A DNA stretch of 55,447 bases from positions 1,770,561 to 1,826,007 of the forward strand of contig OX639992.1 of assembly GCA_951828515.1 (NCBI GenBank), in the 5' to 3' direction. A program made the position numbers and the translations under genes. Shown here one piece after another: positions 1 to 55,447 of the stretch. Position 1 is the first letter of the stretch. The number at the start of each line of letters is the position of its first letter. This stretch comes from an uncultured Poribacteria bacterium (GTDB lineage: Bacteria; Poribacteria; WGA-4E; WGA-3G). Below the pieces are notes generated by a model. It did no database searches and had not been told where the DNA came from. It was given only the letters and a program-made list of their open reading frames with translations.

Positions 1-1022
1 AGGTAATCGGCGATCTGTTTGGGTTGCCCGTCAAGGGTTGTCTCCATCGCGGCGATGACAAGGACGAAACTTTTGATATTGTCCTCAATCCGCGTATCAG
101 AGGGTTCGCCACCGTCGAGCCAATTCAGAAACTCATCAAAGAGATGCTGATGCGCCTGATAGGGAATTCCCGGCGCTTCGTAGACTTCGGTCTCTCCACC
201 GACGCGGTGGATCGTCATCTGGTTGCCGCCTGCGATTTCCACAGCACCTTCCTCAAATTCAGCGCGGTAGTGTTCATGGTTCCAACAGTTGACGATGCCC
301 GCCGATGTGCTGTTGCCTTCATAAGAGGTATGGACACCGTTATCCATCCGCATCACATAGAAACCGCTGGAGTAATGCTGGAAACTCGACCATTCGGGAT
401 TCCATCCAAACCCGATCAAGGTTTCACAATCACCTCCTGAGAGGAACCGAAGCATGTCAAGGTGATGAACGGAGCCTTCAAAAAGGAGCCCGAAATCCAT
501 ATCGTGCCGCCACGCTTTGCCCCACGAAAGATAACGACGGTAATCACACGCGTATCTCCCCACAATGTGTTGCAGCCGTCCCAATCTACCTTCATCTCGG
601 ATGCGAATCAATTCCTGTTTATTGTCTGCATAACGATAATTTTGAATAATAGCACACGGCAATCCTGTTTTTTCGGCAGTGCGCACCATCGCTTTTGCTG
701 CGTCTAAGGTGTCCGCAATCGGTTTTTCACAGATAACAGGCATCCCATTTTCCATAGCCGCAATTGCGGCAGGACTATGAAATTGCGGTGGAACAGCAAT
801 ACCACAGAAATCAGCCTTGACTTCTGCACATGCCTCGTTAAAGTCTGTGAAGAGTTGTGAGGTGCCGAGTCCCAATGCCTCACCCTGTGCTGTGAGGACA
901 TCTGTATTCACATCCGCCAAGCCAACGATTTCGATCCGGTCGCTGAAATTATTCGTAAAATTGTTAATCCAGCCACCAGCCATACCACTGCCACCAATCA
1001 TTAAACACGTTCGTTTTGCCAT
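1..1022 (-). CDS. Gfo/Idh/MocA family oxidoreductase, partial (3' end outside window)
   Basis: NAD(P)-dependent sugar or sugar-derivative dehydrogenase, cytoplasmic. About 340 codons are open from the ATG at 1022 to the window edge with no stop. Residues 8-18 hold a Rossmann glycine motif (IGGSGMAGGW), residues 98-101 are CEKP, the EKP signature that carries the conserved Lys of this family, and GSVHHLDM near residues 183-190 resembles the His-containing C-terminal domain motif. No signal peptide, unlike the many Tat-exported members. The start is fixed by the leader cassette directly upstream, which supplies AAGGAAAA about ten bases before ATG. The substrate cannot be told from sequence, and the gene may belong to an operon continuing to the left of the window. 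Confidence 0.85.
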   Translation of the reverse strand, partial: MAKRTCLMIGGSGMAGGWINNFTNNFSDRIEIVGLADVNTDVLTAQGEALGLGTSQLFTDFNEACAEVKADFCGIAVPPQFHSPAAIAAMENGMPVICEKPIADTLDAAKAMVRTAEKTGLPCAIIQNYRYADNKQELIRIRDEGRLGRLQHIVGRYACDYRRYLSWGKAWRHDMDFGLLFEGSVHHLDMLRFLSGGDCETLIGFGWNPEWSSFQHYSSGFYVMRMDNGVHTSYEGNSTSAGIVNCWNHEHYRAEFEEGAVEIAGGNQMTIHRVGGETEVYEAPGIPYQAHQHLFDEFLNWLDGGEPSDTRIEDNIKSFVLVIAAMETTLDGQPKQIADY

Positions 1023-1042
1023 ATTTTTAATTTTCCTTGCGG
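1023..1042 (-). repeat. Leader cassette core, copy 1
   Basis: On the coding strand this reads CCGCAAGGAAAATTAAAAAT and runs directly into the ATG of the oxidoreductase. It is the best match to the consensus of eleven copies in this window and gives a Shine-Dalgarno-like AAGG. About 45 bases upstream the flank holds AAACATCGCGCCGGGC, which recurs upstream of the copy at 26992. Confidence 0.8.
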
Positions 1043-1152
1043 GTTGATTAGGCTAGTTTTCTTGGAGTGATCTCCCCCATATATCCAGCCCGGCGCGATG
1101 TTTGGGCTTACGCGCTCTGTCTAACTCCTAACTTTTAGCTTACAATAAAAAC

Positions 1153-1242
1153 AGGACTTACGCAAAATCAGTAAATTTCATCTATTTGGACGCATTCGGT
1201 GCGGTTGGGAAACCGCACCTACCAGGGAAGTGCGTAGGTCCT
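1153..1242. mobile_element. MITE-like element with AGGACTTACGCA terminal inverted repeats and a palindromic core
   Basis: AGGACTTACGCA at 1153-1164 is answered by TGCGTAGGTCCT at 1231-1242 (one mismatch). Inside sits a perfect hairpin, GGTGCGGTT (1198-1206) with AACCGCACC (1211-1219). It encodes nothing. It lies between the oxidoreductase leader and the carbonic anhydrase stop codon. The same termini occur at 18725-18846 and as single ends at 37753 and 53069. The remainder of 1043-1276 holds only leader-type sequence. Confidence 0.6.
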
Positions 1243-1276
1243 ATAAAAATAAAAATCATTGTGCCTGAGGGTGTTC

Positions 1277-1789
1277 CTAAGAAGTAGATTTTTGCATCAG
1301 TTTGCCACGTAAGACATAATCGTCCTTACCGCGTCGAACACGCTCAAGTTCCGTATCGGTAGCCTCACGGCGCACCTTTGCTGGGACTCCCATCGCCACG
1401 GCACCCGGTGGGATTTCCTGTCCTTCTCGGACAAGTGTGCCAGCTGCGACAACGGCATTTTCGCCAATCACCGAACCCGTTAGGAGGATCGCCCCCATGC
1501 CGATGAGTGCCCCATCTCCAATAGTGCAACTATGGAGGATCGCACCGTGCCCGATCGTAACGTCATCACCGATAAGACACGGAATCTCTTTGTCCATGTG
1601 TATCACTGCACCGTCCTGAACATTGGTGCGACACCCGATTCGGATCGGTTCTAAATCCCCGCGGAGCACGCTGTTAAACCAGATGCTCGATTCTTGCCCA
1701 ATCGTTACATCGCCAATAATCATCGCCCCTGGAGCGACGAAAACAGAGGGATGCACATCTGGCATCACCCCCTCGTATTGTATCAACAT
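1277..1789 (-). CDS. Gamma-class carbonic anhydrase family protein (YrdA/PaaY-like)
   Basis: A 170-residue left-handed beta-helix (hexapeptide repeat) protein, probably a trimeric zinc enzyme that hydrates CO2 or a related acyltransferase-fold protein. Visible signature residues are Arg43 in VLRGD, Gln58 in NVQDG, His64 in AVIH, and His81 and His86 in GHGAILHSC; the three His match the zinc ligands of gamma carbonic anhydrases. Repeated IG-x-x-xxI units fill residues 20-140. The start at 1789 is preferred over an upstream in-frame codon at 1831 because GAAGGAAAA lies just before it. Family members often lack measured anhydrase activity, so the activity is inferred. Confidence 0.88.
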   Translation of the reverse strand: MLIQYEGVMPDVHPSVFVAPGAMIIGDVTIGQESSIWFNSVLRGDLEPIRIGCRTNVQDGAVIHMDKEIPCLIGDDVTIGHGAILHSCTIGDGALIGMGAILLTGSVIGENAVVAAGTLVREGQEIPPGAVAMGVPAKVRREATDTELERVRRGKDDYVLRGKLMQKSTS

Positions 1790-1810
1790 TTTTCCTTCTT
1801 TCCTGCGCGC

Positions 1811-1828
1811 GAAACATCCAAGCAAAAA
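1811..1828 (-). repeat. TTTTTGCTTGG leader block, copy 1
   Basis: Coding-strand TTTTTGCTTGGATGTTTC lies about 20 bases upstream of the carbonic anhydrase start. Close relatives occur at 8233 (+), 16170, 18629, 27113 and 44206, each near a gene start or leader cassette. Confidence 0.6.
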
Positions 1829-1865
1829 CACCTCGCCCGCAAAAACTCAGTAACAATTATCAAAT

Positions 1866-3506
1866 TTACTGCTGCGCAACCAACAACCTGCGGAGGTTTC
1901 CTACTCCCCAGCTATAAGATATTACGAATACACCCGCAAGGAAGATTGCCAACCCAATAAACACAATGAAACTTTCCGTATACCACGCTATTACCGGCGC
2001 GAGGACAAGTGCAACATCAACGATAAGCGTCACTGTGAATGTTAAAACTCGCAAGATCGGTTTCGGTTGATGTGTCAATTCCGCCATCCACGACAAAGTC
2101 CCAATCGCTGTATTCAAGGCACACGCAGTCGGGAGTGTTAAGATAGGTGTTAGCAGTACCGGTATCCAAGCATCTGTCGGTATTTGGAGTAGACAAACGG
2201 CAAACAGGGACCAGAATTCAGCATAAATTAATGCACAGAAAAGCGCAGTCAGGAATTTACTCGTGAACACTAAATTAGGCGGAACAGGGGCGGCTTTCAG
2301 CATCCACCACGTCTTCGCCTCATCTCGAAGACCGTTACAGCTGATGCCGAAGGTAATCAGCATGCTATAAAGAATTATTTGCACCGTGAGAACCAGCCCA
2401 GCATTCGTATCTGCGCTACCTTCATACACGAATAAGACGGCGATGTGAACTACCAAAAATAGTGTAAGCATCACAACGGCAATTAAGCGTCCACTGTGCC
2501 GAGCGAAAATGAGAAAGTCCTTTAGCATCATAGACCGTATCTTACCACGCCCGAGCGTTCGCCACATACGTTCCAAATGCGATACCTTAGAATCATCGGT
2601 GCTCCGCACCGGTTTACGCTTGGAAACCTTCAACTGCCGAATATTTTCCCACCCGCGCTGATAAATTAGCTGCGCGACGAGCGTCGCCATCCCAACAGCG
2701 GCGAGGCTTCCACCGATACCTCCGAGTGCCCATCTCAATCGGGCCCCTATTGTGGATTCAGTCACCCAACTCAACAGCAGCTTTCCAATCCACTCGTGTG
2801 GGTACCACGAGGCAGTCGTATCCACCGTCCTCTCAGAAGCCCAATTGAGCAAAAATTGCTTTATGTGGATGGGTTCAAACTCGAAAAACAGTGTCAACGA
2901 TAATAGAAAACCCACTGTTACGCCGATTGCAGTGCCGAGGACCTTGAGTGTTGCGAGGAGCCACCCAGATGAAAAGAAACGCGCAATCAACATTACGCTG
3001 ATGGTAACATAACCTGCGATCATTACCAAAAGACACAAGCACACCGGAAATAGTACGGCGTAAAAATGCCACGGCAATTCAAATATCAGACCGAACGCCA
3101 CCCACGGAGGTCCCAAAAAACAGAGGATACTCAGAAAGCGAGCGATAGTGAGATGAATGAACTTATATCCGAAAATTGCGATCGGTCGAATCGGTACAGC
3201 GTGTAATAATGCGGTGTCTGGTGCCTCGTATAAACTTTTCAGTGAACTCTCCATCAATTCCTTGGCAACGACAATAATCCCGAATACCATGAATCCATTA
3301 ATTACACCCAGCAGAAGCGTCGGCTCTGCCTCAGTCAGCCGTAAATGCGTGAAAAGAGAGTTACCTAACACCGATAGCGCGACGATGAAGACGAGGTAAC
3401 CGATACCCTTTAAAGCGGCTTTTCGCCATGCATCCCCACCGTGCCTAAGACCATTCAACCATCCTTGCAAATCCGTCCTTAGCAGAATTATCACATTTTT
3501 TAGCAT
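1866..3506 (-). CDS. ABC transporter permease, putative ABC exporter
   Basis: A 546-residue integral membrane protein with about twelve hydrophobic segments in two halves, separated by a basic cytoplasmic stretch near residues 295-330 (KVSKRKPVRST). This layout suits the large two-half permeases paired with single ATPases of the ABC-2 exporter group. It lies 84 bases downstream of the ATPase gene and shares its transcript direction. No clear Shine-Dalgarno sequence is near the ATG; a GGAGGG of the dispersed leader type lies 27 bases upstream. The substrate is unknown. The neighbouring PspA-like gene suggests a membrane-stress or peptide/lipid export role, which is inference. Confidence 0.8.
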   Translation of the reverse strand: MLKNVIILLRTDLQGWLNGLRHGGDAWRKAALKGIGYLVFIVALSVLGNSLFTHLRLTEAEPTLLLGVINGFMVFGIIVVAKELMESSLKSLYEAPDTALLHAVPIRPIAIFGYKFIHLTIARFLSILCFLGPPWVAFGLIFELPWHFYAVLFPVCLCLLVMIAGYVTISVMLIARFFSSGWLLATLKVLGTAIGVTVGFLLSLTLFFEFEPIHIKQFLLNWASERTVDTTASWYPHEWIGKLLLSWVTESTIGARLRWALGGIGGSLAAVGMATLVAQLIYQRGWENIRQLKVSKRKPVRSTDDSKVSHLERMWRTLGRGKIRSMMLKDFLIFARHSGRLIAVVMLTLFLVVHIAVLFVYEGSADTNAGLVLTVQIILYSMLITFGISCNGLRDEAKTWWMLKAAPVPPNLVFTSKFLTALFCALIYAEFWSLFAVCLLQIPTDAWIPVLLTPILTLPTACALNTAIGTLSWMAELTHQPKPILRVLTFTVTLIVDVALVLAPVIAWYTESFIVFIGLAIFLAGVFVISYSWGVGNLRRLLVAQQ

Positions 3507-3590
3507 TTTTTAACTATTGGCTGGTGACTGCCCTCCATTACATTTCGGGCAGGTAGTTGATCTTCCCAAACGGATATGTTAGAGGAAAAT

Positions 3591-4349
3591 TTAAAAATCT
3601 GCCGTAAGATCGAGAAAAATATCCTCAAGTGTCTCTGTCCGGTTATGGCTAACATCAACGGGTCGTCCATGGTATCCCTGCTTCTTCTGCTGCAATTCCG
3701 CAAGGGTTCCGACAGCAATAAGTTGTCCCTTACTGATAATACCGACGCGATCGCAAATACGCTCGGCAATTTCAAGGATGTGTGTTGTCATAAATACAGT
3801 AGAACCTCGCTCACACCGTTCGCGCAAGATTTCCCTGACAGTACGGGCACTCCTCGGATCCAGACCACTGGTCGGTTCATCGAGGAAAAGAATTCGCGGA
3901 TGGTGTACAAGAACCGAGATGAGCAGGATCTTCTTCTGCATGCCATAAGAATACCCTTTGATCTGGTCATCAGCAGCATCGGCAAGTTCAAGTTGCTCAA
4001 GGAGCACGCCCATCTCATTTTCGGCTTGCTCTGATGGCACTTCATATAAATCGGCTATCATACGGACAAACTGTCTACCACTCAATGCTTCATAAAGTTG
4101 AGGCGTATCCGGCATCAGTCCAAGAATCGCTTTCGCCTGTAAACTCTGTTTCTGAATGTCATAACCGCCAAGCGTTGCAGTGCCAGATGTTGGACGGAGT
4201 AAGCCCGTCAGCATATTGATTGTCGTCGTCTTTCCTGCCCCATTCGGTCCGAGGAATCCAAATATTTCACCGGCATCCACCTCAAGTGTCAATGCATCTA
4301 CAGCACACAATTTACCGAAATATTTTGTCAAACTTAAGGTTTTAATCAT
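3591..4349 (-). CDS. ABC transporter ATP-binding protein
   Basis: Cytoplasmic ATPase of 252 residues. Walker A is GPNGAGKTT (34-42), the signature is a YSYGMQKK variant (about residue 132) typical of ABC-2 and CcmA-like exporters, Walker B is ILFLDEPTSGLDP, and the H-loop is MTTHIL. Its ATG overlaps the stop of the pspA-like gene in an ATGA arrangement (4346-4349), so the two are translationally coupled. The permease follows downstream. The three genes form one operon, probably driven from the promoter at 5032-5060. Confidence 0.92.
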   Translation of the reverse strand: MIKTLSLTKYFGKLCAVDALTLEVDAGEIFGFLGPNGAGKTTTINMLTGLLRPTSGTATLGGYDIQKQSLQAKAILGLMPDTPQLYEALSGRQFVRMIADLYEVPSEQAENEMGVLLEQLELADAADDQIKGYSYGMQKKILLISVLVHHPRILFLDEPTSGLDPRSARTVREILRERCERGSTVFMTTHILEIAERICDRVGIISKGQLIAVGTLAELQQKKQGYHGRPVDVSHNRTETLEDIFLDLTADF

Positions 4350-5011
4350 TTGCGATTGCTGCCTAAGACATCACTTTTAAGTTCTGCAAGCACTTGGTCG
4401 AGATTAGGATTGTCTGCGTTTTTTGTCACATCAGTGGCATCGCGGCGATTTTGGTTTTCCCACATTTCTGCCTTTTCCTCCGTCGTTTTTAATTTTTCTT
4501 CAGACCGCGCCAAAGCTGTGGAGATCGCATTTTCCGCTGCCGCGATTAATTGATAGAGTTCCGAGCGCGTCTTTGCTTGTTTCTGACGGTGGGATAGGTT
4601 CTCAGCGTGCCCCGCTGCGCTTTGGAACAGCTGATAAAATTCGTGAAGTGCTGTTTTGAGGGATGTTACGACTGCTTTTTGAGCAGCAATTTGACGTTTA
4701 TAACCATCTGCAAGGTTCAGGTAATGTTGCCTGCGTCGTTGTGCTTCGCTCGCGCCTGCTGTATCCTGATTCTGTAAAGCAGCGTCAGCCTTTTCATCCC
4801 ATACGTTTGCTGTATCAACAGCCTCCTGATAGGTGCGTTTGAGCGTCTCTTCATCTGCGATTGCTATTGCTACCAGATCTTTCGCCTCATCGAGCCGCAC
4901 TTTCATGTCAACGATGATTTTCTCAAGCAGTGGTTCGGCATCGTCCACTGCTTCCAGAAATTGGTTTATATTTTCTCGAATCTGCTCTGAAATCTCCTTA
5001 AATGTTTTCAT
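4346..5011 (-). CDS. PspA/IM30 family protein
   Basis: A 221-residue, nearly all-helical, highly charged protein with long coiled-coil segments (KTFKEISEQIRENINQFLE at the N-terminus, then heptad-rich sequence to about residue 200). This matches PspA/IM30/Vipp1, membrane-remodelling ESCRT-III-like proteins on the inner face of the cytoplasmic membrane. The ATG at 5011 is chosen over one at 5026 because GGAGG lies nine bases upstream of it; the earlier ATG overlaps that ribosome binding site. It is the first gene of an operon with an ABC ATPase and permease, a pairing that suggests membrane protection linked to export. Confidence 0.82.
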   Translation of the reverse strand: MKTFKEISEQIRENINQFLEAVDDAEPLLEKIIVDMKVRLDEAKDLVAIAIADEETLKRTYQEAVDTANVWDEKADAALQNQDTAGASEAQRRRQHYLNLADGYKRQIAAQKAVVTSLKTALHEFYQLFQSAAGHAENLSHRQKQAKTRSELYQLIAAAENAISTALARSEEKLKTTEEKAEMWENQNRRDATDVTKNADNPNLDQVLAELKSDVLGSNRK

Positions 5012-5031
5012 TATCCGTGCCTCCATCGTTC

Positions 5032-5060
5032 ATTATATTCAGTTTCTCAATGAAAATCAA
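5032..5060 (-). promoter_or_regulatory. Sigma70-type promoter for pspA-like/ABC operon
   Basis: On the minus strand TTGATT (5055-5060), a 17-base spacer and TATAAT (5032-5037). Transcription would start near 5025, giving a leader of about 15 bases that just includes the GGAGG of the pspA-like gene. Confidence 0.7.
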
Positions 5061-5184
5061 GCGGAAACTTCTATTTTTAGTAAGATCCAGCCTCCCTTTG
5101 CCCCTACCGTCACAACGTAGAACACCCTCTTGAATAAAGATGGTCAAAGAAACAGTTTCTGATTTTTGGAACGGAATGAGAAAA

Positions 5185-6075
5185 TTAGACACCGCTTTCT
5201 ATTTGCTGCGTGCACAGTGTCGCATAATCAGCATTGATGAGTTCGACCCCATAAGGAGCCATTCTACCCAGAATTAGGCTAATTGCGGGAATATTATCAT
5301 CGATTAAAATTGAGGAGCAATCGTGTAGTGCTGCAGCTTCACCCAATGTGCCACTACCAGCAAAAAAATCTAAAAGTGTATCACTCGGTGATGAATGCAC
5401 CTTGACGATACGGTTAAGGATTCCGAGCGGCTTTTGTGTTGGATATCCAGTTTTTTCATTTCCATTCGTGCTGACGATAGTATGCCACCAGACATCGGTC
5501 GGCGTTTTGCCACGTGCCGCTTTCTCTTTGCCGACCAACCCAGGTGCCATATACGGAATTCTATCCATCTTATCGAAATTGAAGGTGTAGTTCTCAGGCG
5601 TTTTGGCATACCACAAGATGTTATCGTGTTTTGCGGGCCATCTCGACTTGGACCGTCCCCCGTAATCGTAAGCCCAAATAATCTCGTTGATAAAAGCTTC
5701 GCGTCCGAAAATCTCATCAAGCATTACTTTACAATAATGCCCCTCACGATAATCAATATGGAGGAAGAAACTACCGTGCGGATGAAGTACACGATACGCC
5801 TCCTCAAAACGCGGTCTCAAAAACCGTAAATAAGCATCCGAACTTTCAAACTTATCGGTGTAATGCGTGGTCTTGCCTCTGTGGGTTCGGTATGTTCTTC
5901 CTTGGAAGCCAACCCGATCGCCAATATCATCCTGTTTGACTTGAATCTCCGTACGCTGTTGGAGTTTTCCCGTGTTAAACGGCGGATCAATATAAATCAG
6001 ATTGATGCTTTCATCAGAAACATACTTCTGAAGAATTTCAAGATTATCGCCATAATAAAGTTGGTGTTTAGACAT
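5185..6075 (-). CDS. Site-specific DNA methyltransferase (beta-class, N6-adenine or N4-cytosine)
   Basis: A 296-residue amino-methyltransferase that uses S-adenosylmethionine to methylate a base in a DNA site. Motif IV DPPFNTG (residues 30-36) precedes motif I DFFAGSGTLG in the C-terminal third, the beta-class order used by Mod-type and many phage-type enzymes. SPSDTLLDFF and GYPTQKP are further family hallmarks. The ATG at 6075 is preferred over one at 6156 because AGGAGAG lies just before it. No restriction gene is adjacent, so it looks like an orphan methyltransferase. The recognition sequence cannot be read from the protein. Confidence 0.9.
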   Translation of the reverse strand: MSKHQLYYGDNLEILQKYVSDESINLIYIDPPFNTGKLQQRTEIQVKQDDIGDRVGFQGRTYRTHRGKTTHYTDKFESSDAYLRFLRPRFEEAYRVLHPHGSFFLHIDYREGHYCKVMLDEIFGREAFINEIIWAYDYGGRSKSRWPAKHDNILWYAKTPENYTFNFDKMDRIPYMAPGLVGKEKAARGKTPTDVWWHTIVSTNGNEKTGYPTQKPLGILNRIVKVHSSPSDTLLDFFAGSGTLGEAAALHDCSSILIDDNIPAISLILGRMAPYGVELINADYATLCTQQIESGV

Positions 6076-6185
6076 TGCTCTCCTATTCTGTACACAATCA
6101 GGTGTGAGCGATCTTCCTCCCGCAAATGGCAAATCGATTCCAGTTGTCAACACCATTTGTGATCTCGTTCTCTTTTCCTCAGCAA

Positions 6186-6214
6186 ATTATACCAGCGTTA
6201 TGGCAATATATCAA
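6186..6214 (-). promoter_or_regulatory. Sigma70-type promoter for the DNA methyltransferase
   Basis: Minus-strand TTGATA (6209-6214), 17-base spacer, TATAAT (6186-6191). The leader to the start at 6075 would be about 105 bases. It faces away from the ubiB-like promoter at 6253-6281. Confidence 0.65.
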
Positions 6215-6252
6215 GATTATGTTCACGAATGTTTGTGTGCATGAGATTTTTC

Positions 6253-6281
6253 TTGACTCCACACAATTTTTCGTGTAAAAT
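6253..6281 (+). promoter_or_regulatory. Sigma70-type promoter for the ubiB-like gene
   Basis: TTGACT (6253-6258), a 17-base spacer and TAAAAT (6276-6281), followed by a leader of about 37 bases to the ATG at 6325. The intergenic region is divergent, so both strands need a promoter. Confidence 0.6.
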
Positions 6282-6324
6282 TTTAAGAGCGGTATTGCTA
6301 GACTTATAAAGAGACGTAAACCTC

Positions 6325-8103
6325 ATGCGCATCCTGAACCTGAATCGTAAACTCAAAAGTGCCAAACGTCTGCCTGAGATTGTTAGCATCCTGGCGAGAC
6401 ACGGCTTCGGACATATCATCTCTCAAATTTTTGAGCGAGGACGGACAAGTCGTTTCAGACTCAAAAGTATGTTCACGCGGAAGGCGAGAGAAGAGACCCA
6501 CTCCCAGAAATCGAGATGGTGGGATTTCCGAAATGCGAGAAAGGATTCAGATGAAAACACCTCAGGGACACTCTTATCTGTTCCAGAGCGTTTGCGACTT
6601 GCGTTTGAAGAGTTGGGACCAACGTTCGTTAAATTAGGGCAAGTTCTCAGCACCCGGGTGGACATTCTCTCTGAACTCGTCGGACAAGAAGATGCCTTGG
6701 CGTGGAGCACCGAGTTCCAGAAACTGCAACGACACGCACAGTCGTTCGATTTCTCAGAGGTGCGCACTACCATTGAAGAGGAATTTGAATTGCCGCTTGA
6801 GAAGGTCTTTTTAACCTACGAACAGCAGCCATTTGCGGCGGCTTCAATCGCACAGGTGCACGCAGCAACGTTAGAGACAGGTGAACCGGTAGTCGTTAAA
6901 GTCCAACGTCCACGCGTGGCAACGATTATTCAGACGGATCTCAACTTATTGATGGAGTTAGCAGAACGGCTCGAAAATCGAGACCCAGAGATGCATCTGT
7001 TCAAACCGACTGAGCTCGTCCGCGAGTTCTCACGCTCGATTCGGAAGGAGATCGATTTTACAATTGAAGCCGCAAATACGGATGCTTTCCACCAGAGGTT
7101 CGCAACGTCACTGAAGGTGAAAATCCCCAAAGTTCATTGGGAATTCACGAATCGTCGTGTTTTGACTTTGGAACGGATCGACGGTGTGCCAATCAACGCA
7201 ATCGCGCAATTGGATGAGATGGGGTTTGATCGGGCGGAACTCGCTGAGACACTCGTGGAAATGTTCTATACGCAAGTGCTGAACGACGGATTTTTCCACG
7301 CGGATCCGCATCCGGGGAACATTTTCGTTTTAGAGGATGGACGGATTGGACTGGTAGACTTCGGCATGGTGGGTAGGATAAGCAACGATATGCTTCAGCA
7401 TATCTGCAGTTGGCTGAGTGCCGTATTAACCAAAGACGTAGATGCAGTCGTTAGAAGCTACATCCGAATGGGTATTCTGGGGGACGGAACAGACATCGCA
7501 GCGTTAAAGTTAGAAATGTACGATTTTTTGGAGCGTCATTTCAATATGCCTCCGAGCAAACTTCGTCTCGGCGAGGTAATTCACGAAGTCTTTAACGCAT
7601 CATTGCGTCATCAAATTCATGTACCGTCAGCCTTTTTAATGCTCGGTAAGACTGTTGCGACGGTTGAATCGGTTGTGATGAAACTGCATCCTGACTTCGA
7701 TATCTTGAAATTCAGCGAACCGTATATCGCACAATTTCTCGTCCAAAATTTTGGAAGTAAACGATGGGAACGACAGATAGCAGATTCTATGGAAGATTTC
7801 ACGGAATTGGTCCGTGAAACGCCTCTTCAATTGCATCGTATTTTGCAAAAATTACAACGAGGTACTCTTAAATTTGAACTTGAGCATCTGAGCCTTGAAA
7901 CAGTGATTAAGGTATTCGATCGAGTCGTCAATCGGATCGCTTTTAGCCTCATCATTGCCTCATTGATTGTAGGCTCGTCGATCATCCTACAAGTCGCTGA
8001 AATTTGGGAATGGAAGTTTTTTCTCGGCATCATGGGTTATCTGACTGCAACTTTTTTTGGATTCGGATTGGTAATCTCTATTTTACGTTCAGGTCGTTTC
8101 TAA
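6325..8103 (+). CDS. UbiB/ABC1/AarF family protein kinase-like ATPase
   Basis: A 592-residue atypical kinase of the ABC1/ADCK/UbiB family, associated in other bacteria with ubiquinone or isoprenoid lipid metabolism. Visible hallmarks in order are the KxGQ motif (FVKLGQVLSTR, about residue 105), the Ala-rich nucleotide loop AAASIAQVH, VVKVQRP with the conserved Lys, FHADPHPGN in the catalytic loop and VDFGMVG as the metal-binding DFG. Two hydrophobic helices at the C-terminus (about residues 540-590) anchor it in the membrane, as in UbiB. No quinone genes are adjacent, so its exact role is unclear. Confidence 0.93.
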   Translation: MRILNLNRKLKSAKRLPEIVSILARHGFGHIISQIFERGRTSRFRLKSMFTRKAREETHSQKSRWWDFRNARKDSDENTSGTLLSVPERLRLAFEELGPTFVKLGQVLSTRVDILSELVGQEDALAWSTEFQKLQRHAQSFDFSEVRTTIEEEFELPLEKVFLTYEQQPFAAASIAQVHAATLETGEPVVVKVQRPRVATIIQTDLNLLMELAERLENRDPEMHLFKPTELVREFSRSIRKEIDFTIEAANTDAFHQRFATSLKVKIPKVHWEFTNRRVLTLERIDGVPINAIAQLDEMGFDRAELAETLVEMFYTQVLNDGFFHADPHPGNIFVLEDGRIGLVDFGMVGRISNDMLQHICSWLSAVLTKDVDAVVRSYIRMGILGDGTDIAALKLEMYDFLERHFNMPPSKLRLGEVIHEVFNASLRHQIHVPSAFLMLGKTVATVESVVMKLHPDFDILKFSEPYIAQFLVQNFGSKRWERQIADSMEDFTELVRETPLQLHRILQKLQRGTLKFELEHLSLETVIKVFDRVVNRIAFSLIIASLIVGSSIILQVAEIWEWKFFLGIMGYLTATFFGFGLVISILRSGRF

Positions 8104-8232
8104 TTTTTTAGTTATTCCTTACGGATACGTCATAGCATCTGTGAACTTAACAATTTTCGTGTTCGAGTTGAAGAAATTACAGAAACTCAATAGTTAGAAA
8201 ATCAGAAATCTGCGTGTAATGAAATGGAGGGA

Positions 8233-8250
8233 TTTTTGCTTGGGCGTTTC
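8233..8250 (+). repeat. TTTTTGCTTGG leader block, copy 2 (upstream of ruvX)
   Basis: TTTTTGCTTGGGCGTTTC preceded by TAATGAAATGGAGGG (8217-8231). The same pair of blocks is found on the minus strand at 16170-16200. It is the only plus-strand copy seen. Confidence 0.6.
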
Positions 8251-8276
8251 CTTAGCCCAGGGGCAATCGTTTAAAA

Positions 8277-8723
8277 ATGGCAATTTTACTCGGATTAGAT
8301 GTCGGTGATACACGCATTGGGGTTGCGCTCAGTGACGCGCTCGGTATTGCGGCACATCCACTGTGTACACTAACCCGAAAAAATCGGCAGGTTGATTTAA
8401 TTGCTATCTCGGATCTCGTCTCCATCCACAAGGTGGAACGTGTCGTCATCGGTTTGCCCATCTCTCTCGATGGTTCTATCGGCACGCAAGCCAAGAAGGT
8501 CCAGAAGTTTGCTGAACGCTTGTCGCACACAATTGACATTCCGATCGAATTTCAGGATGAACGTTTTACAACGGCTGAAGCAGAAGAGATTTTGAGCGAA
8601 CTTAACAAAGACACAAAAGCACAGAAAGAACTTATTGACGAGGTGGCAGCAGTAATTATTCTCAGAGACTATTTGAATCGAGACCGGGAGAGCGATCTTG
8701 CCACACCTACAGAGCATTCCTGA
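8277..8723 (+). CDS. ruvX: RuvX/YqgF Holliday junction resolvase-like, pre-16S rRNA nuclease
   Basis: A 148-residue RNase H-fold nuclease, close to the usual 135-150. Acidic active-site positions are visible in LGLDVGDTRIG (residues 6-16), DERFTT (about residue 96) and DEVAA (about residue 122). In other bacteria it trims the 5' end of 16S rRNA and is essential. It lies upstream of mltG, an arrangement also known in other phyla. A dispersed leader block sits just before it, and AGGGG is the nearest Shine-Dalgarno-like stretch. Confidence 0.95.
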   Translation: MAILLGLDVGDTRIGVALSDALGIAAHPLCTLTRKNRQVDLIAISDLVSIHKVERVVIGLPISLDGSIGTQAKKVQKFAERLSHTIDIPIEFQDERFTTAEAEEILSELNKDTKAQKELIDEVAAVIILRDYLNRDRESDLATPTEHS

Positions 8724-8948
8724 TTCGTCCATTAGGATACGCCAAGGTGTTACGCCGGAGCCTCCAACATTTTTCTAACCAGGGTCAAATGCTTATCGTT
8801 CCACGATGGTCTTCCTAAGAAATATAGGATAAAAAGTATTCGTGCGTTCTTAGCGAAAACCAGGGTCCCCACCCGTTACTGGGAAGTGGCAGCGGAATGT
8901 GATGGAGCAAAGTCAGAGGACCCATCATTTAAAGAATCATGAAAATAC
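8724..8948 (+). other. mltG leader region with an RNA-like fold
   Basis: A 225-base non-coding leader. GGGTCC (8863-8868) pairs with GGACCC (8918-8923), enclosing CCAC/GTGG and CCC/GGG stems around GTTACT. AACCAGGGTC occurs twice (about 8776 and 8858). Part of it (GGGTGGGGACCCT, read on the minus strand) resembles the hairpin at 15672, so it may be a dispersed repeat rather than a riboswitch. No known riboswitch core was recognised. Confidence 0.35.
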
Positions 8949-10031
8949 ATGGGGTCTGCACAAACAGAGCAGGGAGTAGCAGATAAATCTGTTCAATCAC
9001 CAGATAGTCAAGCTACCTCTCTCTGGAAAACACGAAAAATTAAGATCGGCATATTGACGCTATGCTGTCTTGGTGCTCTTTGCCTCATTGTCTTGTTGAT
9101 TGGAGCATCCCTGACGCTACCACCAACATCGTCAAAAGAGGTTGTCAACTTTGATGTGCCAGTAGGGAGCAGTTCGCGCGCAATAGCAAAGCGATTAATT
9201 GAACAAAAGTTAATACGCAGCGAACACGCCTTTCGTTTAGCTGTCCGATATAGAGGGACTGGTAGAGACCTACAAGCTGGAACTTATGCGTTACGGCGAA
9301 ACATGGCGTTGTGGGATCTACTTGATGAATTTGAAAAGGGACAGGTTACACTGGTTAGTTGGACAGTGCCAGAAGGTTTAACGACATCCGCTATTGCCGA
9401 ACTTTGGGAAACGAGCGGCTTCGGCACAGCCGAGGCGTTTCAGAAAGCTACTGAAACCCCGCGTTTGTTGGAGCGGTATGGACTTACAGACAAAACTGTG
9501 GAGGGCTATCTTTTTCCGAATACGTACAAATTCGCAAAAGGTACAACAACTCAGAAGGTTGTTGAGATGATGCTTAATGAATTTAAACAGCAATGGACGG
9601 AAAAATTTGACGAGGAGGCAGAAGATTTAGGGCGTACCCGTCACGAAATTGTAACGCTTGCCTCTGTCATTGAAAAGGAAGCACAAGTTAGACTCGAACG
9701 CCCCCGTATTTCAAGTGTTTTTCATAACCGGCTTACACGAAAGTGGAAACTTCAGGCAGATCCAACGGTGCTTTATGCCTTAGGGAACCCAGAGAGCCCC
9801 TTAACGAAAACCGATCTGCAGGTTGATTCGCCTTATAACACGTATAAATACAAAGGTTTGCCTCCTGGTCCTATTGCGAATCCAGGTATTGATTCAATTA
9901 TAGCTGCGCTGCGCCCCGAAAAAACAGACTATCTCTATTTCGTGGCGATAGGTGAAGGAAAGCACCACTTTTCAAAGACGCTTTCAGAACACAATAGAAT
10001 GATACGAAAAATGCGGCGTGCTTCTAAATAG
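8949..10031 (+). CDS. mltG: Endolytic murein transglycosylase MltG
   Basis: A 360-residue inner-membrane enzyme that cleaves nascent peptidoglycan strands and sets their length. A single transmembrane helix is at about residues 34-56 (TLCCLGALCLIVLLIGASL), followed by a periplasmic LysM-like part and the YceG/MltG catalytic domain. ASVIEKEAQ carries the catalytic Glu, and LQADPTVLYALG and GLPPGPIANPG are strong family signatures. The length fits the family. No good Shine-Dalgarno sequence precedes the ATG. It follows ruvX and precedes the lipid A genes, consistent with an envelope gene cluster. Confidence 0.95.
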   Translation: MGSAQTEQGVADKSVQSPDSQATSLWKTRKIKIGILTLCCLGALCLIVLLIGASLTLPPTSSKEVVNFDVPVGSSSRAIAKRLIEQKLIRSEHAFRLAVRYRGTGRDLQAGTYALRRNMALWDLLDEFEKGQVTLVSWTVPEGLTTSAIAELWETSGFGTAEAFQKATETPRLLERYGLTDKTVEGYLFPNTYKFAKGTTTQKVVEMMLNEFKQQWTEKFDEEAEDLGRTRHEIVTLASVIEKEAQVRLERPRISSVFHNRLTRKWKLQADPTVLYALGNPESPLTKTDLQVDSPYNTYKYKGLPPGPIANPGIDSIIAALRPEKTDYLYFVAIGEGKHHFSKTLSEHNRMIRKMRRASK

Positions 10032-10056
10032 TCGTCGGTTATTAGTTCCAGAGTAG

Positions 10057-10118
10057 GTCTGTAACGATCACCACCTCTTGGAATACTCCAACCAAAACAC
10101 AGGTAGATTGTTACAGAC
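10057..10118. repeat. Cruciform-like inverted repeat upstream of lpxC-fabZ
   Basis: GTCTGTAACGATC (10057-10069) pairs with GATTGTTACAGAC (10106-10118), 12 of 13 positions. The loop holds a small hairpin, TTGGA/TCCAA. It could be a transcript attenuator, a terminator for mltG or a small repeat element. No U-tract follows, so a simple terminator is unlikely. Confidence 0.5.
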
Positions 10119-10186
10119 GCCCCTTAACTCTCGCTGCAAGGCAAACTGATGACTGACAACTACTAAACAGAAAGTGACAAAAGCGA

Positions 10187-11473
10187 ATGGCAAAAGCTGA
10201 TTCACAGCAAACAATTCAGAACGAAATAACAATGACAGGAAAAGGGTTAATGTTAGGGGAATCCGTGACGTTAACCTTGAAACCAGCACCGGCAGATTCC
10301 GGCATCGTCTTCCGACGTGTGGATATGGCTGGTGCGCCTGAAGTGAAGGTATGTCAGGAAAACTGGGCAGATATTCTGCCACGATGTACCAGTTTACGTA
10401 ACGGTGATACAACGGTTAGCAGCATCGAACACATCCTCTCAGCACTCGGCGGTCTCGGCGTTGACAACGCGACGGTGGAACTTGACGCGTCAGAACCTCC
10501 TGGGCTTGATGGGAGTGCGGTACCATACGTCGAAAATATCCAAGCAGTAGGGCTCGTCTCACAAGATGCCCCACGGAAGTTTATTGAGGTCACGGAACCG
10601 TTCGCGCTTTCTGTAGGGGATAAGCAACTCGTGTTGCTACCTGCCGACGTTTTAGAGGTGACGTTTGTTTATGCACATCCGCAGACGAAACCACAAACAG
10701 CAACATTCAAAATAACCCAAGAATCGTACGCTGGCGACATCGCACCAGCACGGAGTTTCTGTTTCGAAAATGAAATTGAAGCCCTACAGGCACTCGGTAT
10801 CGGGAAAGGGGCAAACTATGATAACGTCGTTGTTATCAATACCGCAGGTGAACCCAGCACACCACTGCGGTTTGAAGACGAGTTTGTCCGACATAAAATC
10901 CTTGATTTGATTGGCGACCTCTATTTAGCTGGACACCTACCGAAAGCACATGTTCTCGCGATGCGGACTGGACATATGTTTCATGCGGAATTTGTGCAAG
11001 CCCTCGCTGAAGCGGGCCACCTCCAACAGGTACCAGTTCAAGAACCGATCGAGGTAATGGATATCTATGAAGTGTTGCCGCATCGGCATCCGATGTGCAT
11101 GGTCGATAGAGTTATTGAATACGAAAGCAAAAAGCGCGCTGTAGGCGTTAAGAATGTGACTTATAACGAACCAATTTTTGAGGGGCATTTCCCGACGCGC
11201 CCTGTGATGCCGGGTGTGCTACAGATTGAAGCCCTCGCACAACTCGCTGCGTGGCTTGTGCTTCGAGACATCGGTAAGGAAGGTGAACTTGGCTATTTTC
11301 GCTCAATCAACAAGGCAACATTCCGACGCGCTGTCATTCCGGGGGACCAACTCCGACTGGAAATAGAGGTCGCACAACTACGAAGCAGAATTGCACGCAT
11401 CGAAGGTCGCGTTTACGTAGGAGACGAACTCGCTACAGAGGCAGAACTATCAATCGTATTAGCATCTGCCTGA
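10187..11473 (+). CDS. lpxC/fabZ: Bifunctional UDP-3-O-acyl-GlcNAc deacetylase / (3R)-hydroxyacyl-ACP dehydratase (LpxC-FabZ fusion)
   Basis: One 428-residue protein joins two cytoplasmic activities. Residues 1-280 are LpxC, the zinc deacetylase that commits carbon to lipid A: SSIEHILSAL holds the first zinc His, FVRHKILDLIGD the second His and Asp, and AMRTGH the general acid. Residues 285-428 are FabZ, a hot-dog fold dehydratase: VLPHRHPMCMVDRV has the catalytic His and GHFPTRPVMPG and IEALAQ the helix with the acidic residue. The same fusion is known in Bacteroidetes and Planctomycetes. It balances hydroxyacyl-ACP use between lipid A and fatty acid synthesis. It is followed by lpxA and lpxI. 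Confidence 0.96.
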   Translation: MAKADSQQTIQNEITMTGKGLMLGESVTLTLKPAPADSGIVFRRVDMAGAPEVKVCQENWADILPRCTSLRNGDTTVSSIEHILSALGGLGVDNATVELDASEPPGLDGSAVPYVENIQAVGLVSQDAPRKFIEVTEPFALSVGDKQLVLLPADVLEVTFVYAHPQTKPQTATFKITQESYAGDIAPARSFCFENEIEALQALGIGKGANYDNVVVINTAGEPSTPLRFEDEFVRHKILDLIGDLYLAGHLPKAHVLAMRTGHMFHAEFVQALAEAGHLQQVPVQEPIEVMDIYEVLPHRHPMCMVDRVIEYESKKRAVGVKNVTYNEPIFEGHFPTRPVMPGVLQIEALAQLAAWLVLRDIGKEGELGYFRSINKATFRRAVIPGDQLRLEIEVAQLRSRIARIEGRVYVGDELATEAELSIVLASA

Positions 11474-11479
11474 TTTATG

Positions 11480-11508
11480 GCTTTCGGCTTTCGGCTTTCG
11501 GCTTTCAG
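11480..11508. repeat. Degenerate heptamer repeat (GGCTTTC)n
   Basis: About four head-to-tail units of CGGCTTTC between lpxC-fabZ and lpxA. The identical repeat occurs at 33696-33725, where it is translated as part of the flippase N-terminus, and a single unit is at about 30269. Confidence 0.75.
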
Positions 11509-11631
11509 CAAAGAGGGTTTCCTAACGACCAGCAGTTCCCTATTTGATTTGAGAGTTCCAGAAAACCGAAAGTGGGTCCGCCGACGGCTGATTGCCGACT
11601 GCCGACTGCCAATATAAACGGAGGGACATCT

Positions 11632-12456
11632 GTGTTAGAAACCAACATTCACCCTACGGCTATTATCTCTCCAAAAGCAACGTTGGAAGAGGGGGTTGAG
11701 ATTGGCCCCTACAGTCTTGTCGGTGACGATGTTCATATAGGGCGCGGCACCGTGATCGGACCGCATGTTCAGATTGAGAAGTGGACAACTATCGGCGAAG
11801 AATGTAAAATCTTCTTCGGTGCTACCATCGGTAACGAATCTAAAGACCTGAAGTACGGGGGTTGTCGAAGCTACGTGAAAATCGGGAATCGCAATATACT
11901 ACGCGAATACGTTTCTATCTCCAGGTCATCTTTTGAAGAGGAAGCAACTATCGTCGGGGATAATAATTTGCTGATGAATTGGGTTAATCTCGCACACGAC
12001 ACCATCGTCGGCAATAGAATAATCATGGCGAACTTTGTCTCGCTTGCAGGGCATGTCGTGATTGAAGATGATGTTCGACTCGGAGCGCATGCGGCACTGC
12101 ACCAATATGTGCGCGTCGGCAAAATGGCAATGGCAGGGGGTTTCTCAAAAATCGTGCAGGATATCCCACCGTTTGCCCTCTCCGCCGGACAACCCGCGCG
12201 TGTTCGGAGCCTGAACCGCATCGGTATCCGAACATCACGGATTAACCCTTTGTCACAACTTACACCTAAAACACTCGCGGCGTTAAAGAAGGCATTCCGC
12301 ATGTTGTTCCGATCAGGGCTACCCCTCAAGCACGCCGTTGCCAGCGTCAGAGAAACGCTCGAATCAACACCGGAAGTTGAATATTTACTCACATTTATAG
12401 AGACCTCGAAACGTGGCATAGGATTCAGTCAACCGAACCGCACTCCGAGTGGTTAG
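11632..12456 (+). CDS. lpxA: Acyl-ACP--UDP-N-acetylglucosamine O-acyltransferase LpxA
   Basis: Catalyses the first step of lipid A synthesis, transfer of a 3-hydroxyacyl chain to UDP-GlcNAc. The 274-residue protein has left-handed beta-helix hexapeptide repeats through residues 5-190 and a helical C-terminal domain. LAHDTIVGN contains the catalytic His of the family. The GTG at 11632 is chosen because GGAGGGACATCT lies right before it. An upstream in-frame ATG at 11572 would add twenty residues encoded by a dispersed repeat (GCCGACTGCCGACTGCC at 11593-11610), which is not credible protein sequence. Confidence 0.93.
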   Translation: MLETNIHPTAIISPKATLEEGVEIGPYSLVGDDVHIGRGTVIGPHVQIEKWTTIGEECKIFFGATIGNESKDLKYGGCRSYVKIGNRNILREYVSISRSSFEEEATIVGDNNLLMNWVNLAHDTIVGNRIIMANFVSLAGHVVIEDDVRLGAHAALHQYVRVGKMAMAGGFSKIVQDIPPFALSAGQPARVRSLNRIGIRTSRINPLSQLTPKTLAALKKAFRMLFRSGLPLKHAVASVRETLESTPEVEYLLTFIETSKRGIGFSQPNRTPSG

Positions 12457-12530
12457 CCTTTAACTTCTCTGCAGTATCTTTTAAACTCTTAAATCTGGAC
12501 TATCCTCCACTAAGTTTCGGGTCAGAATCA

Positions 12531-13346
12531 ATGCCTAAAAAAGTGGAAAAATTGGGTATTATTGCAGGTGCAGGTGAGTTGCCGGTGCTATTAGCACACG
12601 CTGCTGTTGCCCATGAACGACAACCCGTTATTATCCAAATAACAAAATCCGACGCACAACGCTTTGCTGGAATCGCATGCGAACTTCACACTTATGGGGT
12701 CGGTCAGATTCAAAAGATCACCCGAACGCTTCTTAATTCAGGCGTAAAAGAGGTTGTGATCATCGGAAAAGTCGAAAAAAACATCCTCCTTCGCCCCTTT
12801 CAAATTGACACAACAACCATTAAAATCCTCGTACAGAACCGGCGAGAAAAACCTTCCGTAATCGTCAACGCCGCACTTAACTACCTTGAATCCGCCGGAC
12901 TTACCATCCTCACCCAAGATCAGTACCTCCAGCACCTTCTCCCGGAACCCAACGTCCTCACAACCCGACAACCCACTGCAAGCCAATGGATAGATATTGA
13001 ACTCGGTATCAGTATCGCCCGTCAGATAGCAAATATGGATATTGGGCAAACAGTTGTCGTTAAAAATCAGATTGTCCTTGCTATGGAAGCCATTGAAGGG
13101 ACAGATGCAACTATTCAACGTGGAGGAAACTTAGGAAGGCAAGGTGTCATTGTTGCGAAAGCCGCCGCTGAGAGCCACGATTTTCGTATTGATGTGCCGA
13201 CGGTGGGAATGCAAACACTTGAGGTGCTGCATCAAGTTAAAGCGAGTGTGTTAGCAGTGGAAGCACGGCGAACCTTTGTGATGGATGCCGATGCCCTCAT
13301 TCAGCAAGCAGACCGGTGGAAGATTGCAATCGTTGCAGTAGAATAA
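12531..13346 (+). CDS. lpxI: UDP-2,3-diacylglucosamine pyrophosphatase LpxI
   Basis: LpxI hydrolyses UDP-2,3-diacylglucosamine to lipid X and UMP in organisms without LpxH. The 271-residue protein has the N-terminal LGIIAGAGELPVLLA motif (about residues 7-21), GKVEK in the middle and DVPTVGMQTLE near residues 223-233, all hallmarks of this family (formerly DUF1009). It follows lpxA by 74 bases, as expected for lipid A genes. No strong Shine-Dalgarno sequence is seen. Confidence 0.93.
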   Translation: MPKKVEKLGIIAGAGELPVLLAHAAVAHERQPVIIQITKSDAQRFAGIACELHTYGVGQIQKITRTLLNSGVKEVVIIGKVEKNILLRPFQIDTTTIKILVQNRREKPSVIVNAALNYLESAGLTILTQDQYLQHLLPEPNVLTTRQPTASQWIDIELGISIARQIANMDIGQTVVVKNQIVLAMEAIEGTDATIQRGGNLGRQGVIVAKAAAESHDFRIDVPTVGMQTLEVLHQVKASVLAVEARRTFVMDADALIQQADRWKIAIVAVE

Positions 13347-13350
13347 TAAA

Positions 13351-13413
13351 AAAGGCGGAAGTATTGTTCCGCGAGCCTCTATAGGCTTGCGTACTATAAC
13401 CACCTCCGCCTTT
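13351..13413. terminator. Terminator hairpin between convergent lpxI and the selenoprotein gene
   Basis: AAAGGCGGA (13351-13359) pairs with TCCGCCTTT (13405-13413). An inner stem is GCGAGCC/GGCTTGC, and an alternative stem is GCGGAA/TTCCGC (13355-13372). On the minus strand the stem runs into TTTTTTATTATT, so it acts best as a terminator for the selenoprotein gene. Confidence 0.7.
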
Positions 13414-13426
13414 CCAGAGACGCTGG

Positions 13427-13660
13427 CTATGCCGCCGCGTCCATCGCGGTTGTTATCTGCTCTGTCGTCGGAAATTGTCCCGTTTCTAACTTTGAATAAA
13501 GCAGTGTTCCGTTTAAAGAGACTTCAAAAGCCCCACCACTACCGGGGATCAAATCGACCGTCTTAACTGCCGTACCGTATTTCTGTTTTAAGGCATCCGC
13601 CAAACTGGCTGCCCGTGGCTGGTAGTTTCAGGCGGTGCAGTATTCAATTCTCACTTCCAT
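13427..13660 (-). CDS. SelW/Rdx family selenoprotein (Sec at codon 11, in-frame TGA)
   Basis: A 77-residue thioredoxin-fold redox protein, missed by standard ORF calling because codon 11 (13630-13628) is TGA. Read as selenocysteine it gives MEVRIEYCTAU, then NYQPRAASLADALKQKYG, with the CxxU redox motif at residues 8-11 where SelW/Rdx proteins have CxxU or CxxC. IPGSGGAFEVSLNG (about residues 40-53) and KLETGQFP are further family hallmarks. GGAGGATACTTTC before ATG is a strong ribosome binding site. Fourteen bases after the TGA lies a hairpin suited to a bacterial SECIS (13592-13613). The frame is open to a TAG at 13427 and a U-rich terminator follows. No other Sec genes are in the window. 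Confidence 0.88.
13592..13613 (-). promoter_or_regulatory. Candidate bacterial SECIS hairpin
   Basis: Coding-strand GGCA-GCCA-GTT-TGGC-GGA-TGCC: an eight-base-pair stem with a three-base bulge and a GTT loop. It starts 14 bases after the Sec TGA. Bacterial SECIS hairpins lie just 3' of the UGA in the coding region and have a small loop containing GU, which fits. Confidence 0.6.
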
Positions 13661-13785
13661 GAAAGTATCCTCCTCATTAGTACTGAGATTGCCTATCACG
13701 ATGGATCCAATCGTCTATTTTAAAATTTTACAACAAATATGAGAAAATAGCAAGTTTTTTCGCGTCCTTTACAAATTAGTAAGGA

Positions 13786-13802
13786 TTGGCATAGATTTTG
13801 CT
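13786..13802 (+). promoter_or_regulatory. Possible sigma54-type promoter upstream of the TonB-domain gene
   Basis: TTGGCATAGATTTTGCT matches the -24/-12 pattern (TTGGCAC-N5-TTGCW) with the correct spacing and one deviation in the core. A sigma70 reading of the same AT-rich stretch is possible. The leader to the ATG at 13915 would be about 100 bases. Confidence 0.3.
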
Positions 13803-13914
13803 ATATTTAGCGTAGATACTCGTTCCGTTTGCAAAAACAAAACCGTAAAGTATACATCACCCCTATGCTGAGCGTACCTCACGGATACGCAGTCAGCAAA
13901 TAGGTGTTTAAATT

Positions 13915-14712
13915 ATGAACAGGTCTATCCAATTTCTGAACAAGTCTGTATCTTTATCTATCTGCGTCCACCTGATCGGTGTTGCGATCGCAGCTCTATC
14001 TATCGTCGGGACAGTAGATAAACACGGCGATGCGATTATGGCTGAATTTGTCTCGCTCCCCGAGACAAAACCTATGCTCGAGCCACGCCGACTCAAAGTG
14101 CCAGCATTAACACAGCCAAATTTCATTCACTCGCAGCCACAGCGTATTCGGATGATTTCAGATGCCGCCCACACACCGCAAAGCCAGCCGAAACCCTTCG
14201 TTGATACGCTTCCGGTCTCGACTATCCAGCAGACGACTCCAACAGAAATTGGAATAGGCGACGAGAAAACACTTCAGCGTAATTTACCTCTCCGGTCCCC
14301 GGATCGTGGTTCACAACTAATCCGTCCGACCCCTAAACGGATATCACGTCCAGCGTGGTCATTGATACCAACTGTTATTGCGAGTGCTGAAGCCACCGAA
14401 CTTCCATCAGTTTCGGTACTGCCGGAGGAACCAACACAAGATGCTCGGTTCTTCCGTAAAGTCGATCCGATATATCCCGAATCTGCGCGCCTTTCCCACA
14501 AGGAGGGACTCGTTGTGCTTGAAGCGACAATCGGTACAGACGGCATAGCGAGAGACATCAAAGTTATCAAGGTGATCGAGATTAGTGGGTTAGGATGTGA
14601 AGAAGCGGCAATTACGGCACTCAAAGCGTCCCGATTCGTGCCAGCGAAACGGGGCAAAATAGTTGTCAGTCAACGTCTCCGTATTCCTTACCGCTTTCAG
14701 TTTAAAAATTAG
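13915..14712 (+). CDS. TonB family protein (energy transducer-like)
   Basis: A 265-residue protein with one N-terminal transmembrane segment (about residues 11-31), a Pro-rich periplasmic spacer (residues 45-170) and a C-terminal TonB domain (about 175-265). YPESARLSHKEGLVVLEATI, ALKASRFVPAKRGK and IPYRFQF are the usual TonB_C landmarks. Such proteins pass proton-motive-force energy from ExbB/ExbD to outer-membrane receptors. No exbB, exbD or receptor gene is adjacent, so it may act as a stand-alone TonB or an envelope stabiliser. Confidence 0.85.
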   Translation: MNRSIQFLNKSVSLSICVHLIGVAIAALSIVGTVDKHGDAIMAEFVSLPETKPMLEPRRLKVPALTQPNFIHSQPQRIRMISDAAHTPQSQPKPFVDTLPVSTIQQTTPTEIGIGDEKTLQRNLPLRSPDRGSQLIRPTPKRISRPAWSLIPTVIASAEATELPSVSVLPEEPTQDARFFRKVDPIYPESARLSHKEGLVVLEATIGTDGIARDIKVIKVIEISGLGCEEAAITALKASRFVPAKRGKIVVSQRLRIPYRFQFKN

Positions 14713-14872
14713 CTACTCTCTTAGCGATTCCCAACTAACATCGTAAATGCGACTTGCGCCTCCGCTTGTGTCAAGACAAAAATACTTGCGCTATCAACAT
14801 ATTCCACCTATAATCTTTACCACCGAATCTAACGACATGGAGATTACTTCTATGATTTCAAGGAGATAGAAT

Positions 14873-15622
14873 ATGGATATTCGACTTAACGATAAGGTGG
14901 CTGTAATTACTGGTGGATCTACAGGTATTGGTGCGGCAACAGCGATTGAATATGCTAAAGCAGGGGCGAAAGTCGTCTTCGGTGACATCAATGAAGAAGA
15001 CGCTCAAAAAACGCTCACTACAATTGTTGAGGCAGGTGGAATTGCTAAGTTCCAACGTACCAATGTCACTGTCGAAACCGAAGTAGCGGATTTGATGGAA
15101 ACTGCTGACAGGGAATACGGCGGGATTGACACTTTGGTAACTTCCGCAGGCGTTCTGCGTGGACCGAGTGTCCGCATCGATGATTTTGAAGCCGCAACCT
15201 TTGACTCAGTTATCGACGTGAATCTCAAAGGGACTTTTTTTGCTCTTAAACATGCTGTCCCAATAATGAAGAGCAGTGGTGGTGTAATCCTATGTATCGC
15301 TTCCGGGGCAGGGGTTCGCGGTGGAAGCTCCTCGGTTGCTTACGCTTCCAGCAAGGGTGGTGTCAATGGGCTCGTAATGACGGTAGAAAATCAGGTAGCA
15401 TCAATGAACATCCGTATGCATACTATCTGTCCTGGCGGACTGGCAACCCCACTGAAACTCGGACAGATTGCAGAATCGGCAAAACGGGATGGACAAGATC
15501 CAGAGGCAGCGGTTGCTAATGCCCGCAATTCACTTGGCGATCCATCAGGAGTCGCACGGGTCCTCACGTTCCTCGCGTCCGATGAAGCCTCTTATACTCG
15601 CGGTCAGATATTCACGAGATAA
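14873..15622 (+). CDS. Short-chain dehydrogenase/reductase (SDR)
   Basis: A 249-residue NAD(P)-dependent oxidoreductase with a classical SDR fold. TGGSTGIG (residues 13-20) is the cofactor glycine motif, SAG in the NNAG position follows the fourth strand, and SG plus YASSK supply the catalytic Ser, Tyr and Lys. The acidic residue after strand 2 (GDIN) suggests a preference for NAD. The C-terminus ends at SYTRGQIFTR, where relatives usually read G-x-x-x-x-VDGG, so the last residues may be trimmed or diverged. AAGGAGAT precedes the ATG. The substrate is unknown. Confidence 0.9.
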   Translation: MDIRLNDKVAVITGGSTGIGAATAIEYAKAGAKVVFGDINEEDAQKTLTTIVEAGGIAKFQRTNVTVETEVADLMETADREYGGIDTLVTSAGVLRGPSVRIDDFEAATFDSVIDVNLKGTFFALKHAVPIMKSSGGVILCIASGAGVRGGSSSVAYASSKGGVNGLVMTVENQVASMNIRMHTICPGGLATPLKLGQIAESAKRDGQDPEAAVANARNSLGDPSGVARVLTFLASDEASYTRGQIFTR

Positions 15623-15671
15623 TTTTTTAACGATTAGGTTTTCGTACCGATTTTTCCATCCGTTCTCAGCA

Positions 15672-15687
15672 AAGGGTGGGGACCCTT
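15672..15687. repeat. Hairpin AAGGGT-GGGG-ACCCTT after the SDR gene
   Basis: Small perfect stem about 50 bases after the SDR stop and 80 bases before the end of the convergent DUF983 gene. A near copy (GGGTGGGGACCCT) is in the mltG leader on the other strand. No U-tract follows, so this may be a dispersed repeat rather than a terminator. Confidence 0.4.
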
Positions 15688-15766
15688 GTCAAAATCAAGT
15701 CTTCGATGAATCTGAACCACATCCTTGGAAATTACCGGTTTTTTAAGCATTACTATCCAGTTGGTC

Positions 15767-16129
15767 CTAAGACGAAAAGATGTAATCAAAGTTCAGCCAT
15801 AAACTCTTTGAATAACGGTAGAAGAGAATGGGGAAGATAGCGGAAAACAGTGCCCACACACTTAAATTAGCGTAGAAAGGAATAGAAGTAAACTTCTCAA
15901 ATAGGAAATAACTTGGAAAAGCGATGAGGATTGTCGCGCCGTAATTGAGGTACATCGCGCCGATAAAGTAACCGGATTCTCGTTCAAACTTCAAATCACA
16001 CACTGCACAATGGGTAAACATCCTGAAATACGTTTGAAACAGTGCGCCTTCACCACACCGTGGACATTTCAGTTGAAAACTGCCTCTTAGAATTCTACCG
16101 AGTTTTTTAATTTTACCTTGCGGAGTCAT
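15767..16129 (-). CDS. DUF983 family membrane protein
   Basis: A 120-residue protein of the DUF983 family: an N-terminal zinc-ribbon-like part with two CxxC pairs (CPRCGEG about residue 22 and CAVC about residue 43) and two hydrophobic helices (about residues 55-80 and 86-108). Function is not established; family members often sit near cytochrome oxidase assembly or membrane lipid genes. The start at 16129 gives MTPQGKIKKLG, meaning the N-terminus is encoded by a leader cassette copy. An ORF opening at 16180 exists, but its extra residues come from the adjacent leader block. Confidence 0.8.
   Translation of the reverse strand: MTPQGKIKKLGRILRGSFQLKCPRCGEGALFQTYFRMFTHCAVCDLKFERESGYFIGAMYLNYGATILIAFPSYFLFEKFTSIPFYANLSVWALFSAIFPILFYRYSKSLWLNFDYIFSS
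16103..16123 (-). repeat. Leader cassette core, copy 2 (translated)
   Basis: Coding-strand CCGCAAGGTAAAATTAAAAAA begins six bases after the ATG of the DUF983 gene and is read as PQGKIKK. Confidence 0.75.
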
Positions 16130-16169
16130 AGCGAAAAATTGCCAATGAAGGACTTTTCTTAAATCTGAA

Positions 16170-16200
16170 GAAACGCCCAAGCAAAAACCCCTCCATTACA
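16170..16200 (-). repeat. Leader blocks upstream of the DUF983 gene
   Basis: Coding-strand TGTAATGGAGGG, then GTTTTTGCTTGGGCGTTTC. The same two blocks in the same order precede ruvX at 8217-8250. Confidence 0.6.
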
Positions 16201-16269
16201 TTACGGGCTCACGGTTGCGTGTTAAAAAACATACAGATTTTCAAACCCAGTCGTGAAAAAACGATTGCG

Positions 16270-16950
16270 TTAATAGGTGTTGCTATCCCAAAAGACCTTG
16301 AAGGTTCGGAGGAGTATTTTAAAATCGTTCCAGAAGGATAGATTCTCAATGTACTCCAAATCAACAGGGATGCCCTCTCGGATTGTCCCTTGTCGACGTG
16401 GACTCAACTGCCAGAGACCTGTCATCCCCGGGCGGACGAGGTGGCGTTGGTTTTCCGGCGGTTCATAATGCTCAGCAAGAAAGGGCATTTCTGGACGCGG
16501 ACCCACCAGACTCATTTCGCCTTTTAGTACATTGAAGAGTTGAGGCAACTCATCCAAACTCGTTTTACGGAGCCATCTGCCGATCGGTGTAATGCGTTTA
16601 TCATCAATCGCACCAGGCTTTTCGGAGTAGGACGGCGTATCCACATGCAGACTCCGAAATTTATGGATAACAAACAGTTCGTTATTTAAACCGACCCGCT
16701 TGTGTGAGAAAAAGACGGCACCACGTGAGGTGATCTTAATTAGGATGGCAATCAGCACCATTAGAGGGGCAAAGATAATGATAAGGAGAAATGCAGCAAT
16801 AGCATCGAACAAATGTTTGCCACGCATTGCGTAGAAAGAGGAGAGTCGTTCCACAAGAGTCCCTGTCTTTGATATTTTTTGCGAAGCTTGCAAGCCAGTT
16901 CTGCCTGCATCTTTTCCTATCTGATTTATGCTTCTTGATAGGAATGGCAT
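16270..16950 (-). CDS. Polyprenol-phosphate sugar-1-phosphate transferase (initiating, WcaJ/ExoY type)
   Basis: Starts a polysaccharide repeat unit by moving a sugar-1-phosphate from a nucleotide sugar to undecaprenyl phosphate at the inner membrane. The 226-residue protein has a membrane-embedded helix at about residues 48-74, then VFFSHKRVGLNN, FRSLHVDT, TPIGRWLRKTSLDELPQL, MSLVGPRPE and RPGMTGLWQLSPR, the full conserved series of bacterial sugar transferases, including the catalytic Asp-Glu in SLDELPQ. It is the short, single-domain form. It is the last gene of the minus-strand polysaccharide locus. GAGGAATTAACC precedes the ATG. Confidence 0.95.
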   Translation of the reverse strand: MPFLSRSINQIGKDAGRTGLQASQKISKTGTLVERLSSFYAMRGKHLFDAIAAFLLIIIFAPLMVLIAILIKITSRGAVFFSHKRVGLNNELFVIHKFRSLHVDTPSYSEKPGAIDDKRITPIGRWLRKTSLDELPQLFNVLKGEMSLVGPRPEMPFLAEHYEPPENQRHLVRPGMTGLWQLSPRRQGTIREGIPVDLEYIENLSFWNDFKILLRTFKVFWDSNTY

Positions 16951-17019
16951 GGTTAATTCCTCTATCGCAATCCAAATATTAGGCGTAGGGTTGCGAGATT
17001 ATACTAACTTGCATAACAG

Positions 17020-17043
17020 AGCCCTGACGAAATTTTCAGGGCT
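17020..17043. terminator. Hairpin between glycosyltransferase and sugar transferase genes
   Basis: AGCCCTGA (17020-17027) pairs with TCAGGGCT (17036-17043). On the minus strand no U-tract follows, so it may attenuate rather than end transcription. The following 70 bases hold an isolated TATAAT (16998-17003, minus) without a convincing -35 box. Confidence 0.45.
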
Positions 17044-17078
17044 TTATACATATCACGGGCAACCGATAAAAGTTAGTT

Positions 17079-18191
17079 CTACTGGAGTTTTTCAAAAACA
17101 TCAAGATATTGCTGTGCTATGTTTTCCCAATTAAATCGTTTGCGGATCTGTTCCGGTGCACGCTGTCGGAAATTTTCAACCTGTTCTGGATGTTGTTCCA
17201 ACATCTGAATCTTTTCCGTAAGAGACGCCACATTTTTATCAAAGAGTACCCCATAATACCCACCTGCCAGCACTTCATCGTTGAAGGGTGTATTCAGCGC
17301 AAGAATGCAGTTGGAAAACCCTAACGCCTTTAGAATAGAAGGATTAATGCCACCGAACTGGTGTCCATGGACGTAGGCAAAGCAGTGATGGTGAAGTTCT
17401 TTAATATGTTCAGAATCGTCAATATGTCCGAGAAACTTGACGTTCTCGTTAGCAATATTTTTTAATTTCGATAGAAATTCGTTCTCAAGTTTGTTGCCTT
17501 TGTAATCCGCGCCGCCAGCGATAGCAAGTTGCTTTTGGCTCTTTGAAGCAACGAACGCCTCTAAAATGAGATCGGCATTGTTATCCGGGACAAGCCGACT
17601 GGCAATAAGATAATAATTCCGGGGTTTAAGCCCATAGGTCTCCAGAATCTCTGGATGTTTCGAAGGCTCAATGTTCGCGCCATAAGCGATATAAGTAGTT
17701 TCCGCCCCTAATTCCTCAAGATAGAGACGCTTCATTTCAGAAGCATCGGTAATAACAATTGGAAACGCCGCTGTCGCCATCTTTGCCGCCCACTTGAAGT
17801 AAAGTGCGCCAAGCCCTTTCCATTTTGGACGGAGCCATTCCATTCCATCAACGTTGATAACAGCGGTTTTCCCTGCGATACGGAAGAACCATCCGAACGG
17901 ACCATTGCCAGCGTTCCATGTCAAAATGACATCAGATGCGGTAACCGAAGCGTGCACCGTTGCGAGAAAACTGTGGCTCAGGGTACTGAACATCTTATGC
18001 TCTATACTTGGCAAATAAACAAGCTTGATGCCATTCCATTCCGCAGGTCTCTCCTTGAAAAGTGCCTTCCGGCAGTAGACGATAACTTCATGACCGGCTT
18101 CTACCCAGCGGGGAGCGAGTTCACCCATGATAGTTTCCAGTCCACTATAGGTAGCGGGGAGCCCGCGTATGCCCAACACCCTAATCCTCAT
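17079..18191 (-). CDS. Glycosyltransferase with DUF1972 domain (GT4 type)
   Basis: A 370-residue GT-B enzyme that adds a sugar, often rhamnose in related proteins, to a lipid-linked oligosaccharide in the cytoplasm. RVLGIRGLPATYSGLET (residues 4-20) is the DUF1972 N-terminal signature. The C-terminal half has the nucleotide-sugar binding fold (SRLVPDNNADLILEAF, AIAGGADYKGN, HIDDSEHIKELHHHC). The HQFGGINPSILKALGF stretch holds the Glu/Pro region of GT4 enzymes, with Asn-Pro in place of the usual acidic residue. The ATG directly follows a leader cassette. A promoter is predicted at 18494-18523. Confidence 0.92.
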   Translation of the reverse strand: MRIRVLGIRGLPATYSGLETIMGELAPRWVEAGHEVIVYCRKALFKERPAEWNGIKLVYLPSIEHKMFSTLSHSFLATVHASVTASDVILTWNAGNGPFGWFFRIAGKTAVINVDGMEWLRPKWKGLGALYFKWAAKMATAAFPIVITDASEMKRLYLEELGAETTYIAYGANIEPSKHPEILETYGLKPRNYYLIASRLVPDNNADLILEAFVASKSQKQLAIAGGADYKGNKLENEFLSKLKNIANENVKFLGHIDDSEHIKELHHHCFAYVHGHQFGGINPSILKALGFSNCILALNTPFNDEVLAGGYYGVLFDKNVASLTEKIQMLEQHPEQVENFRQRAPEQIRKRFNWENIAQQYLDVFEKLQ

Positions 18192-18211
18192 TTTTCCAGT
18201 TTTCCTTGCGG
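18192..18211 (-). repeat. Leader cassette core, copy 3
   Basis: Coding-strand CCGCAAGGAAAACTGGAAAA runs directly into the glycosyltransferase ATG. Upstream CACCTCTCTGAA matches the flank of other copies. Confidence 0.75.
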
Positions 18212-18263
18212 TTCAGAGAGGTGAGTCTGTGAATTCATATTCTATTCCGTATACCCGCTTTCC

Positions 18264-18290
18264 CTATAGACATTTCGCCCCGCTGGGGCT
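18264..18290 (+). repeat. CTATAGACAT palindrome, copy 1 (GCCCCGCTGGGGC form)
   Basis: CTATAGACATTTC followed by the palindrome GCCCCGCTGGGGC. Shares its prefix with the copies at 52653, 52860 and 52909. Confidence 0.7.
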
Positions 18291-18493
18291 AAATCGGTGC
18301 TACGCACTTTTTGTCATGCGTTTCAAGCTATGCACTTTGGCTAACAATTGTAGTCTCAGCATCGCGTCGGACGGACGCGACAGAAAACTTCTTTTTAAGG
18401 ACGCCCTGGGCCGACCGCAAGATAAATTCAGGAGATTAAATTGTGCTATCAAAGCACAGTTCGTCTCTGTTTTAGATTGGGTTCTACATATAT

Positions 18494-18523
18494 ATTATAC
18501 CCATTTTAAGGGCAAAAGTCCAA
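18494..18523 (-). promoter_or_regulatory. Sigma70-type promoter for the DUF1972 glycosyltransferase
   Basis: Minus-strand TTGGAC (18518-18523), 18-base spacer, TATAAT (18494-18499). The leader to 18191 would be about 295 bases and includes the palindrome and leader cassette 3. Confidence 0.6.
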
Positions 18524-18540
18524 TTTGTTTTTACGACCGA

Positions 18541-18560
18541 TTTTTTAATTTTCCCTGCGG
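18541..18560 (-). repeat. Leader cassette core, copy 4 (orphan)
   Basis: Coding-strand CCGCAGGGAAAATTAAAAAA with no start codon after it. Its upstream flank keeps GAAAGAACGTC like other copies, so it is probably a remnant of a lost gene start. Confidence 0.6.
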
Positions 18561-18628
18561 TTAAGTATCAGGGTTTGGATATTGACGTTCTTTCTTCTCG
18601 AGTCGCTTTAAGGCATAATTTCATTTCG

Positions 18629-18647
18629 TAAACACTCAAGCAAAAAC
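18629..18647 (-). repeat. TTTTTGCTTG leader block, copy 4
   Basis: Coding-strand CGTTTTTGCTTGAGTGTTTA upstream of the orphan leader cassette at 18541. Confidence 0.5.
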
Positions 18648-18724
18648 GCTTAGTTTTTCGGCTATCAACCGTCCGTACACCATTTGATGATAAAAACGAT
18701 TTAAATCTTCAGTTTTTTATTACG

Positions 18725-18846
18725 TAGGACTTACGCATTTCCTTTTAAAGTCCACCTGATAAGATAGATTTAGAGGGTTAAATGCAACAAAATAGCAACT
18801 TTTCAGCAAAATATATTCGTTCTCTGTTGAATTTGCGTAAGTCCTA
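18725..18846. mobile_element. MITE-like element abutting the Wzi-like gene stop codon
   Basis: TAGGACTTACGCA (18725-18737) and its exact inverted copy TGCGTAAGTCCTA (18834-18846) bound 122 bases that encode nothing. The right end touches the TAA stop codon (18847-18849). TA at both outer ends would suit a TA target-site duplication, as made by IS630/Tc1-type transposases. No transposase is in the window. Confidence 0.65.
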
Positions 18847-20514
18847 TTAGGGAAACCGGTAGAGAAATTTGGCTTCAATTTCATTCGCGTTTTCGCGGAC
18901 ATCTCTACGATTTCCCAAGTTCCTTCTCCATACGCGTGCCCACTCCGCATAGAGCGAATAATGTCCGATAATAACCCAGTTAGCCCCGACTGAGAGACGA
19001 TGCTCACTTTCTGTGACACCTGATAACGGTGTCCAAACATCGTCTTTTGGAGCATCAACCGGATGTTGTTTATCAATACCACCGGACCCATGGCGTTCTA
19101 ATTCGTAACCGAAAGTCGTTTCAAGTCTATCTGTCCATCGGCGACGCAGTTCTATCCATAGATTGTCAGCATCAGAACCGATCTGATGTCCAATAGGCGT
19201 GGTAAAGTGTTTGTAGACATTCACAGGGTTTACATGGGTATACGCGTATTGGTTTATAAAGGCGTATTCGGCGTGAAAGTCAGTATCTGCAATGCCAAAA
19301 GGGTCTGTTAGATATATACCACCGAGGACACCAAACTTCGTATCCCAATGCTTAAAATTCGCTGCGGGGTTCCCATCGTCCACCATCAATTCGCCATAAA
19401 TTTCAAAATCATCTACAAGACGAAGCCGCATATCAACACTCATAAGGACGTTGTCGCCACTGCCGGGGACGCGTCCATCTGCCCGTGAAATCGGTTGCTC
19501 GTTAATCAGGTAGATATTGACTGGGTTCAGATACCCGGGCTCAAAACGGTCGCCGTAAACGACGACTTCAGAGAGCCCAAAACCGAACCTATCCCAGAAA
19601 TACCCCTCAACCCTATGTCCCGAAATATACTTATGATTGATCTCCGCTGACATATCCTCCAGTATACCGGTGAACGCTGTGAAGGTAACGGGTTTATAGG
19701 TAGCTTGAAATTTAACCATGTCCATAGCGAGCGGGTTCTTGGAAACCAAAAGGCTGTCATGATAGCCAGGTCCCCACTGAAGTGTATCCTGTCCAAGCTG
19801 CAGTTCAAACCATGGCAAGTCAAATTTCAGATAGGCGTTAATAGCAGTTCGGTTTTTGAGTCCACCCTCCAATTGCCTAATTTTCGTCTCATCAGGAAAG
19901 AAATCATCAAAAAATTCACCGTAGACGAACCTATGTGCTATATCGGTCGTAAAGGCAAACGTTTCCCCCACCTGTCCATAGAGATGTGGATAGAAGGTGG
20001 TAACATGCATGTTTCCTTCACTGGGTTGTTCCTCCGACAGGTTATCAACAAGGTGAGCGATAACACGTTGTGAAGCTCTCAAATCAAAAGAGAAACGATA
20101 GTCTTTGCCCTTCTTTTTCCCCTTCATCGTCATCAGGTGCAATCGTCGGTTTCTGGCAGGGCTTTGTGCTATAGGAGCACGAGCTTCGCGGTAAAAGGTT
20201 AATAGTGTGTTTAGCCGCTCTTGATCAATAACGCTCAACGCGATTTCGCCGTTTTTCTGTTTCTGATCCACCTCTAACAGATAAGATACAACCTGTTTAC
20301 GGGTGAGTGGCAACGAACCGCGCCGGATGCCGGGTAAAACCCGCTTGTTAAGTAAACGATGAATAAAGCGGTAGGTTTCACGATTAAAGTCAGACAAGTC
20401 CGGATTGAGCGGAACATTGATGAGCGAGGCAGCCCATGCTGTTGTGGACACTAAGACTAACACTGAAATACAGATTTTTAATTTTACCTTGCGGGTGAAT
20501 AACGCAGATTTCAT
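18847..20514 (-). CDS. Wzi-like capsule assembly outer-membrane protein
   Basis: A 555-residue outer-membrane beta-barrel of the Wzi/Caps_assemb family, which binds exopolysaccharide at the cell surface. A signal peptide is visible at residues 10-29 (VKLKICISVLVLVSTTAWAA). The central part has LGQDTLQWGPGYHDSLLVSK, a hallmark of the family, followed by alternating amphipathic strands to the C-terminal residues LYRFP. The start at 20514 gives MKSALFTRKVKLK, so the positively charged n-region of the signal peptide is supplied by a leader cassette. Located in the sulfated polysaccharide locus. Confidence 0.85.
   Translation of the reverse strand: MKSALFTRKVKLKICISVLVLVSTTAWAASLINVPLNPDLSDFNRETYRFIHRLLNKRVLPGIRRGSLPLTRKQVVSYLLEVDQKQKNGEIALSVIDQERLNTLLTFYREARAPIAQSPARNRRLHLMTMKGKKKGKDYRFSFDLRASQRVIAHLVDNLSEEQPSEGNMHVTTFYPHLYGQVGETFAFTTDIAHRFVYGEFFDDFFPDETKIRQLEGGLKNRTAINAYLKFDLPWFELQLGQDTLQWGPGYHDSLLVSKNPLAMDMVKFQATYKPVTFTAFTGILEDMSAEINHKYISGHRVEGYFWDRFGFGLSEVVVYGDRFEPGYLNPVNIYLINEQPISRADGRVPGSGDNVLMSVDMRLRLVDDFEIYGELMVDDGNPAANFKHWDTKFGVLGGIYLTDPFGIADTDFHAEYAFINQYAYTHVNPVNVYKHFTTPIGHQIGSDADNLWIELRRRWTDRLETTFGYELERHGSGGIDKQHPVDAPKDDVWTPLSGVTESEHRLSVGANWVIIGHYSLYAEWARVWRRNLGNRRDVRENANEIEAKFLYRFP
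20475..20494 (-). repeat. Leader cassette core, copy 5 (translated)
   Basis: Coding-strand CCGCAAGGTAAAATTAAAAA lies inside the Wzi-like gene and is read as RKVKLK, a different frame from the PQGKIK reading in the DUF983 and epimerase genes. Confidence 0.75.
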
Positions 20515-20517
20515 CTT

Positions 20518-20604
20518 TCACGTGCCTTTCTCTGGTGTCGCCTGCGCCGTTGTTGCAGGCTTGTTTTTTAATTTTACCTTGCGGGTGAATAACGCAGACT
20601 TCAT
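20518..20604 (-). CDS. 28-residue upstream ORF with the same N-terminus as the Wzi-like protein
   Basis: ATG at 20604 opens MKSALFTRKVKLKNKPATTA and stops with TGA at 20520-20518, three bases before the ATG of the Wzi-like gene. It arises from a tandem duplication of the leader cassette, so the first 13 residues are identical to the downstream protein. It could be a leader peptide that couples translation, or simply a by-product of the duplication. Confidence 0.35.
   Translation of the reverse strand: MKSALFTRKVKLKNKPATTAQATPEKGT
20565..20584 (-). repeat. Leader cassette core, copy 6 (tandem to copy 5)
   Basis: Identical to copy 5 over 20 bases, with an extended identity of about 45 bases (one mismatch). 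Between the two lies GCCTGCAACAACGGCGCAGGC, a palindrome shared with the copy at 32240. Confidence 0.75.
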
Positions 20605-20618
20605 CTTTCACGATTTAC

Positions 20619-22697
20619 CTATTTCAAGATCACCATTTGGCGTGTGGCTTCCATTTGTCCTGCCTGGAGCGTATAAAAATAGACACCACTTGCTACAGGT
20701 TCACCCACAACATTGCGACCATCCCAATACGCCGCACGCGATTGACTCCGATAACTACCAGCACGCTGATAGCCAAGTGATAACTGACGCACAGTCTCAC
20801 CTCTCACGTTATAGATATGGATAGTAACATCCGAATCTCCTGCCAAATCATACGGTATCCACGTCTCAGGATTAAACGGATTCGGATAGTTCGGTAAAAG
20901 AGCCGTTTCCAAGGGCACTGCTGTATTCATTAGGCGTTCTAAGGCAGCAATACCCTCCTGAAAAGCACGTGAACCATCAGTGGCGAGATGTGCTTCAGTG
21001 AGCCAGTGTTCCACTGAGTCAAAATGCTCTGTGCTAATACCGGCGCGTGTCGATGGCGAAGCAGGCGTACTGGATTCACCGAAATGTGCAGCGACCAGAA
21101 GCAAATCAAGAATATTAACTTTACCATCCTTGTTTACATCAACTTTCGGATGTGCTGGCGTTTCCACATCAAAACTGTTTGCAATCAAGATAAGATCCTG
21201 GATATCAACAACTCCATCGTTATTTATATCCCAAGGCAAGGTTCGCGGAACAGGAATTTGCTGACGCACTTCCGGCAAAGCCGCTTGCCATCCAGCATGA
21301 AGTCGTTCGCTGAGATGTGCGACGAGTTCCGCATTTTCCGAAAGCCCCGCGATATTGGCGGTTTCGTCTGGAGCAACCCCATAATCGTAGAGTTCAACAC
21401 CCCATCTACTATTTTGCCCCCATTCGGTATATCGATACCGTTCTGTCCGAATAGAGATACCACCATACGCAACCCCTCCGAATTGGCTAAAAACTGCTGT
21501 TTTCCACGGGCGAGTCGGCTGCTCAATGAGTGGCATTAGACTCAAACCTTCTAACTGCGGTGGTACCGGAAGTTGACAAGCATCACATAACGTCGGGTAA
21601 ATATCAACAAGTTCAGCAAACGCTTCGGTCTCTGAACGCTGTTGATGTGGAATACTGACAATCAAAGGAGATCTGACAGAAACCTCAAAAAGGGTTTGCT
21701 TCCCCCATATTCCGTGTTCACCAAGATGGTGACCATGATCACTGCAGAAAACAATCACAGTCCTTTCAGTAAGTCCGAGTCTATCTAACTGTGCGAATAC
21801 ACGTCCAATCTGGGCATCTACATAACTTGTGGATGCGGCATATGCCCGAATTAACTCTAAGGTTTTCGCATCAGAGAGTGGTGTTGTTCCCGAAGGTAGA
21901 TCCTGATAGCGTCTAATTGCACTCCAATTGGTAAGCGCTCTATCAGGTGCACCTTCAGGTGGTACAGAAGATACAGGTAAATCAAAGGCTTGGGTATCGT
22001 ACAACTCAAAATATTTCCGTGGTGCCCTAAGCGGTAAATGCGGTTTGTAAAATCCAACAGTTAGGAAGAATTGTTGTTCTTTAATCTGTTCCAATACCTG
22101 AATTGCCCGTTTTGCAGTTTTCCCATCCTGCAGTTCATCGTCAGCAACATCAAGGGCTTGCCATGATGGGGTGGTTGTTATATCCATCGGAATCCAAAGT
22201 GGTCTCCACGACGGAACACTCCATGAATGTTTTTCATCCTGCAGGCGCGGGAGGTGGGCGACCCTTCCTACAGATTGGGTATGGTAACCGTTCTCTTTAA
22301 AATGCTGAGGGAGTGTCACGGCTTCAGGCAATTTACTGCGAAAATCTGTTCTATTATCTAAGACATTCGTTGTTTCGGGACGCAATCCAGTTATCATCGA
22401 AGTACGAGATGGACTACAAAGTGGATATTGGCAATAGGCACGATTGAAAAGCGTGCCACGCTGCGCTAACGCATCAATGTTGGGTGTGTGTATTTCCGGA
22501 TAACCATAACATCCAAGCAGAGGGCGCAGGTCATCAACAATGATGAACAAAACATTGTATGGTCCCTGAGCACTCGTTTGATGTTTCGGAAGAAGTCCTG
22601 TCGTAAAGGCGGCAGCACCCGCCTTCAAACTCGTTGAAAGAAAATCTCGCCGAGTAAACGGCTCTGAAAAAGTCTGTCGTCTTGCTACCTTATTCAT
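20619..22697 (-). CDS. Sulfatase (iduronate-2-sulfatase-like) with dockerin-like repeats and sorting-type C-terminus
   Basis: A 692-residue exported hydrolase that removes sulfate esters, probably from polysaccharide. A Tat-type signal (TRRDFLSTSLKAGAAA) is at residues 16-33. CSPSR at about residue 95 has the Cys that is turned into formylglycine, and IIVDDLRPLLGCYG and FCSDHGHHLGEHG bind the metal. Residues 490-550 have two dockerin/EF-hand-like repeats (DINNDGVVDIQDL and DVNKDGKVNILDL). The C-terminus has NYPNPFNPETWIPY and ASGVYFYTL, a FlgD/type IX-like sorting domain. About 394 bases at the 3' end are nearly identical to the next gene. Confidence 0.93.
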   Translation of the reverse strand: MNKVARRQTFSEPFTRRDFLSTSLKAGAAAFTTGLLPKHQTSAQGPYNVLFIIVDDLRPLLGCYGYPEIHTPNIDALAQRGTLFNRAYCQYPLCSPSRTSMITGLRPETTNVLDNRTDFRSKLPEAVTLPQHFKENGYHTQSVGRVAHLPRLQDEKHSWSVPSWRPLWIPMDITTTPSWQALDVADDELQDGKTAKRAIQVLEQIKEQQFFLTVGFYKPHLPLRAPRKYFELYDTQAFDLPVSSVPPEGAPDRALTNWSAIRRYQDLPSGTTPLSDAKTLELIRAYAASTSYVDAQIGRVFAQLDRLGLTERTVIVFCSDHGHHLGEHGIWGKQTLFEVSVRSPLIVSIPHQQRSETEAFAELVDIYPTLCDACQLPVPPQLEGLSLMPLIEQPTRPWKTAVFSQFGGVAYGGISIRTERYRYTEWGQNSRWGVELYDYGVAPDETANIAGLSENAELVAHLSERLHAGWQAALPEVRQQIPVPRTLPWDINNDGVVDIQDLILIANSFDVETPAHPKVDVNKDGKVNILDLLLVAAHFGESSTPASPSTRAGISTEHFDSVEHWLTEAHLATDGSRAFQEGIAALERLMNTAVPLETALLPNYPNPFNPETWIPYDLAGDSDVTIHIYNVRGETVRQLSLGYQRAGSYRSQSRAAYWDGRNVVGEPVASGVYFYTLQAGQMEATRQMVILK
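20666..21059 (-). repeat. Nearly identical 394-base block, sulfatase 1 copy
   Basis: Matches 22820-23213 with three mismatches and no gaps. Encodes the C-terminal sorting domain and the segment before it. The catalytic domains of the two proteins are far less alike. Confidence 0.9.
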
Positions 22698-22772
22698 CTT
22701 CCATTCATCTCTTTCTGATTTACTACCGAGGTCCAGACAAAGCGGATGCCATTACCAAAAGAAGCAGTAAAC

Positions 22773-24887
22773 TCATTTTATCATTATCATTTGGCGTGTC
22801 GCCTGCGATCGCCCAACGCGGAGCGTATAAAAATAGACACCACTTGCTACAGGTTCACCCACAACATTGCGACCATCCCAATACGCCGCACGCGATTGAC
22901 TCCGATAACTACCAGCACGCTGATAGCCAAGTGATAACTGACGCACAGTCTCACCTCTCACGTTATAGATATGGATAGTAACATCCGAATCTCCTGCCAA
23001 ATCATACGGTATCCACGTCTCAGGATTAAACGGATTCGGATAGTTCGGTAAAAGAGCCGTTTCCAAGGGCACTGCTGTATTCATTAGGCGTTCTAAGGCA
23101 GCAATACCCTCCTGAAAAGCACGTGAACCATCAGTGGCGAGATGTGCTTCAGTGAGCCAGTGTTCCACTAAATCAAAATGCTCTGTGCTAATACCGGCGC
23201 GTGTCAATGGCGAGTCGGGGCGAGGTGACCTCGCCTCTACAGATTCACCGAAATGCGCAGCGACCAGAAGCAAATCAAGAATATTAACTTTGCCATCCTT
23301 GTTTACATCAACTTTCGGGTGTGCTGGCGTTTCCATACCCAAACTGTTTGAAACAAGAACGAGATCTCGGATATCAACAACTCCATCATTATTTATATCC
23401 CAAGGCAATGTTCGCGGAACAGGAATTTGTTGGTGCATCTCTGGCAAAGCCGCTTGCCATCCAGCATGAAGTCGTTCGCTGAGATGTGCGACGAGTTCCG
23501 CATTTTCCGGGAGTCCCGCGATATTGACAGTTTCATCTGGATTTGCCTCATAATCGTAAAGCTCAACACCACGGCTACCGCTTTGCCCCCATTCGGTATA
23601 TCGGTATCGCTGTGTACGCATGGAGTAACCATCTATACTACTGCCCCTACTGAGTTGACTAAACGTTGCAGTCTTCCATGGACGCGTCGGTTGTTGAATG
23701 ACAGGTGCCATACTAATACCTTCCAACTCTGTTGGAATAGGTAATTGACACATATCACACAAAGTCGGATAGATGTCAACAAGTTCAACAAATGCTTCTG
23801 TTTTAACGCCAAAATGCGCCTGATTCGGGACACTGACTATCAACGGTGAACGCAGGGAGGCTTCAAAAAGGGTGTTCTTTCTCCAGAGTCCGTGTTCTCC
23901 GAGATGAAAGCCATGGTCTCCCCAGAGAACCACGACCGTGTTTTCTGCAAGACCGAGCGTATTTAATTGGTTGAGGACTCGTCCCACTTGCGCATCTATA
24001 TAACTGATGTTTGCCGCGTATGCCCGAGTTAATTCTAAAGTCTTCTCATCTGAAAGTGGCGGATTTGTTGAAATATCCTGATACGTCCTCAATGACTTCG
24101 GATTGGATGCTATACGAGGCGCGTTTTGGGGCAAGGTTGAATTAGTTAGTATTCTGAAGTTTTGCGTAGCATATAAATCGAAGTATTTACTCGGAGCATA
24201 GAACGGTAGGTGCGGTTTGTTAAAACCGACAGCGAGGAAAAATTCTCTGTCTCTAATCTGCCTCAAAATTTCTACAGTTGCACTCGCGATTTTGCCGTCT
24301 TCTAATTCATCATCGGTGACATCAAGTGCCTGCCAAGAGGGTGATGCTTTTTTATCAATCGGTTTCCACCGTTGTCTCCAAATTGGAGTACTCCAAGAGA
24401 GTTCATCCTCCCACGCGGCAGCACCGTGTGCGATCTTACCGACAGAACGCGTATGATAGCCGTGAGCCTTGAAATGTTGTGGTAGCGTTATGGCTTCCGG
24501 TACTGTATTACGAAAATCCGTGGTATTATCATGCACATCAACTGTATCTGGTCTTAATCCGGTAAGTACGGAAGCCCGTGAGGGATTACAAACAGGGAAT
24601 TGACAATACGCACGGTTGAAGAGTGTACCCCGTTCAGCTAAAGCATCAATGTTCGGCGTGTGCATCTCTGGATAGCCGTAGCATCTAAGCAGAGGTCGTA
24701 GATCGTCAACAGCGATGAACAAAACATTATATGGTTTCCCTTGGGCACTCGTCTGTCGTTCCGGTAAGAATCCGGTTGCGAAGGCGGCGGCACCTGCTTT
24801 CAAACTCGTTGAGAGGAAATTGCGTCGGGTAAAAGGTCGCTTCAGGGAGGATGCTTCTTGCGCTTGTATAGTTGATACTTTGGGCAT
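22773..24887 (-). CDS. Sulfatase (iduronate-2-sulfatase-like), paralogue of the neighbouring gene
   Basis: A 704-residue relative of the preceding sulfatase with the same architecture: twin-Arg type signal (TRRNFLSTSLKAGAAA, residues 20-36), formylglycine site CNPSR, metal motifs FIAVDDLRPLLRCYG and LWGDHGFHLGEHG, two dockerin-like repeats (DINNDGVVDIRDL, DVNKDGKVNILDL) and NYPNPFNPETWIPY sorting domain. Between the repeats and the tail it has an extra segment, VEARSPRPDSP, encoded by a GGCGAGGT/ACCTCGCC palindrome. It lies 75 bases upstream of sulfatase 1; together they look like a tandem duplication whose tails are kept alike. Confidence 0.93.
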   Translation of the reverse strand: MPKVSTIQAQEASSLKRPFTRRNFLSTSLKAGAAAFATGFLPERQTSAQGKPYNVLFIAVDDLRPLLRCYGYPEMHTPNIDALAERGTLFNRAYCQFPVCNPSRASVLTGLRPDTVDVHDNTTDFRNTVPEAITLPQHFKAHGYHTRSVGKIAHGAAAWEDELSWSTPIWRQRWKPIDKKASPSWQALDVTDDELEDGKIASATVEILRQIRDREFFLAVGFNKPHLPFYAPSKYFDLYATQNFRILTNSTLPQNAPRIASNPKSLRTYQDISTNPPLSDEKTLELTRAYAANISYIDAQVGRVLNQLNTLGLAENTVVVLWGDHGFHLGEHGLWRKNTLFEASLRSPLIVSVPNQAHFGVKTEAFVELVDIYPTLCDMCQLPIPTELEGISMAPVIQQPTRPWKTATFSQLSRGSSIDGYSMRTQRYRYTEWGQSGSRGVELYDYEANPDETVNIAGLPENAELVAHLSERLHAGWQAALPEMHQQIPVPRTLPWDINNDGVVDIRDLVLVSNSLGMETPAHPKVDVNKDGKVNILDLLLVAAHFGESVEARSPRPDSPLTRAGISTEHFDLVEHWLTEAHLATDGSRAFQEGIAALERLMNTAVPLETALLPNYPNPFNPETWIPYDLAGDSDVTIHIYNVRGETVRQLSLGYQRAGSYRSQSRAAYWDGRNVVGEPVASGVYFYTLRVGRSQATRQMIMIK
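22820..23213 (-). repeat. Nearly identical 394-base block, sulfatase 2 copy
   Basis: Partner of 20666-21059 at a fixed offset of 2154 bases. The identity stops exactly where the palindromic insert of sulfatase 2 begins. Confidence 0.9.
23217..23237. repeat. Palindromic element inside the sulfatase 2 coding region
   Basis: GGCGAGGT (23219-23226) and ACCTCGCC (23228-23235) form a perfect palindrome around one base. Read in frame as EARSPRP in the linker before the sorting domain. Relatives lie at 53514 in recD2 and at 35401 in the FG-GAP gene. Confidence 0.7.
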
Positions 24888-24974
24888 AATGCAAATGATT
24901 CCTACGAAAATATAAACTGTGAATTTATATCGTTAGTCTATTTTAACAGTCTCATCATGTGAGAAAGCGCGTCC

Positions 24975-25979
24975 TTAACCCTCATACCTTAATTTCGCCA
25001 TCGTATCATGGAAAACGGGGGCAATTTTCGGATGAATATCAAAGGGGTCCCTCGCGGGTACCGGATGCAAGGTCTGTCGAGCATACTCTTGGAAGGTGTT
25101 GTCTGTTGGCAGTTCACAGAAGTTACATAACGCGGCGAGTGTTTTGTCTGGTTCTAATGTCAGATCCTCAAAACGGACGAGATGGATATAATCAGATGCG
25201 ACTTGCATTAGACGGAGTCCCTCCTGCATGGTGAGTATCCATTCTATAGTCGCCCTGTCAAGATGTCGCTCAAAATGTTTAATTTCATCAGCCATCTCAG
25301 CAAATACTGAATCTGTTTTAACAAGTTGTTCGACTATAAGCCGCCATTTCCGGTCATCGACTCCCCACCAGTCATGGTTTTCACCATTGACTTGAACGCC
25401 AAGCCGCTTTGACCACGCGGCGATTGAATGACACGTATCCCACCCATTGCGGGCGAGGAAGATGAAGCGAGCATCAGGAAACAGCGCACGCACGAAATCA
25501 ACCCTGAAGATGAGTTCTGGATATTTATCAACAAGGCGTTTTGAGCGAGTCACTGTCAAATAAGCACCAAACATCTGAGCGGCGCGTTGACGCATTTCGT
25601 CAGTTGCATCTTCCGCCGTGAGACAATATTTTGCGTCGGGAACCCGACTGTAGTTTCCGATGAGGTCTTCATGTGGGTGAATGACGTGCCATATCGCTTT
25701 CGGTTCGTTGAGATAACCGACTTCCCGGTGCATGGAAAGCACTATACCGAGTATTGTGGTGCCGCTGCGTCCTGTGCCCAAAATGAAGATTGGTTTCTCA
25801 ATTGACTTGTATCTGTTTTTAGTCGCAGAGACTGTCTTCAAAATAGAAAAAACGAGCGGATTTATCCAGCGACCTTTGGTAGTTACGGGGCGCCCTTCAA
25901 AGAGTGCATAACTCATAAAGCGGGTTAATACTTTCATTGGACGCGTTTTGATGTAATTCGGATTAATTTGGGCAATCAT
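24975..25979 (-). CDS. Sulfotransferase family protein (1 of 4)
   Basis: A 334-residue cytoplasmic enzyme of the PAPS-dependent sulfotransferase superfamily. The 5'-phosphosulfate loop is ILGTGRSGTTILG (about residues 66-78) and FIFLARNGWDTCHSI (about residue 168) is in the 3'-phosphate binding position. VRFEDLTLEPDKTL and LCNFCELP are common C-terminal features of the family. It is 16 bases from the next sulfotransferase gene upstream, so they are co-transcribed. The acceptor is inferred to be the polysaccharide made by this locus. Confidence 0.85.
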   Translation of the reverse strand: MIAQINPNYIKTRPMKVLTRFMSYALFEGRPVTTKGRWINPLVFSILKTVSATKNRYKSIEKPIFILGTGRSGTTILGIVLSMHREVGYLNEPKAIWHVIHPHEDLIGNYSRVPDAKYCLTAEDATDEMRQRAAQMFGAYLTVTRSKRLVDKYPELIFRVDFVRALFPDARFIFLARNGWDTCHSIAAWSKRLGVQVNGENHDWWGVDDRKWRLIVEQLVKTDSVFAEMADEIKHFERHLDRATIEWILTMQEGLRLMQVASDYIHLVRFEDLTLEPDKTLAALCNFCELPTDNTFQEYARQTLHPVPARDPFDIHPKIAPVFHDTMAKLRYEG

Positions 25980-25995
25980 ATCTTACTTATAGAAA

Positions 25996-26991
25996 TTACA
26001 AACGTCTTTTCAGAGTTTGGCGGATATTTTTTATCCGGTCAAGATTGAAGAGGAATGCGCCACCTAATTTCACTGGAAACGTTAATAGGTGAAGCATCAA
26101 ACTCGGGACATTAGGTTGTATTGAGACGGGACTATAGCTATGTTTCTTCATGAGAGCCGCGTTTATCTTTTGGTTGAGGTAGATTTCAGCCGAACTGAGT
26201 TCCCCGTTCTGCCAACTGTGTGCTCGATGTGGATTGATACCGAGTTGTTGCGGTTGATCTTCTGCGACAGAAGAACCGACTTGCGGGACTTGGAGCATCT
26301 CATCGGTGTAAGTAATACCCACAAAATCACAGATGGACTTGACCGTCATGTCAGGGTGCGTGAGAAGTTCCTCAAAGTAAACTGAAACGACCCGTTCGTG
26401 TTGTAGAAACTGCTCAGCGGCGGTAACCGCGGTCCGCCAGATGTAACTAATGGTTATTGGGTGATAATTTACCCAATCACGGAAGGTTTCCTTCATAGGC
26501 ATATCGCTTCCACCGAGAAACCGGCGTTTCCATTTCCCTTTTTGGGATAACAGCACATCGCGTGGGTCGCGGATCATATTGATAATCCGTGCTTTTGGAT
26601 ACAGCTGAAGGATATCGGCAATATAAAAGACATTCCGAGGTGTTTGGTCACAAGGGATGTTCCTACTGTTCTCAGCAGCAATATGGTGGAGAAAAGCATC
26701 AAAAAGTTCGGCTTGCGTTTCAGGGTAAGGAGTTAGGCTCTCAAGAAACAACTGCGCCTCGCTTAGGAATCGTCGTGGGTTTCCGTGTGTGCGATACCCC
26801 TCCCGTTGAATACAGAATAGTTGTGAGGTAAGTTTTTCTATCTCTTTTCTACCTACTTTTGATGAAAAAGGCGGTGCGCATAACTGACCAAAGAAGTGGA
26901 GTTCGCCAAAGGTATAAACACTCGGGTGTTTTCCCAAAATCCGTCCCATCATCGTTGTGCCACTGCGACTATTCCCGACAACAAATACCAT
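25996..26991 (-). CDS. Sulfotransferase family protein (2 of 4)
   Basis: A 331-residue sulfotransferase whose P-loop begins right at the N-terminus (FVVGNSRSGTTMMGR, residues 3-17). MIRDPRDVLLSQ is the 3'-phosphate binding segment, and VYFEELLTHPDMTVKSICDF is the usual C-terminal helix pattern. The protein opens so close to the P-loop that the start at 26991 must be right; the ATG directly follows a leader cassette with AAGG eleven bases upstream. Confidence 0.87.
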   Translation of the reverse strand: MVFVVGNSRSGTTMMGRILGKHPSVYTFGELHFFGQLCAPPFSSKVGRKEIEKLTSQLFCIQREGYRTHGNPRRFLSEAQLFLESLTPYPETQAELFDAFLHHIAAENSRNIPCDQTPRNVFYIADILQLYPKARIINMIRDPRDVLLSQKGKWKRRFLGGSDMPMKETFRDWVNYHPITISYIWRTAVTAAEQFLQHERVVSVYFEELLTHPDMTVKSICDFVGITYTDEMLQVPQVGSSVAEDQPQQLGINPHRAHSWQNGELSSAEIYLNQKINAALMKKHSYSPVSIQPNVPSLMLHLLTFPVKLGGAFLFNLDRIKNIRQTLKRRL

Positions 26992-27011
26992 ATTTTTAAT
27001 TTACCTTGCGG
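26992..27011 (-). repeat. Leader cassette core, copy 7
   Basis: Coding-strand CCGCAAGGTAAATTAAAAAT ends at the ATG of sulfotransferase 2. The flank upstream holds TACGGGAAGGAACGTC and AAGCATCGCGCCGGGC, both shared with other copies. Confidence 0.8.
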
Positions 27012-27112
27012 TTCGATGAGGTGGGTTAGACACTTGACGTTCCTTCCCGTAGACCCGCCCGGCGCGATGCTTGGGCTGCCCTCTCTTGTCAACAACAGCA
27101 CGCAGTTCTGAG

Positions 27113-27126
27113 GAACCCAAGCAAAA
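27113..27126 (-). repeat. TTTTGCTTGGGTTC leader block, copy 5
   Basis: Short form of the TTTTTGCTTGG block, about 120 bases upstream of sulfotransferase 2 and just after the glycosidase gene. Confidence 0.45.
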
Positions 27127-27143
27127 TTAACGGGCACAAGTCG

Positions 27144-28844
27144 TTAGTCGATAACCGACAACTCCTTATTTTTTATTTTTAAAACACCAAAACTATTTTT
27201 AGGGATGACGAGTTCCGTTGACTTCCCATGCCATTCTTGGATACGGACTTCGATTTTGCCAGAGCCTTCCATCTCTGCGTTCCCACCGTTCGTCGCATTG
27301 AGCCCTTCATCAGCAACATAACGGTAGTTGACACTGCCCTTGTAGCGTTTACCGTCAATTAAGAGTTGCGGTTCGTACTGCTCACCTGTGCGATTGCTGA
27401 CGAGGATAGTCAGATGTTCCACAGCGTTTTCACCGACGACTTGCGCCTGAATACCGGGCATCTGTTCCCCATCATATTCCATAGCGCCGGCAAGCAGAGG
27501 CTGGTTCTGAATTGCGAGAGCGAATTGCGTATCTGACTCAGCAAATGCTTCACCGATGAGTTGAAAAGCAGGGTAAACAGCACGCCGAATGGTGTTACCG
27601 AAATCGGACTCGGGTTCACCACCATATTTCCAAAATGTATTGGGTGTCGGGGGTGTTATAGGTGAAAACACAGGGAATCCCTTGCCGAGGCCACTGATCA
27701 CGTGAAAGTTTGCCTGCGTGACGTTCGGTATCGCTAACATTTTTAGAAAGAAATCACCCACGTACATGGCATGGAGTTGTGTATTTGCGACTCGGTTTCC
27801 TGGGTTAGCGATATTCCACTCAGTTATCCACATCTCTTTATTTGGAAATAACTGTTCATAGTAATCAATTGCCTCCGTAACCCCGAAGTGAATCCACCCC
27901 ATGAGGTAGCCTCGCATCTCTTCGATCTCTTTTTTCCGGACAGCCTTATAGGCGTAGACATGAACGGTGTAAGCATCGTAAAAACTGGTATCAGTTGCGA
28001 GACCTTCATCCCATTTCCGTTGTTGTGTTTTTACCAACCAACCCTCTTTGTGGAAAGCGATTGGGGTCGCACAGACAGATACCTTTATATCTGGATCAAC
28101 GGCTTTCATCGCTGCAGCGTGTTTTTTGGCTTCCGCCATGTAGGTTTTAACGGTTGGGTATTTGTTGAGGTAATGTGGCAGATAGTATTCGTTACCGAGC
28201 TCCCAATGCGTAACCTGATATCCCTTGTCTTTAGCATAACGGACCCATGCCGCACTTTCCGCTGGACTCCCTGTCCATAAATTAACAACAACAACGGGTA
28301 CTATATTTAGCGTGTTGCACAGCTGCATAAAATCGTCGAAAAGGATTTTACCGTTCCGCTGCCTTTGAAGTTTAACGTAATTTCCTTTATTTCGTTTATT
28401 AAGTTTCGTATTGAGAGTCGATGCCATTTCATTTTCAAAAAATCCGCCCTGTTCCCAATGATAGAAGTTCCCAACCGTCCCGCCAGGAAATCGTAAGGTC
28501 TTTGGTGCGAGTACCTTAGTCAAGGCGACAAAATCGTCATCAAGGTAACCGTAATCACCACTCATCATGTTTGAATTGAAGCCGTAGAGTGCCTGACGGA
28601 GTGGTTTTCCATTACGCGTGTTAATTTCAAAAGACAGTGTATCAGGAAACGGTTTTTGGGTTCGACACCCAATTGCCAGAAATAGGGTCATCAGAATGGC
28701 TATCAGTAGTCGGCAGTCGGCAGTCAGTCGATCATTGTGGCGGTTGCCATCGTTTTCACCTGTCGCACGATTCCCTTTGCTGACAGCTGACCCTTGACTG
28801 CTTCTTTGCTGATGGCTGATGGCTGATGGCTGAATGCTATTCAT
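27144..28844 (-). CDS. Glycoside hydrolase-like lipoprotein (clan A, arabinofuranosidase-like)
   Basis: A 566-residue exported protein with a (beta/alpha)8 domain resembling alpha-L-arabinofuranosidases and related clan A enzymes. The N-terminus has a lipobox-like LFLAIGC (Cys near residue 60). FPGGTVGNFYHW, WELGNEYYL (probable acid/base Glu) and WITEWNIANPGN (probable nucleophile Glu) are the catalytic landmarks, and the last 110 residues look like a beta-sandwich. The ATG at 28844 overlaps the TGA of the upstream ligase gene (ATGA) and has GGAGGG before it. The first 45 residues (including LTADCRLLIA) and the C-terminal ELSVID are encoded by dispersed degenerate repeats. Confidence 0.8.
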   Translation of the reverse strand: MNSIQPSAISHQQRSSQGSAVSKGNRATGENDGNRHNDRLTADCRLLIAILMTLFLAIGCRTQKPFPDTLSFEINTRNGKPLRQALYGFNSNMMSGDYGYLDDDFVALTKVLAPKTLRFPGGTVGNFYHWEQGGFFENEMASTLNTKLNKRNKGNYVKLQRQRNGKILFDDFMQLCNTLNIVPVVVVNLWTGSPAESAAWVRYAKDKGYQVTHWELGNEYYLPHYLNKYPTVKTYMAEAKKHAAAMKAVDPDIKVSVCATPIAFHKEGWLVKTQQRKWDEGLATDTSFYDAYTVHVYAYKAVRKKEIEEMRGYLMGWIHFGVTEAIDYYEQLFPNKEMWITEWNIANPGNRVANTQLHAMYVGDFFLKMLAIPNVTQANFHVISGLGKGFPVFSPITPPTPNTFWKYGGEPESDFGNTIRRAVYPAFQLIGEAFAESDTQFALAIQNQPLLAGAMEYDGEQMPGIQAQVVGENAVEHLTILVSNRTGEQYEPQLLIDGKRYKGSVNYRYVADEGLNATNGGNAEMEGSGKIEVRIQEWHGKSTELVIPKNSFGVLKIKNKELSVID

Positions 28845-30226
28845 AATGTTACCCTCCACGGTCTATAGGTTGGAAGCGATTTATCGCTGGCAAACATGAG
28901 ACCCGCACAAAGCCAGAAATAGAATCCATAGCCTCGAAATTCAACGGTTCGATTAAAGAAAAGTAGGAACACAGTAACAGCGACGAGACAGAGCATGATA
29001 ATGGCAATTCGTTGTGTTACACTTGAGTGGACAGGCACAAGATGTGCTCCTACGGCAGATGATGGACTCATAGACCGTTTGTAAAGTCTCAGCGCAGCGC
29101 GAAAGAGTTGATAAAATATCAAAGCGAAAAATCCCAATCCCAATACGCCGTAGAAACAGAGGATAGCGACCCAATACACATCCTTGAAACCGCTCTTACT
29201 GAGAATCTTGAGGAGGAATGAGCGTTTGCTCATATTAAGTCCGTCAATCGCCTTGTTCTGGTCGGCACCATAACCTAAGATCGGTTTGTTAACAAGGACT
29301 GTTGGAACATTCCCGATCAACGCCCCCAACCGCTGCTTTTGCGCTATACGGACATAGGACCCGGAGAATACACCTGTTACGTTGCCGACAAGTCCGATCC
29401 TTGCTTTACGGGGGTTTATATATTCGAGATTGAACGGGTTCACCACTGCCAGTAGGATCCCAAAGATCAAGACAGTCGCGAATGCTAAGCGAAGGGTCTG
29501 TTTCCACCCGTGGTGAAAGAAGAACCATGCGCCACCTGCGAGAAGGGCAGAGAAGGTTGCGGCGCGTGAATACGAACGCGCGATAAAGAAAAACAGTATC
29601 GCTGCACCGAGCAGATTTAGATACTCCAATCGCCTAATACGGGAAAGATAGACAACAAGGACAAGAATCATAAAGACACCGTAAATTACGGTATCCCCCA
29701 AAGTCCCATAGACGCTACCAATCTCTCTACCGACTTCAAGCAATCTGTACTCTTTGGTAAACCCACCGATGGTGAGTGTTGATTCGCGAGGTAGGAAGAA
29801 ATCGAACGCGGCGGATCCACCTACCCACTGAATGATACCGATGACAAGTTGGAAGCCCCCAACAACAAGAATTATACGTAAAAGGGTTGTAATTCGTCTC
29901 TCCGATAGAGCGGAGTTTGCGATAAGATAGAAGAGGACGATATATCGAGCAAATGGTCGGATGTTATAAAAACTTCCTATCAACGGGGAACTGTTTATCA
30001 CGATCGAGAGTAGGACAACACAGTAAAAGCCGATAACTGGCAAGTCAATCGCTGTTTTGACGAACGGGATACCTCTATGGAGTTTATGAACGACGAGTTT
30101 TCCGAAAGCAACATAGATAAGGATTTCACCGAAAAACCTTAAATAAGAATAGACAGCATCACTAACGGGTAAAAACTTTAGTATAAACTCTTCAAAAGCA
30201 ACGTATCCTGTCAAAAAGTAAATCAT
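28841..30226 (-). CDS. O-antigen ligase / polymerase-like (Wzy_C) membrane protein
   Basis: A 461-residue inner-membrane protein with about ten to twelve hydrophobic segments and a larger polar loop at about residues 265-345 (SYVRIAQKQRLGALIGNVP), the pattern of the Wzy_C/RfaL family. Such proteins polymerise or ligate lipid-linked sugars on the periplasmic face. YSRAATFSALLAGG resembles the conserved SRG/GSRAA region before that loop. Within this locus it is the best candidate for the polysaccharide polymerase. The stop is coupled to the glycosidase start. Confidence 0.83.
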   Translation of the reverse strand: MIYFLTGYVAFEEFILKFLPVSDAVYSYLRFFGEILIYVAFGKLVVHKLHRGIPFVKTAIDLPVIGFYCVVLLSIVINSSPLIGSFYNIRPFARYIVLFYLIANSALSERRITTLLRIILVVGGFQLVIGIIQWVGGSAAFDFFLPRESTLTIGGFTKEYRLLEVGREIGSVYGTLGDTVIYGVFMILVLVVYLSRIRRLEYLNLLGAAILFFFIARSYSRAATFSALLAGGAWFFFHHGWKQTLRLAFATVLIFGILLAVVNPFNLEYINPRKARIGLVGNVTGVFSGSYVRIAQKQRLGALIGNVPTVLVNKPILGYGADQNKAIDGLNMSKRSFLLKILSKSGFKDVYWVAILCFYGVLGLGFFALIFYQLFRAALRLYKRSMSPSSAVGAHLVPVHSSVTQRIAIIMLCLVAVTVFLLFFNRTVEFRGYGFYFWLCAGLMFASDKSLPTYRPWRVTL

Positions 30227-30248
30227 ATTTTAAATGGCTATCAGCACG

Positions 30249-30265
30249 GGTTGCTACGCAACCCT
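30249..30265. repeat. Small palindrome GGGTTGC-TAC-GCAACCC
   Basis: Perfect seven-base stem in the 173-base gap between sulfotransferase 3 and the ligase gene, next to a CGGCTTTCAGC unit of the heptamer repeat. Confidence 0.5.
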
Positions 30266-30350
30266 TTCGGCTTTCAGCAATCAGTGTTCGGTGTGTGAAG
30301 GCTACGCATTACTTTCTGTCACGGATGGCTCTTACCGATTGCTGATAACT

Positions 30351-30403
30351 TTAACCATCAACTCGCCTCCGCTATAAATGTTAAGGCACAAGTTGATGGT
30401 TAA
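30351..30403. terminator. Inverted repeat that includes the stop codon of sulfotransferase 3
   Basis: TTAACCATCAACT (30351-30363) pairs perfectly with AGTTGATGGTTAA (30391-30403) around a 27-base loop. The sulfotransferase stop (30400-30402) is inside the stem. It may terminate or stabilise the upstream transcript; no U-tract follows. Confidence 0.5.
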
Positions 30404-31332
30404 GGCTGACCGCTACTCCATGAAGAAAGATCTCTGCCTAATAATTCGGCTAATTGTTCGTTAAACGGTTTGAAATATGCCATCTGGCGTTCGCGTGTCT
30501 CTGGATTGAGCGGCGGTGGAACCGACTCCATACTTTTCTGGGGCTTGTCGTTCCAATCGAGAACGGCTTTTCTCAACTTGTAAGCGGTGGCATCCGGCAG
30601 AAATTTCCGAATGATTCTTCGCAGCGGATTGTGAGACGCCAGAAATTGTGTAAAAAGAAAGTTGAATTTCTCAGAACGCGGCAGCGCGGCTTGGTTATGT
30701 CGCTCACCTATTGTGGGGCTGAAATCCGTACTGACACTCATACGATCAAAGACTTGCTGACAGACAGCTTCGGCATCATCCTTCAAATCGTCAGTTAAGA
30801 CACAATGCACGTGCCTGGAACCAAATTGGGTTATCAAATTCTTGACATGTGGGTAATAGATACCGTTGTATTGATAGGCACACTGTCGCCATTTAAACCA
30901 GTCTTCGTTCAGGCGCGCTTCCTCGGCAGCAAGTGCCTCCTCATAAGTCTTAAGGTTCTCCCAACCTCTCCGCCGAGCCCACCAATAGGCAGAATATGCC
31001 CGTGCCACAGGCTCCCGTAGGAGTACAACGAGGTGTATCTTAGGGTTGTGTTCATAAATCCGTTGCATGACTTCCTGTGAATGCATCACCATCACATTCT
31101 TAGCGATAAGATGTTTATCTGTAATATCGGTGTGGGTATTCTTTCCAGCAAAGTACTTCGCAAACGCTGATTCATATCCGCGCGTGTATTCACGCGCCTG
31201 CAGGAAGAACGTCATTTCTGGCTGTGCATGCGTGTGGATATCGGGATGCTGCGCCAAGTAACGGAGGAGTGAAGAAGTCCCTGCCTTCTGTGCGCCAACG
31301 ATCATCAACTGGATTTTTCCCAAGCTTCCCAT
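30400..31332 (-). CDS. Sulfotransferase domain protein (3 of 4)
   Basis: A 310-residue PAPS-dependent sulfotransferase. MIVGAQKAGTSSLLRYL (about residues 10-26) is the 5'-phosphosulfate loop and VVLLREPVARAYSAYWW (about residue 103) the 3'-phosphate binding motif, close to the heparan-type sulfotransferase pattern. The reading frame overlaps the upstream sulfotransferase by 28 bases, a sign of tight co-translation. The acceptor is unknown; the polysaccharide context favours a sugar. Confidence 0.88.
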   Translation of the reverse strand: MGSLGKIQLMIVGAQKAGTSSLLRYLAQHPDIHTHAQPEMTFFLQAREYTRGYESAFAKYFAGKNTHTDITDKHLIAKNVMVMHSQEVMQRIYEHNPKIHLVVLLREPVARAYSAYWWARRRGWENLKTYEEALAAEEARLNEDWFKWRQCAYQYNGIYYPHVKNLITQFGSRHVHCVLTDDLKDDAEAVCQQVFDRMSVSTDFSPTIGERHNQAALPRSEKFNFLFTQFLASHNPLRRIIRKFLPDATAYKLRKAVLDWNDKPQKSMESVPPPLNPETRERQMAYFKPFNEQLAELLGRDLSSWSSGQP

Positions 31333-32279
31333 GGTATCGGTTTCCCAATCAATTCGCCGAGAGCCTGAACATCCGGCTTGTAATAATCCATTAAACGGTA
31401 CCTCGTTTCCTCTGACATTTGAATCTTCTCACCCGTCTGCGTGTTCAATCGGAGATAGAGCGGTTCAATTGCTCGTCTGATTGTGCGCAACGGGGTATGA
31501 ATGACAGGCTTGTCATGTGTCCATTGCCGCAATCGAAACCGGAAGTCTCTATACTTCCGATGCAATTCAGAATTTCGCATCTGCTGGGTCCGATTCGTTA
31601 CTTCAAATCCGTAACCGGTATAAAAACCGGGATCAATATCAGCAAAGTCGCACAACTTTGCCATAGTATCCGCCGGTTGTGCGGCAAGTTCCTCATAAAA
31701 AAGGATATGGATGCGCTCTGGACCGAATCGGTTAAAATAGTGTTCCAGATAGATAGTATAACACCCCTGCTGAAGCGTTTGCAAGTGCTGTTCTTCCGTT
31801 TTATTACCGTTATTCGTAGTAGCAAAAAGCGATTCAACATACGCGTTGAAATTCAAAGTTTGTGGCAACTTCCCAATTTGCTTCGCAAATCGATACCAAG
31901 AGATTAACCTTGAAATCGGTTCACGGAGACTGAAGGCTAATTTTGCATAGGGTAGCGATGTAGCGATTCTCTCACGGGCTTCCTCACAATACAGATAGTC
32001 GGGAGTCGATTCCATCCGAAGCTGCGTTTCATCAGCATCAGAAAATAAAACGTTGTATTCTTCGATATCGCCTTTATATCGGTATTTCGAGGGAAGCGGA
32101 TAATCACTGCTGAGAAAAAACCGAGTCTCCTTGTAAGTGGCAGCGCAAATAGCAGGATGATCCGCCAAGTAGGCGAACAGCGACGTTGTCGCCGCCTTCG
32201 TGGTGCCTCCTACGATGAGGTAGCGATAGTCCGCAACATTTTTTAAACTTACCTTGCGGAGTAATTGAGTAGGTTTCAT
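31305..32279 (-). CDS. Sulfotransferase-like protein (4 of 4) with altered P-loop
   Basis: A 324-residue sulfotransferase relative. The phosphosulfate loop reads IVGGTTKAATTSLF (about residues 22-35), where most relatives have KAGTT or KSGTT, so a Gly is replaced by Ala; activity may be changed. LAFSLREPISRLISWYRF is the 3'-phosphate motif. The ATG at 32279 is chosen over a TTG at 32300. It yields MKPTQLLRKVSLKNVADYRY, in which TPQ-type leader cassette sequence is translated as LRKVSLKN. GAGAAGG lies eleven bases upstream. Confidence 0.82.
   Translation of the reverse strand: MKPTQLLRKVSLKNVADYRYLIVGGTTKAATTSLFAYLADHPAICAATYKETRFFLSSDYPLPSKYRYKGDIEEYNVLFSDADETQLRMESTPDYLYCEEARERIATSLPYAKLAFSLREPISRLISWYRFAKQIGKLPQTLNFNAYVESLFATTNNGNKTEEQHLQTLQQGCYTIYLEHYFNRFGPERIHILFYEELAAQPADTMAKLCDFADIDPGFYTGYGFEVTNRTQQMRNSELHRKYRDFRFRLRQWTHDKPVIHTPLRTIRRAIEPLYLRLNTQTGEKIQMSEETRYRLMDYYKPDVQALGELIGKPIPWEAWEKSS
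32240..32259 (-). repeat. Leader cassette core, copy 8 (translated)
   Basis: Coding-strand CCGCAAGGTAAGTTTAAAAA is read as RKVSLK in sulfotransferase 4. Its upstream flank, including the GCCTGCAACAACGGCGCAGGC palindrome (about 32305-32325), matches the copies before the Wzi-like gene. Confidence 0.75.
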
Positions 32280-32400
32280 GCTTGAAGTGCCTTCTCTCAA
32301 GTCGCCTGCGCCGTTGTTGCAGGCTTACGATTTCGGAACTAATTTTTGCCTATTAGCCGATAACCGACAACCATTTTATCGCAGATCCCCAATTAAAAAG

Positions 32401-33762
32401 TTAGAACCAAGATACCCGTGTTCTTCGGAGGAGATACGTCAAGTTCCCAACAGCAAGGAGCGCGGTGATTGATACAGATAAAGCGACAGACAGAAGCCAC
32501 CACGTTTCAATCAATCCATACGCCAGCAGAAAATTGAGAACCGCCATTGTCACCATATTTGCGAAAATTGCACGGTACGCCTTTTGCGCGTATAGCCCGG
32601 CATTCAGGACCGGTATCAGACAGGAAAATATCATTCCCGTGCTGAGCCAAAAGAGGAGTTGTCCTATTAATTCGATTGACGCTTGATCGATTGTCCCTCT
32701 CCCATACAAGACCCAACTGATCCTGCCATGGAATATCAACAGGACCATGGTTACCGGAAACCCGATGATTATAGCCGTGCGTGCGTTTCGGTTGAGTGTA
32801 CGTCCTAACCCCATTTTATCATTAGCCGCGTTGTGTGTCGCCATATCGGGCAAGCCGGTTGTCGCGATACTAATACCGATAAGGGTCTGTAGTGCCGAAC
32901 AGATTTGGAAAGCAGACTTATAGAGCGTAATTGCCCCACTTCCAAGTTGCGAGACAAGGTACACCTCAACCAATAAGCGGTTTACGATTTGTCGTATTCC
33001 AAAGCCCAGCGTCGGTAGGGTAACTGTGTTTTTCAAAGAACGCAGCGTGTCCACAGAAATGCCTGTAAACTCATACCGATGCCCCGTTCGATATGCCCCG
33101 ATACATAACCATCCAAAGTACGCGACAAAGCCGGCTGCGTATGCCATTGCCACCCAGCTTTCGAGGCTCTGCGTATTCCACAAAAAAAGAAATACAAACG
33201 CTGCTGTGCCAGCGGGTAGCGCGTTTCGAAGTGCAACCGTCTTAAAGCGTTGCTGGCTATTTAGGAAAGCACCCAGCACCGTGCTACCACATCCGAAGAT
33301 AAGGAGTGGAGCACAAAATCGTAACAGAGTCGTAGCCCTCTGCACATCAACAGACGATTTCCATAACAACCCACTTGCTATCCATGGCGCGAAAAACTCA
33401 ATCAGAATGAACAGCCCGAAGCCAACACTGATCAACAAAATCAGGAGACCATTCGTGAAACGCTGATATTCCGTGCGAGTCATCTCCTTCTCGCGTGTGA
33501 CGAAAACCGGAACGAGGCTGAATTTAGCGCCCTCTCGGACAATCGTATCTACTAATAACACAACGGTTAATGCGGCAGTGAGTGCGTCCGCGGTATCACT
33601 GAAGCCGAAACGTTTTGGAATCAATAGGACCCGGACGAGAAGACTCAACCCCATTCCAGCAAAGGTAATCGCCATCACCCAAAATGTTTTATACTGGCTT
33701 TCGGCTTTCGGCTTTCGGCTTTCGGTAGATTCTTGTGGCAGTTGCGTATTTCCTGATGCCAT
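32401..33762 (-). CDS. MurJ/MviN-type lipid flippase, Wzx-like role likely
   Basis: A 453-residue polytopic membrane protein of the MOP superfamily with about twelve hydrophobic helices. RVLLIPKRFGFSDTADALTA and IVREGAKFSLVPVFV near the N-terminus match the MurJ pattern of the first two helices. A member inside a polysaccharide locus usually carries lipid-linked repeat units across the inner membrane, so a Wzx role is more likely than peptidoglycan lipid II export, though not proven. The start at 33762 has weak GAAGAG before it. Residues 10-27 (PQESTESRKPKAESQYK) are encoded by the GGCTTTC heptamer repeat. Confidence 0.83.
   Translation of the reverse strand: MASGNTQLPQESTESRKPKAESQYKTFWVMAITFAGMGLSLLVRVLLIPKRFGFSDTADALTAALTVVLLVDTIVREGAKFSLVPVFVTREKEMTRTEYQRFTNGLLILLISVGFGLFILIEFFAPWIASGLLWKSSVDVQRATTLLRFCAPLLIFGCGSTVLGAFLNSQQRFKTVALRNALPAGTAAFVFLFLWNTQSLESWVAMAYAAGFVAYFGWLCIGAYRTGHRYEFTGISVDTLRSLKNTVTLPTLGFGIRQIVNRLLVEVYLVSQLGSGAITLYKSAFQICSALQTLIGISIATTGLPDMATHNAANDKMGLGRTLNRNARTAIIIGFPVTMVLLIFHGRISWVLYGRGTIDQASIELIGQLLFWLSTGMIFSCLIPVLNAGLYAQKAYRAIFANMVTMAVLNFLLAYGLIETWWLLSVALSVSITALLAVGNLTYLLRRTRVSWF
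33696..33725. repeat. Heptamer repeat (GGCTTTC)n inside the flippase gene
   Basis: Four units of CGGCTTTC, translated on the minus strand as TESRKPKAES, just ahead of the first transmembrane helix. Same repeat as at 11480. Confidence 0.75.
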
Positions 33763-33815
33763 AATTCGCTCTTCACCGACTGCTGACAACCGACTGCTGA
33801 CGGCTAACCTCCTGC

Positions 33816-34928
33816 CTATTTCCAGCTTTCGGGCAAATTTTTGCGAATTTCGATGTCAGTAAACAACGTGGAAGCCCGTGGTCCAACGGACTGCGCCCAC
33901 GTCGCCATTCTTTCCAGACCTTCCGGAAGCGAGACCTCTGATGTCTCTCCAAAGACCCCGTGGAATTTCTCGTGTGTGCAATAGGCATGTTTAACCTCTT
34001 CCCTCTCACGCACGTTGATAACACGGACTTCTTTCCCCATCGCTGTCATCACCAAGTCTGCTAATTCATTGACAGAAACATGCTTATCCGAACCGACGTT
34101 AAAGACCTCTCCTGATGCTTCGGGTATATCCACAGAATGGACGATATGTGGAGCGACATCGGCAATATGCGTGAAGGCACGCGTCTGCTCTCCGTCTCCA
34201 AAGATAACTAACGGTTCCCCTTGCATAATGTTGTTCATGAAAATACCGATGACGTTTCGATACCTGTCACCGATATTCTGGAGTTCACCGTAGACGTTGT
34301 GGGGACGGAAAATGGTATAATCCAAATCGAAGAGTCGCTTTGCAACGACAAGTTCCTGTTCAACGGCGTATTTGGCGATACCATAGGAGTCTTCGGGCAT
34401 CGGGGTAAGTACTTCGTGCATCGGGAGTTGGTTCGCACCGTAAACAGCGATAGAAGAGGTGAACACAAATCGCTTGACGTTGTAGTTCACTGCCGCATTG
34501 ATAAGATTTACACTCCCGATGAGGTTGTTCTGATAGTTAAATCGTTTGATGAAGTGACTGAGCCCCTCTGCTGCATAAGCGGCAAGGTGATAAATATAGT
34601 CGAATTGATACTGCTCACAGAGTTTATTTATTAGCGAAACATCAAGGATGCTTCCTTCAACAAAGGTCGCGGCAGGGTTAAGATTCTCTCGGAAGCCGCC
34701 GCTCAAGTCATCAAGTGCGACAACGTTTGTGTCTCCTTGACGAAGAAGTTCATCAATTACGTGCGCGCCCATAAAGCCCGCACCGCCTGTGACTAATGCT
34801 TTTTTAATTTTTCCTTGCGGTTCGGTCAGGTCGGTTTCAAGTTTGACGTTCCTTTCCGTAGATCCGCCCTCCATTTCATTATGGGCTGTGCGCTTTGTAT
34901 GACTTTTAAGAGGTTCTTGCACGCCCAA
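33816..34928 (-). CDS. NAD-dependent epimerase/dehydratase (UDP-sugar epimerase type)
   Basis: An extended SDR, probably an epimerase or dehydratase that makes a nucleotide sugar for the polysaccharide. TGGAGFMGAHV is the NAD loop, HLAAYAAE and TSSIAVYG follow, YGIAK is the catalytic YxxxK and RPHNVYG the sugar-binding strand. The start is uncertain: TTG at 34928 (AAAGGAAAA just before it) or ATG at 34874. In either case the residues before KKALVTGG (TERNVKLETDLTEPQGKIKK) are encoded by a leader cassette; no start codon lies between it and the Rossmann strand. The SDR core begins at about 34803. Confidence 0.88.
   Translation of the reverse strand: MGVQEPLKSHTKRTAHNEMEGGSTERNVKLETDLTEPQGKIKKALVTGGAGFMGAHVIDELLRQGDTNVVALDDLSGGFRENLNPAATFVEGSILDVSLINKLCEQYQFDYIYHLAAYAAEGLSHFIKRFNYQNNLIGSVNLINAAVNYNVKRFVFTSSIAVYGANQLPMHEVLTPMPEDSYGIAKYAVEQELVVAKRLFDLDYTIFRPHNVYGELQNIGDRYRNVIGIFMNNIMQGEPLVIFGDGEQTRAFTHIADVAPHIVHSVDIPEASGEVFNVGSDKHVSVNELADLVMTAMGKEVRVINVREREEVKHAYCTHEKFHGVFGETSEVSLPEGLERMATWAQSVGPRASTLFTDIEIRKNLPESWK
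34801..34820 (-). repeat. Leader cassette core, copy 9 (translated)
   Basis: Coding-strand CCGCAAGGAAAAATTAAAAA, read as PQGKIKK directly in front of the epimerase ALVTGG strand. Flank blocks TACGGAAAGGAACGTC and TAATGAAATGGAGGGCG are also present. Confidence 0.8.
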
Positions 34929-34935
34929 TTTTCCT

Positions 34936-37584
34936 TTACTTCAGTATTACGAGTTGCCTTGTCTGTTTAAACGTCGGAGTTGTCAATTCACAAATGTAAA
35001 CCCCACTCGCCACCCGCTCCCCTAACTCGTTTTTGCCATCCCAATACACCGCCTCACTACGGCTCAGGTAATATCCAGCAGTTTGATGTCCAGTGAAGAG
35101 TATCCGTACAATATGTCCTGTGGCATTATAGATGCGTATCGTGATGTCGCTATCTTCCGCGAGTTGGTATGGAATCCAAGTCTCTGGATTAAACGGATTT
35201 GGATAGTTGGCATGGAGTTTTGTGTCCATGGGTTCTTCAACAGATACCAACAGCCCCTTTAAGAAACGTCCGACTAATTCTTTATGTGTGGCGTTTGTTG
35301 ATACTTCTTCAATCTTTTCATAGAAGGAAGAGAGCAACGCAATGTCAGCATCTGAAAGGTAGATTGAACTTGACATGCCCTTGATGATTCCACCCGGTAG
35401 CGGCGAGATCCGCTCGCCGTTAGGACGATACGGTGCCGCTGCAACCGTCCGGTTTCTCTCAAGAGATACGATAAGCCAAACGAGATCTAAGATATTTACC
35501 TCACCATCCCTGTTGACATCTGCTCGAGGATTTGTAGGTGGATTTTCTCCGAAATGTTTAACGATAAGAACAAAGTCAAGTATATCCACCTGACCATCCC
35601 GATTGACATCGGAAACCGAGAGAGTAGCTTGCCCATCAGATTCAACGACACGTAACACTTGGTTTACCGGTACATCTTCTAATTTTTGAACGATGCCACT
35701 GGGCCAATGGATGACTAATTCACTAACCGTTTGACTCTGGGCAAGTCCAAAGTGGATACGCTTCTGATCTTGCTGTGCCCAGTGGATACCGCCTCCATTT
35801 TCTCGCAGTTGGGTTCTCCCATCCGGTGTGGTCGCGAAAAGTCTCGCGCCAATTCCATCTCGATTGGAAATGGTGCCTTCTAAATCAATTTGTAACCAAT
35901 TATTACCACTGCTGATGTTTCGGAAAAGTTGATCTGGTCCTTCGTTAAAGGGATACGCCCCTCTACCATTGGTGACAAAAAGATCAAGGTATCCATCCCT
36001 ATCGTAGTCAGCCATCGTAACGCTCTGTCCCCTACCCTGTGTACTTCCCTCTGCTCCACCTGCTCCCGCTAATTGGGCAAAAGTGCCGTCCCCTCGATTT
36101 TCATAAAAATAATTCGGGAAGTTGCTAATACTACTTGAACGGACAACATAGAGATCAACGTCCATATCATTATCGAAATCGCCGGCGACTGCGGAACGTC
36201 CGTCGATTGCCCCAAAAAAAGTAGGCACTGGAGCGAACCTCCCTGCCCGACTAATTAGAAGAACAGAGCGGGGTTGGTACGCGAGGTCATACCCAGAAAA
36301 GTTAACGGGTTCTACTTCTACTATTGGTTGATCCGCTTGTATAAGTGCTTCAAATCCGGTCCAATTCGTTTTAATATCAGGCTTTGTATGGTATAAGATG
36401 GTCCATCGGCGTGAACTTGGGGTGTATCCGACGTACATCCCCCAGAGTTCATTTTCGGGACGCGGCTTGAGTCCAGCGACCTTTGGATCATCAGGGTTCA
36501 ATACAAATATGAAGGATGAAACATTTCGGATAGGATCATTCGGGATAAATTCTCCGTTAAACGCCGTCAGTCTATGTCCGGCTTCACCGATGAATAAATG
36601 GTGTAATCGCGTCGCCCAAACGGAATGAATCTCAAACCTGACTTCCCCATTCGCCTTAAAACTAAATCCCTTCTCGCCAGTGTTAACTTGAATGTATGAT
36701 CTTATTTGATGCTCATTTTCTGTGTCAATATAATTACGAGCGATGCCCCGCGTAAGAAATGCATCAACGAGTAAGTCCCCGCTGAAGTCGACGAATATCG
36801 CATCTCGCACATCATAAAGAAGTTTCGGAATGTTAAGCATCTCGCTTAACTCTTTAAACGGTTGACCCGATATATCATATACACCCCCTGGATAAGGGTT
36901 GCCGTCAATAAAGATTTCCATGCTCCCATCACCTGTTATATCTGCCATCTGCGCCAATGTGACATCCTTGGTAATTTGGAAATCCAATATTTCATTAACA
37001 TTAGCAAAGCCGCTGGGGGTCTGCTGAAAAACTGAGGTCGTTACAAGGTTCCCCGCGCCATCTGGACGCGCTCTGCCGGTGATAAGAAGATCAAGCCGCC
37101 CGTCGTCATTCCAATCAAACCAAAGCGGTGCTCTACCTCGAAGTAGTGGAAGCGTTACCCCATATTCCGCAGCCCTCTCCATTAGCCTTCCATTTTCATT
37201 AATATAGAAGTGATTGTTATTCCGCGCATTCGTTAAATTTGTTCCTCCACCTCCGCCTGACAATACAATCAAATCTTGGTCGCCATCGTTATCAAAATCT
37301 GCCCACGCTGCACCGTGTGTATCCGCAAATGGGTTGGCATCCCAAACCTCATCAATGATGTCTGTGAAAGTCCCATCACCGTTGTTGCGATAGAGACTCG
37401 GTTTGTGTTTATGATTGGTAGCCCATAAATCGAGGTAACCGTCGCCATCAAAGTCGCCCCAAGCATTGCCCCAACTTTCACCAACTCGCGTAATTCCAGC
37501 CTGCTGTGATACCTCTTCAAACTGAATGTCTGCACAAACAGGGAGTAGAAAACAGGAAGCGAAAAATAGTATTAAAGTTCGCAT
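34936..37584 (-). CDS. FG-GAP/ASPIC-UnbV repeat protein with dockerin-like repeats and sorting-type C-terminus
   Basis: A secreted protein of 882 residues. A signal peptide covers residues 1-18 (MRTLILFFASCFLLPVCA). FG-GAP/VCBS repeats with Ca-binding DFDGDGYLDLW, DFDNDGDQDLIV and DYDRDGYLDLFV motifs form a beta-propeller. An ASPIC/UnbV domain (NWLQIDLEG, NRDGIGARL, VSELVIHWPSG) follows at about residues 535-625. Two dockerin-like repeats (DVNRDGQVDILDF, DVNRDGEVNILDL) and the NYPNPFNPETWIPY tail close it. GGAGGAAGA before ATG 37584 sets the start. A CGGCGAG/CTCGCCG palindrome is translated as NGERISP. Probably a surface or matrix protein; no enzyme activity can be assigned. Confidence 0.88.
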   Translation of the reverse strand: MRTLILFFASCFLLPVCADIQFEEVSQQAGITRVGESWGNAWGDFDGDGYLDLWATNHKHKPSLYRNNGDGTFTDIIDEVWDANPFADTHGAAWADFDNDGDQDLIVLSGGGGGTNLTNARNNNHFYINENGRLMERAAEYGVTLPLLRGRAPLWFDWNDDGRLDLLITGRARPDGAGNLVTTSVFQQTPSGFANVNEILDFQITKDVTLAQMADITGDGSMEIFIDGNPYPGGVYDISGQPFKELSEMLNIPKLLYDVRDAIFVDFSGDLLVDAFLTRGIARNYIDTENEHQIRSYIQVNTGEKGFSFKANGEVRFEIHSVWATRLHHLFIGEAGHRLTAFNGEFIPNDPIRNVSSFIFVLNPDDPKVAGLKPRPENELWGMYVGYTPSSRRWTILYHTKPDIKTNWTGFEALIQADQPIVEVEPVNFSGYDLAYQPRSVLLISRAGRFAPVPTFFGAIDGRSAVAGDFDNDMDVDLYVVRSSSISNFPNYFYENRGDGTFAQLAGAGGAEGSTQGRGQSVTMADYDRDGYLDLFVTNGRGAYPFNEGPDQLFRNISSGNNWLQIDLEGTISNRDGIGARLFATTPDGRTQLRENGGGIHWAQQDQKRIHFGLAQSQTVSELVIHWPSGIVQKLEDVPVNQVLRVVESDGQATLSVSDVNRDGQVDILDFVLIVKHFGENPPTNPRADVNRDGEVNILDLVWLIVSLERNRTVAAAPYRPNGERISPLPGGIIKGMSSSIYLSDADIALLSSFYEKIEEVSTNATHKELVGRFLKGLLVSVEEPMDTKLHANYPNPFNPETWIPYQLAEDSDITIRIYNATGHIVRILFTGHQTAGYYLSRSEAVYWDGKNELGERVASGVYICELTTPTFKQTRQLVILK
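35401..35419. repeat. Palindromic element inside the FG-GAP gene
   Basis: CGGCGAG (35401-35407) and CTCGCCG (35413-35419) around a five-base loop, translated as GERIS in the linker between the dockerin-like repeats and the tail. Confidence 0.55.
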
Positions 37585-37748
37585 TCTTCCTCCAATACCT
37601 GCGCCCAAAAAAGTCAAATAAATAGGATAGATATTCTAAAGTTACAGGGGAAAATACTAAAGATACTCAAGTTAGACGGTATATTTATCCAGGTCTGACG
37701 ACATTGTATCATTATTTTGATAATACAATAGCACGGCACAATCTTAGA

Positions 37749-38360
37749 TTATTGCGTAAGTCCTATTATATTCGTTTTCAATAACACATTGTTGTCCAGT
37801 TTACCTTTCGATGCTATGATGGAACCTGGAACCCGTACGTGCAAAAGACTGGGATCTTTAATCGCTCTAAGTCTTTTCGTTATTTTTATTTTTGGCACAT
37901 CTTCGCAGAGCATGACGCCCGGTGTAGCACACAGTGGAGTATACATATTAAAAAATGCAACCTGTTGGTCGTGTACATGTTCAGCGTCATCAATTAGAAG
38001 ATGGTAAGGTCCATAACGAGCAGCAGATTGCACGCCCTGTTCCGTGTATGCGTCAACGTTAAGAAAAATCCCCTTCTCGCCAAAATCCTCATGAATTGGA
38101 CTGTTATCAAGCCCCACAAATCTCTCTACAAACGGCATCTTCGCAAAAGCATGTCCACTGCCCTCACCAAACATAGTGACACCTATTTCCAAGACCCGTA
38201 TAGGCTGCATCCCATTTTGAAAAAGAAGTGAGGAAAATAACCAATCATAAAGATTTCCATAATCGTGGCGAATTCCTGTTTTGTCCGAATTAGATTCATC
38301 TAAATAAGCTGAAGGTCGTTTTTCTGAAAAACAATCTACTAAAGATATATCTGAAGCCAT
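37749..38360 (-). CDS. Class I SAM methyltransferase-like protein with repeat-derived C-terminus
   Basis: A 203-residue protein resembling small Rossmann methyltransferases of the cephalosporin-hydroxylase/macrocin type. IRVLEIGVTMFGEG (about residues 54-67) is the SAM motif, GLDNSP follows, and HLLIDDAEHVHDQQVAFF matches the DGxHxYEQ region of that group. Its last residues, IIGLTQ and the stop, are encoded by a TAGGACTTACGCA element end, so the protein may be shortened. Upstream AAGGAG lies nearer to an out-of-frame ATG than to this one. Likely a sugar-modifying enzyme in the polysaccharide locus. Confidence 0.6.
   Translation of the reverse strand: MASDISLVDCFSEKRPSAYLDESNSDKTGIRHDYGNLYDWLFSSLLFQNGMQPIRVLEIGVTMFGEGSGHAFAKMPFVERFVGLDNSPIHEDFGEKGIFLNVDAYTEQGVQSAARYGPYHLLIDDAEHVHDQQVAFFNMYTPLCATPGVMLCEDVPKIKITKRLRAIKDPSLLHVRVPGSIIASKGKLDNNVLLKTNIIGLTQ
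37753..37765. mobile_element. Solo TAGGACTTACGCA end at a gene terminus
   Basis: TGCGTAAGTCCTA on the plus strand; the coding strand reads through it into TAA. No second end was seen nearby. Confidence 0.55.
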
Positions 38361-38533
38361 GCTTCATGTGTCTCCTTCCGATATTTGTATTCGGATCGAA
38401 AAATTTAATAGTAGCGTCCCTAATTAATGACTACACATTCGAATTGACGAGGTTAGGATACCTCATCAGCGAGGCAAGGGATCCTCAATCCCCTGTGTTC
38501 ACATATTTTTGGGTTTTACCATATTTGATTCTA

Positions 38534-39739
38534 TCACAAAAACTTCCGATATACATTCATAATCCTTTCATAGTGAATGTCGGCATTAAATTTAGTTTCC
38601 ATTTTTTTTCGAGCGGCTTCACCCATCTCCATCACTTTGGATTTATGTTCACACATCCATAGTAACCGGTCACGTAATAGTTCGTGTTCTCCAGATGGAA
38701 TAAGAAATCCATTAACTCCATTTTCTATTAATTCTGGTATTCCGCCTATATTCGCGCCAATTACCGGTTTGCCGTAAGCACAGGCTTCTAAAACGGACAT
38801 AGGACAATTTTCATACCACTCGGCTGGCAAAACTGTACATATACTGTTTAGAACCAATTCACGGAGTTCATCACCCTGTTTAAAACCCAAAAGATGAATA
38901 TGTTCGCATCCATTTTCTTCTATAATTTGCTGGACTTCAGACATCGCTTTGCCATCCCCAACGATATAGAGGGGGATTTGTTTAAGTGGAATCGCTGCCT
39001 TTATCAACGTTGAAATACCTTTGCTTCGATCCACTCTCCCAAAATAAAGCACATATTCACCAACAGAAAAATTCGGGACGATATCAGACACATCTATAAA
39101 GTTATGAACCGTTGAAATCTTATTTTCAGGAATCCCGTACTGTATCATCTTTTTCCTGAGAAAATGAGACACAGAAATAAAATGATCAAACTTATCGACT
39201 GAACCGAGGAAACGCGAGACATAAGATTCAGTAACACTCAATGCTGTGCGCGCAAGTGAGCCTCTATTACACCGCTTTGGAAGTGCATGCCAAAAATGTT
39301 TCCCTTCACACGCTTCACAAATTTCATCGCTCGACAAATGAGTAGACACAGGACAAGTTAATTGATAATCGTGCAACGTCTGAATAAGTGGTATACCGGC
39401 TTTTTTAAGGCCGCCTAAAATTGCGGCAGTTAACTTGCCATAGTAGATATGAAAGTGCGCAATATCCACGTTTGTATTGCTCAATAACCTTTGAATTGAT
39501 TTCACGGCATCACGTGAATATAAAAAACGCAGTAAGTCGCCAGTCCTCGGACGCTCAAAATCCGCACCGCGCGGAAAATAATGTTCCCATTCGGACGGTT
39601 CATTCTTGGCACTCGCCGCCGTAAAGGGAATAACCCGATGTCCGTGTTTCTGCAACAACTCGGCGAGGGTAAAAAAGTAGCGATCAGAACCGCCGCGGAC
39701 ATAGTGGTTTTGTGAGACATTCAGAATCGTACTTTTCAT
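38534..39739 (-). CDS. Glycosyltransferase family 4 protein
   Basis: A 401-residue GT-B glycosyltransferase. The N-terminal domain has NVSQNHYVRGGSDRYFFTLA (residues 6-25, glycine-rich loop), and the C-terminal domain has YVLYFGRVDRSKGISTLIKA, LYIVGDGKAM, HLLGFKQGDEL and the catalytic ENCPMSVLEACAYGKPVI (E-x7-E region). A Cys-rich insertion (CPVSTHLSSDEICEACEG, about residue 130-150) is common in this subgroup. AGGAGG before the ATG at 39739 sets the start. It adds a sugar to the lipid-linked repeat unit of this locus. Confidence 0.93.
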   Translation of the reverse strand: MKSTILNVSQNHYVRGGSDRYFFTLAELLQKHGHRVIPFTAASAKNEPSEWEHYFPRGADFERPRTGDLLRFLYSRDAVKSIQRLLSNTNVDIAHFHIYYGKLTAAILGGLKKAGIPLIQTLHDYQLTCPVSTHLSSDEICEACEGKHFWHALPKRCNRGSLARTALSVTESYVSRFLGSVDKFDHFISVSHFLRKKMIQYGIPENKISTVHNFIDVSDIVPNFSVGEYVLYFGRVDRSKGISTLIKAAIPLKQIPLYIVGDGKAMSEVQQIIEENGCEHIHLLGFKQGDELRELVLNSICTVLPAEWYENCPMSVLEACAYGKPVIGANIGGIPELIENGVNGFLIPSGEHELLRDRLLWMCEHKSKVMEMGEAARKKMETKFNADIHYERIMNVYRKFL

Positions 39740-39934
39740 TAGTGATACCTCCTGGCAGAATGAGTAGAAGGTGGATTTACGGGACATTCAGCATAGTGTG
39801 CATTCTTTAATAGTTGTCAGTTTCCAGTACGGATTTTTGAAAACCCCTTCAGTCTGCCTGGCAGTGAGAGTTACAAGAGGGTTTAGGGCTATCGCAGTCC
39901 TCGTTCAACTGAAAACTAATAACTGATAACCATA

Positions 39935-40846
39935 CTATAGATCGGCAAGAAGTGTTGGATATGGAAAGCCGGCATTTTCGATCCGTGTATTCGCGAACGG
40001 TTCATAATAGACTGTGCCTATCTGTTTGGTAATCAGCACCGGATCAGCGGCATCTATAATAACATTCGCTATCTCGGTAGCATCTGAATTCCCCCACCAA
40101 TTGTGGGTTACCACCAAGTCAAATTTTACATTCAAACGGAGTGCGAAAATGTTTGCGTTCAGGTTGTTGTTTTGAATAATAGATTGGACATTTTCACAGA
40201 AGATTCCAGTTTCGTTTTTGGTGATACTGTTGCTCTCAATCTTTGGTCGTGTTTGGCGTCCGATAGTATTAATCCCGACATGATTGTCAAGAATATCATT
40301 GTGTCGGATGATAGCATCGCTTCCGTCCAGAGTGATGGCGGTTTCATTTTCACGAAGGGTGCATTCTGCAACAGTTGGGGATGTCGTTTTGATGTTGAGG
40401 GCAACCGTGGCATGCTCTATAACCGTCCCTCTGACGAAACTCTCTAAATCGTGTGTATGGTCGAAGAGGATTCCGTTCCAATCACCGGAGGCTGATTCGA
40501 CATTGTTCGATGTGAGATGCACGAGTCGAGTGACCACATCTTGATCTAAAGGTGTTCCGATCTTTAGAATACCTCTCACTGTGAGAAGGGCATCCCGTCC
40601 AAATTTAACAGTCGTGCCGGGTGGTATGTTGAGGGTTATCTCCTGTGGAATCTCCAATGTACCATGTACAATATACGTTTTTTCGGGGTTCCACGTTTCA
40701 TTTTCAGCCAATCGATGGTCTCTCAGAACAACTTCGGAACTCTCTTCAGGCGATAGGGGATTCGGGGTATCTTGCGTCGTACAACCCATACTCACCGCTA
40801 AACCAAGATAGAAGATTAATAGGTAGTATATTAATCGATTTTTCAT
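39935..40846 (-). CDS. Parallel beta-helix lipoprotein
   Basis: A 303-residue lipoprotein: the signal peptide ends at MGC (Cys22), then a right-handed parallel beta-helix of the pectate-lyase/copper-binding NosD type, seen in the run of V-E-x-N-x-I-x-x-N repeats (IRHNDILDNHVGINTI, IESNSITKNETGIF, IIQNNNLNANIFAL). A motif NWWGN near residue 248 is typical of these solenoids. It may bind or cut polysaccharide at the cell surface. No catalytic residues can be named. GGAAG precedes the ATG. Confidence 0.8.
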   Translation of the reverse strand: MKNRLIYYLLIFYLGLAVSMGCTTQDTPNPLSPEESSEVVLRDHRLAENETWNPEKTYIVHGTLEIPQEITLNIPPGTTVKFGRDALLTVRGILKIGTPLDQDVVTRLVHLTSNNVESASGDWNGILFDHTHDLESFVRGTVIEHATVALNIKTTSPTVAECTLRENETAITLDGSDAIIRHNDILDNHVGINTIGRQTRPKIESNSITKNETGIFCENVQSIIQNNNLNANIFALRLNVKFDLVVTHNWWGNSDATEIANVIIDAADPVLITKQIGTVYYEPFANTRIENAGFPYPTLLADL

Positions 40847-40861
40847 TTTCTATTTTATCTT

Positions 40862-41317
40862 CCGCTACAAAACCCAATCCTTCAGGTTTGGGATGTAGTA
40901 GCGGAAACCCCTTAAGTTGTAAAAAAAGACTTGATATTCGTCTAAAAATCTGCTATAATGTTCATTGTATTCGGCATTGGTTGTGAGTTGATGCCCTGGT
41001 ATATTGCTTGATATTCAGACAACTACGTAAAAGCCTATACCCCTCAAAAACATCTAAAATATGCTTGACATGTGTTCGGGAAATCCAAGTCATGTTGTAT
41101 CCCACGAGAATGTAAAGAGATTAATAGTCTCTCACAACACATCAAACTGTTCATAAGGCACTTCGGTGCGGGGTCGGGGTAGCGTCCCTTGTGCTTAGGC
41201 ATCGTAAGACTTTCATTTTTGACATTCTCAAACCGAAAGCAATGTCGCTTGAAGCCACGAACCTTCAGCAGAGTTCACAAAAGCCTTTGCTGAAGCCCAA
41301 GTCTTTAGGCTTGGGTA
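40862..41317 (+). mobile_element. Probable IS200/IS605-type remnant (PATE-like) with hairpin ends
   Basis: The left hairpin is CCGCTAC/GTAGCGG (40862-40868, 40898-40904) enclosing CCCAA/TTGGG with loop TCCTTCAGGT. The right hairpin is CCCAAG/CTTGGG (41295-41300, 41310-41315) with loop TCTTTAGG. CCC-...-CTTTAG-...-GGG hairpins mark IS200/IS605 ends. No TnpA or TnpB ORF is left; the bases before the right hairpin look like the degenerate 3' part of a tnpB-type gene. This fills most of the 600-base gap between the beta-helix gene and pnkp; the rest shows nothing. Confidence 0.4.
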
Positions 41318-41446
41318 CTCTCACGTGCTGTTGCAGTAAAATTCCTATTTTGTAGTATCTGTTGTAATTCGCGGAGATTTTCGTCAAAAAAAATTGGATG
41401 CGAAGTTTTTTAGCATTAAATCCGGTCATCGTTTCAAAACGGACGT

Positions 41447-44014
41447 TTAGAGTCTCGGATCAACAGCCTCACTTTCGAGTGCCAGAATTCCGAAAACGCA
41501 CTCATGAACACGGGACAAGGGTTCACGGTGAACGAAGCGTTCAAGCGCCTCAACGCCTAACGCAAACTCTCGAAGTGCGAGAGAACGTTTGTGAGAAAGT
41601 CCGCGAGAACGGAGACGTTCTAAGTTTCGAGGCACTGTATATTCAGGTCCATAGATTATCCGTAGGTATTCACGACCTCGACACTTTATAGCGGGTTGTA
41701 CCAATCCTCGCTTGCCTTGAACGATAAAATCCAGGGGTTTGATGACTGTCCCTTCGCTGCCCTGCTCGGTGAGTTCTTCCCACCGACGGATCGCTTCAGT
41801 TTGGCTTGCCTCATGAGTCACATCAACCCTCTCGTAGTGAGTGGCGAACAACAGGTTATCCTCAGAATTCTCACAGAGTTTCGTAAGCATTCGCATGTGC
41901 CACAGATGGTCTTTGTCGAAATACACCGTACCTTCCGTCGCAAGTAGATGGAACGGAGCCAGTCTCAAGTCCGCAATAGACTGGACGTCCCAACAATATT
42001 GCTGATATGCCCTAACGTATGCGGTCACTGCCTCTGCGCGCTGACGATAGTCATCCAATATACAATCTACGTCAACGCCGCGTTCGGCGGTTGTTTTTAG
42101 GGAGGCAATCGTTTCTCCTAACGCGACACGAGCCGATGCTCCGACGGGTGCATATTGCTGCTGTAACAATTCCTGAGCCTTAACTGACCAAGGCATCAAC
42201 TCACAGTCAAAACAGATCCAATCTGTATTGAGGGTTTCCCAATAGCCGACTGTATCCATCGCTGTTTTCACCTGTTCCAACAGTTCGGCTTCAATCGTGG
42301 CATCGTTAAAGAAACGTCTACCGGTCCGTGTGTAACAGATGCCAAGCGCGTCGTCCGGGACACCAAATCGTCTTTTCGCGGTTTCTGGATCTCGGCAAAC
42401 GACAACGACAGCACGGGATCCCATGTGTTTTTCTTCCCAAATGACTTTGGATACGCCTTGTTTGCGGTAATAAGCGAACCCTTCCGCCGGATGTTCAAGC
42501 AGCCCCGGATTGCTTGTGGTTTCTGTTGGTGACATCGTGGGTGGAAGATATATAAGCCATTTTGGGTTTATAGCGAAACGACTCATTCCCTCAAGTGCGG
42601 TTATTGTATTCTCTTCACGGATTGTCACATTATGATGTAATCGCGTGCTGATGACCCGCCTCCCAAGTACATCATTGATGTCGAGAATGTCATCAGACAC
42701 CTGCATTTCGACAGAAGATTGTCGGGAATCGGAGTCCCCTCCTACAAGAAGCGGTTTAACCGGTTCATAATACGTCCGGTGTGCGGGGATAGACACGAGT
42801 TCTTTTTCAGGGTATCGCAATGCTGTCAGTTTACCGCCGAAAACACATCCGGTATCAATGTTGATTGTTCGATTTACCCATTGCGGCTCGACGACCGGCG
42901 TGTGTCCATAGACAACCATCGCGTTCCCGCGATATTCGTCAGCCCAATTGCGTCGAATAGGTAAGTCGAACTCATCGGTTTCTCCGGTGGTTTCGCCATA
43001 GAGTGCGAATTCTCGTACGCGCCCCGACGCCCTGCCTTGCAATTCTTCCTTCATTCCTGCATGCGCGACGATCAACTTTCCGTTGTCAAGGACATAGTGG
43101 CTCACCAAACCATCAAGGAATTCTACGATTTGTGCCTTAAATTCGGCTGATTCTCTCTCCAATTGAGAAAGCGATTCTGCCAATCCGTGTGTCGGATTCA
43201 CATTTTTGCCGCGAAGTGCCCGGATCAGTTTTATGTCATGATTCCCCGGTACGCAGTAGGCAGTGTTAGTCTTTTGCATCCCCATGACCAAGCGTAACAC
43301 TTCAGGGACTTTAGGACCTCGGTCAACAAAATCGCCCACGAAAACCGCTTTCCTGCCTTGTGGCGGCTCAACAACGGTGTCGCCGTCCGGTTGTATTGAG
43401 ACCTTGTAACCGAGTTCTTCGAGCAACTCAACAAGCTCATCAAAACAGCCGTGAATATCCCCAATAATATCAAACGGTCCTTGCTCGTCTGTGCGATTCG
43501 GCCACAATGGCTGCCGCTCTATATGGGTGGCTTCAATAACTTCGGGTGTGGACATTACATAGACAAAGTGCCGAAAACCTTCGCGTTTGAGAGTGCGCAA
43601 CGAGCGACGGAGTTGTTGGCTCTGTTGACGGATGACATGAGGTTTCAAATTTCTGTCGGGACGCGTCTCGTTTCTTTCTCGACAAAGTTTTGTGGGCAGA
43701 TCAAACACAATAGCAACGGTTAAATAGTGGTATTCGCGCGCCAGTGCCAACAAAGGTTTTCGCGCTTCAACCTGGACATTCGTGGCATCAATAACCGTCA
43801 ATTTCCCGGCAGCGAGCCGTTTGGCTGCGATGAAGCGTAGCACTTCAAAAGCATCATTCGTTACCGTCTGGTCGGTCTCATCGTCTGAAACGAGTCCTCG
43901 ACAGAAATCCGACGAAAGAATCTCGGTCGGTTTAAAATGCTTACGTGCAAAGGTGGATTTACCTGACCCGGAAGGTCCAATGAGAAGTACAAGTGAAGGT
44001 TCAGGAATTCTCAT
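41447..44014 (-). CDS. pnkp: Polynucleotide kinase-phosphatase-ligase Pnkp
   Basis: An 855-residue RNA repair enzyme that heals and seals broken RNA. Domains in order: 5' kinase with P-loop LIGPSGSGKST (residues 11-21); a calcineurin-like 2',3'-phosphatase with GDIHGC, VGDFVDRGP, GNHD and VAHAGM (about 185-440); and a C-terminal ATP-dependent adenylyltransferase (about 480-855) with EEKHMGSR, whose Lys should take AMP. Length matches bacterial Pnkp (about 850). The partner Hen1 is encoded just upstream, and two leader cassettes separate them. In other bacteria the pair repairs ribotoxin-cut tRNA and methylates the joint. Confidence 0.95.
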   Translation of the reverse strand: MRIPEPSLVLLIGPSGSGKSTFARKHFKPTEILSSDFCRGLVSDDETDQTVTNDAFEVLRFIAAKRLAAGKLTVIDATNVQVEARKPLLALAREYHYLTVAIVFDLPTKLCRERNETRPDRNLKPHVIRQQSQQLRRSLRTLKREGFRHFVYVMSTPEVIEATHIERQPLWPNRTDEQGPFDIIGDIHGCFDELVELLEELGYKVSIQPDGDTVVEPPQGRKAVFVGDFVDRGPKVPEVLRLVMGMQKTNTAYCVPGNHDIKLIRALRGKNVNPTHGLAESLSQLERESAEFKAQIVEFLDGLVSHYVLDNGKLIVAHAGMKEELQGRASGRVREFALYGETTGETDEFDLPIRRNWADEYRGNAMVVYGHTPVVEPQWVNRTINIDTGCVFGGKLTALRYPEKELVSIPAHRTYYEPVKPLLVGGDSDSRQSSVEMQVSDDILDINDVLGRRVISTRLHHNVTIREENTITALEGMSRFAINPKWLIYLPPTMSPTETTSNPGLLEHPAEGFAYYRKQGVSKVIWEEKHMGSRAVVVVCRDPETAKRRFGVPDDALGICYTRTGRRFFNDATIEAELLEQVKTAMDTVGYWETLNTDWICFDCELMPWSVKAQELLQQQYAPVGASARVALGETIASLKTTAERGVDVDCILDDYRQRAEAVTAYVRAYQQYCWDVQSIADLRLAPFHLLATEGTVYFDKDHLWHMRMLTKLCENSEDNLLFATHYERVDVTHEASQTEAIRRWEELTEQGSEGTVIKPLDFIVQGKRGLVQPAIKCRGREYLRIIYGPEYTVPRNLERLRSRGLSHKRSLALREFALGVEALERFVHREPLSRVHECVFGILALESEAVDPRL

Positions 44015-44034
44015 GTTTCTAATTTTCCTTGCGG
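44015..44034 (-). repeat. Leader cassette core, copy 10
   Basis: Coding-strand CCGCAAGGAAAATTAGAAAC ends at the pnkp ATG. The upstream flank has TACGGGAAGGCAGGT and TAATGAAATGGAGGGCG. Confidence 0.8.
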
Positions 44035-44135
44035 TTCGATGAAGTGGGTTTATACATTTACCTGCCTTCCCGTAGAGTCGCCCTCCATTTCATTACGGGC
44101 TTGCGGCTTTGGACTTCGAGAAGAATAACAGACAC

Positions 44136-44155
44136 TTTCCTAATTTTCCTTGCGG
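44136..44155 (-). repeat. Leader cassette core, copy 11
   Basis: Coding-strand CCGCAAGGAAAATTAGGAAA, followed by GTG of a 25-codon frame and then by cassette 10. Confidence 0.75.
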
Positions 44156-44205
44156 TTCGGTGAAGTAGGTTTGTGCTTCCACATGCCTTTCCGTAGACCT
44201 GAAGA

Positions 44206-44222
44206 AATACCCAAGCAAAATT
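44206..44222 (-). repeat. TTTTGCTTGGGTATTTC leader block, copy 6
   Basis: Located upstream of leader cassette 11; same order of blocks as at 8217-8250 and 16170-16200. Confidence 0.5.
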
Positions 44223-44332
44223 CTCTCACTACGTTTGAGGCTGCGCGCCTTTTTATCCGTTCGGTAATCGGATACTACCGCACCAATCTGTGGGAAACCG
44301 CACCTACAAGAGCATTGCGTCCATCCCATTCA

Positions 44333-45730
44333 TCAAGCTTTTCGGGTAAAGACCGCCATCTGCGTTGGTGGTCCAATATCTTCAACAGTTGGACCGATCG
44401 GATGAAACACAACGGTATAACCGAAGCGTTCGGCAACCTTTCCCGCCCAAGACTGAAATTCGTCCCGCGTCCACTCAAAACGGTGGTCTTTATGCCGGAA
44501 ATATCCAGCCTGTAGGTTCTCAAACTTCACATTGTATTCTATGTTCGGTGTCGTCAACACAACCGTCCGAGGACAGGCATACTCGAAAAGCACGCGCTCA
44601 AAAACCGCCAGTCGTGGTAAATCTAAGTGTTCAATTACCTCTACAACGGCAGCTGCATCGTATCCACCTAAGCGTTTATCTCGGTACCCGAGCGACCCTT
44701 GAAACAGACGAATCCGCTCTTTCTGCTTTTCCGGCAAGCGGTCATACTGGAGTCGTTTTTGCGCGGTTTTCAGGGCACGATGTGAAACGTCCATTCCGAC
44801 GATCTCTTCAAATTGTCTCTCAGCCAACAATTTACGAAGAAGTTTTCCTTCACCGCATCCCAAATCAAGAACGCGTTTTGCACCACACTGTTTGAGGATT
44901 TCGGTGACCACCGTCAAACGGATTTCGTTCAGACCGATCCGTTCCTCAACCTGTTCTTCTTCTGCTTGAGTTGCTTCGTTAGTCTCTTGATTGTCCTTTT
45001 CGCACAATTGGGCAAGTGCTTGAGAGGTAAGCCGCTGCTGATGTTTCAGGTAGCGACGCACAATAGATTCTTGTTCTGGGTGCGCAGCGAGCCAATCACT
45101 CCCGCGCTTTGACAGCTTTTCGATTTCCGCCTCGTCAACCCAATAGTGTTTCTCGTCGTCAAGCACAGGAATCAGAATGTAAAGATGCGTGAGAAGCTCA
45201 CTCAAACGACAGATATTTTCAATTGTCACCGTAAAATAACGACTCTGTCCCCACTGTGGGAATTGTGTGTCCAACGCCTGGTGCTCTGTTGTTACGGTAT
45301 AACCGAGTGGCTCGAAAAGTCTCCGCAACAATTTCTCTCCGCCGCGACATGGTAGAATGGCTAACTTCGCACTTAAAGGAATCGCAGTCTCCGCGAGCTC
45401 TGGACGTTCTTTGCACCTGCCCGACAACGCGCTACCAAACACCCGTGCAATTGCCACGCTCAAAAACGACGAAGCAACGTAAGGACGATCACTGACGTAC
45501 TGCGCCAACGCGAAATTTTCCGTAAATTGCCCGCGAGGGCGGCGGGTAAGTCCAATCGAATCAACATCAAGAAGCAGTGCTGCTGTGCATCTCTCGGTGT
45601 TCGCCTCCGGATAAAAGACATGTGCTTGCCCAAAGGAGAGTTCAAAGGATTGAATTCGAGATGGGTGTTTATGCAACAGATAACCGAGATCCGTTGCGGG
45701 AGAATATGTGGTTGATATTGTCAAAAGCAT
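44333..45730 (-). CDS. hen1: Hen1, 3'-terminal RNA ribose 2'-O-methyltransferase
   Basis: A 465-residue partner of Pnkp. The N-terminal half (about residues 1-240) is the bacterial Hen1 N domain that binds and activates the Pnkp ligase. The C-terminal half is the Mg-dependent methyltransferase with SAM motif VLDLGCGEGKLL, and EVIEHLDLPRL carries the Glu-x-x-Glu-His metal site with a further His in DHRFEWTRDEF. It methylates the 2'-OH at the cut before ligation, protecting the repaired RNA from a second cut. First gene of the operon, under the promoter at 45838-45866. No Shine-Dalgarno sequence is evident. Confidence 0.94.
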   Translation of the reverse strand: MLLTISTTYSPATDLGYLLHKHPSRIQSFELSFGQAHVFYPEANTERCTAALLLDVDSIGLTRRPRGQFTENFALAQYVSDRPYVASSFLSVAIARVFGSALSGRCKERPELAETAIPLSAKLAILPCRGGEKLLRRLFEPLGYTVTTEHQALDTQFPQWGQSRYFTVTIENICRLSELLTHLYILIPVLDDEKHYWVDEAEIEKLSKRGSDWLAAHPEQESIVRRYLKHQQRLTSQALAQLCEKDNQETNEATQAEEEQVEERIGLNEIRLTVVTEILKQCGAKRVLDLGCGEGKLLRKLLAERQFEEIVGMDVSHRALKTAQKRLQYDRLPEKQKERIRLFQGSLGYRDKRLGGYDAAAVVEVIEHLDLPRLAVFERVLFEYACPRTVVLTTPNIEYNVKFENLQAGYFRHKDHRFEWTRDEFQSWAGKVAERFGYTVVFHPIGPTVEDIGPPTQMAVFTRKA

Positions 45731-45783
45731 AGTAATATGTCAAGAAATGCAGCGCGTTGAAAGAAAAATATCGAGTGTTAAGT

Positions 45784-45810
45784 TGGGTTTCACCTTCTGC
45801 TCAACCCAAA
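45784..45810. repeat. Leader hairpin of the hen1-pnkp operon
   Basis: TTGGGTT and AACCCAA form a seven-base stem with a 13-base loop, in the transcript between the promoter at 45838 and the hen1 start at 45730. Confidence 0.45.
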
Positions 45811-45837
45811 CTACATTTAGTTCGGTAAGTACTGATT

Positions 45838-45866
45838 ATTATATCTTCTTTTACGCGCCTTGTCAA
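45838..45866 (-). promoter_or_regulatory. Consensus sigma70-type promoter of the hen1-pnkp operon
   Basis: Minus-strand TTGACA (45861-45866), exactly 17 bases, TATAAT (45838-45843): full consensus at both boxes. The transcript would begin near 45831, giving a leader of about 100 bases. Confidence 0.8.
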
Positions 45867-45898
45867 GATGCTTGTAGCACCGCGGAAATGTGCAAAAT

Positions 45899-45927
45899 TT
45901 GTTTTAAACCGCAAAAAGCAGTATAAT
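45899..45927 (+). promoter_or_regulatory. Sigma70-type promoter for the TrpD-like gene
   Basis: TTGTTT (45899-45904), 17-base spacer, TATAAT (45922-45927). Leader of about 67 bases to the start at 46001. Confidence 0.65.
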
Positions 45928-46000
45928 AGAATCAATCTCTATTACCTAACATTTTGCGCCACGAAATATAATGGAAACCACGCTCGGAGGATATTGTAAA

Positions 46001-47485
46001 ATGGCGGACTTTGATTCCCACTCATACACACCGGTATACCCAGGTCCGAACGACGACCTGCTTGAGGCACAAGCGCGCGTCTGCACGGGACCGCATCAGA
46101 CGCGCCCATTAGGTATAAACGCTTCGGATTTCCCTCAACCGGAGCCACTTCTTGAAACGCTTCTGAAATCCCTTAGAGGCGAACTCCCGGAATCGGAGGC
46201 AGCCTCAGCAGCACAGATGGGGGCATTCTTTGCAGCAATGACGCTCCGTGCCTATTTCCCAAAAGCGACACAATGGAGTCCAGCAGAGCAAGCGGCGTTT
46301 CTTAAATACAATTCAGCACTTACAGAACAACTGCCCCCAGAAATCCAATACCTTACGAGCCCTGAGAATGGTTACGTACCAGCGAATCCAACAGAGGCAA
46401 TTGTCGTGAACGCGTTAGAAAAGATTCTACAATCAAAACATTTAGGTTACGCTGAAACCCGCGCAATGTGTAAAGCCATCCTTAGCGACGCCGTGAAACC
46501 TGCTTTCAAAGGTGCCGCACTTATCGGACAAAGAATGAACCGCGAAACCTACCAAGAGGTACGAGGCTATCTTGACGCGTTTTTCGGACCGGAAGAGGTC
46601 CAACCGATTGACGTTGCGGAATTAACGCATTTTGGACAGCCTTACGATGGCGCAACGCGTTACTTTCGTCCGACCTTGTTCGTCGCCGCAGTACGTGCCG
46701 CACTCGGTGAAGCATCGCTCCTTCACAGTGTCGATGCAATGCCCCCGAAAAACGGTGTAACAGAGGAAACTATCCTGAACGCACTCGGCGCGAACACGCA
46801 ACTATCGCTCGCACAGACGGCTTCACTGATTACAGACGAATCGGTGGGTTTCGGGTATATCAGCCAACGCGAGTACTGTCCCTCCGCCTATAACTTACGC
46901 GAACTGCGGGTGCATATCAAGAAACGTCCGCCGTGGGCAGCGACTGAGAAAGCACAACAATTTTTTTCAGCACGAGAGGCAAACTATATGGTGCTTGGCT
47001 ATTATCACATCGGTTACGAGAAACCACTGCTCCAATTAGCATGGGAGCGCGGATTTGATGCTGCGGTTGCTGTGAAAGGTGAGGAAGGGACAAGCCATTA
47101 CGCGCTCCGACTCGGAAAACCTTCTACGAGCGATAGGATGGCAATCAACTATTCTCAAGGCTTCCGTCGTGTAAACGGTGCCCGTGAAGATTTTGCGTTG
47201 GATATAGATCCGGAGATTCATGGGTTTGACTATACGAGAAGCCTTCGTCCGGAAGTTGTCAGCGCGGCAGCATTCGCTGAAGCCGGTGTAGCGGCTCTAT
47301 CCGGTGAAAAAGGGCATATCTACGATAGGATTCTCCTAAATACAGCGATGGTCGATTACCTGTTGGGGATTTGCCCAGAGCCTAAAGATGCGCTTGCCCG
47401 CGCCCAGTCAGTAATGGAGGATGGAAGCGCGTTGAAGCGTCTGCAGGCGTATATAGCCGCCAGTAATCAGTCGTCAGTCGTCTGA
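46001..47485 (+). CDS. Anthranilate phosphoribosyltransferase-like (TrpD-related) protein of unknown substrate
   Basis: A 494-residue protein with the architecture of class IV phosphoribosyltransferases/nucleoside phosphorylases: an N-terminal helical domain (AAQMGAFFAAMTLRAYFP, about residues 57-75) and an alpha/beta domain. ILNALGANTQLSL and GFGYISQREYCPSAYNLREL stand where TrpD has its dimer and phosphoribosyl-diphosphate loops. The GTGGDG and KHGNR motifs needed for PRPP binding are not visible, so catalysis may be different or lost. The start at 46001 has GGAGG ten bases upstream. The last residues (SNQSSVV) are encoded by a CAGTCGTC repeat. Confidence 0.6.
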   Translation: MADFDSHSYTPVYPGPNDDLLEAQARVCTGPHQTRPLGINASDFPQPEPLLETLLKSLRGELPESEAASAAQMGAFFAAMTLRAYFPKATQWSPAEQAAFLKYNSALTEQLPPEIQYLTSPENGYVPANPTEAIVVNALEKILQSKHLGYAETRAMCKAILSDAVKPAFKGAALIGQRMNRETYQEVRGYLDAFFGPEEVQPIDVAELTHFGQPYDGATRYFRPTLFVAAVRAALGEASLLHSVDAMPPKNGVTEETILNALGANTQLSLAQTASLITDESVGFGYISQREYCPSAYNLRELRVHIKKRPPWAATEKAQQFFSAREANYMVLGYYHIGYEKPLLQLAWERGFDAAVAVKGEEGTSHYALRLGKPSTSDRMAINYSQGFRRVNGAREDFALDIDPEIHGFDYTRSLRPEVVSAAAFAEAGVAALSGEKGHIYDRILLNTAMVDYLLGICPEPKDALARAQSVMEDGSALKRLQAYIAASNQSSVV

Positions 47486-47661
47486 ATCAGGATTTGCGGG
47501 ATTCAAGGATTTGCAGGATGAGAGCGGATCAGTTCTCCGTCAGCAAGAGGGAATGGAAGGTTGGAAGACTGAAAGGGTGGGTCCCGCATCTTCCTCCCTT
47601 CCAGCCAATTCCTTCCAACCCAACGCTGATGGTTTCCAATATGCTGAAAGCTGACAGCCGA
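47486..47661. repeat. Degenerate repeats between convergent genes
   Basis: Contains GGATTTGCGGGATTC and GGATTTGCAGGAT in tandem (about 47491-47520) and several CCTTCCA/TGGAAGG units (47551-47620) able to form hairpins. No gene is seen. Confidence 0.5.
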
Positions 47662-48804
47662 TTAAATGTAACCCGTTGAACCATCGGGTCGGATGGGGCT
47701 GGTGCGCTGCCAATGGATGTATTCGTTGTCGGTGATCGCGGATTCGTCCACCTCTACACCCAAGCCCGGACGGTCACGCAATTCCAGATAACCGTCTTTT
47801 GGTAGATAAGGTTCGTCCACCCAATCGTTCCATTCCGTCTCAGTAGGCAAAAGATACTCAAGGATTTTGAAATTCGGGGTTGCGGCGGAGAAGTGGACAT
47901 TAACAGCCGTTGCGAGCGGTCCCATCGGGTTATGGGGTGCGACACTGACGTAGTGTGCTTCGGCAATTGCGGCAATCTTCCGCATCTCTAACAGCCCGCC
48001 ACAGACACATACATCCGGCTGAATGATGTCAGCCCCTTGTGCCGAGATAACATCCAGAAACTCAAAGCGTGTATAGAGAGATTCGCCTGTCGCGAGCGGC
48101 ACTTGCATCTGGGCGCGCAGACGTGTCCACGCGGGCATGTGTTCGGGTCGCAGCGGTTCCTCATAGAAATACGGATCATAGGGCGCGAGCGCATTTGCGA
48201 GTTGAAGCGCACGAATCGGCTCGAAGATCTTGGCGTGAGGATCGAAGGCGATCTCCCAATCTGCGGGTGTGTTATTCCGAATTTGCTCAAAATAGGTGGC
48301 GGCAGCATCACAGACGCGTCCCCAACGATCTGCATCTGGATCGAGTTGGTAAGGACTCGTCTTGAAAGCCGTGAATCCCCAGTCTTCATGGAGTTTGTGT
48401 GCTTGATCGGCAGCTTCAATGCCATCTCTGCCACCGATGCCGCGGTAGACGCGGATGCGGTCGCGAGCGTGTCCACCGAGGAGCATATATACCGGTAAGC
48501 CTGCCGCTTTCCCGCTGATGTCCCACAAGGCATGATCAACAGCCGAAATGACAGCGAGTCCAGCACCGCCAGGTGGGAAACGGAACTGCTGATGCAGTTT
48601 CATCATTATGTATTCAATTCGTCTCGGATCGTCTCCTTGAATCATCTCGAAGATGTAGTCCGCAATCGGTTCAACAGAGAGATCGGGACCTGTAGAGTAG
48701 GCTTCACCCCATCCGTAAAGCCCTTCGTCTGTTTCGACTTTGATGAGACCGCGAGGTCGATTGCCAAATCGCGCCATAAAGGTTTTGATCGCTGTGATTT
48801 TCAC
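47662..48804 (-). CDS. Mandelate racemase/muconate lactonizing enzyme family dehydratase (galactonate dehydratase-like)
   Basis: A 380-residue enolase-superfamily enzyme that abstracts a proton next to a carboxylate and loses water from a sugar acid. FKTSPYQ supplies the Lys region, FDPHAK the Asp, YFYEEPL and ATGES the two Glu metal ligands, and APHNPMGP the catalytic His of the galactonate/gluconate dehydratase-type subgroup. The N-terminal capping domain is intact (GLYGWGEAYS). Length is normal. It probably takes part in breakdown of sugar acids from polysaccharides; the exact substrate is not readable. Confidence 0.88.
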   Translation of the reverse strand: MKITAIKTFMARFGNRPRGLIKVETDEGLYGWGEAYSTGPDLSVEPIADYIFEMIQGDDPRRIEYIMMKLHQQFRFPPGGAGLAVISAVDHALWDISGKAAGLPVYMLLGGHARDRIRVYRGIGGRDGIEAADQAHKLHEDWGFTAFKTSPYQLDPDADRWGRVCDAAATYFEQIRNNTPADWEIAFDPHAKIFEPIRALQLANALAPYDPYFYEEPLRPEHMPAWTRLRAQMQVPLATGESLYTRFEFLDVISAQGADIIQPDVCVCGGLLEMRKIAAIAEAHYVSVAPHNPMGPLATAVNVHFSAATPNFKILEYLLPTETEWNDWVDEPYLPKDGYLELRDRPGLGVEVDESAITDNEYIHWQRTSPIRPDGSTGYI

Positions 48805-48841
48805 GTTTTTAGCCCTTGCGTTGGTTACGGCAGAACGGAGC

Positions 48842-49768
48842 CTACCTCTGATTTTGTAGGTTTTCTGTGAATGCTTCCAGGCTTTGTACTCGGGGAGCGG
48901 ATCGGAGCAACTCTTTCAAACGTTCCAAATCCTCAATAGTTTCAAGCCGTGGCTTTAAAGCTTGAACCGCTTCGGGTTGAAACTGATCGCTTAGGAGTGT
49001 CAGAATTGAGTCAATGGTCCCGGCTCTTTGACCGCGTTCGAGACCGCGTTCGAGACCGCGTTCGAGACCGCGTTCGAGACCGCGTGCTTCCGCTTCTTGA
49101 ATATATTCTTGGAAAAAAGGAGATTCTTGCATAATGCCCTCCGGTAAACGTTCTTCTATCAGTTGCCTGTCGTGAATCAACCCACCAAAGATACCCAAAG
49201 CTGCAAGCAGGAGATTCATGTCCTCCGAACCCACATTTGAAACTACTGTTGCATCAACACACTTCTCGAACCACTGAAATTCGCTCATCTCTGAAGGCGG
49301 TTTCATTAACGGCGTGAGAGGTAACAAACCTGGCTCCTGCAATTCCAAAATTGATTCTCCCTCTATTTCAATCAGTCGCACCACTCTATACTGGTGCCTA
49401 TACTCGCAATCATACCTCCGATATGCATAGAAACCAGGATCGTTTAGACCGGCACGGGGATGCAGATAGAGAACACTGCAATAGACATTCAACTGATGTT
49501 CCCTGATGAGAAATCCGTTATAGCCTGCGAAACGGAATTGCATCGGTTCTCGACTATCGAAAGTTTGGACCTCGTTGTGGAGGATAGCAATCTCATCTGA
49601 GAATTGGACCTTCAGCGTGCTATCGGTGTGGTGCGTTTTGAGTGTAAGTTGCTCCGTTGCCAATTCTTCCAGTACTATCAGGTCTGGATACTCAAGAATA
49701 TGCTCAGTGAAGGGCTTCGGGTAGCCCAGGGTCACAAATTTGGCGGCATTGTCGTAGCGTTGTCTCAT
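48842..49768 (-). CDS. Rpn-type PD-(D/E)XK nuclease/putative transposase with C-terminal DUF4351-like domain
   Basis: A 308-residue protein of the recombination-promoting nuclease group common in cyanobacteria. The N-terminal half has the nuclease core (about residues 40-60, DEIAILHNEVQTF with the acidic residues). ERGLERGLERGLERGQRAG at about residues 228-246 is an exact 12-base tandem repeat. A short helical C-terminal domain follows. The start at 49768 is chosen because a promoter ends just before it; the longer frame to 50008 runs inside the esterase gene. Probably involved in DNA uptake, recombination or a mobile element. Confidence 0.75.
   Translation of the reverse strand: MRQRYDNAAKFVTLGYPKPFTEHILEYPDLIVLEELATEQLTLKTHHTDSTLKVQFSDEIAILHNEVQTFDSREPMQFRFAGYNGFLIREHQLNVYCSVLYLHPRAGLNDPGFYAYRRYDCEYRHQYRVVRLIEIEGESILELQEPGLLPLTPLMKPPSEMSEFQWFEKCVDATVVSNVGSEDMNLLLAALGIFGGLIHDRQLIEERLPEGIMQESPFFQEYIQEAEARGLERGLERGLERGLERGQRAGTIDSILTLLSDQFQPEAVQALKPRLETIEDLERLKELLRSAPRVQSLEAFTENLQNQR
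49031..49085. repeat. Twelve-base tandem repeat in the Rpn-type gene
   Basis: GCGTTCGAGACC repeated about four and a half times, coding ERGL units. Perfect copies suggest length variation by slippage. Confidence 0.9.
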
Positions 49769-49774
49769 AGAGAT

Positions 49775-49804
49775 AGTATACCACAGCGCGCCAAAACCTG
49801 CCAA
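49775..49804 (-). promoter_or_regulatory. Sigma70-type promoter giving a leaderless Rpn-type mRNA
   Basis: Minus-strand TTGGCA (49799-49804), 18-base spacer, TATACT (49775-49780). Only six bases separate the -10 box from the ATG at 49768, so the transcript should start at or next to the start codon. Confidence 0.6.
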
Positions 49805-49817
49805 TTTTTTTAACGTC

Positions 49818-51362
49818 TTACCAGGGGTGCGTCCGAAATGGTGACGTGGGTAACCCTTCCTTGTTGACGAGATTCGGTTCCGCACTTTGATGCCAACCGA
49901 ATCGAACCGCGACCGGATTCGCAACAGCATCGCTGGACACAACGATTGTGTTACCATCAACGGTTGCAGTCGCTTCAACGAATTGCTTGTCCTCGCCTGC
50001 GATTTCAAACCATGTCAGTGGTTGTCCATCTCGTGCCATCAAGCCACTCCCGACAGAGTCAAAGTTCAGTCGAATTGTATTTTCTTCGACCATCATCGAC
50101 TTGTAAAGTGGACCAGAATGGGTTACATCTTCTCTGCCATACGTTTTCGCGAGTGCCAACAACGCAAGCCGCCTCCCAACCTCCTGCTTGTTTCGAGGAT
50201 GGATGTCTTGGAGGTTACCGACATCTGTTGTTACAGCCATGCCGGTATGCGGTAGAGATAATGTCGCGGCTTGTGCTTCCCAAATTGCCGGTAGTAAAAA
50301 TGGACTGGCTCCCCAACCGTAGTTAAATGGAGCAAGTTGCACGAAATAGAAAGGGAAATCTCCCTGCCCCCAAACCTCACGCCATCCACTGATGAGTGCC
50401 TCCATCTTTTCATGGTAGAGCATTCCGTCTTGAAGATTCGATTCGCCTTGGTACCAGATTGCCCCCCGGACAGCGTAAGGGACGATCGGATACACCATGC
50501 CGTTGTAAAGTCCGGTTGGTCTGGCGTGATGTCTTAATGGGTGTCTATTGTCAGGTATCTGTGTAAGGCGAGCATCGGTTTCTAACGCCTTCCGTGTTTC
50601 TGCTATCCACGCTTCAATCTCTTTCATCTTTTGCGGAAGTTGCTCGCGGTAACTTGCGTCCGCTTCTTGGATCTCTTTGGATATGGATTCAAGAGCAGGA
50701 ACATTGGCGAAACCGACAGGTGGCGTCCACGGCTCAATACGGGTGCCACCCCAATTGGTACTTATTAATCCAATCGGGACATTGAGATTTTTGTAGAGTT
50801 TTCTCCCGAAATAGTAAGCAACAGCGGAGAAATTCTCGATTGTTTTTGGGGTGGTCTCATGCCAGTCGGCTTCTACGTCTTGCTGAAGCAGTCCGGATGG
50901 TGTGTGCGGAATATCAAACAGTCGGATCGTTGGATAGTCCGCTGCAGCGATCTCTGCATCGCTGTCTTTTGAGGCACGGACAGACCATTCCATATTTGAC
51001 TGTCCGGAGCAGACCCAGACTTCCCCGAAAAGAATGTTCGTCAATTCAAGGGTATTACTTCCAATAACGCGAAGCGTATAGGGACCACCGGCTTCCATTG
51101 CGGAGAGTTTGATCCGCCAGTTGCCTTCGGCATCGGCAATCGCAGTGGTTGAAAAAAGCGGTTCAGCACTTTCATTTTCAGTGCTGAGACTTATCGTGAT
51201 TTCCTCGCCTGCGGATGCCCATCCCCAGATGGGGACTTGCATATCGCGTTGCAGCACCATGTTACTGCCGATGACACGCGGCAACGTGACCTCGGCATGT
51301 ACGAGGGGTTGTGTGAAGAGTAATAGTAATAAACCAATGAGAAATACCGTAATTCGCTTCAT
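49818..51362 (-). CDS. Sialate O-acetylesterase family (SASA) protein
   Basis: A 514-residue exported SGNH-type esterase that removes O-acetyl groups from sugars. Signal peptide about residues 1-23 (FLIGLLLLLFTQPLVHA). WVCSGQSNMEW has the catalytic Ser, NWGGTRIEPW and GAIWYQGESN are the family signatures, and LQDIHPRNK has the catalytic Asp-x-His. A beta-sandwich lies between the signal peptide and the esterase core. AAAGGAGCAAGAAT before the ATG is a good ribosome binding site. It may serve polysaccharide degradation together with the dehydratase nearby. Confidence 0.93.
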   Translation of the reverse strand: MKRITVFLIGLLLLLFTQPLVHAEVTLPRVIGSNMVLQRDMQVPIWGWASAGEEITISLSTENESAEPLFSTTAIADAEGNWRIKLSAMEAGGPYTLRVIGSNTLELTNILFGEVWVCSGQSNMEWSVRASKDSDAEIAAADYPTIRLFDIPHTPSGLLQQDVEADWHETTPKTIENFSAVAYYFGRKLYKNLNVPIGLISTNWGGTRIEPWTPPVGFANVPALESISKEIQEADASYREQLPQKMKEIEAWIAETRKALETDARLTQIPDNRHPLRHHARPTGLYNGMVYPIVPYAVRGAIWYQGESNLQDGMLYHEKMEALISGWREVWGQGDFPFYFVQLAPFNYGWGASPFLLPAIWEAQAATLSLPHTGMAVTTDVGNLQDIHPRNKQEVGRRLALLALAKTYGREDVTHSGPLYKSMMVEENTIRLNFDSVGSGLMARDGQPLTWFEIAGEDKQFVEATATVDGNTIVVSSDAVANPVAVRFGWHQSAEPNLVNKEGLPTSPFRTHPW

Positions 51363-51455
51363 ATTCTTGCTCCTTTAATTAAACCTGTTAGTGCTACAGT
51401 CTCTCTGGCTTTAATCTATGAATCCGTTAGAAATGAGTTGTAGGTGATTTATCCA

Positions 51456-52259
51456 TCAATCTTTCGGAAGTATTTCCACCTTCAGTTCAATCCCTAAACC
51501 TTTGGCAATTTTCAGGAGGTCATGTCTTTTCTCTTTCGTCGACCCGCCCGTATAGATGTAATATGAACCTGATTGCCTTTGGGAGTGCCCTGGGTATTCA
51601 GACGCTGAGACGCGAGGAATCTTTCGCCGGATTATGTCAAGTGCAGCGACCTTTTCAACTCCTAACTTTTCAATCACTGCAACAAAGGTGTCTTTTATCT
51701 TGGAACACTCAACTATTTCACCATCGGGCATTGTAACAACCAGTTTTGTCCATTGTAGTGGCCGTTTGGGTTTTGAATCCTGAGCAGGCGGAACGCGAAT
51801 TGACGGAACAGAATCTTCAATGTTTAGGTACCTGTTCAGAAGGTTGGCATTCTTTTCACTATCTCCGGTAATGAAATTTAACTCGACTACCTTGCGTTCT
51901 TCGTAAGTTCCTTCCCCAGGCGGATAAAAAAAAGACCATTTCTGTCCATCGGTAAGGATAGCGACGCGGACACCGCGATGAGAAGCGTATCTAAAAAGTT
52001 GTTTTTCCGCCCCCTCAAGTTTTCCAACCTGCTTTGCCTCAATGAAAATGCGTGGCCTTGCGGGTGGATGGCAAAGCGCGTAGTCAACTTTCCCGCCATC
52101 GACTGGATATTCAGGAAAAACAATCTGAGTCTTGGACGTTGGCCAACCCAACTCCTTGAGTAGCGGATCTATAATACCCAGACGCACCGCAGTTTCATTT
52201 GTAAACTGTCGTCGTTCTAATTCACTCCGTATGTTGTCAATGTGTTTCTTCAGTGCCAT
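51456..52259 (-). CDS. Orphan HsdR N-terminal-like nuclease-domain protein
   Basis: A 267-residue cytoplasmic protein. The first half resembles the N-terminal PD-(D/E)XK domain of type I restriction HsdR subunits: VDYALCHPPARPRIFIEAKQ (about residues 57-76) has the Asp and the Glu-x-Lys of the active site. The second half (about 165-267) is a separate alpha/beta domain with QRQSGSYYIYTGGSTKEK, not recognised. No HsdM, HsdS or helicase is adjacent. AAGGAG before ATG supports the start. Confidence 0.75.
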   Translation of the reverse strand: MALKKHIDNIRSELERRQFTNETAVRLGIIDPLLKELGWPTSKTQIVFPEYPVDGGKVDYALCHPPARPRIFIEAKQVGKLEGAEKQLFRYASHRGVRVAILTDGQKWSFFYPPGEGTYEERKVVELNFITGDSEKNANLLNRYLNIEDSVPSIRVPPAQDSKPKRPLQWTKLVVTMPDGEIVECSKIKDTFVAVIEKLGVEKVAALDIIRRKIPRVSASEYPGHSQRQSGSYYIYTGGSTKEKRHDLLKIAKGLGIELKVEILPKD

Positions 52260-52399
52260 ACTTCTACTCCTTCCCTATCGAATTGACTTTACGTTTTCCA
52301 CGAGGGGCAGGCTGTTTTAAGAATCTCGCACAACCTGCTAAAACGAGAAATTGTAAGCGCAATTACCACAGTCTATCTCAATGAAGTTTCAGAATTTAA

Positions 52400-52476
52400 T
52401 TCGGTAATTTCCTAATGAGATCCGGTGCGGTTGCAAACCGCACCTACCGGGTCTGGGGGAGCATAGAATTACCGAA
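52400..52476. mobile_element. Small inverted-repeat element with the GGTGCGGTT core
   Basis: Outer arms TTCGGTAATT (52400-52409) and AATTACCGAA (52467-52476) are perfect. The inner hairpin is GGTGCGGTT/AACCGCACC (52424-52444), the same core as in the MITE-like element at 1153, which has different outer arms. Confidence 0.6.
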
Positions 52477-52652
52477 ATATTTATTTAAACCTCATATAGA
52501 TAGATTATAGCATTGAAACATCCAGATGTCCCCAACAAAATCATATTAGTGAAAGAGGAAATTTCTCTTTTTCTGAACCGGTGTGTTGAAAATCGCAACA
52601 TATGCTACACAATGTCGCCCGCTGGGGCTAAAAATGGTGGGGTTCCGCGTTT

Positions 52653-52678
52653 CTATAGACATTCCGCCCCGCTGGGGC
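52653..52678 (+). repeat. CTATAGACAT palindrome, copy 2 (GCCCCGCTGGGGC form)
   Basis: CTATAGACATTCCGCCCCGC then TGGGGC. A degenerate copy without the full prefix is 25 bases upstream (about 52609-52629). Confidence 0.75.
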
Positions 52679-52859
52679 TGATTTTTGGGGACAGATGACA
52701 TTTATAGTAAAGCCCACAATTAATTATACACCTAATTATACACCATGATTGGCGGGGTTGGGAAACCCGGCCAGCGAGGATGGTGCTTTGGGTTTTTCAG
52801 AGTGTTCACGTATTTTCGGGCTTACTATATTAGGTTATTTTACCCAAGTTGCCACTACT

Positions 52860-52887
52860 CTATAGACATAGCACTCCGCTGGAGTGC
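52860..52887 (+). repeat. CTATAGACAT palindrome, copy 3 (GCACTCCGCTGGAGTGC form)
   Basis: The same prefix but a different stem, GCACTCC with GGAGTGC. Both arms changed together compared with copies 1 and 2. Confidence 0.8.
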
Positions 52888-52908
52888 AGGAGTTTGCCCA
52901 TATCCTTT

Positions 52909-52936
52909 CTATAGACATAGCACTCCGCTGGAGTGC
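52909..52936 (+). repeat. CTATAGACAT palindrome, copy 4 (tandem to copy 3)
   Basis: Identical to copy 3 over 28 bases, 21 bases downstream. Confidence 0.8.
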
Positions 52937-53068
52937 GAAGAGATGCTTTTTTGAAAAACCTATCTTCAACAGCATAAAATTTGTTGGGTAACAACTTAAG
53001 TCATCTTAGCAAGAAAGCGCAATGAATTGCGCTACTACGAACGAAAGACCCTACGAAAACGGGTAAAC

Positions 53069-53081
53069 TGCGTAAGTCCTA
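53069..53081. mobile_element. Solo TAGGACTTACGCA end touching the recD2 stop codon
   Basis: The coding strand reads TGA stop (53084-53082) directly followed by TAGGACTTACGCA. No partner end is found in the 800 bases beyond. Confidence 0.6.
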
Positions 53082-55445
53082 TCAAAATCTATCTCCCTGA
53101 AGGCGTTCGGCGAGGTAGCTGTTGCGTTCCATCACTTGATTGTTACGGATACAGATTCCGAGTGCGCGTTTGGTGCCGACTATCACGACACGCTCTTTTG
53201 CACGGGTGATGCCGGTGTAAAGCAGATTCCGTTGTAACATGAGATAGTGTTGCGTGTGTAAGGGGATAACAACGGCGGGATACTCGCTGCCCTGTGCCTT
53301 ATGGATAGTCGTGGCGTAAGCCAAAACGAGCTCACCGAGGTCGGCTGTATCGTAAGCCACCTGTTTATCAGGGAACTGGATGTACACCTTTTTGTCAACG
53401 TTTTCAATCGAGACGACTCTTCCGATATCGCCGTTAAACACGTCATAGTCGTAGTTGTTGCGGATTTGCATCACTTTATCACCGATGCGGAACCCACCTG
53501 CAGTCCGAGATACGGGCGAGGCGACCTCGCCCCTACGGGGTATCTGCCTGTAGGTTTGAACGCCGAACCTCTTTTTTTCCAAAGGATGAGATACTGGGGC
53601 AGTATATTCTGGGTTCAATATTTCCTGGAGACGTTTGTTAAGGTTTTCAGTGCCGAGTGTCCCGCGCCGCATGGGGCATAGGAGTTGGATATCGTCCATT
53701 GGATGGTAATCGTAGTGCCGTGGTAACCGATCGGCAATGACGGAACATATAAGTTCAGTAATTACCTCGGGATCTTCCTCCTCCATGAAGAAAAAGTTCC
53801 GGTCTGTATCGCCAGTGAGTTCTGGAAAATCGCCTTTATTAATGCGATGAGCATTTGTGACGATCATGCTCTCCTGCGCTTGGCGGAATATCTCGGTGAG
53901 TTGGATAACGGGTATCTTTTCGGAATCAATGAGTTCTTTAAGGACATTACCTGCACCAACGGAAGGAAGCTGATCAGTGTCCCCAATGAGAACAACAGTC
54001 GTTGTCGGACGGATTGCCTGCATCAAACGGTTCATCAGGACGAGGTCCACCATAGATGTTTCATCAACAATAACGACATCTGTGTCCAAAGGGTTTTGAC
54101 GATTACGCTTAAATCCATTGTTTTGCGGGGAGAATTCAAGGAGCCGATGGATGGTTTTGGCTTCGCAACCGGTTGTTTCACTGAGACGTTTCGCCGCGCG
54201 TCCGGTGGGTGCCGTCAGGGTGATACGTCTACCTTCTGCTCCAAACAGACGAATCATGCCGACAACAGTCGTCGTTTTGCCGGTGCCGGGTCCGCCGGTA
54301 AGGATCATGGTGCGTGTCGTCATCGCGGTATGGATCGCCTCGCGCTGTTGTTGCGCGAAACGGATACCCATCTCGTCCTCCAATTGGGTAAGAGACGGTG
54401 TACTATTAGGTAACGATGGAATGGTGCTTTGCTCTTGACTGGAAGCCAAGAGTCTTAAAAACTGGTTTGCGACACCGAGTTCGGCATAGTAAAAGGGTGC
54501 GAGATAGATGGGGGAATGGTTATTAGTTATCGGTTGTCGGTTATCGGTTGAAAGAGGCCTCTGATCTGTTTCGGAAGTCTCATAGTTCTCTTGTGTCTCG
54601 TTTATGTCAATCTGTTCGTTGGAAGGTACTAAGTCTGTAAAACTGGGATTAATAATCTCTTCTTCTCCGACGAGGACAGAGATACCTTGTTCAATCGCTC
54701 CCAGTTCCTGTTCAAGCATGGTTTGGCACGCCTCAATGAGTTCGGCACGGCGTTGGAAGACGTGTCCATCATCTGCCTTTTGGCTGAGAACATATTTGAT
54801 TCCCGCTTGTACCCGTTGCGGGGCGTCCTTATCAATACCAAGTTTCTGTGCGATCGTATCCGCCGTTACAAAGCCGATACCGTAAATGTCATCGGCAAGA
54901 CGATAGGGGTCTTCTGTGACGATTGGGATTGCGTCGTTTCCATAGGTTTTGTAAATTTTTGCGGCGTGTGCTGTGCTCACATCGTGCGATTGCAGGAAGA
55001 GCATGACGTTTTTTATTTCGCGTTGCGCTTCCCACGCTTCCTTGATGATTTGTACTCGCTTCCGTCCGATACCGGGGACGCGTGCCAATTTTTCAGGCTC
55101 GTTTTCAATGACATCCATTGTATCCATACCGAACTTACGGACGATGAGTCCAGCCATTTTGGGACCGATGCCTTTGATGAGACCTGAGCCGAGATATTTT
55201 CTTAATCCGACTACATTTGCGGGGAGGATGGTTTCATACTTCTCGATTTGGAACTGTCTGCCGTATTTGGCGTTATCTACCCATTCGCCTTGCAGGAGAA
55301 GGCTCTCACCTGGGTTGATAGATGCCAGATTACCGACAACAGTGATGAGTTCGGCATGATCGCGCGCGGAAAGTCTTCCGACTGTATAGCCGGTGTCAGG
55401 GCTTTCATAGACGATACGTTCAAGTATCCCCTGCAGCGTTTCCAT
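53082..55445 (-). CDS. recD2: ATP-dependent DNA helicase RecD2 with two in-frame repeat insertions
   Basis: A 787-residue 5'-3' helicase of the RecD2/TraA group, acting in repair without RecBC. Order: N-terminal OB-like domain, helix-hairpin-helix VPGIGRKRV (about residue 125), Walker A TGGPGTGKTT, Walker B VIVDETSMVD, GDTDQLPSVGAGN, an SH3-like insertion and TIHKAQGSEYP, then VGTKRAL. Two stretches look foreign: RPLSTDNRQPITNNHSP (54519-54550, degenerate repeat) and IPRRGEVASPVSRTAG (53514-53544, palindrome). Both are in frame and sit in linkers next to conserved parts. The start matches the family N-terminus (METLQGILERIVYESPDTG). Confidence 0.93.
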   Translation of the reverse strand: METLQGILERIVYESPDTGYTVGRLSARDHAELITVVGNLASINPGESLLLQGEWVDNAKYGRQFQIEKYETILPANVVGLRKYLGSGLIKGIGPKMAGLIVRKFGMDTMDVIENEPEKLARVPGIGRKRVQIIKEAWEAQREIKNVMLFLQSHDVSTAHAAKIYKTYGNDAIPIVTEDPYRLADDIYGIGFVTADTIAQKLGIDKDAPQRVQAGIKYVLSQKADDGHVFQRRAELIEACQTMLEQELGAIEQGISVLVGEEEIINPSFTDLVPSNEQIDINETQENYETSETDQRPLSTDNRQPITNNHSPIYLAPFYYAELGVANQFLRLLASSQEQSTIPSLPNSTPSLTQLEDEMGIRFAQQQREAIHTAMTTRTMILTGGPGTGKTTTVVGMIRLFGAEGRRITLTAPTGRAAKRLSETTGCEAKTIHRLLEFSPQNNGFKRNRQNPLDTDVVIVDETSMVDLVLMNRLMQAIRPTTTVVLIGDTDQLPSVGAGNVLKELIDSEKIPVIQLTEIFRQAQESMIVTNAHRINKGDFPELTGDTDRNFFFMEEEDPEVITELICSVIADRLPRHYDYHPMDDIQLLCPMRRGTLGTENLNKRLQEILNPEYTAPVSHPLEKKRFGVQTYRQIPRRGEVASPVSRTAGGFRIGDKVMQIRNNYDYDVFNGDIGRVVSIENVDKKVYIQFPDKQVAYDTADLGELVLAYATTIHKAQGSEYPAVVIPLHTQHYLMLQRNLLYTGITRAKERVVIVGTKRALGICIRNNQVMERNSYLAERLQGDRF
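53509..53544. repeat. Palindromic element inside recD2
   Basis: GGGCGAGG and CCTCGCCC around CGA (53514-53532), with outer GATAC/GTATC arms (53509-53513, 53540-53544). Translated as RRGEVASPVS just before the FRIGDKVMQIRNN strand. Confidence 0.75.
54519..54550. repeat. Degenerate GTTATCGGTTGTCGG repeat inside recD2
   Basis: Four diverged units of GTTATCGGTT. The same motif ends the glycosidase gene (27144-27166) and occurs between genes near 32350. Confidence 0.75.
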
Positions 55446-55447
55446 TT

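Follow-up and report, generated by a model that had tools for sequence, protein, structure and literature searches.

The SelW-like locus and its surroundings

The analyzed window, a stretch of 55,447 nucleotides, belongs to a Poribacteria genome of 5.85 Mb that is assembled in one contig and 95% complete. On the minus strand, positions 13660 to 13427 hold a frame of 77 codons followed by a TAG stop, which encodes a SelW-like protein of the Rdx family and, with TGA translated as selenocysteine (Sec, U), yields MEVRIEYCTA-U-NYQPRAASLADALKQKYGTAVKTVDLIPGSGGAFEVSLNGTLLYSKLETGQFPTTEQITTAMDAAA*. The sole TGA in the frame is codon 11 (13630–13628, minus strand), a putative Sec codon at the second redox position of the CxxU motif (Cys8-T-A-Sec11). 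The ATG is preceded by the ribosome binding site AGGAGGA (13674–13668, minus strand; 7 nt upstream), and an AGGAGG-type site likewise precedes the ATG in the loci fetched from Poribacteria relatives. A terminator-like hairpin with a T-run is located 3' of the gene (13372–13355, minus strand), which is weak evidence by itself, with two such hairpins observed in the region and 0.8 expected in shuffled sequences. The first-pass annotation had placed a gene at 13427–13660, with a frame broken only by a TGA in a CxxU context, a strong ribosome binding site, and a terminator after the stop; all of this was borne out, and the strand, left unstated there, is minus. The gene had also been called hidden, which is true of the plain open reading frame (ORF) list of the window (table-11 code), where no ORF appears at this position, but not of family databases, as NCBIfam holds models for this (seleno)protein family.

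The SelW-like gene is flanked by lpxC, lpxA, and lpxI on one side and by tonB on the other, all on the opposite strand. Its convergent downstream neighbor is lpxI (12531–13346, plus strand; Pfam LpxI_N/LpxI_C), and its divergent upstream neighbor encodes a TonB C-terminal-domain protein (13915–14712, plus strand; profile match). A functional link to the lpx genes was considered and found to be unsupported: only close relatives from the same lineage share the neighbor order. Since the neighbors lie on the opposite strand and the arrangement was not found in a more distant genus, we do not claim a pathway link. Within the lpx cluster, which includes lpxA and lpxI, LpxC is fused to a FabA/FabZ-like domain in a single protein of 428 residues (10187–11473).

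For profile searches, the TGA was read as Cys. The product scored 89.3 bits with Pfam Rdx (PF10262; cut-off 22.6; E = 1.9e-25), 90.8 with NCBIfam NF041051 (cut-off 88), and 77.9 with TIGR02174 (cut-off 34.2), the latter two being SelT/SelW/SelH models. These scores exceed the curated cut-offs, and the Rdx match is not a chance match; it is the only one in the host genome. Both CxxU positions are invariant in 27 aligned relatives (TGA written as C), and an AlphaFold2 model based on the alignment of 27 relatives (mean pLDDT 96.2) predicts a thioredoxin-like fold. Foldseek against the PDB returned the bacterial SelW-related proteins 2fa8 and 2ojl as top matches (TM 0.94–0.95), and bacterial SelW-related proteins were also among the best matches of a PDB sequence search. 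The SelW/Rdx identity proposed in the first-pass annotation is thus upheld by Pfam, NCBIfam, PDB search, and Foldseek alike. Across the SelW-related structures 2fa8, 2ojl, 2obk, 2oka, 2p0g, and 3dex, the fold agrees with TM values of 0.86–0.95 at 28–37% identity; these solved proteins presumably carry Cys at the second motif position, where the Poribacteria gene has UGA. Mouse selenoprotein W (2npb) shares the CxxU motif and the thioredoxin-like fold (TM 0.71, followed by thioredoxins), but its sequence match is weak (E = 0.00068), and the SECIS element of the Poribacteria gene lies inside the coding region, as is general in bacteria, whereas eukaryotic SECIS elements are located in the 3' UTR.

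Conservation of codon 11 and of the downstream frame

SelW-like matches were obtained in 57 of 59 genomes of the family and in 78 of 85 genomes of the phylum, each match with one in-frame TGA (57/57 and 78/78, respectively); among the better phylum genomes (≥ 90% complete, ≤ 5% contamination), 54 of 56 had a match. When the fetched loci were read directly, codon 11 was TGA in all 44 distinct Poribacteria sequences and in all relatives outside Poribacteria except one (L110), which has TGC for Cys. Because the search patterns left out codon 11, Cys forms had not been selected against. Downstream of the TGA, pS was 0.48 vs. a pN of 0.10 in frame, i.e., about fivefold, in pairwise counts that are not independent; the other two frames gave pS/pN values of 0.20/0.19 and 0.07/0.23. 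Variable columns after the TGA were distributed 35/18/58 over the three codon positions. Judged by these substitution patterns, purifying selection acts on the codons that follow the UGA, which evolve as protein-coding sequence.

These data bear on the reading of the UGA as a genuine stop, by which the locus would be a pseudogene, or a pair of fragments, derived from an earlier SelW of the Cys type. A table-11 translation indeed shows a stop and leaves the locus without a listed ORF, but the invariant TGA in the 44 distinct Poribacteria sequences and the purifying selection behind it refute a pseudogene. The same codon in other phyla and the full Sec machinery of the host (see below) also argue against a genuine stop, which we regard as extremely improbable. 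Relatives with a plain stop and no conservation after it, named in the first-pass annotation as evidence to the contrary, did not turn up; the TGA and downstream coding are both kept.

Furthermore, the conserved frame is informative about how the UGA is used. Sec insertion generally competes with termination, and it would be consistent with this if readthrough were of low efficiency and a selenium-sensing switch, not a dedicated redox protein, were what matters at this locus. However, the UGA is followed by a stretch of 66 residues with the conservation of an Rdx domain, and no co-directional gene lies downstream as a target of such regulation, since lpxI, which comes next, is convergent. We therefore consider such a switch very unlikely and favor a dedicated Sec-containing Rdx protein.

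The closest relatives are all from Candidatus Poribacteria. A fairly close TGA-bearing SelW (51% identity) was also encountered on a contig labelled Rossellomorea aquimaris (Bacillota); its taxonomic placement is odd and could be due to transfer.

The SECIS hairpin and the Sec machinery

Bacteria decode UGA as Sec by means of SelB, which, together with Sec-tRNA-Sec, binds the loop of a hairpin; Sec is then inserted at the UGA. At the SelW-like locus, a candidate bacterial SECIS (bSECIS) hairpin starts 13 nt after the UGA and extends from 13614 to 13591 (minus strand), within one base of the 13592–13613 given in the first-pass annotation. Its 9-bp stem comprises a lower part of 5 bp, a 3-nt bulge on the 3' side, and an upper part of 4 bp (GCCA/UGGC) that closes the loop GUU (13605–13603). 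Published bSECIS rules call for a loop of 3–9 nt, a stem of 4–16 bp, G in the first two loop positions, a distance of 16–37 nt from the UGA, and an MFE ≤ −7.5 (PMC13188914), and the hairpin agrees with them by its loop with G in first position, its stem of 4 upper and 5 lower base pairs, a UGA-to-loop spacing of 22 nt, and a folding energy of −10.2 kcal/mol. The energy alone is unremarkable (z = −1.05; 27 of 200 shuffles equally good), and an Rfam scan of positions 13000–14000 returned chance matches only, with no SECIS family match. As the shuffle test was not significant, we used conservation instead, and it is on conservation that the SECIS assignment rests.

The four upper pairs are kept in all 62 distinct sequences, while pairing dropped to 3–60% in a control in which the partner was slid by 1–3 bases. 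They are formed in every one of the 28 sequences from other phyla, and in five of these C-G is replaced by G-C where the silent positions of the Ala and Leu codons pair. The Ser codon in the loop is AGT in 57 of 57 sequences with Ser at this position, whereas elsewhere in the genes Ser is encoded mainly by TCN. In Poribacteria, the codons GCC AGT TTG, which cover the upper stem with its loop, are free of silent changes in 35 distinct sequences; third positions farther along the gene vary freely. The next pair below the upper stem is formed in most other phyla and is an A-A mismatch in most Poribacteria, where in most cases the stem instead resumes past the 3-nt bulge. The SECIS check suggested by the first-pass annotation thus gave a hairpin that fits published constraints and covaries across phyla.

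The host carries a full bacterial Sec system. Its tRNA-Sec scored 78.1 bits (gathering score 47) and was assigned the anticodon TCA (UCA) by ARAGORN; selA reached 594 bits (cut-off 268), selB, which lies about 180 bases before the tRNA-Sec gene, 348 bits (cut-off 242), and selD 359 bits (cut-off 125). The selD gene (L020; host contig G000:C1:4977731-4978654) has an in-frame TGA of its own, in the context CAG-U-ASK, with a hairpin soon after it. Within the family, SelB was above the cut-off in 54 of 59 genomes, the remainder being fragmented or less complete assemblies. Absence of this machinery had been named beforehand as a point against Sec decoding, and all four components were found; together with the conserved TGA and the covarying hairpin, they support the earlier proposal that this organism decodes UGA as Sec.

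Several host genes hold an in-frame TGA, as would be expected if a variant genetic code had turned UGA into an ordinary sense codon for Trp or Gly. Yet 10 of the window's 35 long ORFs terminate in TGA, which shows that the codon has not simply been reassigned, and the TGA stops of neighboring genes contradict a variant code. Moreover, every in-frame TGA that was examined coincides with a catalytic Cys/Sec site, and tRNA-Sec (UCA) and selB are present, which leaves scarcely any probability for a reassigned codon.

The gene almost certainly encodes a SelW-like selenoprotein of the Rdx family with a putative thiol/selenol redox pair, its UGA being decoded via the SECIS element. During translation, SelB carrying Sec-tRNA-Sec would bind the hairpin just 3' of the UGA, and, as we infer from the sequence data, Sec would be inserted at codon 11 in place of termination. 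The resulting 77-residue product would fold like a thioredoxin-family SelW, and its Cys8/Sec11 pair may undergo thiol/selenol redox exchange with protein partners or low-molecular-weight thiols.

Relation to known selenoproteins and selenium use in Poribacteria

Bacterial SelW-like selenoproteins had been catalogued by 2006 (PMC1794560), and a 2026 inventory describes SelW-like proteins by CxxU and PF10262 (PMC13188914). The Poribacteria gene shares with them the Rdx domain, the CxxU motif with Sec in second place, and the SECIS element directly downstream, and differs in host lineage only; it adds a member to the long-known SelW-like CxxU selenoproteins, of which bacterial ones have been known since at least 2006. 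In organisms that use Sec, Cys forms were described as scarce or missing (PMC1794560), a remark that the all-TGA pattern of Poribacteria SelW fits. The binding of 14-3-3 by SELENOW is a mammalian finding (PMC8508763) and is not claimed for the Poribacteria protein. In the literature searched, no physiological role of bacterial SelW-like proteins was found, nor any paper on Poribacteria and “selenoprotein”, the latter being weak evidence, as the search misses most subscription journals.

Searches for other selenoproteins in the host genome revealed seven AhpC/TSA-family matches with one in-frame TGA each. In all four that were read, the TGA is located at the catalytic Cys. Two of these are adjoining genes of the peroxiredoxin family with the TGA at the peroxidatic Cys, namely L122 (FTGG-U-TTELCSL; G000:C1:2238444-2238815) and L124 (FGRG-U-TAQVCSL; G000:C1:2238894-2239262), which are likely Sec-peroxiredoxins. 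The other two are L123 (GGW-U-PFC; G000:C1:1764278-1764649, minus strand), about 6 kb outside the window, and L125 (TGT-U-GDC; G000:C1:614342-614713, minus strand); both show hairpins with G-rich loops just downstream of the TGA. The three remaining matches lie at G000:C1:2064408, 4911999, and 2266215. With SelW, SelD, and the four peroxiredoxins, the host likely has at least six selenoprotein genes. A weak AhpD-related match below the cut-off (L127; G000:C1:5446599-5447147) holds one TGA and one TAA, and a search for deiodinase-like selenoproteins gave no match, the search's own controls being equally silent.

The understanding of Sec decoding itself is unchanged by the SelW-like gene. However, annotation that treats UGA solely as a stop misses a conserved, single-copy, putative redox protein of sponge symbionts. 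SelA and SelB were reported in most sponge-symbiont bins and as enriched in sponge symbionts (PMC5649159), and consistent with this, SelW, SelD, and the likely Sec-peroxiredoxins point to a broad selenium-dependent redox system. We lean towards the view that Poribacteria are a phylum-wide Sec-using lineage with a so far unrecognised selenoproteome comprising SelW, SelD, and several Sec-peroxiredoxins, in which SelW stayed a Sec protein without any Cys replacement found, suggesting that Sec may be essential to this protein in sponge symbionts.
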